A program made the position numbers and the translations under genes. 64,000 nt of DNA from Candidatus Stramentimicrobium fermentans (GTDB taxonomy: Bacteria; Atribacterota; Phoenicimicrobiia; Phoenicimicrobiales; Stramentimicrobiaceae). The first letter of the stretch is position 1. Every line of letters begins with the position of its first letter. The stretch lies in assembly GCA_012520575.1 (NCBI GenBank), contig JAAYOB010000007.1, positions 1-64,000 on the forward strand. Direction: 5' to 3'. Positions 1 through 64,000 of the stretch are shown here, one piece after another. The notes beneath the pieces were generated by a model. That model searched no databases, was not told the DNA's origin, and saw only the letters and a list, made by a program, of their open reading frames with translations.

Positions 1-96
1 AATTGCCGCAGTAAGAGTTGTTTTACCGTGGTCGACATGACCAATAGTCCCAATATTGACATGCGGTTTGGAACGGACAAACTTTTCTTTAGCCAT
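1..96 (-). CDS. tuf: Elongation factor Tu, N-terminal fragment (runs off the window edge)
   Basis: Reverse complement translates to [32 protein letters not shown], the EF-Tu N-terminus with G1 motif [15 protein letters not shown] Shine-Dalgarno upstream. Confidence 0.97.
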
Positions 97-213
97 TTTG
101 TTTTTCCTCCTTAAAGGGTTTGCTAATTCTAATTATATCCTTAAATTACACAACTATAAGTATTTTACCTTATAAACAGAAAACGGACTTTAAGCATATA
201 CTTAAGCTAATTT

Positions 214-289
214 TGGAGCCCACGACCGGAGTTGAACCGGTGACCTCATCCTTACCAAGGATGCGCTCTGCCAACTGAGCTACGCGGGC
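214..289 (-). tRNA. tRNA-Thr (anticodon GGT)
   Basis: Cloverleaf GCCCGCG...TAGCTCAGTTGG...CATCC TTGGTAA GGATG...GGTTCAACTCC...CGTGGGC T CCA; CCA encoded. Confidence 0.97.
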
Positions 290-296
290 TTTGAGG

Positions 297-380
297 TGGG
301 GAGGGAAGGATTCGAACCTTCGAAGGCGTTCAGCCAACGGATCTACAGTCCGCTCCATTTAACCACTTTGGTACCTCCCC
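297..380 (-). tRNA. tRNA-Tyr (anticodon GTA)
   Basis: GGGGAGG acceptor pairs with CCTCCCC; CTGTAGATC anticodon loop; long variable arm; GGTTCGAATCC T-loop; 3' end reads ACCT, so CCA is not fully encoded. Confidence 0.96.
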
Positions 381-399
381 AGTACAAGACACTGTCTCC

Positions 400-475
400 T
401 GGAGCCGATGATCCGATTCGAACGGATGACTTGCTGATTACAAATCAGCTGCTCTACCAACTGAGCTACACCGGC
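400..475 (-). tRNA. tRNA-Thr (anticodon TGT)
   Basis: GCCGGTG/CATCGGC acceptor, GATTTGTAATC anticodon stem-loop, CGTTCGAATCG T-arm, encoded CCA. Confidence 0.97.
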
Positions 476-510
476 AACATAAAACATTATAATTATTTTT
501 CTAGTTTAAG

Positions 511-1146
511 TCAATCGAGTTTTCTAAGTAAATCTAATTTTTTCTTAATTCTCTGCATACCATTATCTACACTTTTAGTACTTTTATCAATTTCCAGTGC
601 GATCTCCTGGTATGTCTTCCCTTCTAAATATGTTTTTAGTATCTTTCTTTCTAAATTGGAAAGTATATCATTTAATCTTTTTTTTAATTCCTGTAAACTT
701 TCTCTATTGAGAAATATATTCATAGGATCAGTTAAGTTTAAATCATCAACAATATCCAGAAGTGTTCTATCGCTATTTTCAATACTATCTATCTGCTGAT
801 TTAAAGAAAGGTAGTAATTAAGAGGGATGTGCTTTTTTCGGGAAGCCGCCTTTATAGCTGTAATTATCTGCCTGTTTATGCAAATTTCCGCAAAAGCCCT
901 AAAAGAGGCTGATTTACTATTATCATAACTTCTCACTGCTTTATATAGTCCAATCATCCCCTCTTGTATGACATCATCAGTATCAGCTCCGATCAAAAAA
1001 TAAGCCCTTGCTTTTATTTTTACAACTCTTTTATACTTATTAATAAGATAATACTCGGCTATCTCATTTCCATTGTTTACTAAACTGATTAGTTCTCTAT
1101 CATTATAATTTTGGTAAGCTGTTATTGCTTTTTCTTTCAAATCCAC
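511..1146 (-). CDS. sigH: RNA polymerase sigma factor, SigH (Spo0H)-like
   Basis: 211 aa; region 2 DDVIQEGMIGLYKAVRSYD, C-terminal HTH GKTYQEIALEIDKSTKSVDNGMQRIKKKL; located in the clpC-radA-cysS-sigH neighbourhood. Confidence 0.88.
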   Translation of the reverse strand: MDLKEKAITAYQNYNDRELISLVNNGNEIAEYYLINKYKRVVKIKARAYFLIGADTDDVIQEGMIGLYKAVRSYDNSKSASFRAFAEICINRQIITAIKAASRKKHIPLNYYLSLNQQIDSIENSDRTLLDIVDDLNLTDPMNIFLNRESLQELKKRLNDILSNLERKILKTYLEGKTYQEIALEIDKSTKSVDNGMQRIKKKLDLLRKLD

Positions 1147-1224
1147 CTATCTGAAAACTCCTGATTAATTAGCAGTATAAGGGCATTAACAAGATATTTA
1201 TCTACGGATATATGACATGACTTA

Positions 1225-2652
1225 TCAGTGTTTCTTCCAACGTGCGCCTTCTGCAGTATCCTCAATTATTACACCTAGACTGTTCAATTTATCTCTGATT
1301 TGATCTGCAACCTGCCAATCTTTGTTCTTCCTGGCTCTCTCTCTTTTTTCAATTAATTGTTCAATATCTTCCTTAGAAATTTGTTCTTGTTCGTCTAGTT
1401 CTGACAAATATTTTAATCCTAGTATGGTTGTTCCAAAATCTTTATAAAACTGCAGAACCTTTTTTACTACTTCTTTATTCTTGTCGGGCACTTCATTTAA
1501 ATAAATGTTTGCCTCTCTAGCCAGCAGGTATAGTGTACTTAAAGCTTTAGGGGTGTTGAAATCATCATCCATTGCGGCATTAAATTCTTCTACCATCTCA
1601 TCTACAGTATCACTAAGTTTTTTGCTTTTTCGGTCTGTTGCGCTATTACCCAGATTTTTTTTAAGTATAAAGTTAAAATTATACACAGTGTTATTTAATG
1701 TTTCCATACTATTTTTAGATTGCTCCATCTGTTCCAGGGAATAATTTAACGGACTTCTATAGTGTGCCGACAGTAAAAAGTGCCTCATCACCGAGCCATC
1801 GTATTTCTGGGACAATTCTCTTATGGTTAAAATATTTCCTAATGATTTGGACATTTTCCTATTATCTATCTTCAGATAGCCATTGTGCATCCAATATTTA
1901 GCGAATATTTTTCCGCTGGCAGCTTCGCTTTGAGCTATTTCATTTTCATGGTGTGGAAAGATTAAGTCTTCGCCCCCAGCGTGTATATCAAAACTTTCGC
2001 CAAGAAATTTAGCTGACATTGCGGAACACTCAACATGCCAGCCAGGACGTCCTGCCCCCCAAGGACTATCCCATTTAGGCTCCCCTTCTTTTGCTTTTTT
2101 CCAGAGCACAAAATCATAGGGATTTTTTTTTCGTTCATCCAATTCAATCCTAGCCCCGATTTTTATCTCATCCAGATTTTGCTTAGAAAGCTTCCCATAT
2201 TCTTTAAAATTACTGATGTCATAAAAAACGTCCCCTTCCACAACATAGGTAAAGCCTTTCTCCTCTAATCTCTGAATGAGTCCTATGATATCAGCTATAT
2301 GTTCAGTTGCTCTGGGATAAAAATCGGCCCTTCCGATATTTAAATAATCAGCATCTTGGAAGTATTCTTTTATAAATCTATCTGCAACTTCTGAATACGT
2401 GCATCCCATTTCTTTTGCTTTATTAATAACCTTATCATCTATATCGGTAAAATTAGATACATACGTTACATCATAGTTTTTATATTTTAAATAGCGTCTG
2501 AGTACTTCAAAAACTAAAAAGGGTCTGGCATTGCCAATGTGAAAATAATTATAAACTGTCGGCCCACAAACATACATACCAACCTGTTTCCCACGAAGAG
2601 GGATAAATTCTTCTTTCTTTCCGGATAAAGTATTGTATAACTGTAAACTCAA
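1225..2652 (-). CDS. cysS: Cysteinyl-tRNA synthetase
   Basis: [34 protein letters not shown] motifs. Confidence 0.98.
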
Positions 2653-2690
2653 TATGGATACCTCGCCTTTCTTTAAGTTTATTTTAATTA

Positions 2691-3830
2691 TTATTTAGTA
2701 CTATAATTGGTAGAAGCTTTCTTCTTGCCATAGCTTTTTTCCAGATTCTTTTTAGTTAGCCTTCCTTTAATCCGGCCAAATATCATTCTTCCGGCTGGGG
2801 TTTGAAGAATACTGGTTACAGTAACTTTAACCTTTTCTCCTATACTGTTAATACCATCTTCTATCACAATCATAGTGCCATCATCTAAATAGGCTAATCC
2901 CTGTCCCAACTCTTTCCCTTCTTTAACTATCTGTGTAACCAGTTCCTCTCCTGGTAAAATTATCGATTTTAAGGAATTTGCCAAATCGTTGATATTTAAT
3001 ACTTTGACATTTTCTAACTGTGCTAATTTGTTCAGGTTATAATCATTTGTTAAAACTTTGGCATCTAACTCTTTTGCTAGTTTGATCAACTTGGCATCAA
3101 CTGTTTTTAGCTCTGGATAATCACGATTGATAATTTTAATCTTATTACTCTGTATTTTATTAATCTTATTCAAAATATCTAAACCACGCCGGCCTCTATT
3201 TCTCTTTAAAGGCTCAGAAGAATCGGCTATAGCCTGTAATTCGCTTAATATAAAGCGGGGAATAACTAATTTTCCTTCTAGAAAATCAGTCTGACAAATA
3301 TCGGCAATTCGACCGTCAATAATAACACTGGTATCCAGCAGTTTTAATTGATAATGGGCACTCTTATCTCTTTTCTTCAATTTTTCAATATTCTTTTTAT
3401 AAAAATTAACTGTTTCATTCCTTTTTTGTAAACCGATATTGATTCCCAATAAACCTAAAGTAATGTTAAGTATAATGGGTAAGTAATTACCTATATAGGG
3501 AATAAAAGATAAGGAATAGGCTAATAGATTAGCTATTATTAATCCAACAATAAGTCCTATAACACCGGAAAGTATTTTTTGGGCAGGGATTTTTAAGAAA
3601 TAGGTTATAATTTTTTTCCCAGCATGGCTTAATTTTTCATAACTAATAATAAATAATATAAATCCGAACAAACCGCCGATAATCAACGAAATAATGGGAA
3701 TTAGCCATTTATTTTGTATAAATATTTCTAAATTATTAAGAACATTAAAGCCAGGAATGAGCGTATAACCAAATATTCCACCTGCCAGCACAAAGCATAA
3801 GCATATCATCTTTTTGGCTAAACCTGACAA
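2691..3830 (-). CDS. Integral membrane PIN/TRAM domain protein (YacL-like)
   Basis: N-terminal TM helices; PIN domain (KLLDTSVIIDGRIADI...LTNDYNLNKLA); C-terminal TRAM-like segment. Confidence 0.9.
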   Translation of the reverse strand: MSGLAKKMICLCFVLAGGIFGYTLIPGFNVLNNLEIFIQNKWLIPIISLIIGGLFGFILFIISYEKLSHAGKKIITYFLKIPAQKILSGVIGLIVGLIIANLLAYSLSFIPYIGNYLPIILNITLGLLGINIGLQKRNETVNFYKKNIEKLKKRDKSAHYQLKLLDTSVIIDGRIADICQTDFLEGKLVIPRFILSELQAIADSSEPLKRNRGRRGLDILNKINKIQSNKIKIINRDYPELKTVDAKLIKLAKELDAKVLTNDYNLNKLAQLENVKVLNINDLANSLKSIILPGEELVTQIVKEGKELGQGLAYLDDGTMIVIEDGINSIGEKVKVTVTSILQTPAGRMIFGRIKGRLTKKNLEKSYGKKKASTNYSTK

Positions 3831-4016
3831 ATCAACTACCTCCTCTATTCAGTTTTAGCTAACTTAAAAAGCAACAGATTATTTTTCTACCCCCTCCTCT
3901 CTAACTTAAAAGATTATTACTTTTGTTTAACGATGGATAAATAATATGTTAATTAAAGTATACCATTAGCCTAAAATGGTGTAAAGCCACACATTTTCGG
4001 ATTTTCTGGTTATTAT

Positions 4017-5381
4017 CTATTTCTTAAGAAAATAAATTATATCTCCAATATTTTGAATCGGGTCTATTTTGAAATCATTAAAATCAGCTGTAATTTGCTT
4101 GGCATTTTCCAGTGGAATAATACCCCTTTTATAACCAATATAATGAGCTTCTTTAAGTCTCCTCTCACATAATCCTACAGCCCGTACTTCTCCAGTAAGA
4201 CCCAACTCTCCAAAAACAACAGTATCTAAAGGAATAACCAGGCTCTTCATACTGCTAACCATAGCTATAGCAATTCCCAGATCAATGGCTGGTTCATTTA
4301 TTTTAATTCCGCCCGCAGTATTAATATAAATATCCTTATTCTGCAATTGCAGCTGCAGCTTATTCTCTAATATGGCAATTATTAAAGAAACTCTATTGCA
4401 ATCTACCCCGGTTGCAACCCGTCGGGGATAGTTTAAAAAAGAGGAACTGGTTAAGGCCTCAATCTCTACCGCTAAGGGGCGGCTGCCTTCAAAAGTAACA
4501 GTAGTAGCCGTTCCGGGAATAGGGTGAGCTCGAGAAGATAACAGCATCTTGGAAGGGTTGGTCACCTCTTTTAAGCCAGCATGTTCCATTTGAAAAATAC
4601 CTAACTCATTAGTAGCTCCAAATCTATTTTTTATCCCTCTGAGCAACCGATAGGTTTGAAATCTTTCACCTTCTAAATATAATACCGTATCTACCATGTG
4701 CTCCAGTATTTTTGGCCCGGCAATTTCCCCACCTTTGGTAACATGTCCGATAATGATTAAAGCAATATTTTCTCTCTTAGCCATCTCCATCAATTGAGAA
4801 GTACAATTTCTTACCTGACTCACACTTCCGGGAACAGACGGAATACTGGTATCATGGATAATCTGTATAGAATCAATAATGGCAATTTGAGGGGCTATTT
4901 GTACTATCTGGGCAATAATCTTTTCCAGATTATTCTCTGAGAGCAAATAGACTTTATTGGAGTTGACCGCTAATCTGTTAGCTCTGAGGAAAATCTGGTT
5001 TAATGATTCTTCCGCAGTAACATATAACACTTTTCCGATTTCCTGTCCCAACTGCTGAGCTATCTGTAATGCTAAGGTTGATTTTCCAATACCAGGCTCA
5101 CCACCAATAAGAATAAGCGAACCTGGTACGACTCCTCCTCCTAAAACACGGTCAAATTCCGTAATACCGGTTTGGTAGCGTTGCCCGTCTGGTTTAAATT
5201 TTAATCTAGTGAGAGGTTGAGCCAAGTCTCCCTTTTCAATCCTTACAGGTATTTTATCCTTTTGGGAGATATCCAGGGGTAAAAGAGAATTCCAGACTCC
5301 ACAATTAGGACAGCGACCTAACCATTGGGAGGTTTCAAAATTACATTTTTCACAAAGATAGTATTTTTTATTATTTTTCAT
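4017..5381 (-). CDS. radA: DNA repair protein RadA (Sms)
   Basis: Zinc finger CEKCNFETSQWLGRCPNC; Walker A GGEPGIGKST; KNRFG motif; Lon-like C-terminus. Confidence 0.97.
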   Translation of the reverse strand: MKNNKKYYLCEKCNFETSQWLGRCPNCGVWNSLLPLDISQKDKIPVRIEKGDLAQPLTRLKFKPDGQRYQTGITEFDRVLGGGVVPGSLILIGGEPGIGKSTLALQIAQQLGQEIGKVLYVTAEESLNQIFLRANRLAVNSNKVYLLSENNLEKIIAQIVQIAPQIAIIDSIQIIHDTSIPSVPGSVSQVRNCTSQLMEMAKRENIALIIIGHVTKGGEIAGPKILEHMVDTVLYLEGERFQTYRLLRGIKNRFGATNELGIFQMEHAGLKEVTNPSKMLLSSRAHPIPGTATTVTFEGSRPLAVEIEALTSSSFLNYPRRVATGVDCNRVSLIIAILENKLQLQLQNKDIYINTAGGIKINEPAIDLGIAIAMVSSMKSLVIPLDTVVFGELGLTGEVRAVGLCERRLKEAHYIGYKRGIIPLENAKQITADFNDFKIDPIQNIGDIIYFLKK

Positions 5382-5426
5382 GGTTTAAAAAAGTGCTTAA
5401 TCTTTTAAACTGCTACTCATTCCTTT

Positions 5427-7871
5427 TTACTTTTTACTGGTTACGGTCTTTTGAAAACAAATCTTTCCTTTCTTAGCACCTATGACAACCTCGCTCCCTT
5501 CTTTAAATTCACCAGAAAGTATCTTTTCCGATATGGGATTCTCCACCAATCTTTCAATGGTTCTTCTTAATGGCCTCGCTCCAAAATTGGGGTCAAAACC
5601 TTCTTCTACCAATACATCTTTAGCGCTTTTGCTCACACGGAAGGTTATTTTTTGTTCTGCTAATAATTCTCTGACTTCATTGAGCAGTAAATCGGCAATC
5701 TGTCTGATTTCGTCCTTAGTAAGACTCTTAAACACTATTACTTCATCAATTCTATTTAGGAATTCTGGCCTGAAGGTTTTATTCAATTCTCCCATAACAT
5801 TGTCTTTTATATCTTTGTAGGCCATTTGCTCTGGCTCCTGGGAACTTCTAAAGCCCAAGGAGGTACCTTTCTTAATTAAGGTGGCTCCAACATTAGAGGT
5901 CATAATAATAACAGTGTTTTTAAAATCAATTACCCTTCCTTGAGCGTCAGTCAGCCTGCCATCCTCAAATATCTGCAACAAGATATTAAAAACATCAGGA
6001 TGTGCTTTTTCAATTTCATCCAACAATACCACAGAATAAGGACGTCTTCTTACTTTTTCAGTTAATTGTCCACCCTCTTCATATCCCACATATCCCGGGG
6101 GCGCGCCAACTAATCGGGAAACAGCAAACTTTTCCATATACTCGGACATATCTAAACTGATCATGGCATTCTCATCGCCAAATAAAAATTCAGCCAAACT
6201 TCGAGCTAATTCAGTCTTGCCTACTCCAGTAGGACCTAAAAAGATAAACGATCCAATTGGCCTTTTGGGATCTTTCATACCGGCTCTAGCCCTTCGCACA
6301 GCCCTAGCTATAGCCTTAATAGCTTCATCCTGTCCTACAATTCGTTTATGTATTTCGTCTTCCATCCGAATAAGTTTTTGCGCTTCTTCCTCTTTTAGAG
6401 AATAGACCGGGACACCGCTCCAGCTGGAAACCACATCAGCAACATCTTCTATAGTAACTTCTATTTTGTTTTTAGTTTTTCCAGTTTCCCATTCTGCTTT
6501 AATTTCACTATATTTCTCTTCAAATTTTCTTTCTTTATCCCTCAATTTAGCTGCTTTTTCAAATTCTTGCATCCTAACCGCAGCTTCTTTTTCTTTTCTT
6601 ACCTGGGACAGCTGTGCTTCTACTTCCTTAACATCCGGTGGAAATACCGTATTTTTCAATTTGACTCTCGATGATGCCTCATCGATTACATCGATAGCCT
6701 TATCCGGCAAAAACCGACCGGAAACATATCGGGCAGCTAATTTTACCCCAGCAACCAAGGCTTCATCAGTGATAATTAGCTTATGATGGGCTTCATATCT
6801 ATCTCTCAGCCCTCTTAGGATTTGAATAGCCTCTTCAATGCTGGGTTCGGGAACCAAAATAGGCTGAAAACGTCTTTCCAGTGCCTTATCTTTTTCAATG
6901 TATTTTCTGTATTCATCAGTGGTAGTAGCTCCAATAGCCTGAATCTCCCCTCTGGCTAAGGCAGGCTTTAGTATATTAGAAGCGTCAATGGCCCCTTCAG
7001 CCGCCCCTGCCCCTACCAAGGTGTGCAGCTCATCAATAAAAAGAATTATGTCATTGGAATTCTGTACTTCTTTCACTATTCTTTTTAGACGTTTCTCAAA
7101 TTCGCCCCTATACTTAGTGCCCGCCACTATTAAAGCCAGGTCAAGAGAGATTATCCTCTTGTTTTTTAATATTTCCGGAACATCATTATTGGCTATTTTT
7201 TGAGCTAATCCTTCTACGATAGCAGTCTTTCCAACACCGGCTTCACCGATTAAGCAAGGATTATTTTTCTTTCTGCGGCTTAATATCTGTATCACTCTCT
7301 GAATCTCGTTATTTCGGCCTACCACAGGATCTAACTTTTCCTCTCTAGCTAGCTCGGTTAAATCTCTTCCAAACTCATCCAGAGCAGGAACCTTGGTCTC
7401 CTTCCTGACACCACCGCTTGTAGTTTCTGTGTAGTTACTCTCCATGAACATCTTCATAATCTGAGCATATATATTTTCCAGATCAATGCCTGACTCCTCT
7501 AAAATTCTAGTCGCCACCCCACTGCCTTCTTTAATTAGACCAAGCAGGATATGTTCGGTATCAATATAATTTTGTCCTAATCTACTAGCTTCCTGGGAGG
7601 ACAGCTCCAATACTTTCTTAGCCCTCGGGGTAAAGGTGATTTCGCTAACCTCCTGATACTTTCCTCTCCCCACTATTTTTTCAATATCTTCAATTACCCT
7701 ATCTGCTTCTATTCCTAAATCTCGCAGGACTCTCCCCGCAACTCCTTCGCTTTCTTTAACCAAACCTATTAAAATATGCTCAGTTCCAATATAATTGTGA
7801 TTGAGGTTGACCGCCTCTTCTTGCGCCATCATAATCACTTTTCTAACTTTTTCTGTATATCTCTTGAACAT
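5427..7871 (-). CDS. clpC: ATP-dependent Clp protease ATP-binding subunit ClpC
   Basis: Two Clp-N repeats, AAA+ GEAGVGKTA and [13 protein letters not shown]-like middle domain; adjacent to mcsA/mcsB. Confidence 0.97.
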
Positions 7872-7936
7872 TTTAAACCTTTCTCCGATTTTTTAAAATA
7901 TAGGTAAGTTCTAATTATCTGTAAATTTAAGTTCCC

Positions 7937-9016
7937 CTATGAGGGGAGCAGTTCTTGTATTAACTCAGCTCTAAATAAATCTCGCTTGTCTTTATTCATT
8001 TTTTGATTTTTTAATAGCTGTAGGTACCCTGGTTGAATAATTAACATCAGACGATTAATTGTATCATATCCAATTTTGGTTAACATACCCAGTTCTATAC
8101 CAAACCTAACCTTAGACAAAAGCTCGGTCGCCTCTTTAGTGGAAATAATTTTAGCATTGGACAGTATTCCGTAGGCACGTTTAATCTGGTCTTCAATTTT
8201 AGTCTTATGGTACAATATTAATTCTTCTCTTGATTTTTCTTCTTCTATAATTAATTTCTTAGTCTCTATCTCAAATTTATCTAATATCTCCTCTTCGGTT
8301 AAGCCCAGAGTAATCTGGTTGGAAACTTGAAAAAAATTTCCTTGAATATTGGTACCTTCTCCATAAAACCCTCTCACAGCATAGCCTTTCTTGACAATTC
8401 CTGACATTATTTCACCTAATTTATTACTAATTAATAATGCTGGCAAATGTAGCATGACTGAAGCCCTTAGACCAGTCCCCACATTGGTGGGACAACTAGT
8501 TAAAAAGCCCTCCTTTTCATCAAAAGCATATTCAATTTCTCTCACTATCTTTCGGTCATACCCCCTAATAATTTTCCAAGCTTTTTTCAATTGCAATCCA
8601 GACAATAAACATTGTATCCTGATGTGGTCTTCTTCGTTGACAAGGACACTAACCAGCTCATCCGGTCTATAAATAAAAGCACGATAGGGATGGGTTAGTC
8701 GAGCTAATGCTATACTAATTAAACGTTTTTCAATTAAAAATTGAATATCCCTACTATTTAAATCACTTAATTTTATAGACTGAAAACTAGAAAAGTGTTT
8801 ATTATTTTTTATTAAGCCCTCGCTTCGTATTAAAACCTGCCTTAATTGCTCATCATTAGCTTTAAAGGGAAAAGGGATACCCGATAAGTTCCTGGCTAAA
8901 CGAATCCTGGTACAGACTACAATATGATTGAGAGGGCCATCTCCTTTAGCCCATTGGGCAGTACTATCTCTTAACCTACGGATGAGTGTAGTCTTCTTAT
9001 CACTTACTATCGACAT
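7937..9016 (-). CDS. mcsB: Protein arginine kinase McsB (ATP:guanido phosphotransferase family)
   Basis: NEEDHIRIQ and CPTNVGTGLRASVMLHLP motifs; adjacent to mcsA and clpC. Confidence 0.96.
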   Translation of the reverse strand: MSIVSDKKTTLIRRLRDSTAQWAKGDGPLNHIVVCTRIRLARNLSGIPFPFKANDEQLRQVLIRSEGLIKNNKHFSSFQSIKLSDLNSRDIQFLIEKRLISIALARLTHPYRAFIYRPDELVSVLVNEEDHIRIQCLLSGLQLKKAWKIIRGYDRKIVREIEYAFDEKEGFLTSCPTNVGTGLRASVMLHLPALLISNKLGEIMSGIVKKGYAVRGFYGEGTNIQGNFFQVSNQITLGLTEEEILDKFEIETKKLIIEEEKSREELILYHKTKIEDQIKRAYGILSNAKIISTKEATELLSKVRFGIELGMLTKIGYDTINRLMLIIQPGYLQLLKNQKMNKDKRDLFRAELIQELLPS

Positions 9017-9539
9017 TATTCACTCTCTTTTTTTCTTCAATAATCTTATCTCTTAACAAGGCTGCCCTTTCATACTCCTCTTTTATAATTGCCTGTTGTA
9101 ACTCATCCTCTATCTCTTTTATCTTCTTGAGCCTGCTATAACGCTCCTGATAGGCAGAAGGTACAATTCCAACATGGCGCGAATGGCCATGTAATTTAGT
9201 CAAAATTGGAGTCAATTCCTTCCTAAAGCATTCATAGCATTGACTGCAGCCCAATTTCCCAATTTTAATGAATTCTTGATAAGTGTGTCCGCAATTAGGG
9301 CAAGACTGGTTAGATGATAAGCTATCGATGCTATTTCCATCACTGTATTTGAAAGATGTATTCAATAATCCGTCCAATACATCTTTAATGCTACATTTAT
9401 TAAAGGAGAGATAGGAAATTGGGTTTCCTAAAACAGAGTTGGCACACTCGCTGCATATACTTAACTCTGTCTTATCATCTCCCACTATTTTGACGATCCT
9501 TACCGTTGCTCTATATTTTTTACATAATTGGCAAAGCAT
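9000..9539 (-). CDS. mcsA: McsA-like arginine kinase activator (zinc-finger/UVR protein)
   Basis: Cys pairs CQLC, CSEC, CPNC, CSQC; C-terminal UVR-like region; overlaps the mcsB start. Confidence 0.93.
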   Translation of the reverse strand: MLCQLCKKYRATVRIVKIVGDDKTELSICSECANSVLGNPISYLSFNKCSIKDVLDGLLNTSFKYSDGNSIDSLSSNQSCPNCGHTYQEFIKIGKLGCSQCYECFRKELTPILTKLHGHSRHVGIVPSAYQERYSRLKKIKEIEDELQQAIIKEEYERAALLRDKIIEEKKRVNNVDSK

Positions 9540-9601
9540 GATATACCTTAATTTAACAAAATATTTTTTAGCAAACGTACCAAATTAACCATAGGGGCAA
9601 C

Positions 9602-9874
9602 TTATTTGATAAATTTAATGATAAGTTCGATGATTTCATCTAAATTATTCTGATATAGAGAAGTATCCTCAGTAAAATTGAAAAAAGCATTTACTTTTTC
9701 TTCCAAAATTAGTTGATTAATCTTTTTTAGAGCTGAATGGACTGCCGCTACCTGCATTAAAATATCGGAACAAGAACGATTATTAAGGAGCATGTTTTGG
9801 ATTCCCCGTATTTGCCCTTCTATCTTTTTTAAGCGATGTAAAATCTTTACTTTATTTAGCTCATCTATATCCAT
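9602..9874 (-). CDS. CsoR/RcnR/FrmR/CstR-family transcriptional repressor
   Basis: 90 aa; KILHRLKKIEGQIRGIQNMLLNNRSCSDILMQVAAVHSALKKINQLIL matches the family core; SD AAGGAAG. Confidence 0.93.
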   Translation of the reverse strand: MDIDELNKVKILHRLKKIEGQIRGIQNMLLNNRSCSDILMQVAAVHSALKKINQLILEEKVNAFFNFTEDTSLYQNNLDEIIELIIKFIK

Positions 9875-9901
9875 TTATCTTCCTTATATTATATTAACCT
9901 A

Positions 9902-9949
9902 ATATACCCCCCTAGGGTATTATTATAACTCCAATTTCTATTCTGTCAA
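9902..9949 (-). promoter_or_regulatory. Promoter with overlapping CsoR-type operator for the regulator-mcsAB-clpC operon
   Basis: Minus strand: TTGACA (9949-9944), 16-nt spacer, TATAAT (9927-9922), immediately followed by ATACCCTAGGGGGGTATAT (inverted repeat ATACCC/GGGTAT with a G6 tract). Confidence 0.85.
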
Positions 9950-10243
9950 TAGGCATAAAGCCCCTGGAGTAGCCAAATACATTAGAAACATTTTAGCTAA
10001 GGACTGTTATCAAGCTATGAAGGTCAGAGCTTGAACAGTCTGAATTGACTATAAAAGGTTTGATTATTTGAACTTCAATTAAAAGAGCGTGTATCATAAC
10101 ATTAAAGGATGCTATCAGAATTAGGGAAAGAGGATTTTGCTTTTTCTTATTTTTAGATAAGACAGCCCCAGAAAATAATATACTTCTTGTGTTTTTAACC
10201 TAAACTTAAGGGGGTATTTTGAAGAAAGGGGTCCTCTAGACAA

Positions 10244-11449
10244 TTATTTTCTTAATACTTCAATCCCAGGAAGTTCCCTTCCCGCGACATATTCCAAAGA
10301 GGCTCCACCTCCTGTGGAAATATGTGAAAATTTTGAAGCAAGGCCAAGTTTGTTAACAGCGGATATTGAGTCTCCACCTCCAATTACAGAATAAACTTTT
10401 CCATGTATGCTGGCAATCTTTTTAGCAATCTCATTGGTTCCACGGGCAAATTTAGCCATCTCAAAAACACCTAAAGGACCATTCCAAAAAACAGTTTTGG
10501 CACTATCAATAATCTTCTTAAATTCGTCGATGGTCTTTTCTCCGATATCCATTCCTAACACGTGCTCCCCTATCTCTGCGATAGGTACAATACGGCTCTC
10601 GGAATTAATGCTAAAGTCACCTGATACGTGTACATCTGTGGGAATAATAATCTTTTTGCTACTTCCCTGAATCTTAGCCATTAACCTTTTCACAAAGTCA
10701 ATCTGATTATATTCCCAAATAGATTTCCCAATCTCAAATCCCTGAGCAGCAATAAAAGTGTAAGCCATCCCCCCACCTATTAATAATTTATCACTAATTT
10801 CTGTTAATCTTTCCAATATTTCTATCTTCCCGGAAATTTTAGCACCACCAATTATAGAAATAAAGGGTCGTTCCGGGTCTACTATCAGTCTATCCAATGC
10901 CTTGATTTCTTTAGCCATTAGAAAGCCAGCAAAAGAAGGCAGGTAAGTTGTAACTCCCACAGTAGAAGCGTGTGCCCTATGAGCAGCACCGAAAGCGTCA
11001 TTAACATAGATATCTGCCAGTGAAGCTAATTGTTGGGCAAAAATGGGATTATTACTCTCTTCCTCTTTATGAAAACGTAAATTTTCCAGTAAGACAATAT
11101 CCCCGGAAATCAATTTGTCAACTGCCATCTTAACATCATCGCCAATGCAGTCATTTAATTTAACTACCCTCCTCTGCATAATACTTTCTAAACTCCGGGC
11201 TACGGGGTCCAGTCTCATGCTTTCAACAACATTACCGTTGGGCCTTCCCAAGTGGCTTATTAGAATTATGATACAGTCACAAGCTAGTAAATACTCTACG
11301 GTATCTGATGCTGCCCTAATTCTAGTATCATCCTTAACCTGTAAACTCTCGCTTAGGGGAACATTAAAATCTACCCTAACTAACACCCGTTTCTTTTTCA
11401 GCATATCTTTCGGTATATTTTTTAGTATTGCTAAAGAAGGACTCTTCAT
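10244..11449 (-). CDS. pgk: Phosphoglycerate kinase
   Basis: RVLVRVDFNVPL, ILISHLGRPNG, FWNGPLGVFE, GGGDSISAV. Confidence 0.98.
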   Translation of the reverse strand: MKSPSLAILKNIPKDMLKKKRVLVRVDFNVPLSESLQVKDDTRIRAASDTVEYLLACDCIIILISHLGRPNGNVVESMRLDPVARSLESIMQRRVVKLNDCIGDDVKMAVDKLISGDIVLLENLRFHKEEESNNPIFAQQLASLADIYVNDAFGAAHRAHASTVGVTTYLPSFAGFLMAKEIKALDRLIVDPERPFISIIGGAKISGKIEILERLTEISDKLLIGGGMAYTFIAAQGFEIGKSIWEYNQIDFVKRLMAKIQGSSKKIIIPTDVHVSGDFSINSESRIVPIAEIGEHVLGMDIGEKTIDEFKKIIDSAKTVFWNGPLGVFEMAKFARGTNEIAKKIASIHGKVYSVIGGGDSISAVNKLGLASKFSHISTGGGASLEYVAGRELPGIEVLRK

Positions 11450-11522
11450 AATACATCAAACTCCTCATGAACTGGTAAGTCTAAATTTGAACATAGGCAA
11501 AGATGATTGGTACTTTTAATTT

Positions 11523-12233
11523 TTAAGGAATAATTGAGACGGCAATGATATTTTTTTTAATAGTCATTAATACGATAATAATCAGTAAGGATGGCAATAG
11601 GTTCGCTATCTTGGTCTTCTTGATATCTAATATACCCAAAGATAATCCTATAATGAGTATTCCTCCCACGGCAGTCATTTCATTGATGATATCAGGTGTT
11701 ATCCAATCTCTTAACAAAAAAGCTGCTTGAGTGATTAATCCTTGATATAAAAAAACCGGAACGGCTGATAACAAGACACCTATTCCCAAAGAGGCAGCAA
11801 AAACTATAGAAGAAACCAGGTCTAAGACAGATTTGGCTATTAAAATATTGGGATTGCCAGTTAAACCTTCTTCAATTGCCCCCATAATAGCCATGGAGCC
11901 TACACAAAACAGCAGACTGGTGGTAACAAATCCTTCTGTAAATTTTTCTTTTCCTTCTTGATGTCTAAAGAATAATTTAATTTTCTCTCCTGTTTTTTCT
12001 AATCTAGCTTCAATGTCCATTAGTTCACCGATAATACTACCGGCAACCACCGCTAAAATAATTAATAATATTTCCTTGGCTTGAATGGCCATTTGTATAC
12101 CTAATGCCAAAGAAATAAGTCCGATACCCTGAAAAAGAATCATACTGATCTTTTTGGGAAAATGGCCTTTCAGGGTTAAACCTACCATGCAGCCAATAAT
12201 AATAGCTATAGTGTTAACAATGGTACCTAGCAT
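11523..12233 (-). CDS. DUF554 family membrane protein
   Basis: MLGTIVNTIAIIIGCMVGL start and multi-TM pattern with FCVGSMAIMGAIEEGLTGN. Confidence 0.88.
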   Translation of the reverse strand: MLGTIVNTIAIIIGCMVGLTLKGHFPKKISMILFQGIGLISLALGIQMAIQAKEILLIILAVVAGSIIGELMDIEARLEKTGEKIKLFFRHQEGKEKFTEGFVTTSLLFCVGSMAIMGAIEEGLTGNPNILIAKSVLDLVSSIVFAASLGIGVLLSAVPVFLYQGLITQAAFLLRDWITPDIINEMTAVGGILIIGLSLGILDIKKTKIANLLPSLLIIIVLMTIKKNIIAVSIIP

Positions 12234-12256
12234 GCTAACTCACCAATATTCCGCTA

Positions 12257-12658
12257 TCATATTATTTCATCATCCTGTACCAGCATTTTCTTGTTTGTTT
12301 TCCCCCCGGCATGGCTTGTCTTGATTATAGTCGACTCATGCCCTCCCATTAACTGATCAAGACCTAAGGCAATTATAATCACCGGCCAATATTTCCAAAT
12401 TAAGTCGGGCAGCTGCAAGAGTTCTAGATTTTTTAATAAAAATAGGGCTCCCATTGCCAGCAGTATAAGTCCAAAAAAGATGGACTTTTTTTGCAATATT
12501 TCCATCAACCCCCAAAGCAAAATAAATATAGGCCAAAAAAGCCAAATCCTTCCCCATATTGAGATACCTAGCAAATTTTCCAGGAGAAAAATAATGCCGA
12601 TTACCAGAATTATCAATCCAAACAACCACTGTCCTGGACTTTTTCCCATCTTATTCAT
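12257..12658 (-). CDS. Small LiaI/LiaF-TM-like (DUF5668-type) membrane protein
   Basis: Three TM segments with LFWPIFILLWGL and KYWPVIIIALGLDQLM repeats; start moved to 12658 because of GGAGG SD with 9-nt spacing. Confidence 0.7.
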   Translation of the reverse strand: MNKMGKSPGQWLFGLIILVIGIIFLLENLLGISIWGRIWLFWPIFILLWGLMEILQKKSIFFGLILLAMGALFLLKNLELLQLPDLIWKYWPVIIIALGLDQLMGGHESTIIKTSHAGGKTNKKMLVQDDEII

Positions 12659-12744
12659 TACCATATACCTCCAAAATAAATAAAGCTCATAATGCCAACA
12701 GTGAGAAAATCGATTTATTATCTTATCTGTTAATATAGCTGCTC

Positions 12745-13092
12745 CTATATATTCACCTGTTTTGCATCTTGCCAAAGTTGTTCTAAGTGATAAAAACTGC
12801 GCTTTTCTTCAGAAAAGAGATGAATTATTATATCTCCGCAATCCAGTAGAGCCCAACCAGTGTATTCGCTACCCTCGCAACGTAGATTTCGGTTAATCTT
12901 GTTCTCTATTATGGCATCCTTAATTACAGCGATAAGAGATTTTAAATGAATAGAAGATTGGGAAGTAGTAATTATAAAATAATCTGCAATGATAGAAATT
13001 TTTTTGATATCGAGGATAATTGTATCTTTAGCCTTCTTTTCTTGCAAAGTTTTGGCAAAATATAGGGCAATTCCCTCGCTATTATCAATCAA
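12745..13092 (-). CDS. rsfS: Ribosomal silencing factor RsfS
   Basis: DTIILDIKKISIIADYFIITTSQS...GWALLDCGDIIIHLFSEEKRSFYHLEQLW; TTG start preferred because AGGAG lies 8 nt upstream. Confidence 0.9.
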   Translation of the reverse strand: MIDNSEGIALYFAKTLQEKKAKDTIILDIKKISIIADYFIITTSQSSIHLKSLIAVIKDAIIENKINRNLRCEGSEYTGWALLDCGDIIIHLFSEEKRSFYHLEQLWQDAKQVNI

Positions 13093-13151
13093 ATACAATT
13101 CTCCTATAAAAATTTTATTTAATTTAGATAAAATATAATAATATAACAATA

Positions 13152-13376
13152 GGTTTCGAGAAATAAAAAGCTATCATTAAGGTAATTTAGCGCATTTAAT
13201 CTACTAATATATTATCACAAAGGTAAAACAAGTTCTATGAGACCGGTTTAAATATTATGAACTATTTGTTTTAGCTCTTAGGTAGATAGCTTCTACATTA
13301 TATACACTTATTGTTTTCTCGAAATTCACAAATATAACCTTTGTTACTCTGAAAAGCCGGGCGAAATATTTAAACC
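13152..13376. repeat. Cluster of imperfectly nested inverted repeats in the rsfS-lcp intergenic region
   Basis: TTTCGAGAAA 13154-13163/13315-13324; AAGCTATC 13168-13175/13285-13292; ACAAAGGT 13217-13224/13337-13344; GGTTTAAATATT 13245-13256/13365-13376. Confidence 0.6.
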
Positions 13377-13584
13377 ATTTTCAGCATTATCTGCAATCCA
13401 TTACCAGGCAGGGTATTCATTTAGAACAGTTTTGAAGCCAAAGATTTACATATTCCTAACATTGCTAATTGGGTTAAAAAGCATAACATCAAACATATTA
13501 ATTCCTCAGACCAATGTACACCACTACTGCAGGCCCACTTGTTTATTATAAAAATAATACTTGTTCGGCAGCAAAATTACAGAG

Positions 13585-14763
13585 TTAGTATGCTATATTT
13601 TTTCCGACTATTATAGTCATATCGATTCCATTATGCGGTTGCTCCTTGCGAACTATTTCCACATCTCCAATGGCTTGAGTGATATATTCTTCCAATTTGA
13701 CATTTTTAGCATAAACAATAAGAACAGTTTTCTGATAGTCAAAGTTATCTGCATTGTCAACATTAGCGACGTCAAAGCCTAACTTTTTCAATTGTTGGGC
13801 CACCTGATTTGCCATACCCGGAATTTGGCTTCCATTTAAAACTTCAACTTTAAGTCCCCTATATTTATTATTTAATAAATTCTGAATACGGCTTTTTACT
13901 TCTTGGACATCAGGTACCAAGTAACTTATGCCGTCTATGTATTGGGGTTCACCATGAATTGTTTCCACCCATATTTTGCTCCTATCAACATTCTTCATTA
14001 TTCTAGCTAATGTAACAATATCATTGGGGTGCATATTTGTATTGATATAATCTGTTAAATTATTAATGAGAGTCGGTATTTTAGCAAAGCTTTCCATATT
14101 CAGCACTTTATCAATAACGGCATTTATTAGTTTTTGCTGTCTTTGAATCCTCCCTAAATCACCAAGGGCATCAGAGCGGAACCTGACATATTCCAGAGCT
14201 TTTTCTCCATCAAGAATTTGTTGGCCTCGGTTCAGGTTAATTCTTAAAGAGCCTGCTCTATCAGTATAGTGCATCTCCTTTTCTACAAAAATATTCACCC
14301 CATCCAAAGCATCAATAATATATCTGAAACTTTCGAAATCAATCACTCCATAATAATGAATGGATAGGCCAGTAAATTCTTCTACCGTTTTCTCTAATAA
14401 ATCTATTCCACGATAGGCAAAGGCATGGTTTATCTTGTCAAGACCCTTATTAGGAATCAATACTCTCATATCTCTTGGTATAGAAAATAGTACGGCATCC
14501 TTAGTTTTAGGGTCTAAGCTTAAAATCAAAATGGTGTCAGCTCGTCCATTAGCCTCCACGCTGTCAGTACCAACTGCCAAGATGTTAAGTCTATCATAAC
14601 CCAAAATGCCAGATTGAAATGGAAATACATTTAAAAAATACATAAGAGTTAAACAAATGGTCAAGAAAAGACCAAAAAAGAAGATTTGAATAAACCTATT
14701 TCTTTTAGTTCTCGAGCGGATATGCCTTTCTGCCCTACTCATCAAATTAGTATCCTTTTTCAA
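13585..14763 (-). CDS. LytR-CpsA-Psr (LCP) family protein with C-terminal LytR_C domain
   Basis: N-terminal TM; GTDSVEANGRADTILILSLDPKTKDAVLFSIPRDMRV, YVRFRSDALGDLGRIQRQQ; C-terminal VEVLNGSQIPGMANQVAQQLKKLGFDV. Confidence 0.95.
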   Translation of the reverse strand: MKKDTNLMSRAERHIRSRTKRNRFIQIFFFGLFLTICLTLMYFLNVFPFQSGILGYDRLNILAVGTDSVEANGRADTILILSLDPKTKDAVLFSIPRDMRVLIPNKGLDKINHAFAYRGIDLLEKTVEEFTGLSIHYYGVIDFESFRYIIDALDGVNIFVEKEMHYTDRAGSLRINLNRGQQILDGEKALEYVRFRSDALGDLGRIQRQQKLINAVIDKVLNMESFAKIPTLINNLTDYINTNMHPNDIVTLARIMKNVDRSKIWVETIHGEPQYIDGISYLVPDVQEVKSRIQNLLNNKYRGLKVEVLNGSQIPGMANQVAQQLKKLGFDVANVDNADNFDYQKTVLIVYAKNVKLEEYITQAIGDVEIVRKEQPHNGIDMTIIVGKNIAY

Positions 14764-15316
14764 TTATAATTTTATTTCTAGCTCCTATAGTATCGGGATG
14801 AACAACTAATCTTTTAGAAATTAAGTATTCTAATTCCTGATCAAGCAATTCTAACATAGCTAAATCTATATCTTTATACACCAATGGCCACAACTTTTTT
14901 ATTTTCGTTAAATTTCTATCCGGCTCAATCTTATCGGCTATATATACTATTTTCCCTATCAAACCAAGTTTAACAGAGGCTGTGCTATGATACTTTACGG
15001 CATCCACAATCTCTTGGTCCTCAATCTGAAAAACTTCTTTAGCCATCTCTGCGCCCACGTAAGCATGCCAAATTTTGGGAATATGTCTTTCTACCTCATT
15101 AAGTCTTATATTATACTTTTTTATCAAGCTCTTCATATGACTATCTGAATAATCTTTAGCACAATCATGAATTAATCCTGAGATCTTAACACTTTTAATG
15201 GGCAAATTATAATATTCAGCAATTTGTTCTGCTACCGAACTGACTCGGCAAGCATGTTCATACCTATTCTTTTCCATAATGTCTTTTAGCTTATCTTTAA
15301 TCTCTTCTAAATCCAT
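14747..15316 (-). CDS. yqeK: HD-domain hydrolase YqeK (Ap4A hydrolase family)
   Basis: RYEHACRVSSVAE, SGLIHDCAKDYS, adjacent to nadD. Confidence 0.92.
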   Translation of the reverse strand: MDLEEIKDKLKDIMEKNRYEHACRVSSVAEQIAEYYNLPIKSVKISGLIHDCAKDYSDSHMKSLIKKYNIRLNEVERHIPKIWHAYVGAEMAKEVFQIEDQEIVDAVKYHSTASVKLGLIGKIVYIADKIEPDRNLTKIKKLWPLVYKDIDLAMLELLDQELEYLISKRLVVHPDTIGARNKIIIEKGY

Positions 15317-15367
15317 TCTAATGATACAATGCTCTAAACTATTTTTTATTAACTTCTTGTTCCTTAT

Positions 15368-16000
15368 TTAAACATACAATTTATTCTTATAGATATAATC
15401 TCTTACTTCCTCCAAAACGATATATTTGATATTTAAGTTATTCTTTACTCTATATCTGATATCAGTGGAAGAAATGGCTAATGCCGGGATTTCCATAATT
15501 TTCAAAACCTTTTTAAAATTATCATTTAATTTATCTAAATCATATCCCGGTCTGGTAGCCGCTACGAATTGGCACAGTTTTATTAACTCATCTTTTTTAT
15601 ACCAGGTATCTATCTCTAAAAAGGCATCTGCACCTGTAATAAAAAAAATATTGGTTTGCCAACCATATATTTTACGGAATTCCCTAACAGTATCTATAGT
15701 ATAAGAGGGGCCTGGCCGATTTATTTCTATTTTAGAAACTTCAAAATAGGGGTTATCTTCAGTGGCTAAATAAGTCATCTTCAATCTGTGTTTAATATCA
15801 GTTATCTGATCATTCCTCTTGTGAATTGGTTGTAGGCTGGGCACAAATATCACTTTATGTAAATTAAATTTTATTCTAGCCTCCTCAGCTGTAAAAAGAT
15901 GGCCTATATGAATTGGATCGAATACCCCACCCATTATTCCTAACCGTAAATCTTTCTCAAACTGTCCGTTCTTATCTTTTTCTGATTGGCTGCTATTCAT
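15368..16000 (-). CDS. nadD: Nicotinate-nucleotide adenylyltransferase
   Basis: LGIMGGVFDPIHIGHL and SSTDIRYRV motifs. Confidence 0.95.
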   Translation of the reverse strand: MNSSQSEKDKNGQFEKDLRLGIMGGVFDPIHIGHLFTAEEARIKFNLHKVIFVPSLQPIHKRNDQITDIKHRLKMTYLATEDNPYFEVSKIEINRPGPSYTIDTVREFRKIYGWQTNIFFITGADAFLEIDTWYKKDELIKLCQFVAATRPGYDLDKLNDNFKKVLKIMEIPALAISSTDIRYRVKNNLNIKYIVLEEVRDYIYKNKLYV

Positions 16001-16062
16001 TATTGTTCACTATCTTTTTCTTATTTATTATTAATCCATGGTAGCTCATACCTGTCTCAATG

Positions 16063-17010
16063 TTATTCAAAAAGTTCTTCTCCTACTACCTCTTTGTTAA
16101 CAATTCTAAATGTTTTTTGTTCTTTTTCGTATTTCCACAACTCAATTAATTCTTTAGAGTCTTCTTTAATAATTTCAATGGTATCAGGATACCCTAAATT
16201 AGTATATCCAGCGTTATTTAAAACCTGTTCAAAGGGCGCTGCTTTTACTTCTCGTAATTGTTCTATCAAGTCATCTTTTCTTTCATTCAGCCCCAGAGAT
16301 TGAAAAATTCTTATCAACTCTTGATAGGAATACCAATACTCAGATGGTCTTTGGAAGGCAGATGGGTTGTTTTTTTCTTCAGTTGCTATAACTTTCTCAA
16401 AACTGCTTATCGCTAAAGAAGTATACTGCCAGCTGACCTTTTTCGATAGGGCTTCATAGACCTCTGCCAGCCAATAATAAGCGGCTATATTATTACTATT
16501 TAAATCTGCCGCTTTTTTCAAATAGGGAATAGCCGACAACAAAGAATAGTTATCAACGCTTTTTTCATCTAAAAAAATATCTTTTTGAATTTCAATTAGA
16601 TTCAAACCTGCCAATAAAAAGTCACCAGACCTATCACTAGTTACTTTAGAAGTATTTCGAAAGCTATCGTTTAAATACTGGAAGGCGTAAGAATTTCTGG
16701 GGTTTATTCTTAATACGTTTATCCATTGAGTCACTGCTCGGTCATACTGTCCAGTCTGCCGAAAAGTTTTGCCTAACCAATAATGTGCATTCTCAAAATT
16801 AGGATTTAGCTCAATCGCCTTTTTATAATTTTCTTCAGCCTTGTTGTAATCACCCTGCGAAAAAAATTGATAGCCATCTTGATAGTAGGACTGAGCATCC
16901 TGGGCATTAAGTTGGCTAAAATAGCTAAAAAACAGAATAATTAAGATAACCGCAATTTTTAGAAATTTTTTCTCGATTTTTAAATTGCTAGTCTTCTTGT
17001 CGCTATGCAT
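16063..17010 (-). CDS. Exported TPR-repeat protein
   Basis: Signal/TM segment KIAVILIILFFSYFSQLNA, then TPRs (YYQDGYQFFSQGDYNKAEENYKKAIELNPNFENAHYWLGK). Confidence 0.85.
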   Translation of the reverse strand: MHSDKKTSNLKIEKKFLKIAVILIILFFSYFSQLNAQDAQSYYQDGYQFFSQGDYNKAEENYKKAIELNPNFENAHYWLGKTFRQTGQYDRAVTQWINVLRINPRNSYAFQYLNDSFRNTSKVTSDRSGDFLLAGLNLIEIQKDIFLDEKSVDNYSLLSAIPYLKKAADLNSNNIAAYYWLAEVYEALSKKVSWQYTSLAISSFEKVIATEEKNNPSAFQRPSEYWYSYQELIRIFQSLGLNERKDDLIEQLREVKAAPFEQVLNNAGYTNLGYPDTIEIIKEDSKELIELWKYEKEQKTFRIVNKEVVGEELFE

Positions 17011-17074
17011 TTTTGTACCTCCTTGATAGACAACTTTTGGAACTGATTATTGATAATCAATCTATCTGTTTAAT

Positions 17075-17428
17075 TCATTTACCCTGATCCGGTTGAGCAG
17101 ACTTTTGACTTTCTTCATATTTTTCCACATAATTCATACGCAAATTAGCCAGTAAGTTTTCTATCTGCTTCTTATCTTCAGATTCTAGCTCATCTTTAAT
17201 CTGGTTTAATAAGAATTCTACACTATCAATGGATATCTTGGCTCTTTTAAAATCTTGCTTAACCTCTCCTGTATCAGGATCAGATATTAAGCCCAGGTCC
17301 TCCCAAGCCTTGCTGTTTAATATACCTATAAACCAAACCAATAGCGTGGCCAATGGTAGCTGGTGTGGATATATTTTTTGTTCATTACTTTGCTCTTTCT
17401 CCGGAGATTCTTTTTCTTTGTTATCCAT
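17075..17428 (-). CDS. DUF1844 family protein
   Basis: LATLLVWFIGILNSKAWEDLGLISDP...FKRAKISIDSVEFLLNQIKDEL. Confidence 0.8.
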   Translation of the reverse strand: MDNKEKESPEKEQSNEQKIYPHQLPLATLLVWFIGILNSKAWEDLGLISDPDTGEVKQDFKRAKISIDSVEFLLNQIKDELESEDKKQIENLLANLRMNYVEKYEESQKSAQPDQGK

Positions 17429-17539
17429 GTAATGCCTTCCTTTCTCTAAATTATTCTGTGTACATATACTCAGGATGACACTTTAACATAATAATTTTAA
17501 TTGAGTAATCATTATTGTTATATTAATGTGTCTAAATCA

Positions 17540-18007
17540 CTATTCAAGTAAAGCAACGCAAAAAGCAACAATTCCCTCTCCTTTTCCTATGTAACCCATT
17601 CCTTCATTGGTAGTTGCTTTGATATTGATATTATTTTCATCGATTCTTAAAACACTAGCTATATTCCTTTTCATATCAGGATAATAGGGTATTAGTTTAG
17701 GATTTTCAAGTACAACTGTTATATCAATATTGTTAATTTTATATTGCTTTCTTTCTATTAGCTTAACGATATGGTCCAATAAAGTCAGACTGGAAATACC
17801 TTTCCATTCCAACTCGTTGTCCGGAAAAAACATCCCGATATCCCCTTGGCCGGAAGCTCCAAGTAATGAATCAATAACAGCATGTATAACCACATCGGCA
17901 TCTGAATGCCCCTCTAATCCTTTCTCATAATCTATTTTTACACCACCTAGGATTAGCGTTTTCCCCTTTTTTAGTGGATGGGCATCATAACCAAAGCCAA
18001 TTCTCAT
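17540..18007 (-). CDS. ispF: 2-C-methyl-D-erythritol 2,4-cyclodiphosphate synthase
   Basis: RIGFGYDAHPL, GHSDADVVIHAVIDSLLGA, KATTNEGMGYIGKGEG. Confidence 0.98.
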   Translation of the reverse strand: MRIGFGYDAHPLKKGKTLILGGVKIDYEKGLEGHSDADVVIHAVIDSLLGASGQGDIGMFFPDNELEWKGISSLTLLDHIVKLIERKQYKINNIDITVVLENPKLIPYYPDMKRNIASVLRIDENNINIKATTNEGMGYIGKGEGIVAFCVALLE

Positions 18008-18051
18008 ATTTTTCCTCTTTACTAACTAAAATATTCTATATCTAAGCAACT

Positions 18052-18963
18052 TTAGTTATAGAATCGATCAAAAACAATTTTATGTGCCTGTGTGGTGCAG
18101 GTACGGTATACAAAAGGATATTCTTCTCTGATATTTTCATAAACTTTATCTCGGTATCCTTGTTTTTCAAATAGACCATAGACCGTCGGGCCGCTGCCTG
18201 ATAAAGCAACAGCCGAAGCACCTGAGTTTTTTAATCTATTTTTTATATTTTTGATAATGGGATATTCTTTAGAGAGGATGGCATCAAAGCTATTATAAAC
18301 AACCTGCTGAATTTCAGATGGCTTAATTGCTTCCTTCTTATTTAAAAAATGCGAAACACTGGGTGCCTGCTCTTTATTACTATCAGATAATTGGTCAAAA
18401 AGCTGATAAGCGTATTCGCTCTTAATTTTAATTCCCGGATTAATCAGTATTAGCGGAACTGGAGGGTAAACCGATGACAAGGGGACAATCAATTCTCCCC
18501 TGCCCTGAGCCAGTACAGTGCCTCTCGTTATAAAAAATGGTACATCCATTCCAAATTCAGCCGCCATATTTATAAGTTGGACTTTGCTTAATTTTAGATT
18601 AAATATTTTGTTGATACCTACCATAATTGCCGCTATGTTTGAAGAGCCTCCCCCTAAACCTGAGGCAATGGGTATATTTTTATTTAAAATTACTCTGATT
18701 CCTTTGCCAGTATTGGCTACTAACATAGCAACTGCTTGGTACATAACACTTTTTTTTCCAGTTGGGACTTCTGGGTTATTACACTCTATATAGATATCAG
18801 GTTTTTTGATTGGCTCCAGGGATATCTCGTCATAGAGGTCTACTGTTTGTAGTATAGTCTCAATATTATGATAACCATTGTTTAATTTTTGACCAATACT
18901 CAAATATAAATTTATTTTGGCATAACTCTTTAATTTTAAAGTATCTGACGTATTATTTTCCAA
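18052..18963 (-). CDS. ispE: 4-diphosphocytidyl-2-C-methyl-D-erythritol kinase
   Basis: SYAKINLYLSIG, IPIASGLGGGSSNIAAIM, ALSGSGPTVYGLF. Confidence 0.97.
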   Translation of the reverse strand: MENNTSDTLKLKSYAKINLYLSIGQKLNNGYHNIETILQTVDLYDEISLEPIKKPDIYIECNNPEVPTGKKSVMYQAVAMLVANTGKGIRVILNKNIPIASGLGGGSSNIAAIMVGINKIFNLKLSKVQLINMAAEFGMDVPFFITRGTVLAQGRGELIVPLSSVYPPVPLILINPGIKIKSEYAYQLFDQLSDSNKEQAPSVSHFLNKKEAIKPSEIQQVVYNSFDAILSKEYPIIKNIKNRLKNSGASAVALSGSGPTVYGLFEKQGYRDKVYENIREEYPFVYRTCTTQAHKIVFDRFYN

Positions 18964-19654
18964 AATTATACCTGTTTAACAGAATTTCAGTTAACAGTAG
19001 ATCGGTCTGGGAGGTGACTTTGATATTTTCTTCTGAACCACGCAGAATGCCAACTTTCCCTCCATAACACTCTAAGATAGTAGAATCATCAGTAGCCTTT
19101 ATCTTATCCCGCTTTGCTCTTTTATAGTATTCTTTTATTTTTCTCAGTCTAAAGACTTGTGGAGTCTGCACCATCCAGAATTTACTACGGTCAACCGTAC
19201 TTTCTACCAACATTTCTTCCAATATTACCCTCTTAATAGTATTCACAGCCGGGATAGCTAAAATTACTCCGTCATAATTATTAACCATCTCTATTGGCTT
19301 ATCAATCATCCATTTCTGAATTAGAGGACGCGCCCCATCGTGAATACAAACCACTCCGTCTTCCTCTTTGATAGCCATTAGTCCGCAATAGACCGATTCT
19401 TGTCTGGTTGGGCCACCGATAATCACGTTTTTTATTTTTCTATAATCATTCTTCTTTAGTATTTCTTGCTCAATTTTCCCAAGATCTTGCGCTCTAACCA
19501 CCAGTACAATTTCATCAATCTTATTGGATTCCTCAAATTTTGCTAAGGTATAGGAAAGGAGCGGTTTACCAGATATCGGTATCAACATCTTACTGTGGGA
19601 GTGGCGCAACCTCTCTCCGCTGCCTGCCGCTGCGATTATTGCAAAATTCTTCAT
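18953..19654 (-). CDS. ispD: 2-C-methyl-D-erythritol 4-phosphate cytidylyltransferase
   Basis: AAAGSGERL, VCIHDGARPL, QTPQVFR, TDDSTILE. Confidence 0.97.
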   Translation of the reverse strand: MKNFAIIAAAGSGERLRHSHSKMLIPISGKPLLSYTLAKFEESNKIDEIVLVVRAQDLGKIEQEILKKNDYRKIKNVIIGGPTRQESVYCGLMAIKEEDGVVCIHDGARPLIQKWMIDKPIEMVNNYDGVILAIPAVNTIKRVILEEMLVESTVDRSKFWMVQTPQVFRLRKIKEYYKRAKRDKIKATDDSTILECYGGKVGILRGSEENIKVTSQTDLLLTEILLNRYNFGK

Positions 19655-19662
19655 TAATATTT

Positions 19663-21522
19663 TTACTCCGTTTCTGGTTTATCCCTACTTTTTATATTTA
19701 AAAATATTTCATGATAGCCCTCTACCACAAAATCGGTATCTAGGGTAGCCCTTAAATCTTTTTGGTTATGCCTTGTTTCATCTCTATCTATTTGTCCTAA
19801 TTTTTCACTTTCATTGAATAGAATTAATTCAACAATTATTTGATTATTTTTTTCCTTCTCTTCCAGGTATGCTTTAATTCCGGCCCAACCATCCAATAGA
19901 TAATCTTGCTCCCCTTGGGTAATAGTTTTCTCGGTTATTTGTTCTTTTGATAATCCTCCCTTAACAATCAGTACCGCATCCCCAACAGAGGCACTATCGG
20001 GTATCCTTATGCTTACCTGTTTTTGCTCTTCGGATAATCTATAAGGAGCGATTATGATTTGGGGTTCAATATTTTCTCCCAAGTAATATTCTTTAGTGTT
20101 TAGCTTTACTTCCTTAATAAGCGCACTCTGGTTCTGCTCTTTGATAGTAACATCGATTGAAATTTCATTTAAATCGATCTCTTCGTAAAAATTATAATAT
20201 AACAAATCCAATAAAGTACTCAAGTCATTGCTCACTTCGACAGCTATGTCATTTTCATTAAAATAAATATTATCATAGTTTAAAATCTCTTCATTATTTT
20301 TACATCTAAAGCCAAACTTGGTAATTGCGGTTCCCTGACCAATTCTGTCAAGAACATTATCTATAGATTGTATTAATAAAGCCGGTGCTATGCCCTGAAC
20401 CATTTCTTTTTGGGGAACCACCTTAGCTCCGCTTTGCTCTTTTATATTTCTATCTAAATCATGTACCATTATTTTGCAGGGAACAATGTTAGGAAATTTA
20501 TTAATTTTTGCTAAAACACCTGCACTCCTATCTTGAATCACTTCCCCTAATAAGAGATAGGGTGAGCCAATTTTAAAAGGCATTACGATGTTGGGAAAGC
20601 TATGATAAATATAAACAGCGCTAAAAAGATATGATACGGCTCCCTGATGCAAGAAGGGATGACCAAATGCTAGCACATAATTATCCTGACAGTAAGTGGC
20701 GGTTCCTATTCCCATAACACTAACATCTCCCAAAGATAATTGTACCCCAATAGCCGAACCAGGCTCAATCTTTTGTATACCGTTACTTATATCTAATTCT
20801 TTCTCCATATCTTGATATTCTGCCAAATTTTGCACTGAGGTGACGGCTACTCCATATTCATTAAAACTATTTTTAATATAAGCGCTAGCCCGCCTACTAA
20901 AACAAGATATTATGAGAGGTGATTTTATGTTATAGAAATCAATGCTGGGCTTATTACCAAAAACATGGCTATTATTCAGCTTGTAGGAGGAAGTCAAGTT
21001 TTGTAGCCCTTTTTTTAAGTTATCGTCGACAGAACAGGTGATAACCTTGCTCTCTATTAGAGAATTGTAATCTATACTCTGTTTTTCCTGGTCGATATAC
21101 TCAAAAAGGGTTAATATGATATGGATAGGAGTTACCAGGCATAGATTATGCTGACTCATCTCCCAGGAATGAGAAATAGCGCCAGCTAACTTTCCTTCAA
21201 AGTAGACCGGGCTCCCACTCATACCGGCAGATATACCACCATTATTATCTATTCTATCGCCACTTAATTTTACTAATATATAGGGATAGGTTATTCCTGA
21301 CCCATGAATAATATCGATGACCTCAACTTCAAACTCCTCTATCCTTATCCCGGAAAACACGGTCTTCCCTATCCCTTTCATACCAGGATGTATATCAGTG
21401 ATCATGATTAGATCTTTCTGATTGTGGGCCAGGACATTACTTGGGATAATACTGAAGATAATAATGGACAGTAGTAATTTATAAAAAAATGTTATAGTGG
21501 TACTTCTAACTAATTGATTCAT
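19663..21522 (-). CDS. Exported SpoIVB-type S55 peptidase-domain protein
   Basis: Signal peptide; HPGMKGIGKTVFSGIRIEEFEVEVI...SAGMSGSPVYFEGKLAGAISHSWEMS; FGHPF. Confidence 0.88.
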   Translation of the reverse strand: MNQLVRSTTITFFYKLLLSIIIFSIIPSNVLAHNQKDLIMITDIHPGMKGIGKTVFSGIRIEEFEVEVIDIIHGSGITYPYILVKLSGDRIDNNGGISAGMSGSPVYFEGKLAGAISHSWEMSQHNLCLVTPIHIILTLFEYIDQEKQSIDYNSLIESKVITCSVDDNLKKGLQNLTSSYKLNNSHVFGNKPSIDFYNIKSPLIISCFSRRASAYIKNSFNEYGVAVTSVQNLAEYQDMEKELDISNGIQKIEPGSAIGVQLSLGDVSVMGIGTATYCQDNYVLAFGHPFLHQGAVSYLFSAVYIYHSFPNIVMPFKIGSPYLLLGEVIQDRSAGVLAKINKFPNIVPCKIMVHDLDRNIKEQSGAKVVPQKEMVQGIAPALLIQSIDNVLDRIGQGTAITKFGFRCKNNEEILNYDNIYFNENDIAVEVSNDLSTLLDLLYYNFYEEIDLNEISIDVTIKEQNQSALIKEVKLNTKEYYLGENIEPQIIIAPYRLSEEQKQVSIRIPDSASVGDAVLIVKGGLSKEQITEKTITQGEQDYLLDGWAGIKAYLEEKEKNNQIIVELILFNESEKLGQIDRDETRHNQKDLRATLDTDFVVEGYHEIFLNIKSRDKPETE

Positions 21523-21585
21523 CTTTTCTAATTTAGAATATTACATTTTTGTAAAATTTATGTGACTTCAGCCTTAATTACAACT

Positions 21586-22605
21586 TTAACGAAAACCACT
21601 GCTGATTAGGCCCTGTTTTAGGACATGGATTTGATCTAATACCCTGCCCGCCCCTAAAGCAACACAGGAAATGGGATTTTCTGCAACATAGGCAGGTATT
21701 TTATTTACTTTGGTCAATAATATATCTAAATTACCCAACAGAGATCCACCGCCGGTAAGAACCATTCCTTTATCAGCAATATCAGCAGATAATTCTGGCG
21801 GGGTTCTCTCTAAAACCATTCTGATGGCATCCAATATTGCTTCTAAACTTTTAGAGACGGCTTCTAACAACTCTGCTGAACCAACTTCTATAGTTTTTGG
21901 TAATCCGGTAATCAGATCTCTCCCTCTGACTTCGGCAAATCTTTCCTTTTCCGGCTCCATTGCCGTACCAATTTCTACTTTTAAATTTTCAGCAGTTTTT
22001 TGTCCAATCATCAGGTTGTATTTGTTTTTAATATACTTTATTATATCTTCATCAAAATTATTGCCAGCTATCCTTAAAGACTCACTCTCTACAATTCCGC
22101 CTAAGGAAATTACCGCAATATCTGTTGTTCCTCCACCTATATCAACCACCATATTACCATAGGGCTCACTGATATCTAAGCCAGCACCAATTGCGGCAGC
22201 GATAGATTCTTCTACCAAATAGGCTTTTTTGGCACCAGATTGAATTGCTGCCTCTAAGGCAGCCCTTTTTTCTACTTCAGTACCTCCTGCTGGAACACAT
22301 ATCACTACCTGTGGCCGAAATAATCTTGAATTAGAAAAAACTTTTTTTATAAAATAGGTTAGCATTTTTTCAGTCACATCATAATCAGCTATTACCCCGG
22401 CTTTTAAGGGTTCCAAAGCAATAATATTACCCGGTGTTTTACCTAACATTTCCTTAGCCTCTTTGCCCACCGCAAACACCTTTCCAGTATCCCGATATAT
22501 TGATACCACAGAAGGCTCTTGCAATACGATTCCTTTGCCTTTTTGATAAATCAATACACTGACTGTCCCTAAATCAATTCCTAGACTCTTATCTATTCCC
22601 AGCAT
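21586..22605 (-). CDS. mreB: MreB/Mbl actin-like rod-shape determining protein
   Basis: LGIDLGTVSVLIYQKGKGIVLQEPSVV, PYGNMVVDIGGGTTDIAVISLGGIV, MVLTGGGSLL. Confidence 0.96.
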   Translation of the reverse strand: MLGIDKSLGIDLGTVSVLIYQKGKGIVLQEPSVVSIYRDTGKVFAVGKEAKEMLGKTPGNIIALEPLKAGVIADYDVTEKMLTYFIKKVFSNSRLFRPQVVICVPAGGTEVEKRAALEAAIQSGAKKAYLVEESIAAAIGAGLDISEPYGNMVVDIGGGTTDIAVISLGGIVESESLRIAGNNFDEDIIKYIKNKYNLMIGQKTAENLKVEIGTAMEPEKERFAEVRGRDLITGLPKTIEVGSAELLEAVSKSLEAILDAIRMVLERTPPELSADIADKGMVLTGGGSLLGNLDILLTKVNKIPAYVAENPISCVALGAGRVLDQIHVLKQGLISSGFR

Positions 22606-22726
22606 ATATTTATTTCCTCCTCACAATCTCCTTTGCCATTCTGATTCAGATTAATAACCAAATAAACCATTAATGTATACTGTTACCCTTGTTATATACT
22701 GACAATTAGGTTAATTATTTATGGCT

Positions 22727-24001
22727 CTATACCCTTCTGATATGGGCTCCTAACTCTCTTAACTTCTCCTCTATCTTAACATAACCTCTGTCAATATGAT
22801 ATACCCTGCTTATCTCCGTGGTTCCCTCTGCTATCAAGCCCGCCAATACTAAGGCCGCTCCACCCCTCAAATCAGAAGCCATAACAGGAGCTGCACTCAG
22901 TTTTTTTACACCCTTAATAATACTATTCCTTCCTTCAATTTTAATATCAGCCCCCATCCTTCTAAGATCACCGGCGTGAGCAAAGCGATTTTCAAAAACA
23001 TTTTCGGTAATAATACTGGTCCCATTTGCAATGGACATTAAGGACATAAATTGGGCTTGCAGGTCAGTAGGAAATCCAGGGAAGGGCATTGTTTTAATAT
23101 CAACAGACTTTATGATGTCTGAATTAGAAATAATTACTGTATCATCTTCTTTGTTGTCAACATTTATGCCTGCTTCTTCTAATTTTACAATGCAGGATTT
23201 TAAGTAGTAGGGATTAATGTGTTTGATTTCTACTACCCCTCCGGTAATGGCAGCTGCAATCATATAGGTACCTGCTTCGATCCTATCCGGTATAATACGA
23301 TAATGTACCCCCTTCAGTTCTTTTACACCCTTTATGGTTATAATATCGGTACCTAAGCCGCTTATTTGGGCACCCATTTTATTTAAAAATGTACCTAATT
23401 CAATTACTTCAGGGTCCTTGGCGGCATTTTCAATCATGGTAGTTCCCTCTGCTAAAGTGGCAGCCATCATGATATTCTCAGTGGCACCCAGGCTTGGAAA
23501 ATCAAAGTATATATCATTGCCAACCAAATTTTTAACCTCTGCCTTAATATATCCCTTTTCGGTAACAATATTGGCCCCCAGAGATTGAAAGCCCTTCAAG
23601 TGAAAATCAACCGGTCTAGCACCGATAGCACATCCTCCGGGAAGGGATATTTTGGCTTTTTTTAAACGGGCAATCAACGGCCCCATTACTAAAAATGATG
23701 CCCTCATGGTCTTAACTAATTCATAGGGTGCTTCATAATTATTGAAATCATCGGGATCTATGTACAGAGTATTACTATCCTTCCATTCCACCTGTATTCC
23801 CAGAGTTTTAATAACTTCAATCATACTATAGACATCTGTTAGTTGTGGTACATTTTCTAAAACGCATACCTCGCTGGTTAGAAGACATGCCGCCATTATA
23901 GAAAGGGCAGAATTTTTTGCACCATCAATAATCACTGTTCCTTGTAATGGTTTACCGCCAGTTATAAAAAATCTTTCCGGGTTTTGCAATTCTTTCACCA
24001 A
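22727..24001 (-). CDS. murA: UDP-N-acetylglucosamine 1-carboxyvinyltransferase
   Basis: GTVIIDGAKNSALSIMAA, LPGGCAIGARPVDFHLKG (catalytic Cys present). Confidence 0.98.
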   Translation of the reverse strand: MVKELQNPERFFITGGKPLQGTVIIDGAKNSALSIMAACLLTSEVCVLENVPQLTDVYSMIEVIKTLGIQVEWKDSNTLYIDPDDFNNYEAPYELVKTMRASFLVMGPLIARLKKAKISLPGGCAIGARPVDFHLKGFQSLGANIVTEKGYIKAEVKNLVGNDIYFDFPSLGATENIMMAATLAEGTTMIENAAKDPEVIELGTFLNKMGAQISGLGTDIITIKGVKELKGVHYRIIPDRIEAGTYMIAAAITGGVVEIKHINPYYLKSCIVKLEEAGINVDNKEDDTVIISNSDIIKSVDIKTMPFPGFPTDLQAQFMSLMSIANGTSIITENVFENRFAHAGDLRRMGADIKIEGRNSIIKGVKKLSAAPVMASDLRGGAALVLAGLIAEGTTEISRVYHIDRGYVKIEEKLRELGAHIRRV

Positions 24002-24013
24002 TCCTTTTCTTTT

Positions 24014-25081
24014 TTACTTAGTCAAAAAAGATTTTAATGTTTTTTCATAAGGGGGTTCCAATATCCCATTTTCAGTAATAATTGCTGTTATATTATAGTT
24101 AGGGGTGATATCAAATGCCGGATTATGGACAGCAATATGGCAAGGTGCAATCCTTTTATCCATAATTGTGGTTACTTCCTCCGGGCTCCTTTCTTCAATG
24201 GGGATATCCTCTCCCTTTTTAAGGTTGAAATCGATAGTAGAGGTAGGGGCAGCTACATAGAAGGGAATATTGTGTACTTTTGCTAATACTGAAAGACTGT
24301 AAGTACCAATCTTATTTACCGTATCACCATTGGTCACTATTCGGTCAGCCCCCACAACTATTTTAGTAATCTTTTTCTGGTACATTAAAAATCCTGCCAC
24401 CGAATCGCAGATCAGTGTAAAGGGGATCTTATCGTATTTTAACTCCCAGGCTGTTAATCTGGCCCCCTGTAAAACTGGCCGTGTTTCGTCTACAAATACT
24501 TTAATATTCCTCTTTTTTTGAAATACAGAGCGAATAACACCTATGGCAGTACCATAGAAAACAGTGGCTAGTGACCCGGCATTGCAATGTGTTAAAATAA
24601 TGTCCCCATCTTCAAAAAGCCTTACTCCATTTTCTCCAATCGACAGATTAGTTTTTATATCCTGTTCAGCCAGAGAATTTGCTTTTGATAATATTCTTTC
24701 TTTTAATTCATCTACGGAACTCTTGGAACTGGTAATTACCTTCCAAATTTCATCTAAAGCCCAAAATAGATTTACAGCTGTTGGCCTGGAATGGGCTAAT
24801 TCATCTTTTACTACTGCTAATTTACTGCAAAACTCAGCTTTGCTTTTAACTTTAATATTATTAGCAGCTAGGGCCATTCCGTAAGCCGCCGCAACACCGA
24901 TAGCAGGAGCACCTCTGATAGCCATGCTTTTTATAGCATCTATTACCTCATAATGCGAAATACAGGTCAACATTTCTAATCTTTCCGGCAATTTCCTTTG
25001 ATCTACCATAACCACTTTATTATCTTCCCATTTGATAGTCCTTTTTACCGCATTCATTGTAATTTCCATCCCCATTTTCAT
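24014..25081 (-). CDS. mtnA: Methylthioribose-1-phosphate isomerase (MtnA/eIF2B-like family)
   Basis: AIRGAPAIGVAAAYGMALAA, LTHCNAGSLAT, VDETRPVLQGARLTAWEL, VGADRIVTNGDTVNKIGTY. Confidence 0.95.
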   Translation of the reverse strand: MKMGMEITMNAVKRTIKWEDNKVVMVDQRKLPERLEMLTCISHYEVIDAIKSMAIRGAPAIGVAAAYGMALAANNIKVKSKAEFCSKLAVVKDELAHSRPTAVNLFWALDEIWKVITSSKSSVDELKERILSKANSLAEQDIKTNLSIGENGVRLFEDGDIILTHCNAGSLATVFYGTAIGVIRSVFQKKRNIKVFVDETRPVLQGARLTAWELKYDKIPFTLICDSVAGFLMYQKKITKIVVGADRIVTNGDTVNKIGTYSLSVLAKVHNIPFYVAAPTSTIDFNLKKGEDIPIEERSPEEVTTIMDKRIAPCHIAVHNPAFDITPNYNITAIITENGILEPPYEKTLKSFLTK

Positions 25082-25106
25082 TTCAATTAGGTAAGATTTT
25101 CTCTTA

Positions 25107-25565
25107 TTAAGTTAAGAGGCTAAGAATGCCCAAATCAGTCAGTGTAACAATAATCCCCGCTATTATAACACCGGCAGTCATCATGAAAATAGCATAACTA
25201 AATCGTATCCCGAACAGGAAGGCTGCTGCCGAACCTGCCCAAACCCCCGTACCGGGAAGGGGTATAGCAACAAAGAATAATAAGAATAAGGCACCATATT
25301 TTTCATATCTCTGTTGATATCTACTCGTTCTTTTAAATAGCCAGGAAAAAAATTGATCAAAGAAAGTCCATCTTCTGAGAAAATCTGAAAATGGCTTTAG
25401 ATACACTAATATTAACAAAGCAGGAACGATATTTCCCAATACGGCAAAAATAAAGGTGGGCAGTATCGGCAAATCAAAATGATTCAAACCAATCGGAATC
25501 GCTCCTCTTATCTCCATTATAGGAAGTGCTGCTAAAAACGCCACTTTAATCAGATTAAAGATCAA
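25107..25565 (-). CDS. COG2426-type small multidrug export/membrane protein
   Basis: AALPIMEIRGAIPIGLNHF...FLFFVAIPLPGTGVWAGSAAAFLFG. Confidence 0.85.
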   Translation of the reverse strand: MIFNLIKVAFLAALPIMEIRGAIPIGLNHFDLPILPTFIFAVLGNIVPALLILVYLKPFSDFLRRWTFFDQFFSWLFKRTSRYQQRYEKYGALFLLFFVAIPLPGTGVWAGSAAAFLFGIRFSYAIFMMTAGVIIAGIIVTLTDLGILSLLT

Positions 25566-26382
25566 TGTTTTTAATTACCTTCTTTACCAGATGTGTCATT
25601 ATCGGCTCCGAACGTGTTGCCGCATCTAATATTTCTTGGAAATGCACCTTTTCTACTACTCCTTCGATTGCCAAATCGGTTATACAAGATATCCCCAATA
25701 CTCGCATCCCCATATGGTTTGCCACAATTACCTCAGGTACAGTGGACATACCTACTGCATCTGCCCCCATTTTTATAAGCATTCTATACTCAGCCGGTGT
25801 CTCCAACATGGGCCCGGTCAGACCGGCATAAACTCCCTTATGTAATTTTATACCATCTTCCAGGGCAATAGTTTCTGCTAAGGAAATTAGTTTTTGATTA
25901 TAGGCTTGAGACATATCGGGGAAACGGGGTCCCAATTTCTCTTCATTTGGACCAATCAAAGGGTTTACCCCCATTAAGTTAATGTGGTCAGAGATCAGCA
26001 TGAGGTCCCCTCTTTGAAAATTGCGATTCATTCCCCCGGCAGCATTTGAAATGATGATTGTCTTAGCTCCCAACCTTTTCATTACCCTTACGGGAAAGGC
26101 AATTTCTGCCATATTATAACCTTCATAAAAATGAAATCTTCCTTGCATAGCAATGACTGGCTTGCCCTCTAATTTTCCCATAACCAGATTGCCGCTATGC
26201 CCATGTACAGTGGATATAGGAAAATGCCTAATCTTCTCATAAGGTATTACCACACGGTTTTCAATTTCATCGGCAAGTGCCCCTAATCCGGTTCCAAGAA
26301 TAATAGCAATATCGGGTATTATATCAGAGTATTCTCTTATAGTTTTATTGCTTTCTGTAATCTTTTCTAGAATATTACTCAT
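25555..26382 (-). CDS. Purine nucleoside phosphorylase
   Basis: ILGTGLGALADEI, GRFHFYEGY, NAAGGMN, GADAVGMSTVPEVIVANHMGMRVLGISCITD; start chosen from AGGAGA SD. Confidence 0.95.
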   Translation of the reverse strand: MSNILEKITESNKTIREYSDIIPDIAIILGTGLGALADEIENRVVIPYEKIRHFPISTVHGHSGNLVMGKLEGKPVIAMQGRFHFYEGYNMAEIAFPVRVMKRLGAKTIIISNAAGGMNRNFQRGDLMLISDHINLMGVNPLIGPNEEKLGPRFPDMSQAYNQKLISLAETIALEDGIKLHKGVYAGLTGPMLETPAEYRMLIKMGADAVGMSTVPEVIVANHMGMRVLGISCITDLAIEGVVEKVHFQEILDAATRSEPIMTHLVKKVIKNIDL

Positions 26383-26429
26383 GTGTAATTCTCTCCTATT
26401 AAATTTTCTCATAGAAATATTATTAAGCG

Positions 26430-27341
26430 TTATGTCCTGGGAAAGGCTTTAAAATATTCTTCTTTAATCCATTTTCTGCTAACGTGGGTATAGATTTGTG
26501 TAGTAGAAATATCTGAATGTCCTAACATCTCTTGCACTGTTCTTAAATCCGCCCCATTTTCAATTAAATGAGTAGCCAGGGTGTGCCTTAAAGTATGTGG
26601 TGTAACATTCTTCTTAATGCCTGATTCTCGTGCATATTTCTTTACCAAATAAAAGACACCCTGTCGTGTAATAGACCGACCACGGTTATTTAAAAATAGC
26701 CGGTCTGTCTCTTTTCCTCTTGTTAACTTTGGTCTAACTAATTTAAGATAATCAAGTAAAACCTTTTGTGCCCGGGCCGAAAAGGGAATCCACCTTTCTT
26801 TATTCCCTTTGCCAATGCATTTCAGCAATTTATGGTCCAGATTAAGGTCACTTCTTTTTAGATCTATTAATTCTGAAACTCTTATTCCGGTAGCATACAA
26901 GAGTTCAATTATGGCCTGGTCCCTTTTACCGGCTAGTCCCTTAAAATTTTTCTCCGCTAACAATTTATCTAATTCCCTTAAATTCAAGGCTTCCGGAAGT
27001 TTCTTAGTTACTCTGGGAAATTCAATGTATCTGACCAAATCATTTTGAACATATTTCTCGGTAAGCAAAAAACGGTAAAACATTTTTAAAGCAACTAAAT
27101 TACGGAAAATAGAGTTTGCTGCTAATTTAATTTGATTTAAATAATGATAATATTGGCCAATGATTTCTCGGTCAACTTCCTGAAAGGTTAGCTGTTTTTG
27201 TTCAACAACGAATTCATAGTATTTTAATAAGTCATAGCGATAGGAAACAACGGTATTAAGGGATAGGCCCCTTTCCAGGGTCAGGTGCTCTAAGAAAAAT
27301 TCTATTAATTCTTTTTGTTGTTCATTATCTTTGGTATCGAT
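26430..27341 (-). CDS. Tyrosine recombinase XerD/XerC-like; 5' end uncertain
   Basis: Catalytic R-HxxR-H-Y (GIRVSELIDL, HTLRHTLATHLIENGADLRTVQEMLGHSDISTTQIYTHV). Core-binding domain (EQQKELIEFFLEHLTLERGLSLNTVVSYRYDLLKYYEF) is encoded in frame upstream of the ATG at 27083, but no ATG/GTG/TTG lies between the upstream stop (27359-27357) and that ATG. Confidence 0.85.
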   Translation of the reverse strand: MDTKDNEQQKELIEFFLEHLTLERGLSLNTVVSYRYDLLKYYEFVVEQKQLTFQEVDREIIGQYYHYLNQIKLAANSIFRNLVALKMFYRFLLTEKYVQNDLVRYIEFPRVTKKLPEALNLRELDKLLAEKNFKGLAGKRDQAIIELLYATGIRVSELIDLKRSDLNLDHKLLKCIGKGNKERWIPFSARAQKVLLDYLKLVRPKLTRGKETDRLFLNNRGRSITRQGVFYLVKKYARESGIKKNVTPHTLRHTLATHLIENGADLRTVQEMLGHSDISTTQIYTHVSRKWIKEEYFKAFPRT

Positions 27342-27388
27342 TGTAGCTTTCCATACCTAACAAATAATTTATTCTAATGGGATTTAAA

Positions 27389-28873
27389 TCAATGGATAAT
27401 TTCGGTATCCGGATGCACTATCTGTATCCAGACATTTCCAGGCTGTATTGCTAATCTATTACCATCTTTGTTATAAAAGAAGGTTTTCGATCTCTGCGTT
27501 TCTTTAAGCCAGGTTATTTCTTCCGACCTACCATTGTAAATAATTAACCCCGTCCCTTTACCAATTAAATCAACCGCCAATCTCCCTTCACTATCCAATA
27601 TCTTTTTATTGCTGTGTTGAATAATAATATTTTTGGCCTGTAATTGCTGACCTGTTTCTAAATCAGTGTGGGGTTTCCCATTTATGAAACGGACATATAG
27701 CTGTGTTCCAGAAACATATTCATAACTAACCGAATAGTTAGTATTATATTTAATAGCTATTTTCTGAATATCTTTACCAATTAATTCTTCTCTAGCATCA
27801 ATTTCAAATTGATAATCACCTTTATTGACCATTTCAATATAACCTAATCTCTTGGCCTCTTGTCTCAATTTTTCGGTTGAAGAGTAAAGGTTATGGGGCG
27901 GCTTGCGTTCGGACACTCTCCAAAAGGGCTGAAAATGAATTAATTCATTGATATCATCTATTCTCTCTTCTTTTATAAAAATAGCAGCATCTGGGCTTTC
28001 CCCGGCATGTACATAAACGGCATTGTGCTCCAGAGCTTTAGTAATAAAATAAGGTCTGGCACTACGAATAGGTCCAACTTTATTGGTATCCTGGGTAGCA
28101 AAAATAGCTAAGAAGCGTGTTATTCCTCCTTCTGCTAACACTTCATAGACAATATTGGCATTTCCTAGACCACTTTGTGGACGAGAAACGCTAGCATTAT
28201 CAATCATTATGGCCAGAGGCCTTTGATCAAAAGGAGACTCTTTCTCTGTTGTTTTAGGTAATGTGCTTAATTCTCCTGGAGTTACAATGGTCCCATAGGT
28301 TGACTCAATACGGTCTTGTCCTTCTAAACCTAACCTTGCCTGTATTTCAAATTCACCTTTTTCTAAGACCTCTCCCTCGATTTCTCTACGACTGGCAATA
28401 CTGGGGGTGAGGTCTCGATCAGCTATTTGTACATTAGGCACTATAGATATCTCCTCTTTAATTTGAGCCACCTCTTCCCTAGCCGGGATTTCAATTTCGG
28501 GCATTTTAACCTCAACTCTAGGATTACTTTCCACAACCATTTCATTTTTTTCCACTAATGGCTTGGTTTCAATTTCTTGTATTTTAGCCGGTTCCGGTAG
28601 AGTAGGCTCCACCCTGGGTCTGACGCTGACTTCAGCAATTGGCTCTTCCCTTGTTATCTCAGGCTTTACTGTAGTGGGGCTTTTGATAGAGGGCAGTTCT
28701 ACCATGGTAACCTCAATAATATCTTCAATTTCCGGTATATTTATAAACTCAAAAGAGAGCAGATTGTTAAAAGCCAGAATAAACATGATATTAAGAAATA
28801 TTGAGATTAGGAATGAACGCCCCAAAAAACTTTTGGGCTGCTTTCTTCTTCTTTTTGCTCTATATCCTGCCAT
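27389..28873 (-). CDS. TonB/TolA-like N-terminal anchor plus Pro/Glu-rich linker fused to DUF3048 (YerB-like) domain
   Basis: Basic N-terminus, single TM (SFLISIFLNIMFILAF) then IEVTMVELP and a P/E/V-rich linker; from about residue 215 RPLAIMIDNASVSRPQSGLGNANIVYEVLAEGGITRFLAIF...KVGPIRSARPYF as in DUF3048. Confidence 0.85.
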   Translation of the reverse strand: MAGYRAKRRRKQPKSFLGRSFLISIFLNIMFILAFNNLLSFEFINIPEIEDIIEVTMVELPSIKSPTTVKPEITREEPIAEVSVRPRVEPTLPEPAKIQEIETKPLVEKNEMVVESNPRVEVKMPEIEIPAREEVAQIKEEISIVPNVQIADRDLTPSIASRREIEGEVLEKGEFEIQARLGLEGQDRIESTYGTIVTPGELSTLPKTTEKESPFDQRPLAIMIDNASVSRPQSGLGNANIVYEVLAEGGITRFLAIFATQDTNKVGPIRSARPYFITKALEHNAVYVHAGESPDAAIFIKEERIDDINELIHFQPFWRVSERKPPHNLYSSTEKLRQEAKRLGYIEMVNKGDYQFEIDAREELIGKDIQKIAIKYNTNYSVSYEYVSGTQLYVRFINGKPHTDLETGQQLQAKNIIIQHSNKKILDSEGRLAVDLIGKGTGLIIYNGRSEEITWLKETQRSKTFFYNKDGNRLAIQPGNVWIQIVHPDTEIIH

Positions 28874-28915
28874 TATTTTTATTAAACACCTTATGAATTA
28901 TAATATCTCTTTGAT

Positions 28916-29323
28916 TCATTTTTCCCTAGGCTTAGTTGCTATGGCAATCCTCTCTGCCCCGCCCTTCTTAATCAGGTCCATAACTCTTACTACTTTACCA
29001 TGGGAAATATTCTGATCTGCTTCTAAAACAACCAAGGAATTATGGTTGCTCTTTATCTCTTCCTGTACCTTTTCCGATAAAGAGTTCGGGTCTATCAAGC
29101 GGTTATTGATATAAATTACGTTGTTTTCAGTAATAGTTACTATGGTGTTCTTCTGTTCCTTGACCGCCGCAAAATCGCCGCTTGGCAAATCAACTTTGAC
29201 TCCGCTTTCTACATTGATAAAGGTAGTAGTTAGCATGAAAAAGATGAGTAATTGAAACACGACATCAATTAAAGGAGTTAAATCAAATTTCAGAGCCTTG
29301 GTATTGGGACGATAAAATCTCAT
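28916..29323 (-). CDS. ExbD/TolR family biopolymer transport protein
   Basis: FDLTPLIDVVFQLLIFFMLTTTF with conserved TM Asp; overlaps the ExbB/TolQ gene. Confidence 0.95.
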   Translation of the reverse strand: MRFYRPNTKALKFDLTPLIDVVFQLLIFFMLTTTFINVESGVKVDLPSGDFAAVKEQKNTIVTITENNVIYINNRLIDPNSLSEKVQEEIKSNHNSLVVLEADQNISHGKVVRVMDLIKKGGAERIAIATKPREK

Positions 29324-29954
29324 CTATTTCTATATCCTCCTCTTTAATTTCTCTCTTTACCGATAATAGATCCAAAATTTCTGTACTGGAGGCCTCCATC
29401 TCCCTTATCTGTCTTTCTACTCTATTACTAAGATAATTGTAAGCAACTATGGTGGGAATCGCCACAGAAAGACCAAATGCTGTAGTTAATAAGGCTTCAG
29501 AAATAGCCCCAGCCAGAGCTTCGGGGTTACCAACACCGACAATGGAAATAACCTGAAATCCCTTTATCATGCCAAATACAGTACCTAGCAATCCCAAAAG
29601 AGGGGCAATATTACCGATGGTTGCCAGTATTGGTAAATTTTTTTCTAAAACAATTATTTCTTGATTGGCGGTATCTTCGATTGCTTCTTTTATCTCATCG
29701 CGGGTACCGCCATACTTTAATAAAGCAGCTAAAATAATCTGAGATATAGGAGAATAATTTTTGCGACAGGCAGTAATCGCATAATTAATATTCCCTTTTC
29801 TGATTAAATCACAGATTCGATTACTGAATTTTCGAGTGGAAGTCTTGATGCTCCTTAAAAAAAACATCCGCTCAAAGAATATGGCAATCGCCAATAGGGA
29901 GCAGAAAAATATGGGATACATTAAAACTCCGCCCTTATAAAATAATTCAAACAT
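29283..29954 (-). CDS. MotA/TolQ/ExbB proton channel family protein
   Basis: GGVLMYPIFFCSLLAIAIFFERMFFLR, IGNIAPLLGLLGTVFGMIKGFQ, ISEALLTTAFGLSVAIPTIVAYNYL. Confidence 0.96.
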   Translation of the reverse strand: MFELFYKGGVLMYPIFFCSLLAIAIFFERMFFLRSIKTSTRKFSNRICDLIRKGNINYAITACRKNYSPISQIILAALLKYGGTRDEIKEAIEDTANQEIIVLEKNLPILATIGNIAPLLGLLGTVFGMIKGFQVISIVGVGNPEALAGAISEALLTTAFGLSVAIPTIVAYNYLSNRVERQIREMEASSTEILDLLSVKREIKEEDIEIDEILSSQYQGSEI

Positions 29955-30075
29955 TAATTAGATGCCTCCTCCAAATCAATAAGATTTCTTATTTTTATTT
30001 TTCATACTAAACCTGGCGAATGTCGAAGGGATTCCAGGCTATTTTTATGATCTCCCTATCAGATTATTCCTTTAT

Positions 30076-33000
30076 TTATTCTAATCTTCTCCTGGCATTA
30101 TCAGCATAAATTGTTTCCGGGCATCTTTGAAGGAGCATTTCATATTTTTCCTTAGCCTGTAACTGATGCCCTGATTCTTCCTGACAAATTGCTGTTATGT
30201 ATAAAACATCACATATATAGGTGCCAGTAGGATAATATTCAAGGTATTTCTCCCCAGCCTGTACGGCTTTTTCGCATTCTTCTTTTTTATAGTAACTCAA
30301 ACAAAGGCCATAGAGAGAATTGGGCTTGTACTTGCTATTTGGAAAACGATCCAATAATTTTTCAAAATTTATGATGCTATCGAACCATTTTTCTTCTTCC
30401 AAGCCTATTTGAGCCATAATGTAGAAGCCTTCTTCATTAAACTGGCTTAGTGGATAAGCCTTCGTAAAATCTTGTAACTCTATCCTTGCTTCACCATATT
30501 CTTTTGCTAAAAAATGGGTCTTTGCTAATAGGTAGGTACCTTCCTCCGCAAATTGACTATCAGGATATTTCTGGACCAACTTGTCAAATGATTCTACTGC
30601 TTTTGAGTAATCAGGGAGGTTTAAATAGCTCCAACCGACACTATATAGCACATGCGCCGCTAAAGAATGTGTATCATAGTGTTTCAAAAATTCCTGATAA
30701 TATTCTATTGCACTACTGAATTTTTCCTGTTTATAGTAAGTTTCAGCCAACATATATAAAGCCCTTATAGAGATTTCATCACCAGTTAAATAATCAATCT
30801 GATGAAAATACTCTTCTGCCTGAGAATAATCAGTTAAACGGAAAAAACATAGCCCTTGCCAATAATATATTTCTTTCCTCATCTTATCGCTGGTAATCAT
30901 ACTTTCGATTCTTTTAAAAAGTTCAACGGCTTCCCGAAATTCGCCTCTTTCATATTTATCTTTAGCCAGGGCAAAATAGCCCTCTCTAGCCAGAGCATCA
31001 TCTGAATGCTGCTCCGTCAATTCCTGATAAAGAGAAAGTAGCCTTTCTTCATCATTCATCTTGTTAGCTGCCTCAATTTTTAACTCCAGTGCTTCTTTAC
31101 TATTAACATCTTCTAAGGCAATCAAAACATTTTGATATCGGCCTGCTTGATAATAACTTCGGGCAAGTTCTAATGTTGCTATGTCAATAATTTCTCCCCC
31201 CGGAAACTGATTGATTACCCGCTCGAAATATGGAATCGCTTTTTGTTCTTCTCCTTTTCTGGCATAAGCCAACCCTAAATCGAACCATATTCTCTCCAGC
31301 AGACTTTCCTCAATATTCTTCTCCGCCAGAGAACTGTCAATTTCGATAACTCTATCATAGTCTTTTTGTTCTAACAATGCTCTAGCTAGAAGATATTGTG
31401 CTTCGAGTTGTATTGGGCTTTCCTTCTTAGTTAATTCCTCTAAAATTACTCTTGCCTCTCGGTAATTGCCCTCTTTGAATAATATAAAGCTAAGATAGTA
31501 TCTGGTTTCATTAATCAATTCAAAATCAGTCTCGTTATTCAAGATATCGGCGAAATATGCTTTTGCCTGATCATAGAGACCTTCCTGAAAATAAGATTGT
31601 CCTAAGATAAAATCAATTTCGCATTTATCAAATACCAAAGGTTCAAACGATAGTAAATTTTCATAGAGGTTGATAGCTTGGGTATACTTTTTTTGCATGA
31701 AATAGACCCTACCTAATTTATAGAGAGTTTCCGGGTAAAGGCTGCTTTTTGGAAAATTCTTACTCAATAATTCCAAGGAAATTTCAGCCTGATTATAGTC
31801 TCCTAACATATAAGCACACCAGCCGCTGCCCAGCAAGGCATTTTCATAATATATGCTATCTTTATAATTATCAATTAGATATATATAATGCTGGTTTGCT
31901 TCGCCATAATGTCCTAATTTATAAGCCGCCTCAGCCATCAAAAATCTCGCCTCAAAAAAATCAGGATTGATAGCCAGGATTTCTCTCAGTTTTTCTAAAG
32001 CCCTTTCATAATCTTCTAAAGAATAATAATTATAAGCTAATTGGTAATATTCCCGCTCCCAATCGATATCGTAAGCCTGGATACCGCCAATTTTCTCTCT
32101 TTCTTCCAGATATTCTTCCATCTGATTTAAATGATAATAGGTACGCATTAAATAAATTCTCGTTTTCTCAAAATTAGAATTCTTCCGGGCAGATTCTTTA
32201 AACTTAAGTAACGCTTCTTCATATTCTCCGGCGATATAATATTGGTAACCTTCATTAAAAGCCCAGACTGTCTCCCTGCCAAATTCTTTTTCTTCCTGAG
32301 CTTTATCCAGGTATATTCTGGCATTATTATCAAAAGGGTCTAAGCGGACAGCATTTTCTAAGTAAATAATTGAGTTGTTTAAGTCTCCAATATGATAATA
32401 ACTTAATCCTAAAAAGTGGTGGGCTCCTTTAAAATCTTTGCTGAGATCAATTGCGAGCTTAAAAAATTCAATAGCTTCCGACCATTTCTTATTGCTATAG
32501 GCATTATATCCGGTAACATATAACTCGTAGGCCTCTTTACCATATAGTTCGGCTTGTTGATACTGGCTGAAAACCCACTCGATATCCTTGCCTGGATCCG
32601 CCTTCTTTATTTCTTCGCCTTGTTCCAGGGCTTTTGCTGTTTGACCTGATTCATAATAAAGCCTCATCAAAAATATCCTTGCCTTTATATTGTTCGGCTG
32701 ATAAAAAATTGCCTCGGTAAGATTGTTAATAGCAGAGGCTGTATCCCCTTTTTCATTATATGAATAGGCTATACGATAAAAAGCCTCCGATAATTTTTGA
32801 TAACTTATCTTAATATTAGTATTATTCTGTACTATTTCAGTAAACCTCTCCAGACTAGCTATTTCTCGAGCAGTCCATTTAGTTCTTTCATATATTTGTG
32901 CCAATAGATAATATGCTTCAGCGAAATGAGGATCCTCTGATACTGCCTTTTCTCCATAATCAATGGCTTTGGCCCAGAGCGGTTTACTGGGGAAATCCAC

Positions 33001-33678
33001 CCCCTGATATTCAGTAATTGCCTGATTCTTTAATTCTAAGGCTTGATAGTAGTTACTTAGAGCTTTCCAAGAAGAAGAAATATTATTTTTTAAGTTAATG
33101 GCTAAATTTTCGTCAATGTCAAAATTGGCTTCTTGTAGTATAGATTGAGCTATACGTTCTTTTAAATAGAAAATATCTTCAGGTATTAAAGTTATCTCTT
33201 GGAATTCAGATAATTTATTGAATTGTGATTGGTACATAATCAGGTTAAACTTGAGGATATCCCTCTGTTCTAATGAAAAATAACCGGTGAAAATCAGGTC
33301 TACCTGTAACAAATCATCTAAGGAATGAAACAAGGAGAGATCTTTCTTCATTGCCAATCCTTGGGCCAAATCGTGGCCTGGCAATTTTTCTATTTCTCCC
33401 AGAGGAATATAATTAATTCTTTCTGATTGAGAGAAGGCCTGGCTCAACATATCAGGGAGACCTCTCTCTAACCAATTCCATTCATCCCTTCCCGTTAGAT
33501 TCTCAAAATAATAGACTGCAAAACTGTGAGTTTCGATAGCAGGAGAAGAGAGGGTAAATATATTGCAAAATAAAGAGATGAAGAATACTAAATAGAAAAA
33601 ATAGCATAATAATGATTTATTTAATATATTATTGACAAAAGCTTTTTTTTTATTATTATTTGAATTTGATAAATTCAC
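30076..33678 (-). CDS. Giant exported TPR protein (1200 aa) with FlgO/CsgG-like N-terminal segment
   Basis: N-terminal TM/signal; FAVYYFENLTGRDEWNWLERGLPDMLSQAFSQ; many TPR/BamD-like repeats to the C-terminus. Confidence 0.85.
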   Translation of the reverse strand: MNLSNSNNNKKKAFVNNILNKSLLCYFFYLVFFISLFCNIFTLSSPAIETHSFAVYYFENLTGRDEWNWLERGLPDMLSQAFSQSERINYIPLGEIEKLPGHDLAQGLAMKKDLSLFHSLDDLLQVDLIFTGYFSLEQRDILKFNLIMYQSQFNKLSEFQEITLIPEDIFYLKERIAQSILQEANFDIDENLAINLKNNISSSWKALSNYYQALELKNQAITEYQGVDFPSKPLWAKAIDYGEKAVSEDPHFAEAYYLLAQIYERTKWTAREIASLERFTEIVQNNTNIKISYQKLSEAFYRIAYSYNEKGDTASAINNLTEAIFYQPNNIKARIFLMRLYYESGQTAKALEQGEEIKKADPGKDIEWVFSQYQQAELYGKEAYELYVTGYNAYSNKKWSEAIEFFKLAIDLSKDFKGAHHFLGLSYYHIGDLNNSIIYLENAVRLDPFDNNARIYLDKAQEEKEFGRETVWAFNEGYQYYIAGEYEEALLKFKESARKNSNFEKTRIYLMRTYYHLNQMEEYLEEREKIGGIQAYDIDWEREYYQLAYNYYSLEDYERALEKLREILAINPDFFEARFLMAEAAYKLGHYGEANQHYIYLIDNYKDSIYYENALLGSGWCAYMLGDYNQAEISLELLSKNFPKSSLYPETLYKLGRVYFMQKKYTQAINLYENLLSFEPLVFDKCEIDFILGQSYFQEGLYDQAKAYFADILNNETDFELINETRYYLSFILFKEGNYREARVILEELTKKESPIQLEAQYLLARALLEQKDYDRVIEIDSSLAEKNIEESLLERIWFDLGLAYARKGEEQKAIPYFERVINQFPGGEIIDIATLELARSYYQAGRYQNVLIALEDVNSKEALELKIEAANKMNDEERLLSLYQELTEQHSDDALAREGYFALAKDKYERGEFREAVELFKRIESMITSDKMRKEIYYWQGLCFFRLTDYSQAEEYFHQIDYLTGDEISIRALYMLAETYYKQEKFSSAIEYYQEFLKHYDTHSLAAHVLYSVGWSYLNLPDYSKAVESFDKLVQKYPDSQFAEEGTYLLAKTHFLAKEYGEARIELQDFTKAYPLSQFNEEGFYIMAQIGLEEEKWFDSIINFEKLLDRFPNSKYKPNSLYGLCLSYYKKEECEKAVQAGEKYLEYYPTGTYICDVLYITAICQEESGHQLQAKEKYEMLLQRCPETIYADNARRRLE

Positions 33679-33897
33679 CCTTGTTTTTACCTACCAAATC
33701 TTGGTCCTGAAATACATAGCTTATACTAAGCTATCATACGAATTGATAACTAATGGCTTTTCGCTAATTAATTAGGCTTTAGTTGTTGAGTCTTCGGTTA
33801 TCTTTTTATAATAATAAAGAACAAATAATTTTATAGGATTGAAATCAAAAAATATGGTTAATGACACCAGTTTATTTTACATAATATCATACAATAA

Positions 33898-35175
33898 CTA
33901 AGGGAAAAAGTAAAACTCTTTTTCGCCAATTCTCACGATATCCCCCTCTTGGGCACCCTTCTTTTTAAGCGCTTTTTCTACTCCCCATCCTTTTAATTTT
34001 TCCTGAAAATATGCCAATGCTTGAGGATTATTTAAATCGTATTGATATGCTAATTTATTCATTTCCCTACCCTCTATCACGAATTGGTTGTCCACTTTTT
34101 TTATGGTAAAAGTGTGACGGAAATCGTAATGTACCATTTTTTCTTGAGCAAGCGGTAACAGTGAATCCTCTTTATTTCCTATTAGTTTGATGGTCTCGAA
34201 TATTCGAGAAATCAATCCTGATATCCCCTCACCGGTAAGGGCTGAAATGAAAAATACGCTTTTGCCCTCCTTAGAAAAAGATTTCCTTATTTCTTCTACC
34301 TTTTCCTGTACCTCTGGTAAATCGTATTTGCTTATGACAATTATTTCTTCTTTGCTTGATAAGGAAGATGAAAACTGCACCAGCTCATTTCTTATGATAT
34401 GGTAATCTTTTATTATCTTCTTCGCCGAACTTCTGGAACCATCTATAAGGTGAACAATGGCTTTGGTTCTTTCGATATGTTTCAAAAATTTAATTCCCAA
34501 CCCAGCACCTTGAGCGGCTCCCTCTATAAGCCCAGGAATATCAGCAAGCACAAATTTATGTTCGCGGTCAACTGTTACTATCCCTAAATGGGGGTTAACT
34601 GTAGTAAATGGATAATCAGCAATCTTCGGCTTAGCTCTGGAAACTCTTGCCAAAAAGGTTGATTTACCTGCATTAGGGAAGCCTACCAAGGCAACATCTG
34701 CAATCAATTTTAAATCTAATTTAATAGTTCTCTGTTCCCCTTTTTCACCCTTCTGGGCAAATTTAGGCGATTGAAAAGTCGAACTTTTAAAGCGATAATT
34801 ACCCCTTCCTCCCAATCCGCCGCAAGCTACGCAAACCTTTTCTCTATCCCGAGACAAATCTGCCATAATATGACGGGCTCTATTGTCTTCTACTACAGTG
34901 CCTACCGGGACATATAAGTATAAATCAGAGCCATTCTTACCGTTTTTTTTACCGCTGCTGCCGTTTTCTCCATTTTGCGCTTTACGATGAGGGTTACGGT
35001 AATACTCATTTAAGGTCTTCAGCTGTAAGTCTGCTTTGATATAGACACTTCCACCTCTCCCCCCATCACCACCATCAGGTCCACCTTTGGGAATAAACCG
35101 TTCCCTCCTAAAACTAACGCAGCCATCTCCGCCCTTACCTGCCTTGACATGAATGATTATTTCATCAATAAACAT
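33898..35175 (-). CDS. obgE: GTPase ObgE/CgtA with C-terminal OCT domain
   Basis: MFIDEIIIHVKAGKGGDGCVSFRRERF, GFPNAGKSTFL, DIPGLIEGAAQGAGLG; start moved to the canonical MFIDE. Confidence 0.97.
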   Translation of the reverse strand: MFIDEIIIHVKAGKGGDGCVSFRRERFIPKGGPDGGDGGRGGSVYIKADLQLKTLNEYYRNPHRKAQNGENGSSGKKNGKNGSDLYLYVPVGTVVEDNRARHIMADLSRDREKVCVACGGLGGRGNYRFKSSTFQSPKFAQKGEKGEQRTIKLDLKLIADVALVGFPNAGKSTFLARVSRAKPKIADYPFTTVNPHLGIVTVDREHKFVLADIPGLIEGAAQGAGLGIKFLKHIERTKAIVHLIDGSRSSAKKIIKDYHIIRNELVQFSSSLSSKEEIIVISKYDLPEVQEKVEEIRKSFSKEGKSVFFISALTGEGISGLISRIFETIKLIGNKEDSLLPLAQEKMVHYDFRHTFTIKKVDNQFVIEGREMNKLAYQYDLNNPQALAYFQEKLKGWGVEKALKKKGAQEGDIVRIGEKEFYFFP

Positions 35176-35397
35176 AAATTTACCTTTTAGACTATTTTCT
35201 ATATTCCACTCAAAATACTCTTGAGTATACCGAACCAACAATCACCCGTAAATTATAAATTAGTTCTAAATTATTTGGCAATTAATCTTTACCGGTTATC
35301 ACTTACTGATTATTTTCATAGCCGTCTTTAAATTCAAGAGGTTAAAACTTATACTATTTGTAATTATATGCTCTGTTAATTTTTGCTCATAGGTTAA

Positions 35398-35437
35398 TAA
35401 AAAAGGAGGTGGATGAACTAGCTATCATCTACCTCCT
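35398..35437 (-). terminator. Predicted intrinsic terminator downstream of rplU-rpmA
   Basis: Minus strand AGGAGGTAGATGA TAGCTAGT TCATCCACCTCCT followed by a T6 run; 13-bp stem with one G-U pair. Confidence 0.85.
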
Positions 35438-35551
35438 CGTAGATTATTGCCTTATAAACCTACCTTGATATTATTTAAATAACAAAACCATAAAATACTT
35501 AGCTTTTACAAATATCCCGAGTTAAGAAAAAACTTCAAGACTTTTTCTCGG

Positions 35552-35818
35552 CTAAGCTTCTACAGTATCAGTAATAATAGAAACTTGTTTCCTTTTTTTA
35601 ACTGTGGTACCAAAGCTAACATAGCCGTCAACTAGAGCGAATAAGGTATCATCCTTACCCCGACCCACATTTTTGCCAGGTAATATTCTGGTTCCTCTTT
35701 GTCTGACAATTATATTTCCACCAAGTACATATTGTCCGTCATATCTTTTTATTCCCAATCGTTTAGAAGCACTATCGCGACCGTTTTTTGCTGAGCCCTG
35801 CCCTTTTTTACGAGCCAT
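35552..35818 (-). CDS. rpmA: 50S ribosomal protein L27
   Basis: [45 protein letters not shown]. Confidence 0.98.
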
Positions 35819-35873
35819 TGAATCTCACCTCACTTATCCCATTCTTGTAAAATCTTATTTTATGGTTGTTTTA

Positions 35874-36185
35874 TTAAACATTTATTTTTTCAATTTTAAC
35901 TTCGGTGAATAATTGCCGATGTCCTGTTTTCTTTTCATACCTTTTTTTTGGTTTATATTTCAAAACTATAATCTTCTTACCCTTGCCCTGTTTCAATACT
36001 TTTCCCTCTACAAAACTATTCTCAAGCAAAGGCTGACCAAAGCTATATTTGCCATCTTTTTCTAACATTAACACCTGCTCAAATTTCACACTTTCTCCTT
36101 CCTGGGGTTCCAATTTTTCTACTCTTATAACATCACCTTCTTTGACTAAATACTGTTTTCCCCCAGTGGCAATTATGGCATACAT
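35874..36185 (-). CDS. rplU: 50S ribosomal protein L21
   Basis: MYAIIATGGKQYLVKEGDVIRVEKLE; C-terminal YEKKTGHRQLFTEVKI. Confidence 0.98.
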   Translation of the reverse strand: MYAIIATGGKQYLVKEGDVIRVEKLEPQEGESVKFEQVLMLEKDGKYSFGQPLLENSFVEGKVLKQGKGKKIIVLKYKPKKRYEKKTGHRQLFTEVKIEKINV

Positions 36186-36218
36186 ATTCCGTTAATTCCT
36201 CCTACTTAAATAAATCGC

Positions 36219-36299
36219 CTGAAAGGGCAGCTGAGCTTTGGGGCCTTTTCAGTGCGTTCTTGGCTAATAAAATCTATCATATAAGGACTACCCTGTCAA
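36219..36299 (-). promoter_or_regulatory. rplU promoter and leader hairpin (possible L21 leader)
   Basis: TTGACA (36299-36294), 17-nt spacer, TAGATT (36276-36271), then stem-loop CTGAAAAGGC...GCCCTTTCAG (36252-36219) upstream of the SD. Confidence 0.65.
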
Positions 36300-36372
36300 A
36301 TTATTTTTGCAAAACAATTTAAATAACCATAGACCTCAATAATCTCAGATTATTATTATTTATACTATTCTA

Positions 36373-37875
36373 TTACAGCACTTTTAAAATCTTTTTCAGG
36401 TCTTTCTTCTTCCCTACAGCAATGACTTTAATCTTTTCAATATGAAGATCTGTTAATGCTTTAAGATAGATACTTTTATTATAATCTCGCTCTAGTTGTT
36501 TTATTAATAGCAGCTTTCCCCCTGATAATTCTTCCTCGACTTTTGGATGAACACCTAATAAAATTGCTTCAGCTTTAGAATTTTTACCTAAATCTTCCAA
36601 CTTATGCAATACCATATTGCTAATTGTTTCGGGAGAAAGGATACGGCCACTACCTGAGCAATAGGGACACGCCGTCCGTAATAATGAGTCTAAATCCCTC
36701 TTGGAACGCTTTCTTGTCATTTCTACCAACCCTAATTCAGTGGTCTGCACAATATTTGATTTTGTTCTATCTTTTTTCAACTCCTCTGCTAATTTATTTA
36801 TCACTTTTTCCTGATCTTCCTTGTTGTCCATATCAATAAAGTCGATAATTATAATTCCGCCAATATCTCTTAATCTTAATTGCCTGGCAATCTCTTCTGC
36901 TGCCTGTAAATTTGTTTTTAAAATGGTATTACGCATTTTTTTCCCGCCAACATATTTCCCGGTATTCACATCAACAACAGTCAATGCTTCTGCTTCATCA
37001 AAAACAAGGTAGCCTCCACATTTTAACCAAATCTTTTTTTCTAGCGCTTTGCTGATTTCTTTTTCAATATTGTAAGCCTCAAATACCGGCTTTTCACCAT
37101 CATAATAAGAAACTTTAGGTTTTAATTCTACCAGAAAAAGTGTATCAAGATAATTAATAATTTTTTCATATTCTTGTTCAGAATTAACTACGAACTCATC
37201 AATCTCCTCAGTAAATAAATCTCTGATAACACGGTAGGTTAGACTCAGATCTTCATGCAGCAATAGGGGAGTTTTTGCCCTGCGGCTTCTCTTTTGGATT
37301 TTATCCCATAAGCGAATTAGAAAATCCATATCAGGTAATAAATCCTCTTCTTCTTTACCGATAGCCGCTGTTCTGATAATGTAACCATGGTCGTCACGTT
37401 TCATTTGTTGGACTATTTTTTTAAGCCTCTCCCTTTCTTCTTCATGCTCAATTCTTCTGGAAATAGCAATAGTATCATTGTTGGGCATCAAAACAAGATA
37501 ACGCCCGGGTAAGCTGATATTGGTAGTAACCTTTGCCCCTTTTGGCATAATTGCTTCTTTGGCTACCTGAACATCTATTTCCTGCCCCACCTTAATTAAT
37601 TTGTTTATATCGGTATCCTTACTAGCCTTTCGGCCAAAAGATTGCAGGACATCATCTAAATGCAAAAAGGCATTCCTATCTGTGCCAATATCTACAAAAG
37701 CTGCTTCTATTCCAGGTAATACATTCATCACCTTAGCTCTATAAATATTGCCAATAATCTTTCGGTCTTCCAGCCTCTCAATATAAATCTCTACTAATTT
37801 ATTATTCTCTAAGATAGCAATTCGCTCTTCACTTAAACCACTATCAATTATTACCTGTTTAGCTCTATACTCCAT
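36373..37875 (-). CDS. rng: Ribonuclease E/G family protein
   Basis: GNIYRAKVMNVLPGIEAAFVDIGTDRNAFLH, DVNTGKYVG, TELGLVEMTRKR, CPYCSGSG. Confidence 0.96.
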   Translation of the reverse strand: MEYRAKQVIIDSGLSEERIAILENNKLVEIYIERLEDRKIIGNIYRAKVMNVLPGIEAAFVDIGTDRNAFLHLDDVLQSFGRKASKDTDINKLIKVGQEIDVQVAKEAIMPKGAKVTTNISLPGRYLVLMPNNDTIAISRRIEHEEERERLKKIVQQMKRDDHGYIIRTAAIGKEEEDLLPDMDFLIRLWDKIQKRSRRAKTPLLLHEDLSLTYRVIRDLFTEEIDEFVVNSEQEYEKIINYLDTLFLVELKPKVSYYDGEKPVFEAYNIEKEISKALEKKIWLKCGGYLVFDEAEALTVVDVNTGKYVGGKKMRNTILKTNLQAAEEIARQLRLRDIGGIIIIDFIDMDNKEDQEKVINKLAEELKKDRTKSNIVQTTELGLVEMTRKRSKRDLDSLLRTACPYCSGSGRILSPETISNMVLHKLEDLGKNSKAEAILLGVHPKVEEELSGGKLLLIKQLERDYNKSIYLKALTDLHIEKIKVIAVGKKKDLKKILKVL

Positions 37876-37947
37876 AATACTGGAGCCACCTTCCTTTAAA
37901 AACTATTTTTAATCTAAGACACTGACCTGTAATTTATTTTTAAGTCA

Positions 37948-38649
37948 TTACAAAGTATTAAGAATAAACTTTTCTCTAATAACTTTCTCTATAGTAACAG
38001 AATCTCCATTACTTTCCATTATTTTGTTCATTATGAGATAGGGATTTATAGATCTGCCCTGCAGCAGGTTTATTATAAGGCGTACAATCAGCCTATCATC
38101 TCTTCGGGACAAAATATTTATTTTATGGAGAAAAGGCCGCAAATTTAATTCTGCCATCCTCTTTTTCGTATCTGTTGTTATTATAATCTCTTTTTCCCTT
38201 AATAACCTCATGATGGCTGCCTCCAACCTGCTCTGACAATTTTTTATGCTATTCACTCCGATAGGGATTTCAAAGGCGAAATAGACTAGATAAGAGGCGC
38301 ATTTTAGTAATTTATTTAAAGAAATTTTCTGTTGTAATAACCCCTCTGCCCTTACTATTCTTAAGCCTGACGGGGCGGCTTTGTTAATTCTATCTACCAA
38401 TAACTCTTCAGCCAAGGGTTCTGCCAAAGAGATTTCCATTATTTCTTGCCACCCTGCTATACCCAAGGGCAAAGCCGGACCAAAAGAAACTTTTAGCCTG
38501 GGATTGAATCCTTCTGTCAATTCAACCGGTATTTTTGCCCGTAATATAGTCCTTCGGAATATAGAGTTTAAATCCAGATGAGAGACAAATATTAAAGGTC
38601 CGTTCTTTCTATATATTAGGCGATAAAGATAAGGCATAAAAAAATTCAC
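37948..38649 (-). CDS. TIGR03936/DUF2344 family radical-SAM-linked protein
   Basis: RLIYRKNGPLIFVSHLDLNSIFRRTILRAKIPVELTEGFNPRLKVSFGPALPLGI; overlaps the upstream radical SAM gene by 4 bp. Confidence 0.9.
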   Translation of the reverse strand: MNFFMPYLYRLIYRKNGPLIFVSHLDLNSIFRRTILRAKIPVELTEGFNPRLKVSFGPALPLGIAGWQEIMEISLAEPLAEELLVDRINKAAPSGLRIVRAEGLLQQKISLNKLLKCASYLVYFAFEIPIGVNSIKNCQSRLEAAIMRLLREKEIIITTDTKKRMAELNLRPFLHKINILSRRDDRLIVRLIINLLQGRSINPYLIMNKIMESNGDSVTIEKVIREKFILNTL

Positions 38650-40535
38650 ATTTCTTTCTTATTCAAGCTATTTAGCTTGGGTTTCTTATTGTCCTGGAAC
38701 CCTATTTCTGAGCATATATTTTCTAACCCGCAACCGTTGCACTTTTCCTGCCGACAATCATCGGTACTAATTTCCTGCTGTGCCTTTCCCCACTCTAGCC
38801 ATAAATATTTTTTTTCTACTCCGCAATCGATTAAATCCCAGGGCATAGTCTCATCTACCTTCTTTTCTCTATGAGCATAAAAAGCCATGCTCAATCCATT
38901 CTCTTGAAAAGCCTCTTGCCAGAAATCAAAATTAAAATACTCCTGCCAAGAATCAAATTTACATCCCTTGAGGTATGCTGCTTCGATTACGTTGCCTAAC
39001 CTGCGGTCACCACTAGAAAAGACAGCTTCCAACAAAAGTAATCTGGTATCCGGAAACCGAAATGAGATATTGTTACTCCTTATCATTTTAGTTATGTAAT
39101 TAAATTTCTTTAGTAACTGGTCTTCCTTTTCCTGCGCCATCCATTGGAATGGTGTATGGGGCTTGGGTACTAGTCCATTGATGCTAATATTTAAGGAAAA
39201 TTTTTTTCCTACTTTTTCTCTACCCATAATTTCTACTCTTTTAATCATTTTTATTATTCCTTCAATATCGTCCCAGGTTTCAGAAGGAAAACCTATCATG
39301 AAATAGAGCTTAATCCTTCTCCAGCCCATTTCCAAAGCATTTTGCACAGTCTTGTATAAATCACTTTCACTAACATTTTTATTAATGATTCTGTTCATCC
39401 TTTCTGACCCCACTTCCGGGGCAAAAGTTAAACCGGTCTTTCTTACCCGTTGTGTTTGCCTTGCTAAATCTAAGGAAAAACTATCGATCCTTAAGGATGG
39501 TAAGGAAATACCGATTCCCTTTTTTCCATAGTGGTCTATTAATGCTTTGGTTAGCTCGCCAATATGACTATAATCGCTGGAGCTTAAAGAAGAGAGGGAA
39601 ATCTCTTCATATCCGGTCTGATTAATGCTTCTTTCTGCTAATTCTAATAGATGCTCAACTGAACGTTCACGCACAGGCCTATAGATAATACCGGCCTGGC
39701 AAAATCGACAACCACGAGTGCAGCCCCGGAATATTTCTAAGGTAATTCTATTATGTATAACATCTATATTAGGCACAATAGGAGCTATGGGAAATGGAGC
39801 TTTATCTAAATTTTTCACTATCCTTTTTTTTATTCTTAAAGGTGCCTGCTTTACCCTATTTTCAAATGATTTTATGGTACCATCTGGCTGGTAATAAACC
39901 TTATAAAAGCTGGGAACATAAATACCATCATTGATATCCAGCATTTTTTCTAAGAGTTCTCTTTTATTATTCTTTGCTCCTTTTTTGGACCATTCTTTAT
40001 GGATATCGATAATTTCATTGATGATCTCTTCCCCATCGCCAATCACAAATAAATCAATAAAATCTGCCAGAGGTTCGGGATTAAAGGCAGCAGGTCCCCC
40101 GGCAATTATTAAAGGATGTGTTGAATCTCGGTTAGAAGCACGCAAAGGTATTTTCCCTAAATTGAGAATGTTTAAAACATTTGTATAGCTCAATTCGTAC
40201 TGTAAACTAAAACCAACGATATCAAATTTAGACAGAGGTCTAAAGCTCTCTAAAGAAAACAGGGCGATTCCCTCTTTAACTAAATAACTTTCAAAATCCG
40301 CCGCCGGTGCATAGACTCTTTCGGCCCAGGAATCATCTCTTTTATTTACGATATCATAGAGAATTTTTAAACCCAGGTGGCTCATTCCTATTTCGTATAA
40401 ATCGGGAAAGACCAAAGCTACTTTAATCAAATGGCTTTTATTCTTCTTTACTATCTCATTATATTCTTCTCCTGTATATCGGCCTGGTTTCTCTATTTTC
40501 CCCAGCAACCTATACAACTCAGTCTTGTTAAACAT
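38646..40535 (-). CDS. TIGR03960 family B12-binding/radical SAM protein
   Basis: B12-binding-like N-terminal domain; IEIFRGCTRGCRFCQAGIIYRPVRERS radical SAM CxxxCxxC-type cluster; GWRRIKLYFMIGFPSET. Confidence 0.93.
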   Translation of the reverse strand: MFNKTELYRLLGKIEKPGRYTGEEYNEIVKKNKSHLIKVALVFPDLYEIGMSHLGLKILYDIVNKRDDSWAERVYAPAADFESYLVKEGIALFSLESFRPLSKFDIVGFSLQYELSYTNVLNILNLGKIPLRASNRDSTHPLIIAGGPAAFNPEPLADFIDLFVIGDGEEIINEIIDIHKEWSKKGAKNNKRELLEKMLDINDGIYVPSFYKVYYQPDGTIKSFENRVKQAPLRIKKRIVKNLDKAPFPIAPIVPNIDVIHNRITLEIFRGCTRGCRFCQAGIIYRPVRERSVEHLLELAERSINQTGYEEISLSSLSSSDYSHIGELTKALIDHYGKKGIGISLPSLRIDSFSLDLARQTQRVRKTGLTFAPEVGSERMNRIINKNVSESDLYKTVQNALEMGWRRIKLYFMIGFPSETWDDIEGIIKMIKRVEIMGREKVGKKFSLNISINGLVPKPHTPFQWMAQEKEDQLLKKFNYITKMIRSNNISFRFPDTRLLLLEAVFSSGDRRLGNVIEAAYLKGCKFDSWQEYFNFDFWQEAFQENGLSMAFYAHREKKVDETMPWDLIDCGVEKKYLWLEWGKAQQEISTDDCRQEKCNGCGLENICSEIGFQDNKKPKLNSLNKKEM

Positions 40536-40588
40536 TTTATCTAGTTTTTCTCTTTTTATTTGTAATCACCTTGCTTGAATTTATTGAA

Positions 40589-41761
40589 TTAGTTAAAGAT
40601 GGATCTCAAATGAATGTTGAGCAATAAACCTATTCCGATGAAATTAGAAATCATAAATGTCCCACCATAACTAATAAAAGGCAAAGGCAAACCAGTCGCC
40701 GGCATCAAGCCCATAGACATACCAATATTAATAAGTATTTGTACAAACAGAAAAGAAGTAATGCCAGTAGCCAGGAAAGTCCCTAATAAGTCGGGAGCTT
40801 CTTGGGCAATTTTTATTCCTTTCCATAATAAAAGGGCAAAGAAAGATAATAACAATAAAGCCCCTACAAAGCCTAACTCCTCCCCTATAACAGCAAAAAC
40901 AAAATCGGTATGCTGGGATGGTAAAAACTTCAATTGGCTTTGTATGCCGCCGAATAATCCTTTTCCAAAAAGACCTCCGGAGCCGATTGCTACTTTTGAT
41001 TGAATGACATTGTAGCCGGCACCCAAGGGGTCCATCTCAGGGTTTAAGAAAAGTATCAACCTGCTTCTCTGATAATCTCTTAATAAAGACCAGAGTATTG
41101 GAAACAAGGATAATGTCAAGACAAATCCAATTGAGATATATTTCCACGGAATTCCTGCGATAAAGACCATTAGTAAGGTTATGGCAAAAAAAACTAGGGC
41201 AGTTCCTAAATCAGGTTGTTTATAACTTAAAAACATCAATATCCCGGTAAATAAAAATGGTAATGAAAAATATAAAAGGTCAGGCAATTTATTTTTTTGT
41301 TTATTTAAAAGGTCAGATAGGAATATTATTAAAGTAATTTTAGCAAATTCTGCGGGTTGAAATTCCTGCCCAGCCAATTGAATCCACCTTCTTGCTCCGC
41401 CAATCTCTTTTCCATAATATATGACATAGACCAACATTATCAAAGACAAAACATAACCTGGAATAGATAGTTTGGTTATTTCATGATAATCAATTATCGT
41501 TATTAACAAACAGACCAATAAGCCGGCTAAAATGGAAATAACTTGTTTTTTTACAAATTGTATGGTCCCATTAGCTACATTTTCCTGGTGTGTACTACTA
41601 TAAATCACCAACAATCCCAAAACGCAAAGACCTAAAACTAAAAATAGCAGGGCATAATCAATGTGCTTTATTAAGCGAATATACCTATTAAAAAATGATT
41701 TACCTATTATAGACCTGCTTGTATTTAAATCGTTTAACATAAAAATTCCTTTATGGTACAT
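40589..41761 (-). CDS. rodA: Rod shape-determining SEDS protein RodA
   Basis: SEDS topology; KQPDLGTALVF, GLFGKGLFGGIQSQLKFLPSQHTDFVFAVIGEELGF, GLPLPFISYGGTF. Confidence 0.96.
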   Translation of the reverse strand: MYHKGIFMLNDLNTSRSIIGKSFFNRYIRLIKHIDYALLFLVLGLCVLGLLVIYSSTHQENVANGTIQFVKKQVISILAGLLVCLLITIIDYHEITKLSIPGYVLSLIMLVYVIYYGKEIGGARRWIQLAGQEFQPAEFAKITLIIFLSDLLNKQKNKLPDLLYFSLPFLFTGILMFLSYKQPDLGTALVFFAITLLMVFIAGIPWKYISIGFVLTLSLFPILWSLLRDYQRSRLILFLNPEMDPLGAGYNVIQSKVAIGSGGLFGKGLFGGIQSQLKFLPSQHTDFVFAVIGEELGFVGALLLLSFFALLLWKGIKIAQEAPDLLGTFLATGITSFLFVQILINIGMSMGLMPATGLPLPFISYGGTFMISNFIGIGLLLNIHLRSIFN

Positions 41762-41779
41762 GGTATAAGGTTAAAAACA

Positions 41780-43570
41780 TTAACCTTTTGCCAGTTGACC
41801 ATATTTTAGTTGAAGATATTTCCGTATAATATTACTAGCTACCGGTGCTGCAGCAACGCTACCATCTCCTCCATGCTCAATAAATACAGTTACGCAGATT
41901 TCGGGCTTGTCGACTGGGGCAAAGCCAACAAACCAGGCGTGATTTTCCCCCTGCGGATTTTGAGCAGTCCCAGTTTTACCGGCAATTTCAATTTCTGAAA
42001 TATTGGCGGAGCGACCAGTCCCGCTCTCCACTACCCTTTTCATTCCTTCCTTGATAATTTTAAAGGTATTTTGACTTACATCTGTTTTATGCGTTATTTC
42101 TGGTATAGATTGCTTTATTAATTCACCTGATTTAGCAACTATCTTTTCCACATAATGTGGCTTACAATAGAAACCTTCATTGGCAATTAAACAGAGTAAA
42201 TTATGAACCTGTAAGGGGGTAACCAGTAAAAACCCTTGCCCGATAGACATATTAACAGAGTCACCTGGATACCAGGACTGGTTAAAATTTTTTCTTTTCC
42301 AATCTTGCGAAGGCACCAATCCCACCTGCTCCCCTGGTAAATCAATTCCGGTTTTCTCACCAAAGCCTAAAAGTGTGGCATAATAACTCAATTTATCAAT
42401 ACCTAATTTACGGCCCATGGTATAAAAAAATACATTGCAGGAGTTAGCAATAGCATTAATTATGGCTAAATTGCCATGACCGTCTTCTTTCCAACATTTA
42501 AATGTTATGTTCCCCTCTTTATAATAACCCGGGCAAGAAATGGTGCTATTAGTATTAATTATCCCTTCCTCCAATGCAGCAATAGCAGTTACTAACTTAA
42601 AGACTGAACCTGGTGGGTAAACACTCTGTATATTACGATTACACAAAACGTTATCTTCATTTTCAGCTATAGTCTGCCATTGGCTCAAACTAATCTGCTG
42701 AGTAAACATATTTGGGTCATAATCTGGATAACTAACCATTGCCATAATTTTGCCGGTACTGGGTTCACTGACAATAATTGCACCCTTTTTCTCTGCCATC
42801 TGGCTCTCAATAAATTGCTGCAGCTGACTGTTTAAGGTCAAATAAATATCATTACCTGCAATCGGTTTTTGATACTTAATGGTGGCTATTTCTCGTCCTA
42901 AGGCATCTATTTCAACTTCTTTTTTCCCCTTTTCACCTCTCAAGTAGGAATCGTAAAAGCGTTCTATTCCTGATTTTCCGACCATATCACCGCCAGTCAA
43001 ATAATTGAACGAGGTATTCCTTAAATCTTCTTCGCTTACCTCATTAACATATCCCAGTAGATGGGCGGCAAAATTGCGGTAAAGATATTTTCTTTCCGGG
43101 TGAATTGTTAACAGAGCCCCTTTAAATTTGTATTTCTGTTCTTCAATAGCAACAATCGTATCTTTTTTCAAGTCTCTCTTTATAGTAAGGGCTTGGAAGG
43201 GGCTTTGCCTATGATTCTTAAGTTTGCTGAGAATGGTAGGAGAATCAAGGGCAATAACCGGGCTAAGTTTATCTGATAAAGTTTGATAATTACTTATTTC
43301 TGCTGGGATTATTGAAAAATTTACTGACGGTCTGTTAGTTACCAGAATATGACCTTGTTGATCATAAATCTCTCCTCTCGGTGCTTCTTCTACCAACAAC
43401 CGAATACAATTGCTGACAGCCCTTTGTTCAAATTCTTTTCCTTTAATTATCTGTAAAACCCAGAGATTCATGATAATAATAACAAAACAAATAGTAATCA
43501 ATATAAAAAAATCATTTAATCTTTTTTTAGTAATTTCTTTACTTGTTTTCTTACTTTTTTGGTTAAACAT
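41780..43570 (-). CDS. mrdA: Penicillin-binding protein 2
   Basis: EAPRGEIYDQQGHILVTN, SVYPPGSVFKLVTA (SxxK), SCN, KTGTAQ. Confidence 0.96.
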   Translation of the reverse strand: MFNQKSKKTSKEITKKRLNDFFILITICFVIIIMNLWVLQIIKGKEFEQRAVSNCIRLLVEEAPRGEIYDQQGHILVTNRPSVNFSIIPAEISNYQTLSDKLSPVIALDSPTILSKLKNHRQSPFQALTIKRDLKKDTIVAIEEQKYKFKGALLTIHPERKYLYRNFAAHLLGYVNEVSEEDLRNTSFNYLTGGDMVGKSGIERFYDSYLRGEKGKKEVEIDALGREIATIKYQKPIAGNDIYLTLNSQLQQFIESQMAEKKGAIIVSEPSTGKIMAMVSYPDYDPNMFTQQISLSQWQTIAENEDNVLCNRNIQSVYPPGSVFKLVTAIAALEEGIINTNSTISCPGYYKEGNITFKCWKEDGHGNLAIINAIANSCNVFFYTMGRKLGIDKLSYYATLLGFGEKTGIDLPGEQVGLVPSQDWKRKNFNQSWYPGDSVNMSIGQGFLLVTPLQVHNLLCLIANEGFYCKPHYVEKIVAKSGELIKQSIPEITHKTDVSQNTFKIIKEGMKRVVESGTGRSANISEIEIAGKTGTAQNPQGENHAWFVGFAPVDKPEICVTVFIEHGGDGSVAAAPVASNIIRKYLQLKYGQLAKG

Positions 43571-43582
43571 GAACCGTTAATT

Positions 43583-44071
43583 CTACCTTTGTATATAAAC
43601 CGAGAGTTTCCTAATACTGATAAAAATAAAGGGTGCTAAAATACTATTAATGAGAGCATGGTTTACTGAATATTTTCTAAAAATTTCTATAAAATCATAA
43701 TTGGCATGAAATATGCCTAACAGATAATAAACAAAAGTGTTATTTAAAATGGTAAGTACGAATGTTGCTATAGTTACTATCCATACCAAATGCTGCTGGA
43801 ATATTTTTTCTCGAATTATCCCCGATATGTAACCTATTACCGTCTTTACTAAAGCATTGGTACCCAATAGATTAACTGAAAAAACGTCTTTCAGCAATCC
43901 ACCTATGAAGCCTATAATGATTCCATCTTTAGAACCATACAAAAAAGATAAACAGATAATGGTAATCATTACTAAATCAGGCTTTACAGCATCAACATTT
44001 ACCATATTTACCAACAATAGCTCTATCAACTGGGCAAAAACTATTATTCCTATCTTCATCCATGTCTTCAT
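43583..44071 (-). CDS. mreD: Rod shape-determining protein MreD
   Basis: Small multi-TM protein with KPDLVMITIICLSFLYGSKDGIIIGFIGGLLKDVFS; directly upstream of mrdA/rodA. Confidence 0.88.
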   Translation of the reverse strand: MKTWMKIGIIVFAQLIELLLVNMVNVDAVKPDLVMITIICLSFLYGSKDGIIIGFIGGLLKDVFSVNLLGTNALVKTVIGYISGIIREKIFQQHLVWIVTIATFVLTILNNTFVYYLLGIFHANYDFIEIFRKYSVNHALINSILAPFIFISIRKLSVYIQR

Positions 44072-44376
44072 TTACGCACCCTTCTTGGAAAATTAATCAG
44101 CATTCTGTTTTCTGCTTTTGTACAGATATTGAAAGGCTTTTCATATAAATAGTTTGGAAAAGTCTATACTATGGTTCAATAGATATCTGCTGGGTAGTTA
44201 ATAATCTTAATATAACCTGGATATGGAAGGACTAAAAAACCTAAGCATTAATTATCATTTAGATGGATCTTATTTTCTTTTGGGCTACTTTACTCATCAA
44301 GTATATTCAGATGTTTTTATTAAATTTAAGGTTGATTTCATATTTATATATAAAAACTTTCTGTTAATACCCACAT

Positions 44377-46002
44377 TTAATATTCGGTACAGAACAATAA
44401 TTCGATTTTACCCAAAAAAACCAGCCAGATAAAAGAAGGCAGCTTAGCCATTCTTTTTATTCTTTTTGGCTCTTTGATTATACGGAAAATCCATTCCATA
44501 CCATGATTTTGCATCCATAGGGGGGCTCGTGATATTTTGCCGGAAATAACATCAAAGCTTCCTCCAATGCCTATACAGACCGGAACCCCTAATCTATCTT
44601 TATATTTGGATATCCAGATCTCCTGTTTAGGCACGCCCATTCCTACCAATAAAAAATCGGGCTTCTTCTCTATTATATCATTAATAACATAGTTAACCTT
44701 ATCCTCGTTATTATCAAAATAACCATGGTGGTATCCAGCTATATTAAGACCAGGATATTCCAGCTCTAAATTACGAGCGGCCTTTTTTACAATCTCTTCT
44801 TCTGCTCCTAATAAATATAAACTATATCTCTTCTGAACTGCTAGTTGGCATATCTGGTTAATCATATCAATCCCGGTAATACGCTCAGGCAGCGGCTCAA
44901 CCAAAAAAGCGGCTGCCCATAATATTCCCGCACCATCGGGAGTTACCAAGTCCGCTTTTTGGGTTATCTCTAAATATTGTTTGTCTTTTCTAGCCCTCAG
45001 AATTGCCAAGGTATCCGGAGTAATTATCAAATGTGCTCTTTTTTCTTTAACAAAACGCTCAATTTGGGCTAAGGCTTGTTGGCTGTCGATTTGATCGATG
45101 GGAACCCCAAATAATACTAATTTCCCTTTATGCCGGTCATTGTTAATGATAGCAGACCCATTTGAAATTCTTTGCCTCAGCCAGTAATAAGCAAGGCATC
45201 CTACTCCAATCATGGTAGTAAATAATAATAAATCTTCTTTAACCGACACTATTACGGCAATTATACTTAAATAAAGGCAGGTAAATACTATTATTCTATT
45301 GGCACCCTTACGAGAAAATCCCTGTTCAATCAACTGCTGCCTTAGTTTACTCTCATTTACCTTTTCAAAATAATCATTACTTAAATAATTGGCCAGTAAA
45401 GAATAAGATGTATCCACTATGGGAAATCCCAAAATCAATAGTGGAGTCAAAAGGGTCAGAGCAGCGGCACTTTTTAATACCCCCACAATGGCAATTACCG
45501 CTAGCATAAATCCAAAAAACATATAATAAGCAGAAAAATAATTATTCTTTTCTATTTTATTTCTTTTCTTTAAAATTATGATGCTTAGTGAAAAAATAGC
45601 CAGAAATACAGATAGCACTTCGGCAATCAGGAGACCCTGCCGCTGGAAAACGGAAACAAGGAAGAAAGTAAGAGCAGCTATAAAAACGGTAATAGGAGTC
45701 GTATCACCAAACTCATCAGTTTGTCCAATAGAATTAGTGATGGTGAGTAGCCAGATGGTGGTTACAGGTATAGAAAGATAGTTAAGATACCAATATCCGC
45801 CAGAATAGTTTCTCAAAAACTCTATTTTTATTCCGGTTGCTATAACTAAAAGGGCAATTACAGCTTGACAGAATAACTTTAACCAGGGAGCAATCTTTTT
45901 CTGCTGGTTATATCTGCCCAAAAATACCATTAACAGACCAGCAAATAAGATGCCTGATATTTTAATAAGAGAACCCATCCACTCAGTCAAAAATTCCTCC
46001 AT
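44377..46002 (-). CDS. WecG/TagA/CpsF (GT26) glycosyltransferase fused to an N-terminal WecA-like membrane domain with degenerate motifs
   Basis: C-terminus: GKLVLFGVPIDQIDSQQALAQIERFV...ITPDTLAILRARKD...TPDGAGILWAA...RITGIDMI...GVPKQEIWISKY. N-terminus: multi-TM with ITNSIGQTDEFGD, LILGFPIVDTSYSLLANY, LRQQLIEQGFSRKGANRIIVF resembling the WecA segments. Confidence 0.88.
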   Translation of the reverse strand: MEEFLTEWMGSLIKISGILFAGLLMVFLGRYNQQKKIAPWLKLFCQAVIALLVIATGIKIEFLRNYSGGYWYLNYLSIPVTTIWLLTITNSIGQTDEFGDTTPITVFIAALTFFLVSVFQRQGLLIAEVLSVFLAIFSLSIIILKKRNKIEKNNYFSAYYMFFGFMLAVIAIVGVLKSAAALTLLTPLLILGFPIVDTSYSLLANYLSNDYFEKVNESKLRQQLIEQGFSRKGANRIIVFTCLYLSIIAVIVSVKEDLLLFTTMIGVGCLAYYWLRQRISNGSAIINNDRHKGKLVLFGVPIDQIDSQQALAQIERFVKEKRAHLIITPDTLAILRARKDKQYLEITQKADLVTPDGAGILWAAAFLVEPLPERITGIDMINQICQLAVQKRYSLYLLGAEEEIVKKAARNLELEYPGLNIAGYHHGYFDNNEDKVNYVINDIIEKKPDFLLVGMGVPKQEIWISKYKDRLGVPVCIGIGGSFDVISGKISRAPLWMQNHGMEWIFRIIKEPKRIKRMAKLPSFIWLVFLGKIELLFCTEY

Positions 46003-46150
46003 TAAGATTTAAAAAAGAAATAGAAAGATAATATCTCCCGGAAAATTACAAAAAACTAATTAAAAAACTTAATCCAATTATAATATAATTTAAGTTAAAA
46101 AGGTAGTCTTTGCTTATTAATTTTAGTAACAATTGAATATCTATCCCCGT

Positions 46151-47134
46151 TTAAACTATTCCCCTCTTCTTAAGCCACTGTGCGGTTTCCGCCAATCCAT
46201 CTGTCAGACCATACTGCGCTTTCCATTTCAGGACTTGTTCTGCTAAGTGACCATCAAGAACATTTTTTCTTAAATCTCCAGTTCGGGGAGGTCCAAAATT
46301 TGCCTTTTGCGCAAAACCCATTGCCTTCTGCAAGTGGGAATACAACTGGTTTACTGATATTCCTCTGCCTGTTCCTATATTGAAAACGTGAAATGCTTTA
46401 TCTGTTTTTCTTATCTTTTTTAATTCAGCTAATTCTACCATATTTTTTATACTGAGTAAACAAGCCCTAGCAACATCTTTCACATAGACATAATCTCTGA
46501 TACATTCGCCATCTCCATAGATAGTGGGAATCTCACCCTTCAACATTTTAGCCATGAAAATAGCAATAACTCCTGCTTCGCCCAAAAGGTCCTGTCTTGG
46601 TCCATACACATTACCATAGCGCAGGGAGATATAATTTAGTCGGTGAGTTTGATAAAAAAAATCTAGATAAAGCTCGGAAGCCATTTTAGAAATTCCATAA
46701 GGAGAAGTTGGAGAAAGAGGGGCATTTTCAGTTATTGGGAAAGATTTTTGTTCTCCGTAGATATTAGCGCTTGAGGCAAAAACAAAACCATCTATTCCGC
46801 ACTTTAGCGATACCTCCAATAGATTTAACATCCCCATAATATTCTCCTGTGCATCTAATTGGGGATGGGCAATCGAATAAGAAACACTGGTTTGTGCAGC
46901 TTGATGGCAGACATAATCAGGCCTTTCGTAATTAAAAACTTCGGCTAAATCAGGGTCACCAATATTCATTTTATAAAAATGAGCTTGGGGATTAATATCT
47001 TCCTTTTTCCCTGAAGATAGGTCGTCAATAATCACAACTTTATAACCCTGAACAATTAATAAATCAACTATGTGTGAGCCGATAAATCCTACACCACCAG
47101 TAACTAAGACTTTTTCCTTTTTACCTTTATCCAT
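46151..47134 (-). CDS. NAD-dependent epimerase/dehydratase (UDP-glucose 4-epimerase-like, SDR)
   Basis: VTGGVGFIGSHIVDLLIVQGYKVVIIDDLSSG, YGISK, SLRYGNVYGPRQ. Confidence 0.93.
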   Translation of the reverse strand: MDKGKKEKVLVTGGVGFIGSHIVDLLIVQGYKVVIIDDLSSGKKEDINPQAHFYKMNIGDPDLAEVFNYERPDYVCHQAAQTSVSYSIAHPQLDAQENIMGMLNLLEVSLKCGIDGFVFASSANIYGEQKSFPITENAPLSPTSPYGISKMASELYLDFFYQTHRLNYISLRYGNVYGPRQDLLGEAGVIAIFMAKMLKGEIPTIYGDGECIRDYVYVKDVARACLLSIKNMVELAELKKIRKTDKAFHVFNIGTGRGISVNQLYSHLQKAMGFAQKANFGPPRTGDLRKNVLDGHLAEQVLKWKAQYGLTDGLAETAQWLKKRGIV

Positions 47135-47183
47135 GGTTACTTTCCCCTTTATCTATCTGAATATTTGTACTTTAAAAAATCAA

Positions 47184-48128
47184 TTAATTTTTTAGCAAAA
47201 AATAGGCTAGACTTAGGGCTAATGAGCTGCAAATGCAATTTAAGGCTAATAAGATTAGCACCACATTACGATGAGATATACCTCTATCTAGTAGCCGATG
47301 GTGCAGATGGCTCCGATCTGCTTGAAAAATTGGAGTATGACTTTTATATCTCCTCCATATCGCAAAAAGAGTATCTGTTATAGGTAATGCCAAGGTCAAA
47401 ACAGGAATCAGCAATAATATCGGCTTCTTTGAATAAACTACCAATAATATGGCACTTCCAGAGATCAGAAACCCGGAAAAGGTACTGCCGGAATCTCCCA
47501 AAAATATCTGCGCAGGATAGAAATTATAGCGGAAAAAGGCTATCATACTCCCTAAAAGTGCTGCATTTAACAGATTATAAGGCAAATAAATCTCATCAAC
47601 TAAAAATCCAATTATTAAAAAAGTAACCAATGAAATTATAGATATTCCCGCTGCCAAGCCATCCAGCCCATCAATAAGATTAATGGAATTAGTAATGCCT
47701 ACCATCCATAATATCAGTACCGGGTATAATAAAAAGCCAAAAATGGTGAATTGGGACAATTTTTGTATAATAAATTGATTGATAGTATCCTGGTGATAGA
47801 TAATAAATAGTAATGCCGGCGCCAACTGAATGATAAACTTGTTAAGTGGTTTTAAATCAACAATATCATCAACAATACCCAAAAGTAAGATAATAATACT
47901 GCCAGCTAAAAAGGCTTTTATTTGCTCTTGAAATGGTACAAAAAATAAGGCACTAAGCAGAAAACCAAAAAATATTACTATTCCTCCTAGATTAGGAATA
48001 GCGTTATCATGTACTTTACGATAGCCGGGTTTATCTACAAAATCTTGTTTCTTCGCCAATCGAGCAATAAAAGGAGTAATAATATAGGAAATAAAAAAAG
48101 CAGTAAACGCTGTCAGGGCAAAAACCAA
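47184..48128 (-). CDS. MraY/WecA/TagO family undecaprenyl-phosphate sugar-1-phosphate transferase
   Basis: KPGYRKVHDNAIPNLGGI, NSINLIDGLDGLAAG, FLGDSGS, DRSHLHHRLLDRGISHRNVVLIL. Confidence 0.95.
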   Translation of the reverse strand: MVFALTAFTAFFISYIITPFIARLAKKQDFVDKPGYRKVHDNAIPNLGGIVIFFGFLLSALFFVPFQEQIKAFLAGSIIILLLGIVDDIVDLKPLNKFIIQLAPALLFIIYHQDTINQFIIQKLSQFTIFGFLLYPVLILWMVGITNSINLIDGLDGLAAGISIISLVTFLIIGFLVDEIYLPYNLLNAALLGSMIAFFRYNFYPAQIFLGDSGSTFSGFLISGSAILLVVYSKKPILLLIPVLTLALPITDTLFAIWRRYKSHTPIFQADRSHLHHRLLDRGISHRNVVLILLALNCICSSLALSLAYFLLKN

Positions 48129-48248
48129 GATAATCTATTTCTCCTTTTTATTTTTTATCTAAATATTACAACAATACAACAATTTGTGAGGTTTATAATC
48201 TGAGATTATACCATCAAATTAATTCAGATTCTTGTCTAAATGGTAAAT

Positions 48249-49379
48249 TTATCTCTTAAAAAATAGCCTTTCTGCATTGTCATGATAAATCATCCTTAGG
48301 GTTTCTGCATCGAGATTTAAACCATGGTAAACCCGGTTGGGATCTATATTTTTACGAGCTTCCTTGGTCATCATATTATATATGCTGACTGGTAGAATGT
48401 ACTCTTTTTTCTCTAATAAATCCATATAAGCTAAATGTACATCACCTATATAGGCCCTGTTTTTGGCTTGATAGGTGGTCACCACCAGATCTGTTCCATA
48501 AATAATTCTTTCCCTATAGGTTAATATAAAATCTTGAAAACTGCTATAGTTATTCGAAATTCTACCAAACCCAGCAACTAGAAAATCCGGGTGCCCAAAA
48601 CTAATATCCAGATATAGCTGCGGATACTCCTTCATAAAACGGTCTAAACGTGTCAGGTTATTGGTGGAAAGCATAAAATGAGGTGCCACAATGATTAACT
48701 CTGGGAATTCTTGTAAGATATGTTCAAATTCTGTTGAAAAGCGCCCACTATTAATATGGTATAGTATAGGAATATTTTCTTGTTCGCAATAAGCATATAT
48801 TTCCATCATTCCTGGGTCAACTAGCGATGTCTTAAAAAATGAATCATAAAAAGTACCATGCCCATTGTATAATTTGACACCATCAGCTCCATTCTCTATA
48901 GATTTTTTTAGCCCTTCTAGTTTGTTAGCATCTCTGGGATCCAAAGTCACCAGGGCTGCAAACTCATCGGGGTAATTCCGACTAAGCTCAACAATAAAAT
49001 CATTATTTTCCTCATAACCAGTAAAACCATATTGCGGTTTCATAAAAAAGGTAAAATAAGGGGTGCCTAGCAATACCATCTTTTTTATCTGACAATCTTT
49101 CATCGCTTGTCTTAATAACGGCAAGCAATCCATATTCTGCACATGCTCATGTCCATTAATAATATTAAAAATATCCCTCTTATCCTTGATTTCCTCTGCT
49201 ATACTTTCCACTTGTTTTGAGGGGAGATGATCAATCCATAGCGGCATTAGACCTCTCTGCCTCAAAGCTATGAATAGCAAAACAATAATGATAATGGTAC
49301 TGACCGTATAAAAAACTATATCAAACCATTTCTTTTTCCGTGAAGTTTTTCTCTTTTTTGTCCTTTCCGCTCTTACCAT
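48249..49379 (-). CDS. Membrane-anchored amidohydrolase-family (amidohydrolase_2-like) metal-dependent hydrolase
   Basis: N-terminal TM helix; INGHEHV, ADGVKLYNGHG, YHINSGRF, VAPHFMLS, YGTDLV. Confidence 0.8.
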   Translation of the reverse strand: MVRAERTKKRKTSRKKKWFDIVFYTVSTIIIIVLLFIALRQRGLMPLWIDHLPSKQVESIAEEIKDKRDIFNIINGHEHVQNMDCLPLLRQAMKDCQIKKMVLLGTPYFTFFMKPQYGFTGYEENNDFIVELSRNYPDEFAALVTLDPRDANKLEGLKKSIENGADGVKLYNGHGTFYDSFFKTSLVDPGMMEIYAYCEQENIPILYHINSGRFSTEFEHILQEFPELIIVAPHFMLSTNNLTRLDRFMKEYPQLYLDISFGHPDFLVAGFGRISNNYSSFQDFILTYRERIIYGTDLVVTTYQAKNRAYIGDVHLAYMDLLEKKEYILPVSIYNMMTKEARKNIDPNRVYHGLNLDAETLRMIYHDNAERLFFKR

Positions 49380-49521
49380 CTCTACGCTCTAACCCTCCTG
49401 CTCTTCCTAATATATATCCGTCTTACCTGAATAATAGTATAATAATCAAAATATTACTACTTTATTGTATATAAATTTTATAAATAAGCTATAATTATAG
49501 TATTCCAGATTTAGGGAAAAT

Positions 49522-52500
49522 ATGTTTAAACATAAAGAATTTTTTGGAAAGAGAATTTTTTTGTTCCTTATTTTTTCCATCTTTCTATCTCTATTCTATT
49601 TTTCTGTGCCAAACTTTCTTTTTGATAATCCTTCACAGCTAGTTGTTTATAGTAAAAACTATGATCCAACACTCAACTGGAATGTTATAGAGGGCAAACA
49701 TTACTCCATAATCTTCCCGACGGAGATACCAGATAAGGAAGGTTCTCCCTATAAACAGATTGCCCTTCATATCGCTGAAATAGCCGAAGAAATCTATTCT
49801 CAAATAACTCTACAGTTTGGAACGCCTTATAATCCAGATAAGAAATTTGCTATTATTTTAGAAGATTTCCATGATTCGACATATGGATTTGCCTCAACAG
49901 TTCCCCATTATCTTATTCGTATTAATTTGACTGCACCCGGTCCGGAAATTTTCGACACCAAATTTGAAAGCTGGCTAAGAATTTTAATCGCTCATGAATA
50001 TACGCACTTAGCACATTTTGATATGACCGATAAAATGACCACTTTCCTACGCTTTTTTTTAGGTCAAACTATCACCCCAAACGCCTTGCAGCCCCTTTGG
50101 TCTATTGAAGGATTAGCTATTTACAATGAGAGCAGATTAAACGCAGGTAGAGGCCGACTAAAAGATAGCAGATATGAGATGTATCTTAGAACCGATTTTT
50201 TGGAAAACAGATTAAAAAATCTTGAACAATTAGAAGGTGGACACCTGATCTCTTGGCCGGCAGGAAATGCTCCTTATATCTATGGACAATCACTAGTTCA
50301 CTTTATCGCCGAAGTATATGGTGAAGAAAAACTGATAGCCATAAGCAAGCAGTTTTCTTCTTTTCCTCTGCTAGGAATGGACTGGGCGTTAAAAAAAGTT
50401 TTAGGTATTGACCAAAATAAACTATATCAAAGATGGAAGTGTGAGAAAGAACAATATTTCGAACAACAGGTTAGACGTATTGTCAATTCTGATAAAATAA
50501 CCGAATCGCAACAAATTACCGACCACTGTTATTGGGTTGAATGTCCTTCCTGGCTAATTGATAACGATATTAAAGATTCCTCTCTTACTTATAGAGTCTT
50601 TAAGCCACATCTTTACTCCACCATACGTAAATATAACCGGAATTCCGGTAAAGAAAGCTTGTTGATAAAAAGAACAGGCGGACATGGCACCTCTTACTCC
50701 TTTTCACCTGATTTTCAATATCTTCTTTACGCTAAACAAATTCAATATAGTCACTACTATACCTATAATGATCTATTCTTATTTCACTTAAATACTGGTA
50801 AGCAATACCAGCTTACTGAGAGAATGAGAATTAAAGACCCCGCCTGGCACCCTGTGCCGGCTGTTGATAAGATTGTCGCGGTAATCAATCAAGCCGGCTC
50901 TAATAACCTGGTCTTATTCTCTATTCAAAATATTATGCCGCAAAATGAACCAGAACAAATGGATCTTATCAATACTGCCGACCTTACTTATTTAACTAAT
51001 TTTAAAGACGGCTCTCAGATTTACCAACCGGTCTGGTCACCCCAAGGTGACCGAATTGCCTTTTCGTTATGGCGCAAAGGCTATCAAGATATATATGTTA
51101 TTACCCTTGATGAAGATCATCTCAAAATACAATCTATAATACCTATCACTTATGACCGTTATACTGATATTAGTCCCAATTGGTCAGTTGACGGTCAATA
51201 TTTATTTTTTTCGTCAGATCGTAATAAGATATTCAATTTATATGCCTATTCCTTACCTGATAACCAGTTCTACCGCTTAACCAATGTCGCTACCGGTGCC
51301 TTTGAGCCGGCTGTTTCACCTAGCGGAAAAGAGATGGCTTTTGTGCAATACCACGCCTCAGGTTATGAATTACATGTAGCCAAAATGGACGATTTACTCT
51401 GGGAATTAATAGAAGAAACCGACATGGAGGAAACGGCTGATGTCCCCCATCTGCAAGACAATGTCATCTATTTTTTACCTTTAGAATCACTCGAAGATAA
51501 CGAGGTTAATCAATCCTTAGCACTGCCCCATGGTATTCCAAAGAATACTCATTATACTTTAAAGAGCTATTCTCCTTGGGATAGCATTATGCCCAATTAT
51601 TTGTTTCCCTATGCGGATATCGCAGGAGGTAACCTCTATCTGGGAGCCTCAACCCTGGCTCGGGATTATCTAGGATTTTACTCTATCCCGCTTACACTTG
51701 CCTACAATCTTTCTAATAATTCTTTATTTTATAATCTCCAATGTCTCTATACCGCATGTGAACCATCATTTTCCCTTACCTGGCAAGGTGAAACTTCTTA
51801 CTACACCAGACTCCAGCTATCCTTAGAATTCAGCGATAGCGGATATACCGGTAAAGGCGATTCCGATAGGTTATATTCTAGAAACATAACAATGGGGACT
51901 TTGAGTGAATGTTTATTTACTGTTCAAGGGGAACAGGATGAATTATCAGAAAAAACACCCGTTGTAACTAATTCCTTGTTCTTAAGATACACTTACAGTG
52001 ATACTGAAAAATACCAATGGTCTATTGGTCCAGAAATTGGTAATTTATTTTCTGTCAACTACCAATATGCTGTACCCTATACTGACCATGAAGCTGCTTT
52101 TCATAGAATTATCTTTGATAGCAGAAAATATCTACCGCTACCGGTATCCAATCAGGTTCTAGCTTTAAGATTGGTAGCAGGATACTCCTCTAGTGAAATT
52201 GATAAAAATGCTATATTCAGCCTTGGAGGAAACTCATCTGCCCAAAATCTTAGCTCTTTCAATAGCAAAGACTTTGCTTTGAGAGGGTATCCTTCCTCTT
52301 CTTTTGCCGGAAATCACCTCTTGCTTTGTTCGTTAGAGTATCGTTTTCCTCTAAAAAGAGTAGAACAAAAAATAGGCTACAAAGGTGCATCTCTGTTTTT
52401 AGAACAAGTTTTTGGAGCTTTATTTATAGAAGCAGGACATGCGTGGAATAAAAACTCCTTTCCGCGTTTGAAAGATTTTAACGCTTCCCTGGGTGCGGAA

Positions 52501-52620
52501 GTGGGGTTTATACTTAAAACCAGATATACAGAACCACTTACTTTGGCTTTCGGTATTGGAAAGGCCATCACCCAAACCCTCCCTACCCGCTTTTATGGAA
52601 GAATAGGCCTCTCTTTTTGA
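49522..52620 (+). CDS. Exported gluzincin-type protease / TolB-like beta-propeller / outer-membrane beta-barrel fusion
   Basis: Signal peptide; LIAHEYTHLAHFDMTDK (HExxH) plus SIEGLAIYNES; PD40 repeats (YTDISPNWSVDGQYLFFSSDRNKIFNLY); BamA/Omp85-like C-terminal region ending FYGRIGLSF with terminal Phe. Confidence 0.85.
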   Translation: MFKHKEFFGKRIFLFLIFSIFLSLFYFSVPNFLFDNPSQLVVYSKNYDPTLNWNVIEGKHYSIIFPTEIPDKEGSPYKQIALHIAEIAEEIYSQITLQFGTPYNPDKKFAIILEDFHDSTYGFASTVPHYLIRINLTAPGPEIFDTKFESWLRILIAHEYTHLAHFDMTDKMTTFLRFFLGQTITPNALQPLWSIEGLAIYNESRLNAGRGRLKDSRYEMYLRTDFLENRLKNLEQLEGGHLISWPAGNAPYIYGQSLVHFIAEVYGEEKLIAISKQFSSFPLLGMDWALKKVLGIDQNKLYQRWKCEKEQYFEQQVRRIVNSDKITESQQITDHCYWVECPSWLIDNDIKDSSLTYRVFKPHLYSTIRKYNRNSGKESLLIKRTGGHGTSYSFSPDFQYLLYAKQIQYSHYYTYNDLFLFHLNTGKQYQLTERMRIKDPAWHPVPAVDKIVAVINQAGSNNLVLFSIQNIMPQNEPEQMDLINTADLTYLTNFKDGSQIYQPVWSPQGDRIAFSLWRKGYQDIYVITLDEDHLKIQSIIPITYDRYTDISPNWSVDGQYLFFSSDRNKIFNLYAYSLPDNQFYRLTNVATGAFEPAVSPSGKEMAFVQYHASGYELHVAKMDDLLWELIEETDMEETADVPHLQDNVIYFLPLESLEDNEVNQSLALPHGIPKNTHYTLKSYSPWDSIMPNYLFPYADIAGGNLYLGASTLARDYLGFYSIPLTLAYNLSNNSLFYNLQCLYTACEPSFSLTWQGETSYYTRLQLSLEFSDSGYTGKGDSDRLYSRNITMGTLSECLFTVQGEQDELSEKTPVVTNSLFLRYTYSDTEKYQWSIGPEIGNLFSVNYQYAVPYTDHEAAFHRIIFDSRKYLPLPVSNQVLALRLVAGYSSSEIDKNAIFSLGGNSSAQNLSSFNSKDFALRGYPSSSFAGNHLLLCSLEYRFPLKRVEQKIGYKGASLFLEQVFGALFIEAGHAWNKNSFPRLKDFNASLGAEVGFILKTRYTEPLTLAFGIGKAITQTLPTRFYGRIGLSF

Positions 52621-52707
52621 TTAAATATTCCCCCACCTACCTTTACAGCTCTTTAATTTTCCTCAACTAGCACCTACAATATTCTTAACCCAATAGGTTG
52701 TTCCCCT

Positions 52708-53778
52708 TTAGATTAAACGTACTTTGCTATCATCAGCAAGGATAAACTCATACACCAAGGGAATATTTACCGAACGATAAATATGGACATTTTTGCCAAT
52801 CAAGCAGTTCTGCATGCGGTACCTTACCTGCTTAATATTGGTATTAGCCATAACAACACTGTATTCAATCTCACTATTTTCTATTTCAACCTTATCAGAT
52901 AATGAAGTAAAAGGCCCGATAAAAGAATTGACAATTCTGGCTCTTTCGCCAATAATCACCGGCCCCATTATCGTTGAGTTGATTATCTCCACTCCCTGTG
53001 CCAGTTTCACTCTGCCAAATATCTTTGATTTATGATCAATCTTAGCATCTCCTAAATCACGCTCAATGTCTTCTAATACCAATCGATTAGCTTCCAGAAT
53101 ATCCTCCGGTTTTCCGGTATCCTTCCACCAGCCTTCAATTATTTCAGCATCCACTTCATATTGATTCTCTAACAGCCATTGAATGGCATCTGTTATTTCT
53201 AATTCTCCCCTTGCCGAAGGTTTGATAGCATCTATGGCAGTATGAATGGTAGAATCAAAAAAATAAACACCAATTAAAGCAAGGTCAGTCATTGGTTTTA
53301 AAGGCTTTTCCTCTAATTTGACTATTCTATTTTCTTTAAGTTCAGCTACACCAAATTGTTCCGGATTTTCCACTCTGGTTAATAATACCAAGGCCTTGGG
53401 CTTATCTTTTTCAAACCTTTGCCGATAGGGATAAATGCTATTCTTTAATAAATTATCACCTAAGAACATTAAAAAACATTCCTCTTGTAAAAAATCACGG
53501 GCAACTTTTACGGCATGGGCCAGGCCAAGTGGTTTTGATTGTAGAATATAGCTTACCTTAACACCCCATCTCTCTCCATCCCCTATAGCTTTTTTTATAT
53601 CTTCGCCGTTGTCTTCACCAATTATCAAGCCAATCTCCGTGATACCACATTCCACAATCTTTTCAACGCCAAATTCCAAAGCAGGCTTATTAGCCAGAGG
53701 AATTAAATGCTTGGCGCTAGTGTGGGTTAATGGCCTTAAGCGAGTACCCTTGCCGGCACAAAGAATTATCGCTTTCAT
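52708..53778 (-). CDS. Glucose-1-phosphate nucleotidyltransferase, long RmlA-type with C-terminal left-handed beta-helix
   Basis: MKAIILCAGKGTRLRPLTHTSAKHLIPLANKP; C-terminal LbH hexapeptide region. Confidence 0.93.
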   Translation of the reverse strand: MKAIILCAGKGTRLRPLTHTSAKHLIPLANKPALEFGVEKIVECGITEIGLIIGEDNGEDIKKAIGDGERWGVKVSYILQSKPLGLAHAVKVARDFLQEECFLMFLGDNLLKNSIYPYRQRFEKDKPKALVLLTRVENPEQFGVAELKENRIVKLEEKPLKPMTDLALIGVYFFDSTIHTAIDAIKPSARGELEITDAIQWLLENQYEVDAEIIEGWWKDTGKPEDILEANRLVLEDIERDLGDAKIDHKSKIFGRVKLAQGVEIINSTIMGPVIIGERARIVNSFIGPFTSLSDKVEIENSEIEYSVVMANTNIKQVRYRMQNCLIGKNVHIYRSVNIPLVYEFILADDSKVRLI

Positions 53779-53834
53779 TGTCCATCTCCTTTTATTCTAA
53801 AATATTGCTTACTCACCTATAAATACTATTAAGA

Positions 53835-54590
53835 TTATTTACCGGGGTTAATTCCCTTTTCTTCCATATAAGCCTTTTCTCTCATCGAGTTCACATACTC
53901 TTTTCTCTGAAAAGAGTATGTGAAATTAGTATGAATATCGTAAGTACCTTCGATTAAGGCTGTTACATCCTCAACAAAAACCAGTTCTTCATCAGTGGGA
54001 ATTACCAGTACTTTTACCGGTGAATCGGAATGGGAGATATTAAATTCTTTATTGCGAGTTCTGGTTAATCTATTCTTTTCGGAATCGTACTCAATCCCCA
54101 ATATTTCCAAACCATATAATACCTTCGTCCGTATCGTGTCACCCATTTCCCCTACTCCAGCTGTAAAAATAAGAGCGTCTAATCTCCCTAGAACTGCAGC
54201 GTAGGCACCGATGTATTTTTTCAACCGGCAAAACTTCCATCTCTACAGCTAAGCTGGCTCTTTTTTCCCTTTCTTCAGCCGCTTTTTAATCACATTTCTT
54301 CTATCAATGTACTTTCCTGTGATACCTAATAGCCCACTCTTTTTATTCAATATGCTGTCAATCTCTTGAGGAGAATAATCTTCCTTTTGCATCATATAGA
54401 AGTCGAGAGCAGCAGCATGGTCTCCGGCCCTGGTGCCTATAATTGCTCCCCCTAAGGTGGTAAAACCCATACTGGTATCATAGGATAGTCCATTCTTTAC
54501 AGCATTTATACTTACTCCATTCCCTATATGACAACTAATCAGGTTACACCGGAAGGATCTTTGTTTAAAATTACTGCTACTCTTTTCGCT
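53835..54590 (-). pseudogene. ackA: Acetate kinase pseudogene (N-terminal half deleted, at least two frameshifts)
   Basis: Homologous fragments NLISCHIGNGVSINAVKNGLSYDTSMGFTTLGG...[25 protein letters not shown] (shifted frame), [35 protein letters not shown], in three segments; nothing matching the first ~200 AckA residues before the wecB stop. Confidence 0.9.
53890..53924. repeat. Perfect 16-bp inverted repeat with 3-nt loop inside the ackA pseudogene
   Basis: TTCACATACTCTTTTC TCT GAAAAGAGTATGTGAA. Confidence 0.97.
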
Positions 54591-54596
54591 TAATTA

Positions 54597-55772
54597 TTAT
54601 CTTTTACTGTCAAACTCTTTAGGAAATTCTTCTAAATACTGATATTGATAAAGAATATATCGCACAATTCTTTGAGCAGCAAGCCCATCGCCATAGGGAG
54701 ATTTTTTTGCAACCATTGTTTGATAATAAACCGGATTTTTTAATAACTTATCCACTTCTTTGTTAATAGCCTCCTGATCTGTACCTACCAATCGGGCAGC
54801 CCCTATACTGACAACTTCCGGCCTTTCTGTTTCTTCCCTCAAAATTAAGACCGGCTTACCCAATGCCGGCGCCTCTTCCTGTATCCCGCCAGAATCGGTC
54901 AAAATAATAGTAGAGAAAGCCATTAAGTTGGCCATCTCCTTATAATTCAACGGCTCCAATAAAATAATATTGCTCTGGCTACTTAAATGTTTATGTACAA
55001 CTCTCCTGATAATAGGATTTTTATGGAGAGGGAAAAAAATAACGATGTTTTTATATCTTTGGGAAATACTTAATAAAGCTTGACAGACATTTTCCAGAGG
55101 TTTCCCCCAATTCTCACGTCTATGCATAGTCACTAACACAACCTTTTCATGGCTATCCCTGAATTGGTTAATTCTATTATCGGTAAATTGAAAATTACTT
55201 TCTAACATGAGCAAAAAAGCATCAATCACGGTATTGCCGGAAACAAAGATATTCTCTCTCTCAATACCTTCTTTTTCCAGTAGTTTTGCCGCTAAAGGAG
55301 TGGGAGGGAAATGATAATCAGCTAAAACAGTAGTTAATCTACGATTAATCTCTTCCGGAAAAGGATAGTATTTTTTAAAGGTTCGCAATCCTGCCTCAAT
55401 ATGTCCAACCCTAATTTTTTGATAAAAGGCTGCTAATGCCCCTGAAAAAGTAGTAGTAGTATCCCCTTGTACCAATACTAAATCAGGTAAGATCTTCTCA
55501 AAAACCTCTTCTAATTTAATTAAGGAAGAGGAATTTATATGGGATAAAGATTGCCCCTGTTCCATAATAGCGAGGTCAATATCCGGTTCAATCTGAAACA
55601 GGTTTATCATCTGGTCGAGCATTTCTCGGTGTTGAGCAGTTAAAATTACAAAAGGGGTTAGCCAATGGGGGTATTCTTTTGCCTCCCGAATAACGGGAAA
55701 CATCTTTATCGCTTCCGGTCTGGTTCCAAAAACAAAGGCAATCTTGATTTTCTTATCTTTTTTATTCTCCAT
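54597..55772 (-). CDS. wecB: UDP-N-acetylglucosamine 2-epimerase (non-hydrolyzing)
   Basis: FGTRPEAIKMFPVI, GHIEAGLRTF, PFPEEINRRLT, TDSGGIQEEAPALGKPVLILREETERPE. Confidence 0.97.
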   Translation of the reverse strand: MENKKDKKIKIAFVFGTRPEAIKMFPVIREAKEYPHWLTPFVILTAQHREMLDQMINLFQIEPDIDLAIMEQGQSLSHINSSSLIKLEEVFEKILPDLVLVQGDTTTTFSGALAAFYQKIRVGHIEAGLRTFKKYYPFPEEINRRLTTVLADYHFPPTPLAAKLLEKEGIERENIFVSGNTVIDAFLLMLESNFQFTDNRINQFRDSHEKVVLVTMHRRENWGKPLENVCQALLSISQRYKNIVIFFPLHKNPIIRRVVHKHLSSQSNIILLEPLNYKEMANLMAFSTIILTDSGGIQEEAPALGKPVLILREETERPEVVSIGAARLVGTDQEAINKEVDKLLKNPVYYQTMVAKKSPYGDGLAAQRIVRYILYQYQYLEEFPKEFDSKR

Positions 55773-55925
55773 AGTAAATTTCTTTTATTGCAACCTCTTT
55801 CTGATACTATTCTGGCTAACTCATAGTTATAATCATGGTAAAAATATATTAATACAATAAATTTAGTTTATTACACAGCCTGTTGTTTATAATGAACAAT
55901 ACCATATGCATTATAAGCTACTAAA

Positions 55926-56555
55926 TTATTTGGTTCCAAATAGACGGTCTCCGGCATCACCTAAACCTGGTACTATATAGGCATGTTCATTTAGTCTTTC
56001 ATCAACAGTTGTCGTATAAATCTTGACATCTTTATAATGTTCCCGGACAACCCTTATGCCCTCCGGAGCAGCTACTAAACACATGAACTTTATATCGGTT
56101 CTGGTAAACTTTCTAATATAATCTACAGTTGCTACCGCAGTGCCTCCGGTGGCTAGCATTGGGTCCACAATAATTACATCCCTTTTAGCGATATCCTCAG
56201 GTAATTTGACATAATAACATACCGGTTTGAGTGTTTTTGGATCCCTGTATATACCTATGTGTCCTACCTTTGCTGAGGGGATTAAACGCAATATACCGCC
56301 TACCATGCCTAATCCTGCTCTCAATACAGCAACAATTGCCATTTTTTTATTAGCTATGGCTTTACCGGTAGTTTTCACAATAGGTGTTTCAATTTTAATA
56401 TCTTTTAAAGGGATATCCCTGGTTACTTCGTAGGCCATCATTGTAGACAATTCATCTACAATTTCCCGAAAATTCTTTAAATCTGTCTTTTTATTTCTAA
56501 TCATAGTCAATTTATGTTGAATCAAAGGATGGTCTAAAATCATTACCTCTTTCAA
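55926..56555 (-). CDS. upp: Uracil phosphoribosyltransferase
   Basis: [53 protein letters not shown]. Confidence 0.98.
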
Positions 56556-56622
56556 AATTGTTCCTCCCTATCTGGTTCATCTCTTTGCCGGCTATTCTTT
56601 TATCATTACCTTATTTACTCTT

Positions 56623-57081
56623 CTAACAGGGTTCATAGATATCTACGACCTTTTGCAATCTAATAATATGACGACTTTCCTGACTAAACTTGGCCATTAA
56701 CCAAACTCTGACTATTTCCCTAGCTAAACCCTTGCCAATTACTCTTCCTCCCATAGTTAAAACATTGGCATCGTTGTGCTCTTTAGCCATCTGGGCAGAG
56801 AATGTATCATGACACAAAGAAGCTCTGATACCCTTAATTTTATTGGCAGCAATCGACATCCCTATACCGGTACCACAGATAAGGATACCACATTGATACT
56901 CACCATCAATTACTGCCTTTCCTACTCTCAAGGCATAATCAGGGTAATGTGTCGGCTTGGTGTCATAGGCTCCGAAATCCTTATATATCCAGCCTATTTC
57001 TTGTAAATAATTGATTACTTCATTCTTTAATTCAAAACCGCCATGATCACTACCGATGGCAATTTTTTTTGTCTTATTCAT
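56623..57081 (-). CDS. rpiB: Ribose-5-phosphate isomerase B
   Basis: IGSDHGGFELKNEV, CGTGIGMSIAANKIKGIRASLCHD, HNDANVLTMGGRVIG. Confidence 0.97.
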   Translation of the reverse strand: MNKTKKIAIGSDHGGFELKNEVINYLQEIGWIYKDFGAYDTKPTHYPDYALRVGKAVIDGEYQCGILICGTGIGMSIAANKIKGIRASLCHDTFSAQMAKEHNDANVLTMGGRVIGKGLAREIVRVWLMAKFSQESRHIIRLQKVVDIYEPC

Positions 57082-57574
57082 TATTGCCCACCTTTTTTAA
57101 ATAAAATAGCAATTTTTTAATATCTTTTTTTAATTTCTTATAGGTATCTTCGTAAAAAAGCAGTCCTCTGCCATAGGGATCTTCTATCTCTTTAACTTTA
57201 AGGTCCTCCATTTGTTGGCAAAAAGTCCTGAAAAGGTACATTCTATGTTTTGCCCAGGGAAAATGTTCCCTTAAATAATCCAATTGCTGTTGGGTCATGG
57301 TTAAAATAACAATTGCGCCTTTTAATAGTTGATTATTAACCGCTTTGGGTTGATGGGTAGTGATATCTATCCCCTGTTTTGCTAAACAAAAAACAGCCTC
57401 TCTGCTGGGCGAAGTGTTGTTAGAAGCAGCAATACCGGCAGAATCAGCCTGATAGTTTAATTCAGGGAATAAGTCTTCTTTAAACTTCTGGAACAAGGCC
57501 TGTGCCATTACACTGCGACAGGTATTGCCGGTACAGACAAAAAGAACCGTCTTATTTTTCAAATTTTTCCTCAC
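57074..57574 (-). CDS. Low-molecular-weight phosphatase family; YwlE-like protein arginine phosphatase candidate
   Basis: P-loop VCTGNTCRSVMAQALF with Thr as in YwlE; general acid region IEDPYGRG; positioned by rpiB as ywlE is in Bacillus. Confidence 0.85.
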   Translation of the reverse strand: MRKNLKNKTVLFVCTGNTCRSVMAQALFQKFKEDLFPELNYQADSAGIAASNNTSPSREAVFCLAKQGIDITTHQPKAVNNQLLKGAIVILTMTQQQLDYLREHFPWAKHRMYLFRTFCQQMEDLKVKEIEDPYGRGLLFYEDTYKKLKKDIKKLLFYLKKVGNNE

Positions 57575-57584
57575 CGATAAGTCT

Positions 57585-58517
57585 TTAACAGTTTTTAAAG
57601 GCTATAATGCCCCTATCCTGCTGATAGTAATCTTTGAAGGTAATAATGTTTTCTTGAAAATCAGTATTGTCGGTTAAAATCCGGAGAATATCATTTTTTT
57701 GCTGATGGCCAATCTCCAAAGCTAAAAATCCATTGGGCTTTAAGAATGCCGGAGATTCCAAGGTAATTTTTTCGTAATAATCAATCCCCTTTTCTCCTCC
57801 CAACAATGCTTTAGCTGGTTCGAAAAGGCGAATTTCATCAGGTAATTTACCCCACTCAGCTGTACTTATATACGGCGGATTTGAGATAATACCATCAAAA
57901 CGGATTATCTGCTTTAGCTTTTGCAAAGGTTCAAATAATCTCCCTTGAAAAAAATTAATATGGTGTTGGCAATTATATTTTTGGGCATTCTGACGGGCTA
58001 ATTCTATAGCAGTTTCAGAAATATCGACTGCAAAAAAATTAACAGGTATACCTCTTTCTTGAAAATAAGAACAAATGGTTATTGGGATTACTCCGGAGCC
58101 AACTCCTAAATCCAGGAAAAGAAGCCCATCCTTCTTCTGCATCATTTCTATTATTGCTATCACTCTCTCTACTAATATCTCCGTTTCTGCTCGTGGAATA
58201 AAAACCCCTTCTGAGATAGAAAACTCCAATCCCATAAAGTTTTGAAAACCGGTAATATATTGGATTGGCATACCATCTATTCGTTTTCTAATCCACTTAT
58301 GGTATTGTATTGTCCGGGATAGGGATACCGGTAAGCTCATATTTAAAAACAAATCACTTTTTTCTTTATTTAATAAATAGCTCAGTAGCAAAATAGACTC
58401 GAGCTCAGAATTGCTATTGCCATTCTTCCTTAATAGTGTTTTGCCAATGGTAAGCAGTTCACCAATATTAAATATATTATTTTTGTCCTTATTTTTAAGA
58501 ATTACAGACGCATCCAT
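57585..58517 (-). CDS. prmC: Peptide chain release factor N5-glutamine methyltransferase
   Basis: PRAETEILVE, LDLGVGSGVIPITI, ISNPPYI. Confidence 0.96.
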   Translation of the reverse strand: MDASVILKNKDKNNIFNIGELLTIGKTLLRKNGNSNSELESILLLSYLLNKEKSDLFLNMSLPVSLSRTIQYHKWIRKRIDGMPIQYITGFQNFMGLEFSISEGVFIPRAETEILVERVIAIIEMMQKKDGLLFLDLGVGSGVIPITICSYFQERGIPVNFFAVDISETAIELARQNAQKYNCQHHINFFQGRLFEPLQKLKQIIRFDGIISNPPYISTAEWGKLPDEIRLFEPAKALLGGEKGIDYYEKITLESPAFLKPNGFLALEIGHQQKNDILRILTDNTDFQENIITFKDYYQQDRGIIAFKNC

Positions 58518-58522
58518 TAAAA

Positions 58523-59557
58523 CTATTCCTTGAATTGTTCAACAATTTCAAACAAGTTGCCATCAAGTACTTCTTCTAAATTGTGGAAGCTAGTATTTAT
58601 ACGGTGGTCAGTAATCCGATTTTGGGGGTAATTGTAGGTTCTGATACGCTCACTCCGATCACCCGTCCCCACTTGATTTCTTCTTTCCTGTCCAATCTTC
58701 TCATTTTTTTCCTGCTGTAAAAGGTCTAATAGACGGGCTCTCAATATTTTTAAAGCTTTGTCTTTATTCTTATGTTGAGATTTCTCATCCTGGCAGGTCA
58801 CCACCATTCCGGTAGGAAGATGAGTAATCCTTACTGCAGAATCAGTAGTATTAACGCTCTGCCCTCCGGGACCGGTAGAACGATAGCGATCAATCTTTAA
58901 ATCACTGGGATTAATCTCCATATCAACTTCTTCCGCCTCTGGTAAAATAGCTACCGTTACGGTAGAAGTATGAATTCTACCTCCCGATTCGGTAACAGGG
59001 ATTCTTTGAACCCTATGCACTCCACTTTCCTGCTTTAAGAAACCAAAAACATCTTTTCCTGAAATACCAAAAATAATCTCTTTAAAACCACCAATTTCAG
59101 TAGGGTTGGAATCCATAACTTCTACTTTCCAGTGATTCCTCTCAGCAAAACGGGAATACATTCGGAATAAATCACTCACAAAGAGAGCTGCTTCATCACC
59201 TCCTGCCCCAGCCCTTATTTCCACAATTATATTTTTCTTGTTTCTGGGGTCTTCCGGATTCAGCAATTCTTCCAGGTAATCTTTTAGCTTATCCTCTTTT
59301 TGCCGGAGTGATTCTATCTCTTCATCAATCATTTCCAGTAGTTCCAAATCTTTCTCGTTTTTTCTTAACTCTTCATTTTCTAATCTCTCTTTTTCAATGC
59401 TCTTATACTCCAGATATAATTGCGCTGTTTTGGCAATTTCACTATGCCTTTTAGCTAATTTTTGAAATTGTTCATGGTTGGTAATTATTTTGGGTTGAGA
59501 TAATTTCTGGTTTAAGTCCTGGTATTCCAGGACGATATCTTCCAATATTTTAAACAT
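58523..59557 (-). CDS. prfA: Peptide chain release factor 1
   Basis: [63 protein letters not shown]. Confidence 0.98.
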
Positions 59558-59629
59558 GCTTATACACTGCTTTCCAAAATCATTTTAAAATTTCCCAAAT
59601 ATTTCAGAAAAAAAATATGCCGTGTTGGT

Positions 59630-60316
59630 TTAATTAAAACTTGCCCCTGCTTTGCTCCAGGGTTTGCCACAGGTCATTTCCCCTTCCGGACAAGGCCCAA
59701 TCAGACAGGCCGGACCAGAATCTTGAAAAATATTCGGGGCAACTTCCTTTACCAGTTTAAGCATAGAAATTGCCAGCTCCCTTATTTCCCATTGGGCCCT
59801 ATTGCAACATCTCATTCTGAAAAAATGTATTAATTCGCGGGCATTGGCCGTAAAAATAATACTGGTAGTCATCGCTTGAGGCAAAATATACCGTGCATCC
59901 TCAGCAGTAATGCCTTGTAATAGCATCTCCTGATAAAAAGATAAGCTTTCTGTAAAAAGCTCCATAAACTTTACTGCTGCGTCCTTATTATTCTGAATAC
60001 TTTTTGGAATAATAAAGTTCTCTTTTTCTCCGGCTTTTACATATCTCTGACTCTTTTGGGAGTAAGAGGCTATGCGATGTCTTACCAGTTGATGTGAAGT
60101 TACTCGGGAAATATCCTCAATACCAAAAGTAAAGGAAACATGTTCTAAGACCGAATAATGACCTAGTTTAATTATTTTTTTAATCATTTTGTCCGGTCTT
60201 TGTTCAGTAACTGTTTCTTTAATCCGAGCAATGGTTTTCGCAGAATAACAGAGTCGAGCTGCCTGGGCCACCATCACTTCCGGGTTTGGAGTATAATTCA
60301 ACAACTGTACCTTCAT
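59630..60316 (-). CDS. thyX: Flavin-dependent thymidylate synthase
   Basis: LVRHRIASYSQKSQRYV ThyX-type motif; EDARYILPQAMTTSI. Confidence 0.96.
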   Translation of the reverse strand: MKVQLLNYTPNPEVMVAQAARLCYSAKTIARIKETVTEQRPDKMIKKIIKLGHYSVLEHVSFTFGIEDISRVTSHQLVRHRIASYSQKSQRYVKAGEKENFIIPKSIQNNKDAAVKFMELFTESLSFYQEMLLQGITAEDARYILPQAMTTSIIFTANARELIHFFRMRCCNRAQWEIRELAISMLKLVKEVAPNIFQDSGPACLIGPCPEGEMTCGKPWSKAGASFN

Positions 60317-60323
60317 GGTAATC

Positions 60324-60929
60324 TTATTCTCCTAACTTTCCATTATTATTTAGTTTATTGAGAACCTCATGATGCTGTCGGCAACGTGCTTCATAGCTCT
60401 CTTTGGCACCAATAAGGATTAGCGGGTCTTTATAGTCAGCCGGCTTGCCATTGACCAACCTTTGTGTCCGGGTAGCCGGTTTCCCGCAAACCATACAAAT
60501 TGCATGGAGCTTATCCACATATTCTGCAATAGCCAGTAATTCAGGCATGGCACCAAATGGCTCACCTCTAAAGTTGAGATCAAGCCCTGCTACTATCACT
60601 CTTTTGCCTCGATTGGCTAAAATCTGGCATACATCAACAATTTTTTCATCAAAAAATTGTGTTTCGTCAACAGCCACTACTTCCGTATCGGGTTGAGTCT
60701 TATTTAAAATCTCTTGAGCATTTTTAGTACAGATAGCTTCCACCTTATTACCATTATGAGAGTAGATATATTCAGCCTGGTAACGATAATCTAATAGCGG
60801 CTTAAAAATCTGCACCCGTTTTCGGGCAATTTGAACACGACGCACCCTTCTTATCAGCTCTTCGCTCTTACCACTGAACATGCTCCCACAGATTACCTCA
60901 ATGCTGCCTCCATAATAGGTTTCTTGCAT
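60324..60929 (-). CDS. tdk: Thymidine kinase
   Basis: [40 protein letters not shown]. Confidence 0.97.
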
Positions 60930-61098
60930 CTGTATTCCTCCATATCTTATAAATCTCTCATCTTTTCATAGCGTAAATCTATAATAAAAAACAGAGCCTT
61001 TGCCCTGTTCTTTTATATCTTTTCCATAATAACGGCACCTTAAAAATACTATTAATCAATACGGTATTAAAAACTGCTATTTATTCATCTTTCTCTTG

Positions 61099-61326
61099 CT
61101 AACTTTTCGTACTTTTTTCTGATTCCTCTTCTAAGTTGTATCTTTTCATAAACTTCTCCACTCTGCCGGCAGAGTCAAATATCTTCTGTTCACCGGTAAA
61201 AAAGGGATGGCAGGTAGAGCAGACTTCCACTTTGATTAACTCCTTAGTGGATTGTGTTTCAAAAGTATTCCCACAGGCACAGATTACGGTAGCTTTTCCG
61301 TATTTAGGATGAATTCCTTTTTTCAT
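61099..61326 (-). CDS. rpmE: 50S ribosomal protein L31 (zinc-binding form)
   Basis: [27 protein letters not shown]...[27 protein letters not shown]. Confidence 0.97.
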
Positions 61327-61524
61327 GATTATTTCACCTTTGATTTAAATATTAATAATAAACTTGAGATTTTTTTACGATAAATTTTACTCTAACTCTT
61401 GTTTTTATGAATAATAGAGTTTCTACAATCAAAATAACGATGAAATTATAGCACAAGTGATTTTCGACGTCAAAGATAGTTCTGTTTTTTAAAATAAAAT
61501 TTACTTAACTATATAAGAATAGTA

Positions 61525-62778
61525 TTATTCTTTTACGTTATCTAAAGTAGTCAGATAATCATGATTGTTTTTGGTCTTTTTTAGCCTATTTAACAGCAAG
61601 CTAATGGCATCAATAGAACTCTGATTGGATAGAGCGCGTCTCATTAGCCATACTTTGCTTAACTCATCTGGGTCTAATAATAATTCCTCTTTTCTAGTTC
61701 CAGAACGCTTAATATCTATTGCCGGGAATATACGGCTATCGGATATTTCACGGTCTAAGCGTAATTCCATATTACCGGTACCTTTAAACTCTTCAAAGAT
61801 TACATCATCCATTCGACTTCCCGTTTCCACCAGAGCGGTTGCTAAAATGGTCAGGCTGCCGCCTTCTTCAATATTCCTGGCTGCCCCAAAAAATCTTTTA
61901 GGATAATAGAGAGCCGTTGAATCTAGCCCCCCTGATAAGGTTTTACCACTGGTTGGAATATTCAGGTTATAGGCCCTGGCTAATCTGGTTATACTATCCA
62001 GTAAAATTACTATATCATGCTTTAATTCTACCAGTCTTTTAGCCCGTTCCAATACTACTTCGGCAACTTTAATATGATTGCTGATAGGCTGATCAAAAGT
62101 TGAGCTAATAACCTCAGCCTTTTCCACAGAACGTTTCATATTGGTGACCTCTTCAGGCCTCTCATCAATTAACAGAATCATAAGAATAGTCTCAGGATGA
62201 TTGGCAATAATTCCATTTGCTATCTTTTCCAAAAGAGTAGTTTTTCCAGCTTTAGGGGGAGATACTATCAATCCTCTCTGTCCTTTTCCTATCGGTGAAA
62301 ACAGGTCAATCACTCTGGTAGATAATTCATAAGGCTTTGTTTCTAACGTGAATCTTTCCAAGGGGAATAGTGGGGTCAAATTTTCAAAATCAATACGCTC
62401 TTTAGACAATTCAGGGTCTTCATAATTAACAGCTTCCACTTTAAGCAAGGCAAAATATCTTTCACCTTCTTTTGGATAACGGACCTGTCCGGATACTAAA
62501 TCTCCATTACTCAAGTTAAATCTCTTAATTTGTGATGGTGAAATGTAAACATCATTAGGACCGGGCAAGTAGCCCCCTGTTCTTAAAAAACCAAATCCTT
62601 CCTTCATGATGTCCAGAATACCTTCTGAAAACATGTAACCCTGTTTTTCAGTCTGTGCCCTTAAAATATTGAAAATCAAGTCAGTCTTTTTCATCCGTGC
62701 ACAATTATTGATATCATATTCATGGGCAATTTTACATAATTCACTTATTTTCATTTCTTTTAATTCATTTAATTCCAA
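61525..62778 (-). CDS. rho: Transcription termination factor Rho
   Basis: [65 protein letters not shown]. Confidence 0.98.
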
Positions 62779-63018
62779 AATAATACCCCCTCAAGGTCTA
62801 TTATCTTTAATATTTAAAATAGGAATTTGATTTATTTTCAAAAATAAATATTCTTAATTTTAATAATCGTTTTAAATAAATCGAATACATATTTTCATTA
62901 TGAGAAGTGGTGGAGAAAATTCCTGAAGAATAACCCTGTAGTCATAACTACTAAATTATATCACTTCCTTTTTAAAACACAAGGGATAATAAAACATTTT
63001 TAAATGATTATTCCTTAC

Positions 63019-63810
63019 TCAAGATGGGGTGGTGGGCTCTTTTTGATTCATGACCTTACTTATCAACTCATAATCGCTAAGCTTGTCCAGGTCAATCATT
63101 ACTTCAGGGTCTTCAATTATAATGCCTTTCACCGGATAGCCAACTATCTCGGCTGCCTTTTTTTCAATTTCATTAATGGTTAATGATTTCATAAGGTATT
63201 TTACTAGAAATCTAGCACCTAAAATACTAATATATTTTTTAACATCTTTGCGATTCTGGTAAAGTTCATCTAATAGTTGTCTGTTCCTATCAAATACAGG
63301 TTTACCTACTATTACCATATTGCCGCCGCAATAAATTCCCTCTTTCAAATTAACATATGAACGGATGGTTTCAGGATATTTCTTCAAAATATTTTCTTTT
63401 AAGATAATTGGGTAATAAAAAAAGGCATTATGGGGTTCACATTTTTTAATAAAACGATCAACAATCTCTCCGGTAATTAAAGGAATGTCAGAGGTAAGTA
63501 TTAAAACTTTACTATCATGGGGGAAGTAATCAAGGCCAATCTGTACATTTCTCACCATAGATTCTGTAGAGTTAAGGATTTTTCTTACTTTTTCCCCTAA
63601 AAATGGTGCTAAATCATATTCCGGCCCGACTACTACTATATCCCTCACCAATGCTGCTGTCTGTAAGGCATTAACTATATACTCTATCATAGGAATCTCA
63701 TTAATCTGCAATAAAGCTTTGTTGGTAAACCTATTGTTCTCTTCAACTTTTCCAGTATCTTTTTTTCCGGCTAGAATTATAGCGTTTATTTGTTGTTTAC
63801 TCCTTGCCAT
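63019..63810 (-). CDS. MobA/IspD-like nucleotidyltransferase family protein
   Basis: AIILAGKKDTGKVEENNRFTNKALLQINEIPMIEYIVNAL; LTSDIPLI. Confidence 0.75.
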   Translation of the reverse strand: MARSKQQINAIILAGKKDTGKVEENNRFTNKALLQINEIPMIEYIVNALQTAALVRDIVVVGPEYDLAPFLGEKVRKILNSTESMVRNVQIGLDYFPHDSKVLILTSDIPLITGEIVDRFIKKCEPHNAFFYYPIILKENILKKYPETIRSYVNLKEGIYCGGNMVIVGKPVFDRNRQLLDELYQNRKDVKKYISILGARFLVKYLMKSLTINEIEKKAAEIVGYPVKGIIIEDPEVMIDLDKLSDYELISKVMNQKEPTTPS

Positions 63811-63837
63811 TAGTAAAAAGCTGATAATTTATCAAGA

Positions 63838-64000
63838 CTAGCACTTTCTCATAACTGCTTCCAGGAAACTTACAAACATCGGGTGAGGTCTATTTGGTCT
63901 GGATTTGAATTCTGGATGGTATTGCATTCCTATAAACCAAGGGTGGTTGTTTATTTCAAAAACTTCGATAATATTGTCTTCCAAATTAACTCCGCTAAAT
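63838..64000 (-). CDS. pyrG: CTP synthase, C-terminal fragment (runs off the window edge)
   Basis: Reverse complement translates to [53 protein letters not shown]. Confidence 0.95.

Follow-up and report, generated by a model that had tools for sequence, protein, structure and literature searches.

Introduction

In Escherichia coli, Ser16 and His20 of TonB contact ExbB, and Ser18 and His22 of TolA contact TolQ. TonB also binds the ExbD dimer, through the strand known as the D-box (45-ISVTMVT-51; PMC12215075, PMC10907165). TolA binds CpoB and TolB (PMC8928145). According to a 2025 survey, curated Tol-Pal systems occur in Gracilicutes only (PMC12204202). The same study described the vWA force transducers, encoded after a TPR gene, a tolQ-like and a tolR-like gene and consisting of a transmembrane (TM) helix with an SHLS motif, a motor box, a linker and an end domain other than that of TolA (Williams-Jones et al. 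2025, PMC12204202). Its main text does not contain the term 'DUF' and mentions Atribacteria only within a list of taxa with TonB. On the function of DUF3048 and its representative YerB, we found only annotation and a sporulation gene list in the open-access literature.

A sequence-only reading of 64,000 nucleotides from Candidatus Stramentimicrobium fermentans (Atribacterota; positions 1 to 64,000 of contig JAAYOB010000007.1, hereafter the window) had proposed a Tol/Ton-like machine, driven by proton-motive force (PMF), in which a TonB-like anchor ends in DUF3048. Here we examine this locus computationally and compare it across the phylum and beyond.

Results

Three genes lie on the minus strand of window positions 27389-29954: exbB (223 aa; 29283..29954), exbD (135 aa; 28916..29323) and a gene for a 494-aa protein (27389..28873), the putative force transducer, which we call the anchor. 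The first two overlap by 41 bp, and a 42-bp gap separates exbD from the anchor gene. Pfam identified MotA_ExbB (6e-35) and ExbD (9e-31). Asp20 in the TM segment of ExbD was invariant in the alignment (35/35), which is consistent with a PMF-driven 5:2 motor with proton coupling, and the Thr residues of the ExbB pore region were kept. ORFs, Pfam and alignment thus agree with the overlapping ExbB/TolQ and ExbD/TolR genes, TM Asp retained, that had been read from the letters alone. The best NCBIfam profiles were tolQ (7e-35) and tolR (1.5e-21), neither of which reached its curated equivalog cut-off. By these scores, the motor resembles TolQ/TolR more closely than ExbB/ExbD. In two other genomes (G011, locus L059; G016, L061) exbB is duplicated within the same locus and flanks the TPR gene described below on both sides; in G011 exbD is duplicated along with it, and the copies are apparently near-identical. 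Downstream of the anchor gene of the window lies a xerC/D-type recombinase gene (26430-27341, minus strand). The ORF caller starts this gene at 27083, but alignment with a relative continues in a single frame to ~27341, so that a rare start codon is probably used.

The anchor consists of a TM helix, a D-box, a linker and DUF3048. The AlphaFold2 model contains a single predicted helix in the N-terminal half (residues 17-42; 28748..28825, minus strand, as for all features of this operon); most of this helix and the DUF3048 part were modelled with confidence. The linker (residues 62-211; 28241..28690) is rich in Glu (19%), Pro (10%) and Val (9%), and its low pLDDT predicts that it is largely disordered. 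Pfam matched DUF3048 (1e-46; residues 211-345; 27839..28243) and DUF3048_C (9e-31; residues 372-483; 27425..27760), both far above the curated cut-offs. A sequence search of the PDB returned YerB (2psb) as the sole match (residues 212-489; 5e-47), and Foldseek with the anchor model likewise found 2psb alone (E 4.4e-29, TMt 0.86). Pfam domain, predicted helix and 2psb match therefore uphold the proposed layout of one TM helix, a ~150-residue linker and a C-terminal DUF3048. No TonB C-terminal domain (PF03544 or PF13103) was detected in the anchor, and Pfam and Foldseek found neither TolA domain III nor a vWA domain, the DUF3048 domains being the only ones found. We saw no lipobox in the N-termini of the anchors.

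We aligned 33 anchors and found that Ser24 is invariant (33/33) within an otherwise variable, hydrophobic helix. Position 28 is Asn in 32 of them and His in one, from genome G026, the sole member of its family on a long branch. S24xxxN28 would correspond to the SHLS-type motor contact of TonB and TolA. The D-box (motor box) IEVTMVE (residues 53-59; 28697..28717) is conserved in all 33 anchors, with Glu59 and the following Pro61 invariant and a hydrophobic second position in many relatives. It fits the hydrophobic/hydrophilic pattern published for the D-box (compare ISVTMVT of E. coli TonB). Both motifs noticed in the single sequence are thus present and belong, phylum-wide, to the best-conserved part of the anchor's first 60 residues. 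A co-change of Asn28 with a Trp in TM1 of ExbB was considered and dropped: this Trp is also missing from the TonB-type ExbBs of the phylum, which allows no inference.

The resemblance of the N-terminal half to TonB is short. Pfam yielded no TonB or TolA match there, and the NCBIfam TonB profile matched the anchor weakly (E 0.005). When we searched ~240 out-of-phylum genomes with a profile of the anchor family, two proteins only matched by the N-terminus alone (E 2.5e-6 and 8.7e-6), scores that may owe part to the composition of the linker. Both are SxxxH-helix proteins encoded directly after ExbD/TolR, one of them in an apparently complete Tol-Pal operon, and genomic placement had played no role in the search. 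The TonB/TolA-like character of the front half therefore does leave a signal in profile searches.

Searching proteins of 50 Atribacterota genomes, we obtained an anchor match in 46, covering all 22 genera. By our reading of the match table, 43 of these matches were essentially full length. In G015 and G039 the anchor is interrupted or runs into a contig end, with the N-terminal part visible, which brings the architecture to 45/50 genomes; G034 has DUF3048 pieces only. Four genomes gave no match, and three of them are ≤75% complete. At loci with enough upstream sequence, ExbD adjoins the anchor in 29/29 cases and ExbB is present in 28/28; a large TPR protein was found at 26 of 27 loci with enough sequence, and the exception (L070) has a partial TPR ORF. 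The order TPR-exbB-exbD-anchor is kept throughout the phylum. As both this order and the domain architecture are found phylum-wide, they are neither chance nor an assembly accident, and the combination that the sequence-only reading had picked out is not confined to one assembly.

In a scan of 85,462 species, the full architecture was present in all 18 Atribacterota among the best 80 matches, nearly all with ExbBD beside the anchor (the two gaps are contig ends). At the 62 non-Atribacterota loci among these best 80 matches (Bacillota, Patescibacteria and others), ExbB/ExbD was never found beside DUF3048. A D-box and SxxxN/H helix joined to DUF3048 was not found in ~480 genomes sampled outside Atribacterota, namely the ~240 genomes above, 40 from a second DUF3048-rich phylum and 200 from the phylum of G100. 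Among the matches listed for out-of-phylum genomes, those that extend into DUF3048 all begin at profile position 85 or later. Restriction of the architecture to Atribacterota is, on these samples, well supported if not proven.

In a tree of 108 DUF3048 domains, all 33 anchors formed one clade (support 100/99), which gives them a single origin; the simplest reading would be one fusion, early in the phylum, of a TonB/TolA-like front half with a DUF3048 domain. In some Atribacterota genomes there is an additional DUF3048 gene that stands alone and lacks the TonB-like half. The five such paralogues sampled formed their own clade elsewhere in the tree, where the surrounding deep branches are weakly supported. 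DUF3048 is highly conserved among the anchors, and residues such as R253, R270, R273, R319, R395 and N328 are invariant between anchors and motor-less DUF3048 proteins of Bacillota. These shared, charged residues suggest a ligand common to both envelope types, which by the same reasoning would favour a wall-related ligand over outer-membrane proteins. A loosely defined lipobox was present in 35 of 63 DUF3048 proteins from outside Atribacterota.

The neighbourhoods of other DUF3048 genes were inspected as well. Many, mostly from Bacillota (L102-L163), lie among housekeeping genes resembling ybeY, dgkA, cdd, era and recO (named by eye). We considered this context as a clue to function and discarded it, as it does not inform on mechanism. 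A ybeY/cdd/recO/glyQ-like neighbourhood also surrounds the lone Atribacterota paralogue (L192-L196). The second phylum (that of G167; L186, L203-L208) has proteins of 600-700 aa in which a long Pro-rich linker fuses DUF3048 to a secreted helical domain; they carry a signal peptide. We considered them as a potential further case of the anchor architecture, but no motor genes were seen in the flanks examined. Two loci (L136 and L147, one titled Patescibacteria) have two adjacent DUF3048 genes in tandem. Eight faecal records titled 'Bacteriophage sp.' (MT835478, MT835694 and others) also encode DUF3048 proteins (27-35% identity among the matches listed), which may represent host carry-over.

Upstream of exbB, the conserved operon partner (30076..33678) encodes a secreted 1200-aa protein full of TPRs. 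It passed the cut-off of TIGR02795 (ybgF/CpoB; 5e-62) and is far longer than CpoB. The first ~150 residues after its signal segment form a domain (33124..33531) resembling TolB-N, CsgG and LpoB. Single sequences of this domain gave weak matches to TolB_N (best 0.005) and CsgG (best 7.5e-5), and profile comparison by hhalign gave 86% to real TolB. With its predicted structure (pLDDT 86), TolB accounted for 17 of 20 Foldseek matches at E ≤ 0.001, followed by PelC, CsgG and LpoB. As LpoB and CsgG share this fold, it is no proof of a TolB role. Conservation of the domain is low (mean column identity 27%). Taken together, this TPR protein with a TolB-N-like start seems to be part of the anchor system.

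The search for tolB, pal, tonB and TonB-dependent receptors, the company in which a conventional system would be expected, had a mixed outcome. TolB (TolB_N) exceeded the threshold in none of the 50 Atribacterota genomes. OmpA-type domains were patchy (28/50), many beside MotA and thus probably MotB, and the genome of the window has only a sub-threshold OmpA-type match of 36 residues where Pal is concerned. TonB_C was found in 10/50 genomes, in nine of these with a second ExbB beside TonB, and the receptor Plug domain in 13/50, mostly together with canonical TonB. In the genome of the window, another contig (C3) encodes a canonical TonB (PF03544, SxxxH helix) with a second ExbB/ExbD and a 630-aa TonB-dependent receptor. 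This TonB has its own motor and is not a rival partner for the exbBD of the window. The anchor is near-universal and TonB with its own ExbBD is patchy, which makes the anchor system core and TonB accessory.

Omp85 was present in 48/50 genomes, which indicates that the phylum is diderm. SLH proteins, many of ~570 aa and some encoded near Omp85, were found in 39/50 and look as expected for OmpM-type tethers. No outer-membrane partner encoded phylum-wide in the operon was identified. Elsewhere in the window (49522-52620, plus strand), a 1032-aa protein combines a peptidase-MA-like region and WD40-like PD40 repeats with an Omp85 barrel and is similar to the OMP-TolB-like proteins described in PMC12204202. 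The two nearest families have, in most of their genomes, a second Omp85 match, usually within an ORF of comparable length; elsewhere in the phylum such a match is rare. The 1032-aa protein could be an outer-membrane partner in this lineage.

Discussion

We propose that the operon encodes an Atribacterota-specific, proton-driven trans-envelope force transducer of Tol/Ton type, in which DUF3048 takes the place of TolA domain III (probability roughly 0.7). Motor-contact motifs, ExbBD linkage and the separate Ton set support the PMF-driven machine first suggested from the sequence, and our findings refine it toward TolQ/TolR and a TPR partner. An ExbB pentamer and an ExbD dimer would form the proton motor. 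The TM helix of the anchor would dock on ExbB via Ser24 and Asn28, and its D-box on the periplasmic ExbD dimer. Proton flow would then put the linker, rich in Glu and Pro, under tension, and DUF3048 at its far end would hand the force to a periplasmic partner. This partner may be peptidoglycan, or a factor in its synthesis, with the TolB-N/TPR protein from the same operon taking part in the contact. In this way the system would coordinate wall and outer membrane much as Tol does, in a phylum that lacks TolB and whose tethers may be of the SLH/OmpM rather than the Pal type. By homology, we have high confidence that the anchor attaches to ExbB/ExbD, which power it. Our confidence is low that the load held by DUF3048 is peptidoglycan or a wall-synthesis factor, and that DUF3048 and the TolB-N/TPR protein act jointly in a Tol-like role. 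'Tol-like' is an analogy drawn from company and context, YerB being the sole relative with a solved structure.

The anchor might instead be a plain tether, with DUF3048 keeping an ordinary YerB-type binding or enzymatic function in the envelope and the TonB-like segment only holding it near the motor, or letting a ligand gate the motor, with no useful pull. The residues invariant between anchors and Bacillota proteins fit this idea, as the domain's task in the latter needs no ExbBD. However, strict ExbBD linkage and both motor-contact motifs, kept phylum-wide, would then be needless, and a lipoprotein signal of the sort seen in roughly half of the remaining DUF3048 proteins would suffice; we consider this reading unlikely. 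Unlikely, too, and rated a little lower, is that the anchor mainly moves the TPR/TolB-N protein, with DUF3048 as an adaptor. Conservation of that protein beside the motor, its TolB-N-like domain and the binding of CpoB and TolB by TolA in E. coli (PMC8928145) would agree with such a load, yet it is DUF3048 that is highly conserved and the TPR N-domain that is not.

A TonB-like front half and an ExbBD partner could also suggest that the anchor is a functional TonB that energises TonB-dependent receptors with DUF3048 for a TonB C-terminal domain. Receptors do not follow the anchor, though: Plug-containing genomes are a minority and mostly have canonical TonB with its own ExbBD, and the anchor has no TonB_C domain. 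On the distribution of receptors versus anchors we rejected TonB-dependent import by the anchor, which is very improbable. Nothing spoke for misassembly, frameshift fusion or chance adjacency: the architecture is unbroken in 43 of 50 independent assemblies, including the single-contig genomes G005 and G025, with the same neighbours, and an artefact has a negligible chance of being the explanation.

The force transducer with DUF3048 in place of TolA domain III, which we prefer, may extend further. It is possible, and we put it forward only tentatively, that these operons constitute a third family of proton-driven transducers, one that was present in the ancestor of Atribacterota and marks the phylum. 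DUF3048 would bear the force by holding on to peptidoglycan or to a wall-synthesis factor, and together with the TolB-N/TPR fusion it would substitute fully for Tol-Pal without TolA domain III, TolB propeller or Pal. The system is a candidate for the machine that energises the envelope in diderms with neither TolB nor Pal. It also gives DUF3048, a widespread orphan domain common in Bacillota, a mechanical context and with it a handle on its ligand and a testable role. Since cultured Atribacterota exist (Atribacter laminatus RT761 and isolate B11T), the native proteins are obtainable.

With TonB-ExbB-ExbD, the anchor system shares the ExbB/ExbD motor, a single TM anchor with a motif resembling SxxxH, a proline-containing linker and a near-identical D-box (IEVTMVE versus ISVTMVT). 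In contrast to TonB, the anchor lacks TonB_C, has Asn for His in nearly all members and is not tied to TonB-dependent receptors. Like Tol-Pal, it has a motor that scores best with TolQ/TolR, a CpoB/YbgF-type TPR gene in the operon and a TolB-N-like domain, here fused to that TPR protein; unlike Tol-Pal, the operon has neither TolA domain III nor a TolB propeller, in a phylum without TolB over threshold and without a supported Pal. YerB and other DUF3048 lipoproteins share with the anchor the complete N- and C-terminal DUF3048 domains, the fold and the invariant residues; outside Atribacterota, however, ExbBD was adjacent at none of the 62 loci among the best 80 matches, and many members are lipoproteins, whereas no lipobox was seen in the anchors. 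The vWA force transducers follow the same gene and domain plan (PMC12204202), but they end in vWA instead of DUF3048, occur in other phyla and have paired tolR-like genes. They are a precedent for an end domain other than that of TolA, and after the vWA class DUF3048 would be the second end domain on a 5:2 motor that differs from those of TolA and TonB. New in our study is that the conserved TPR protein upstream opens with a TolB-N-like domain.
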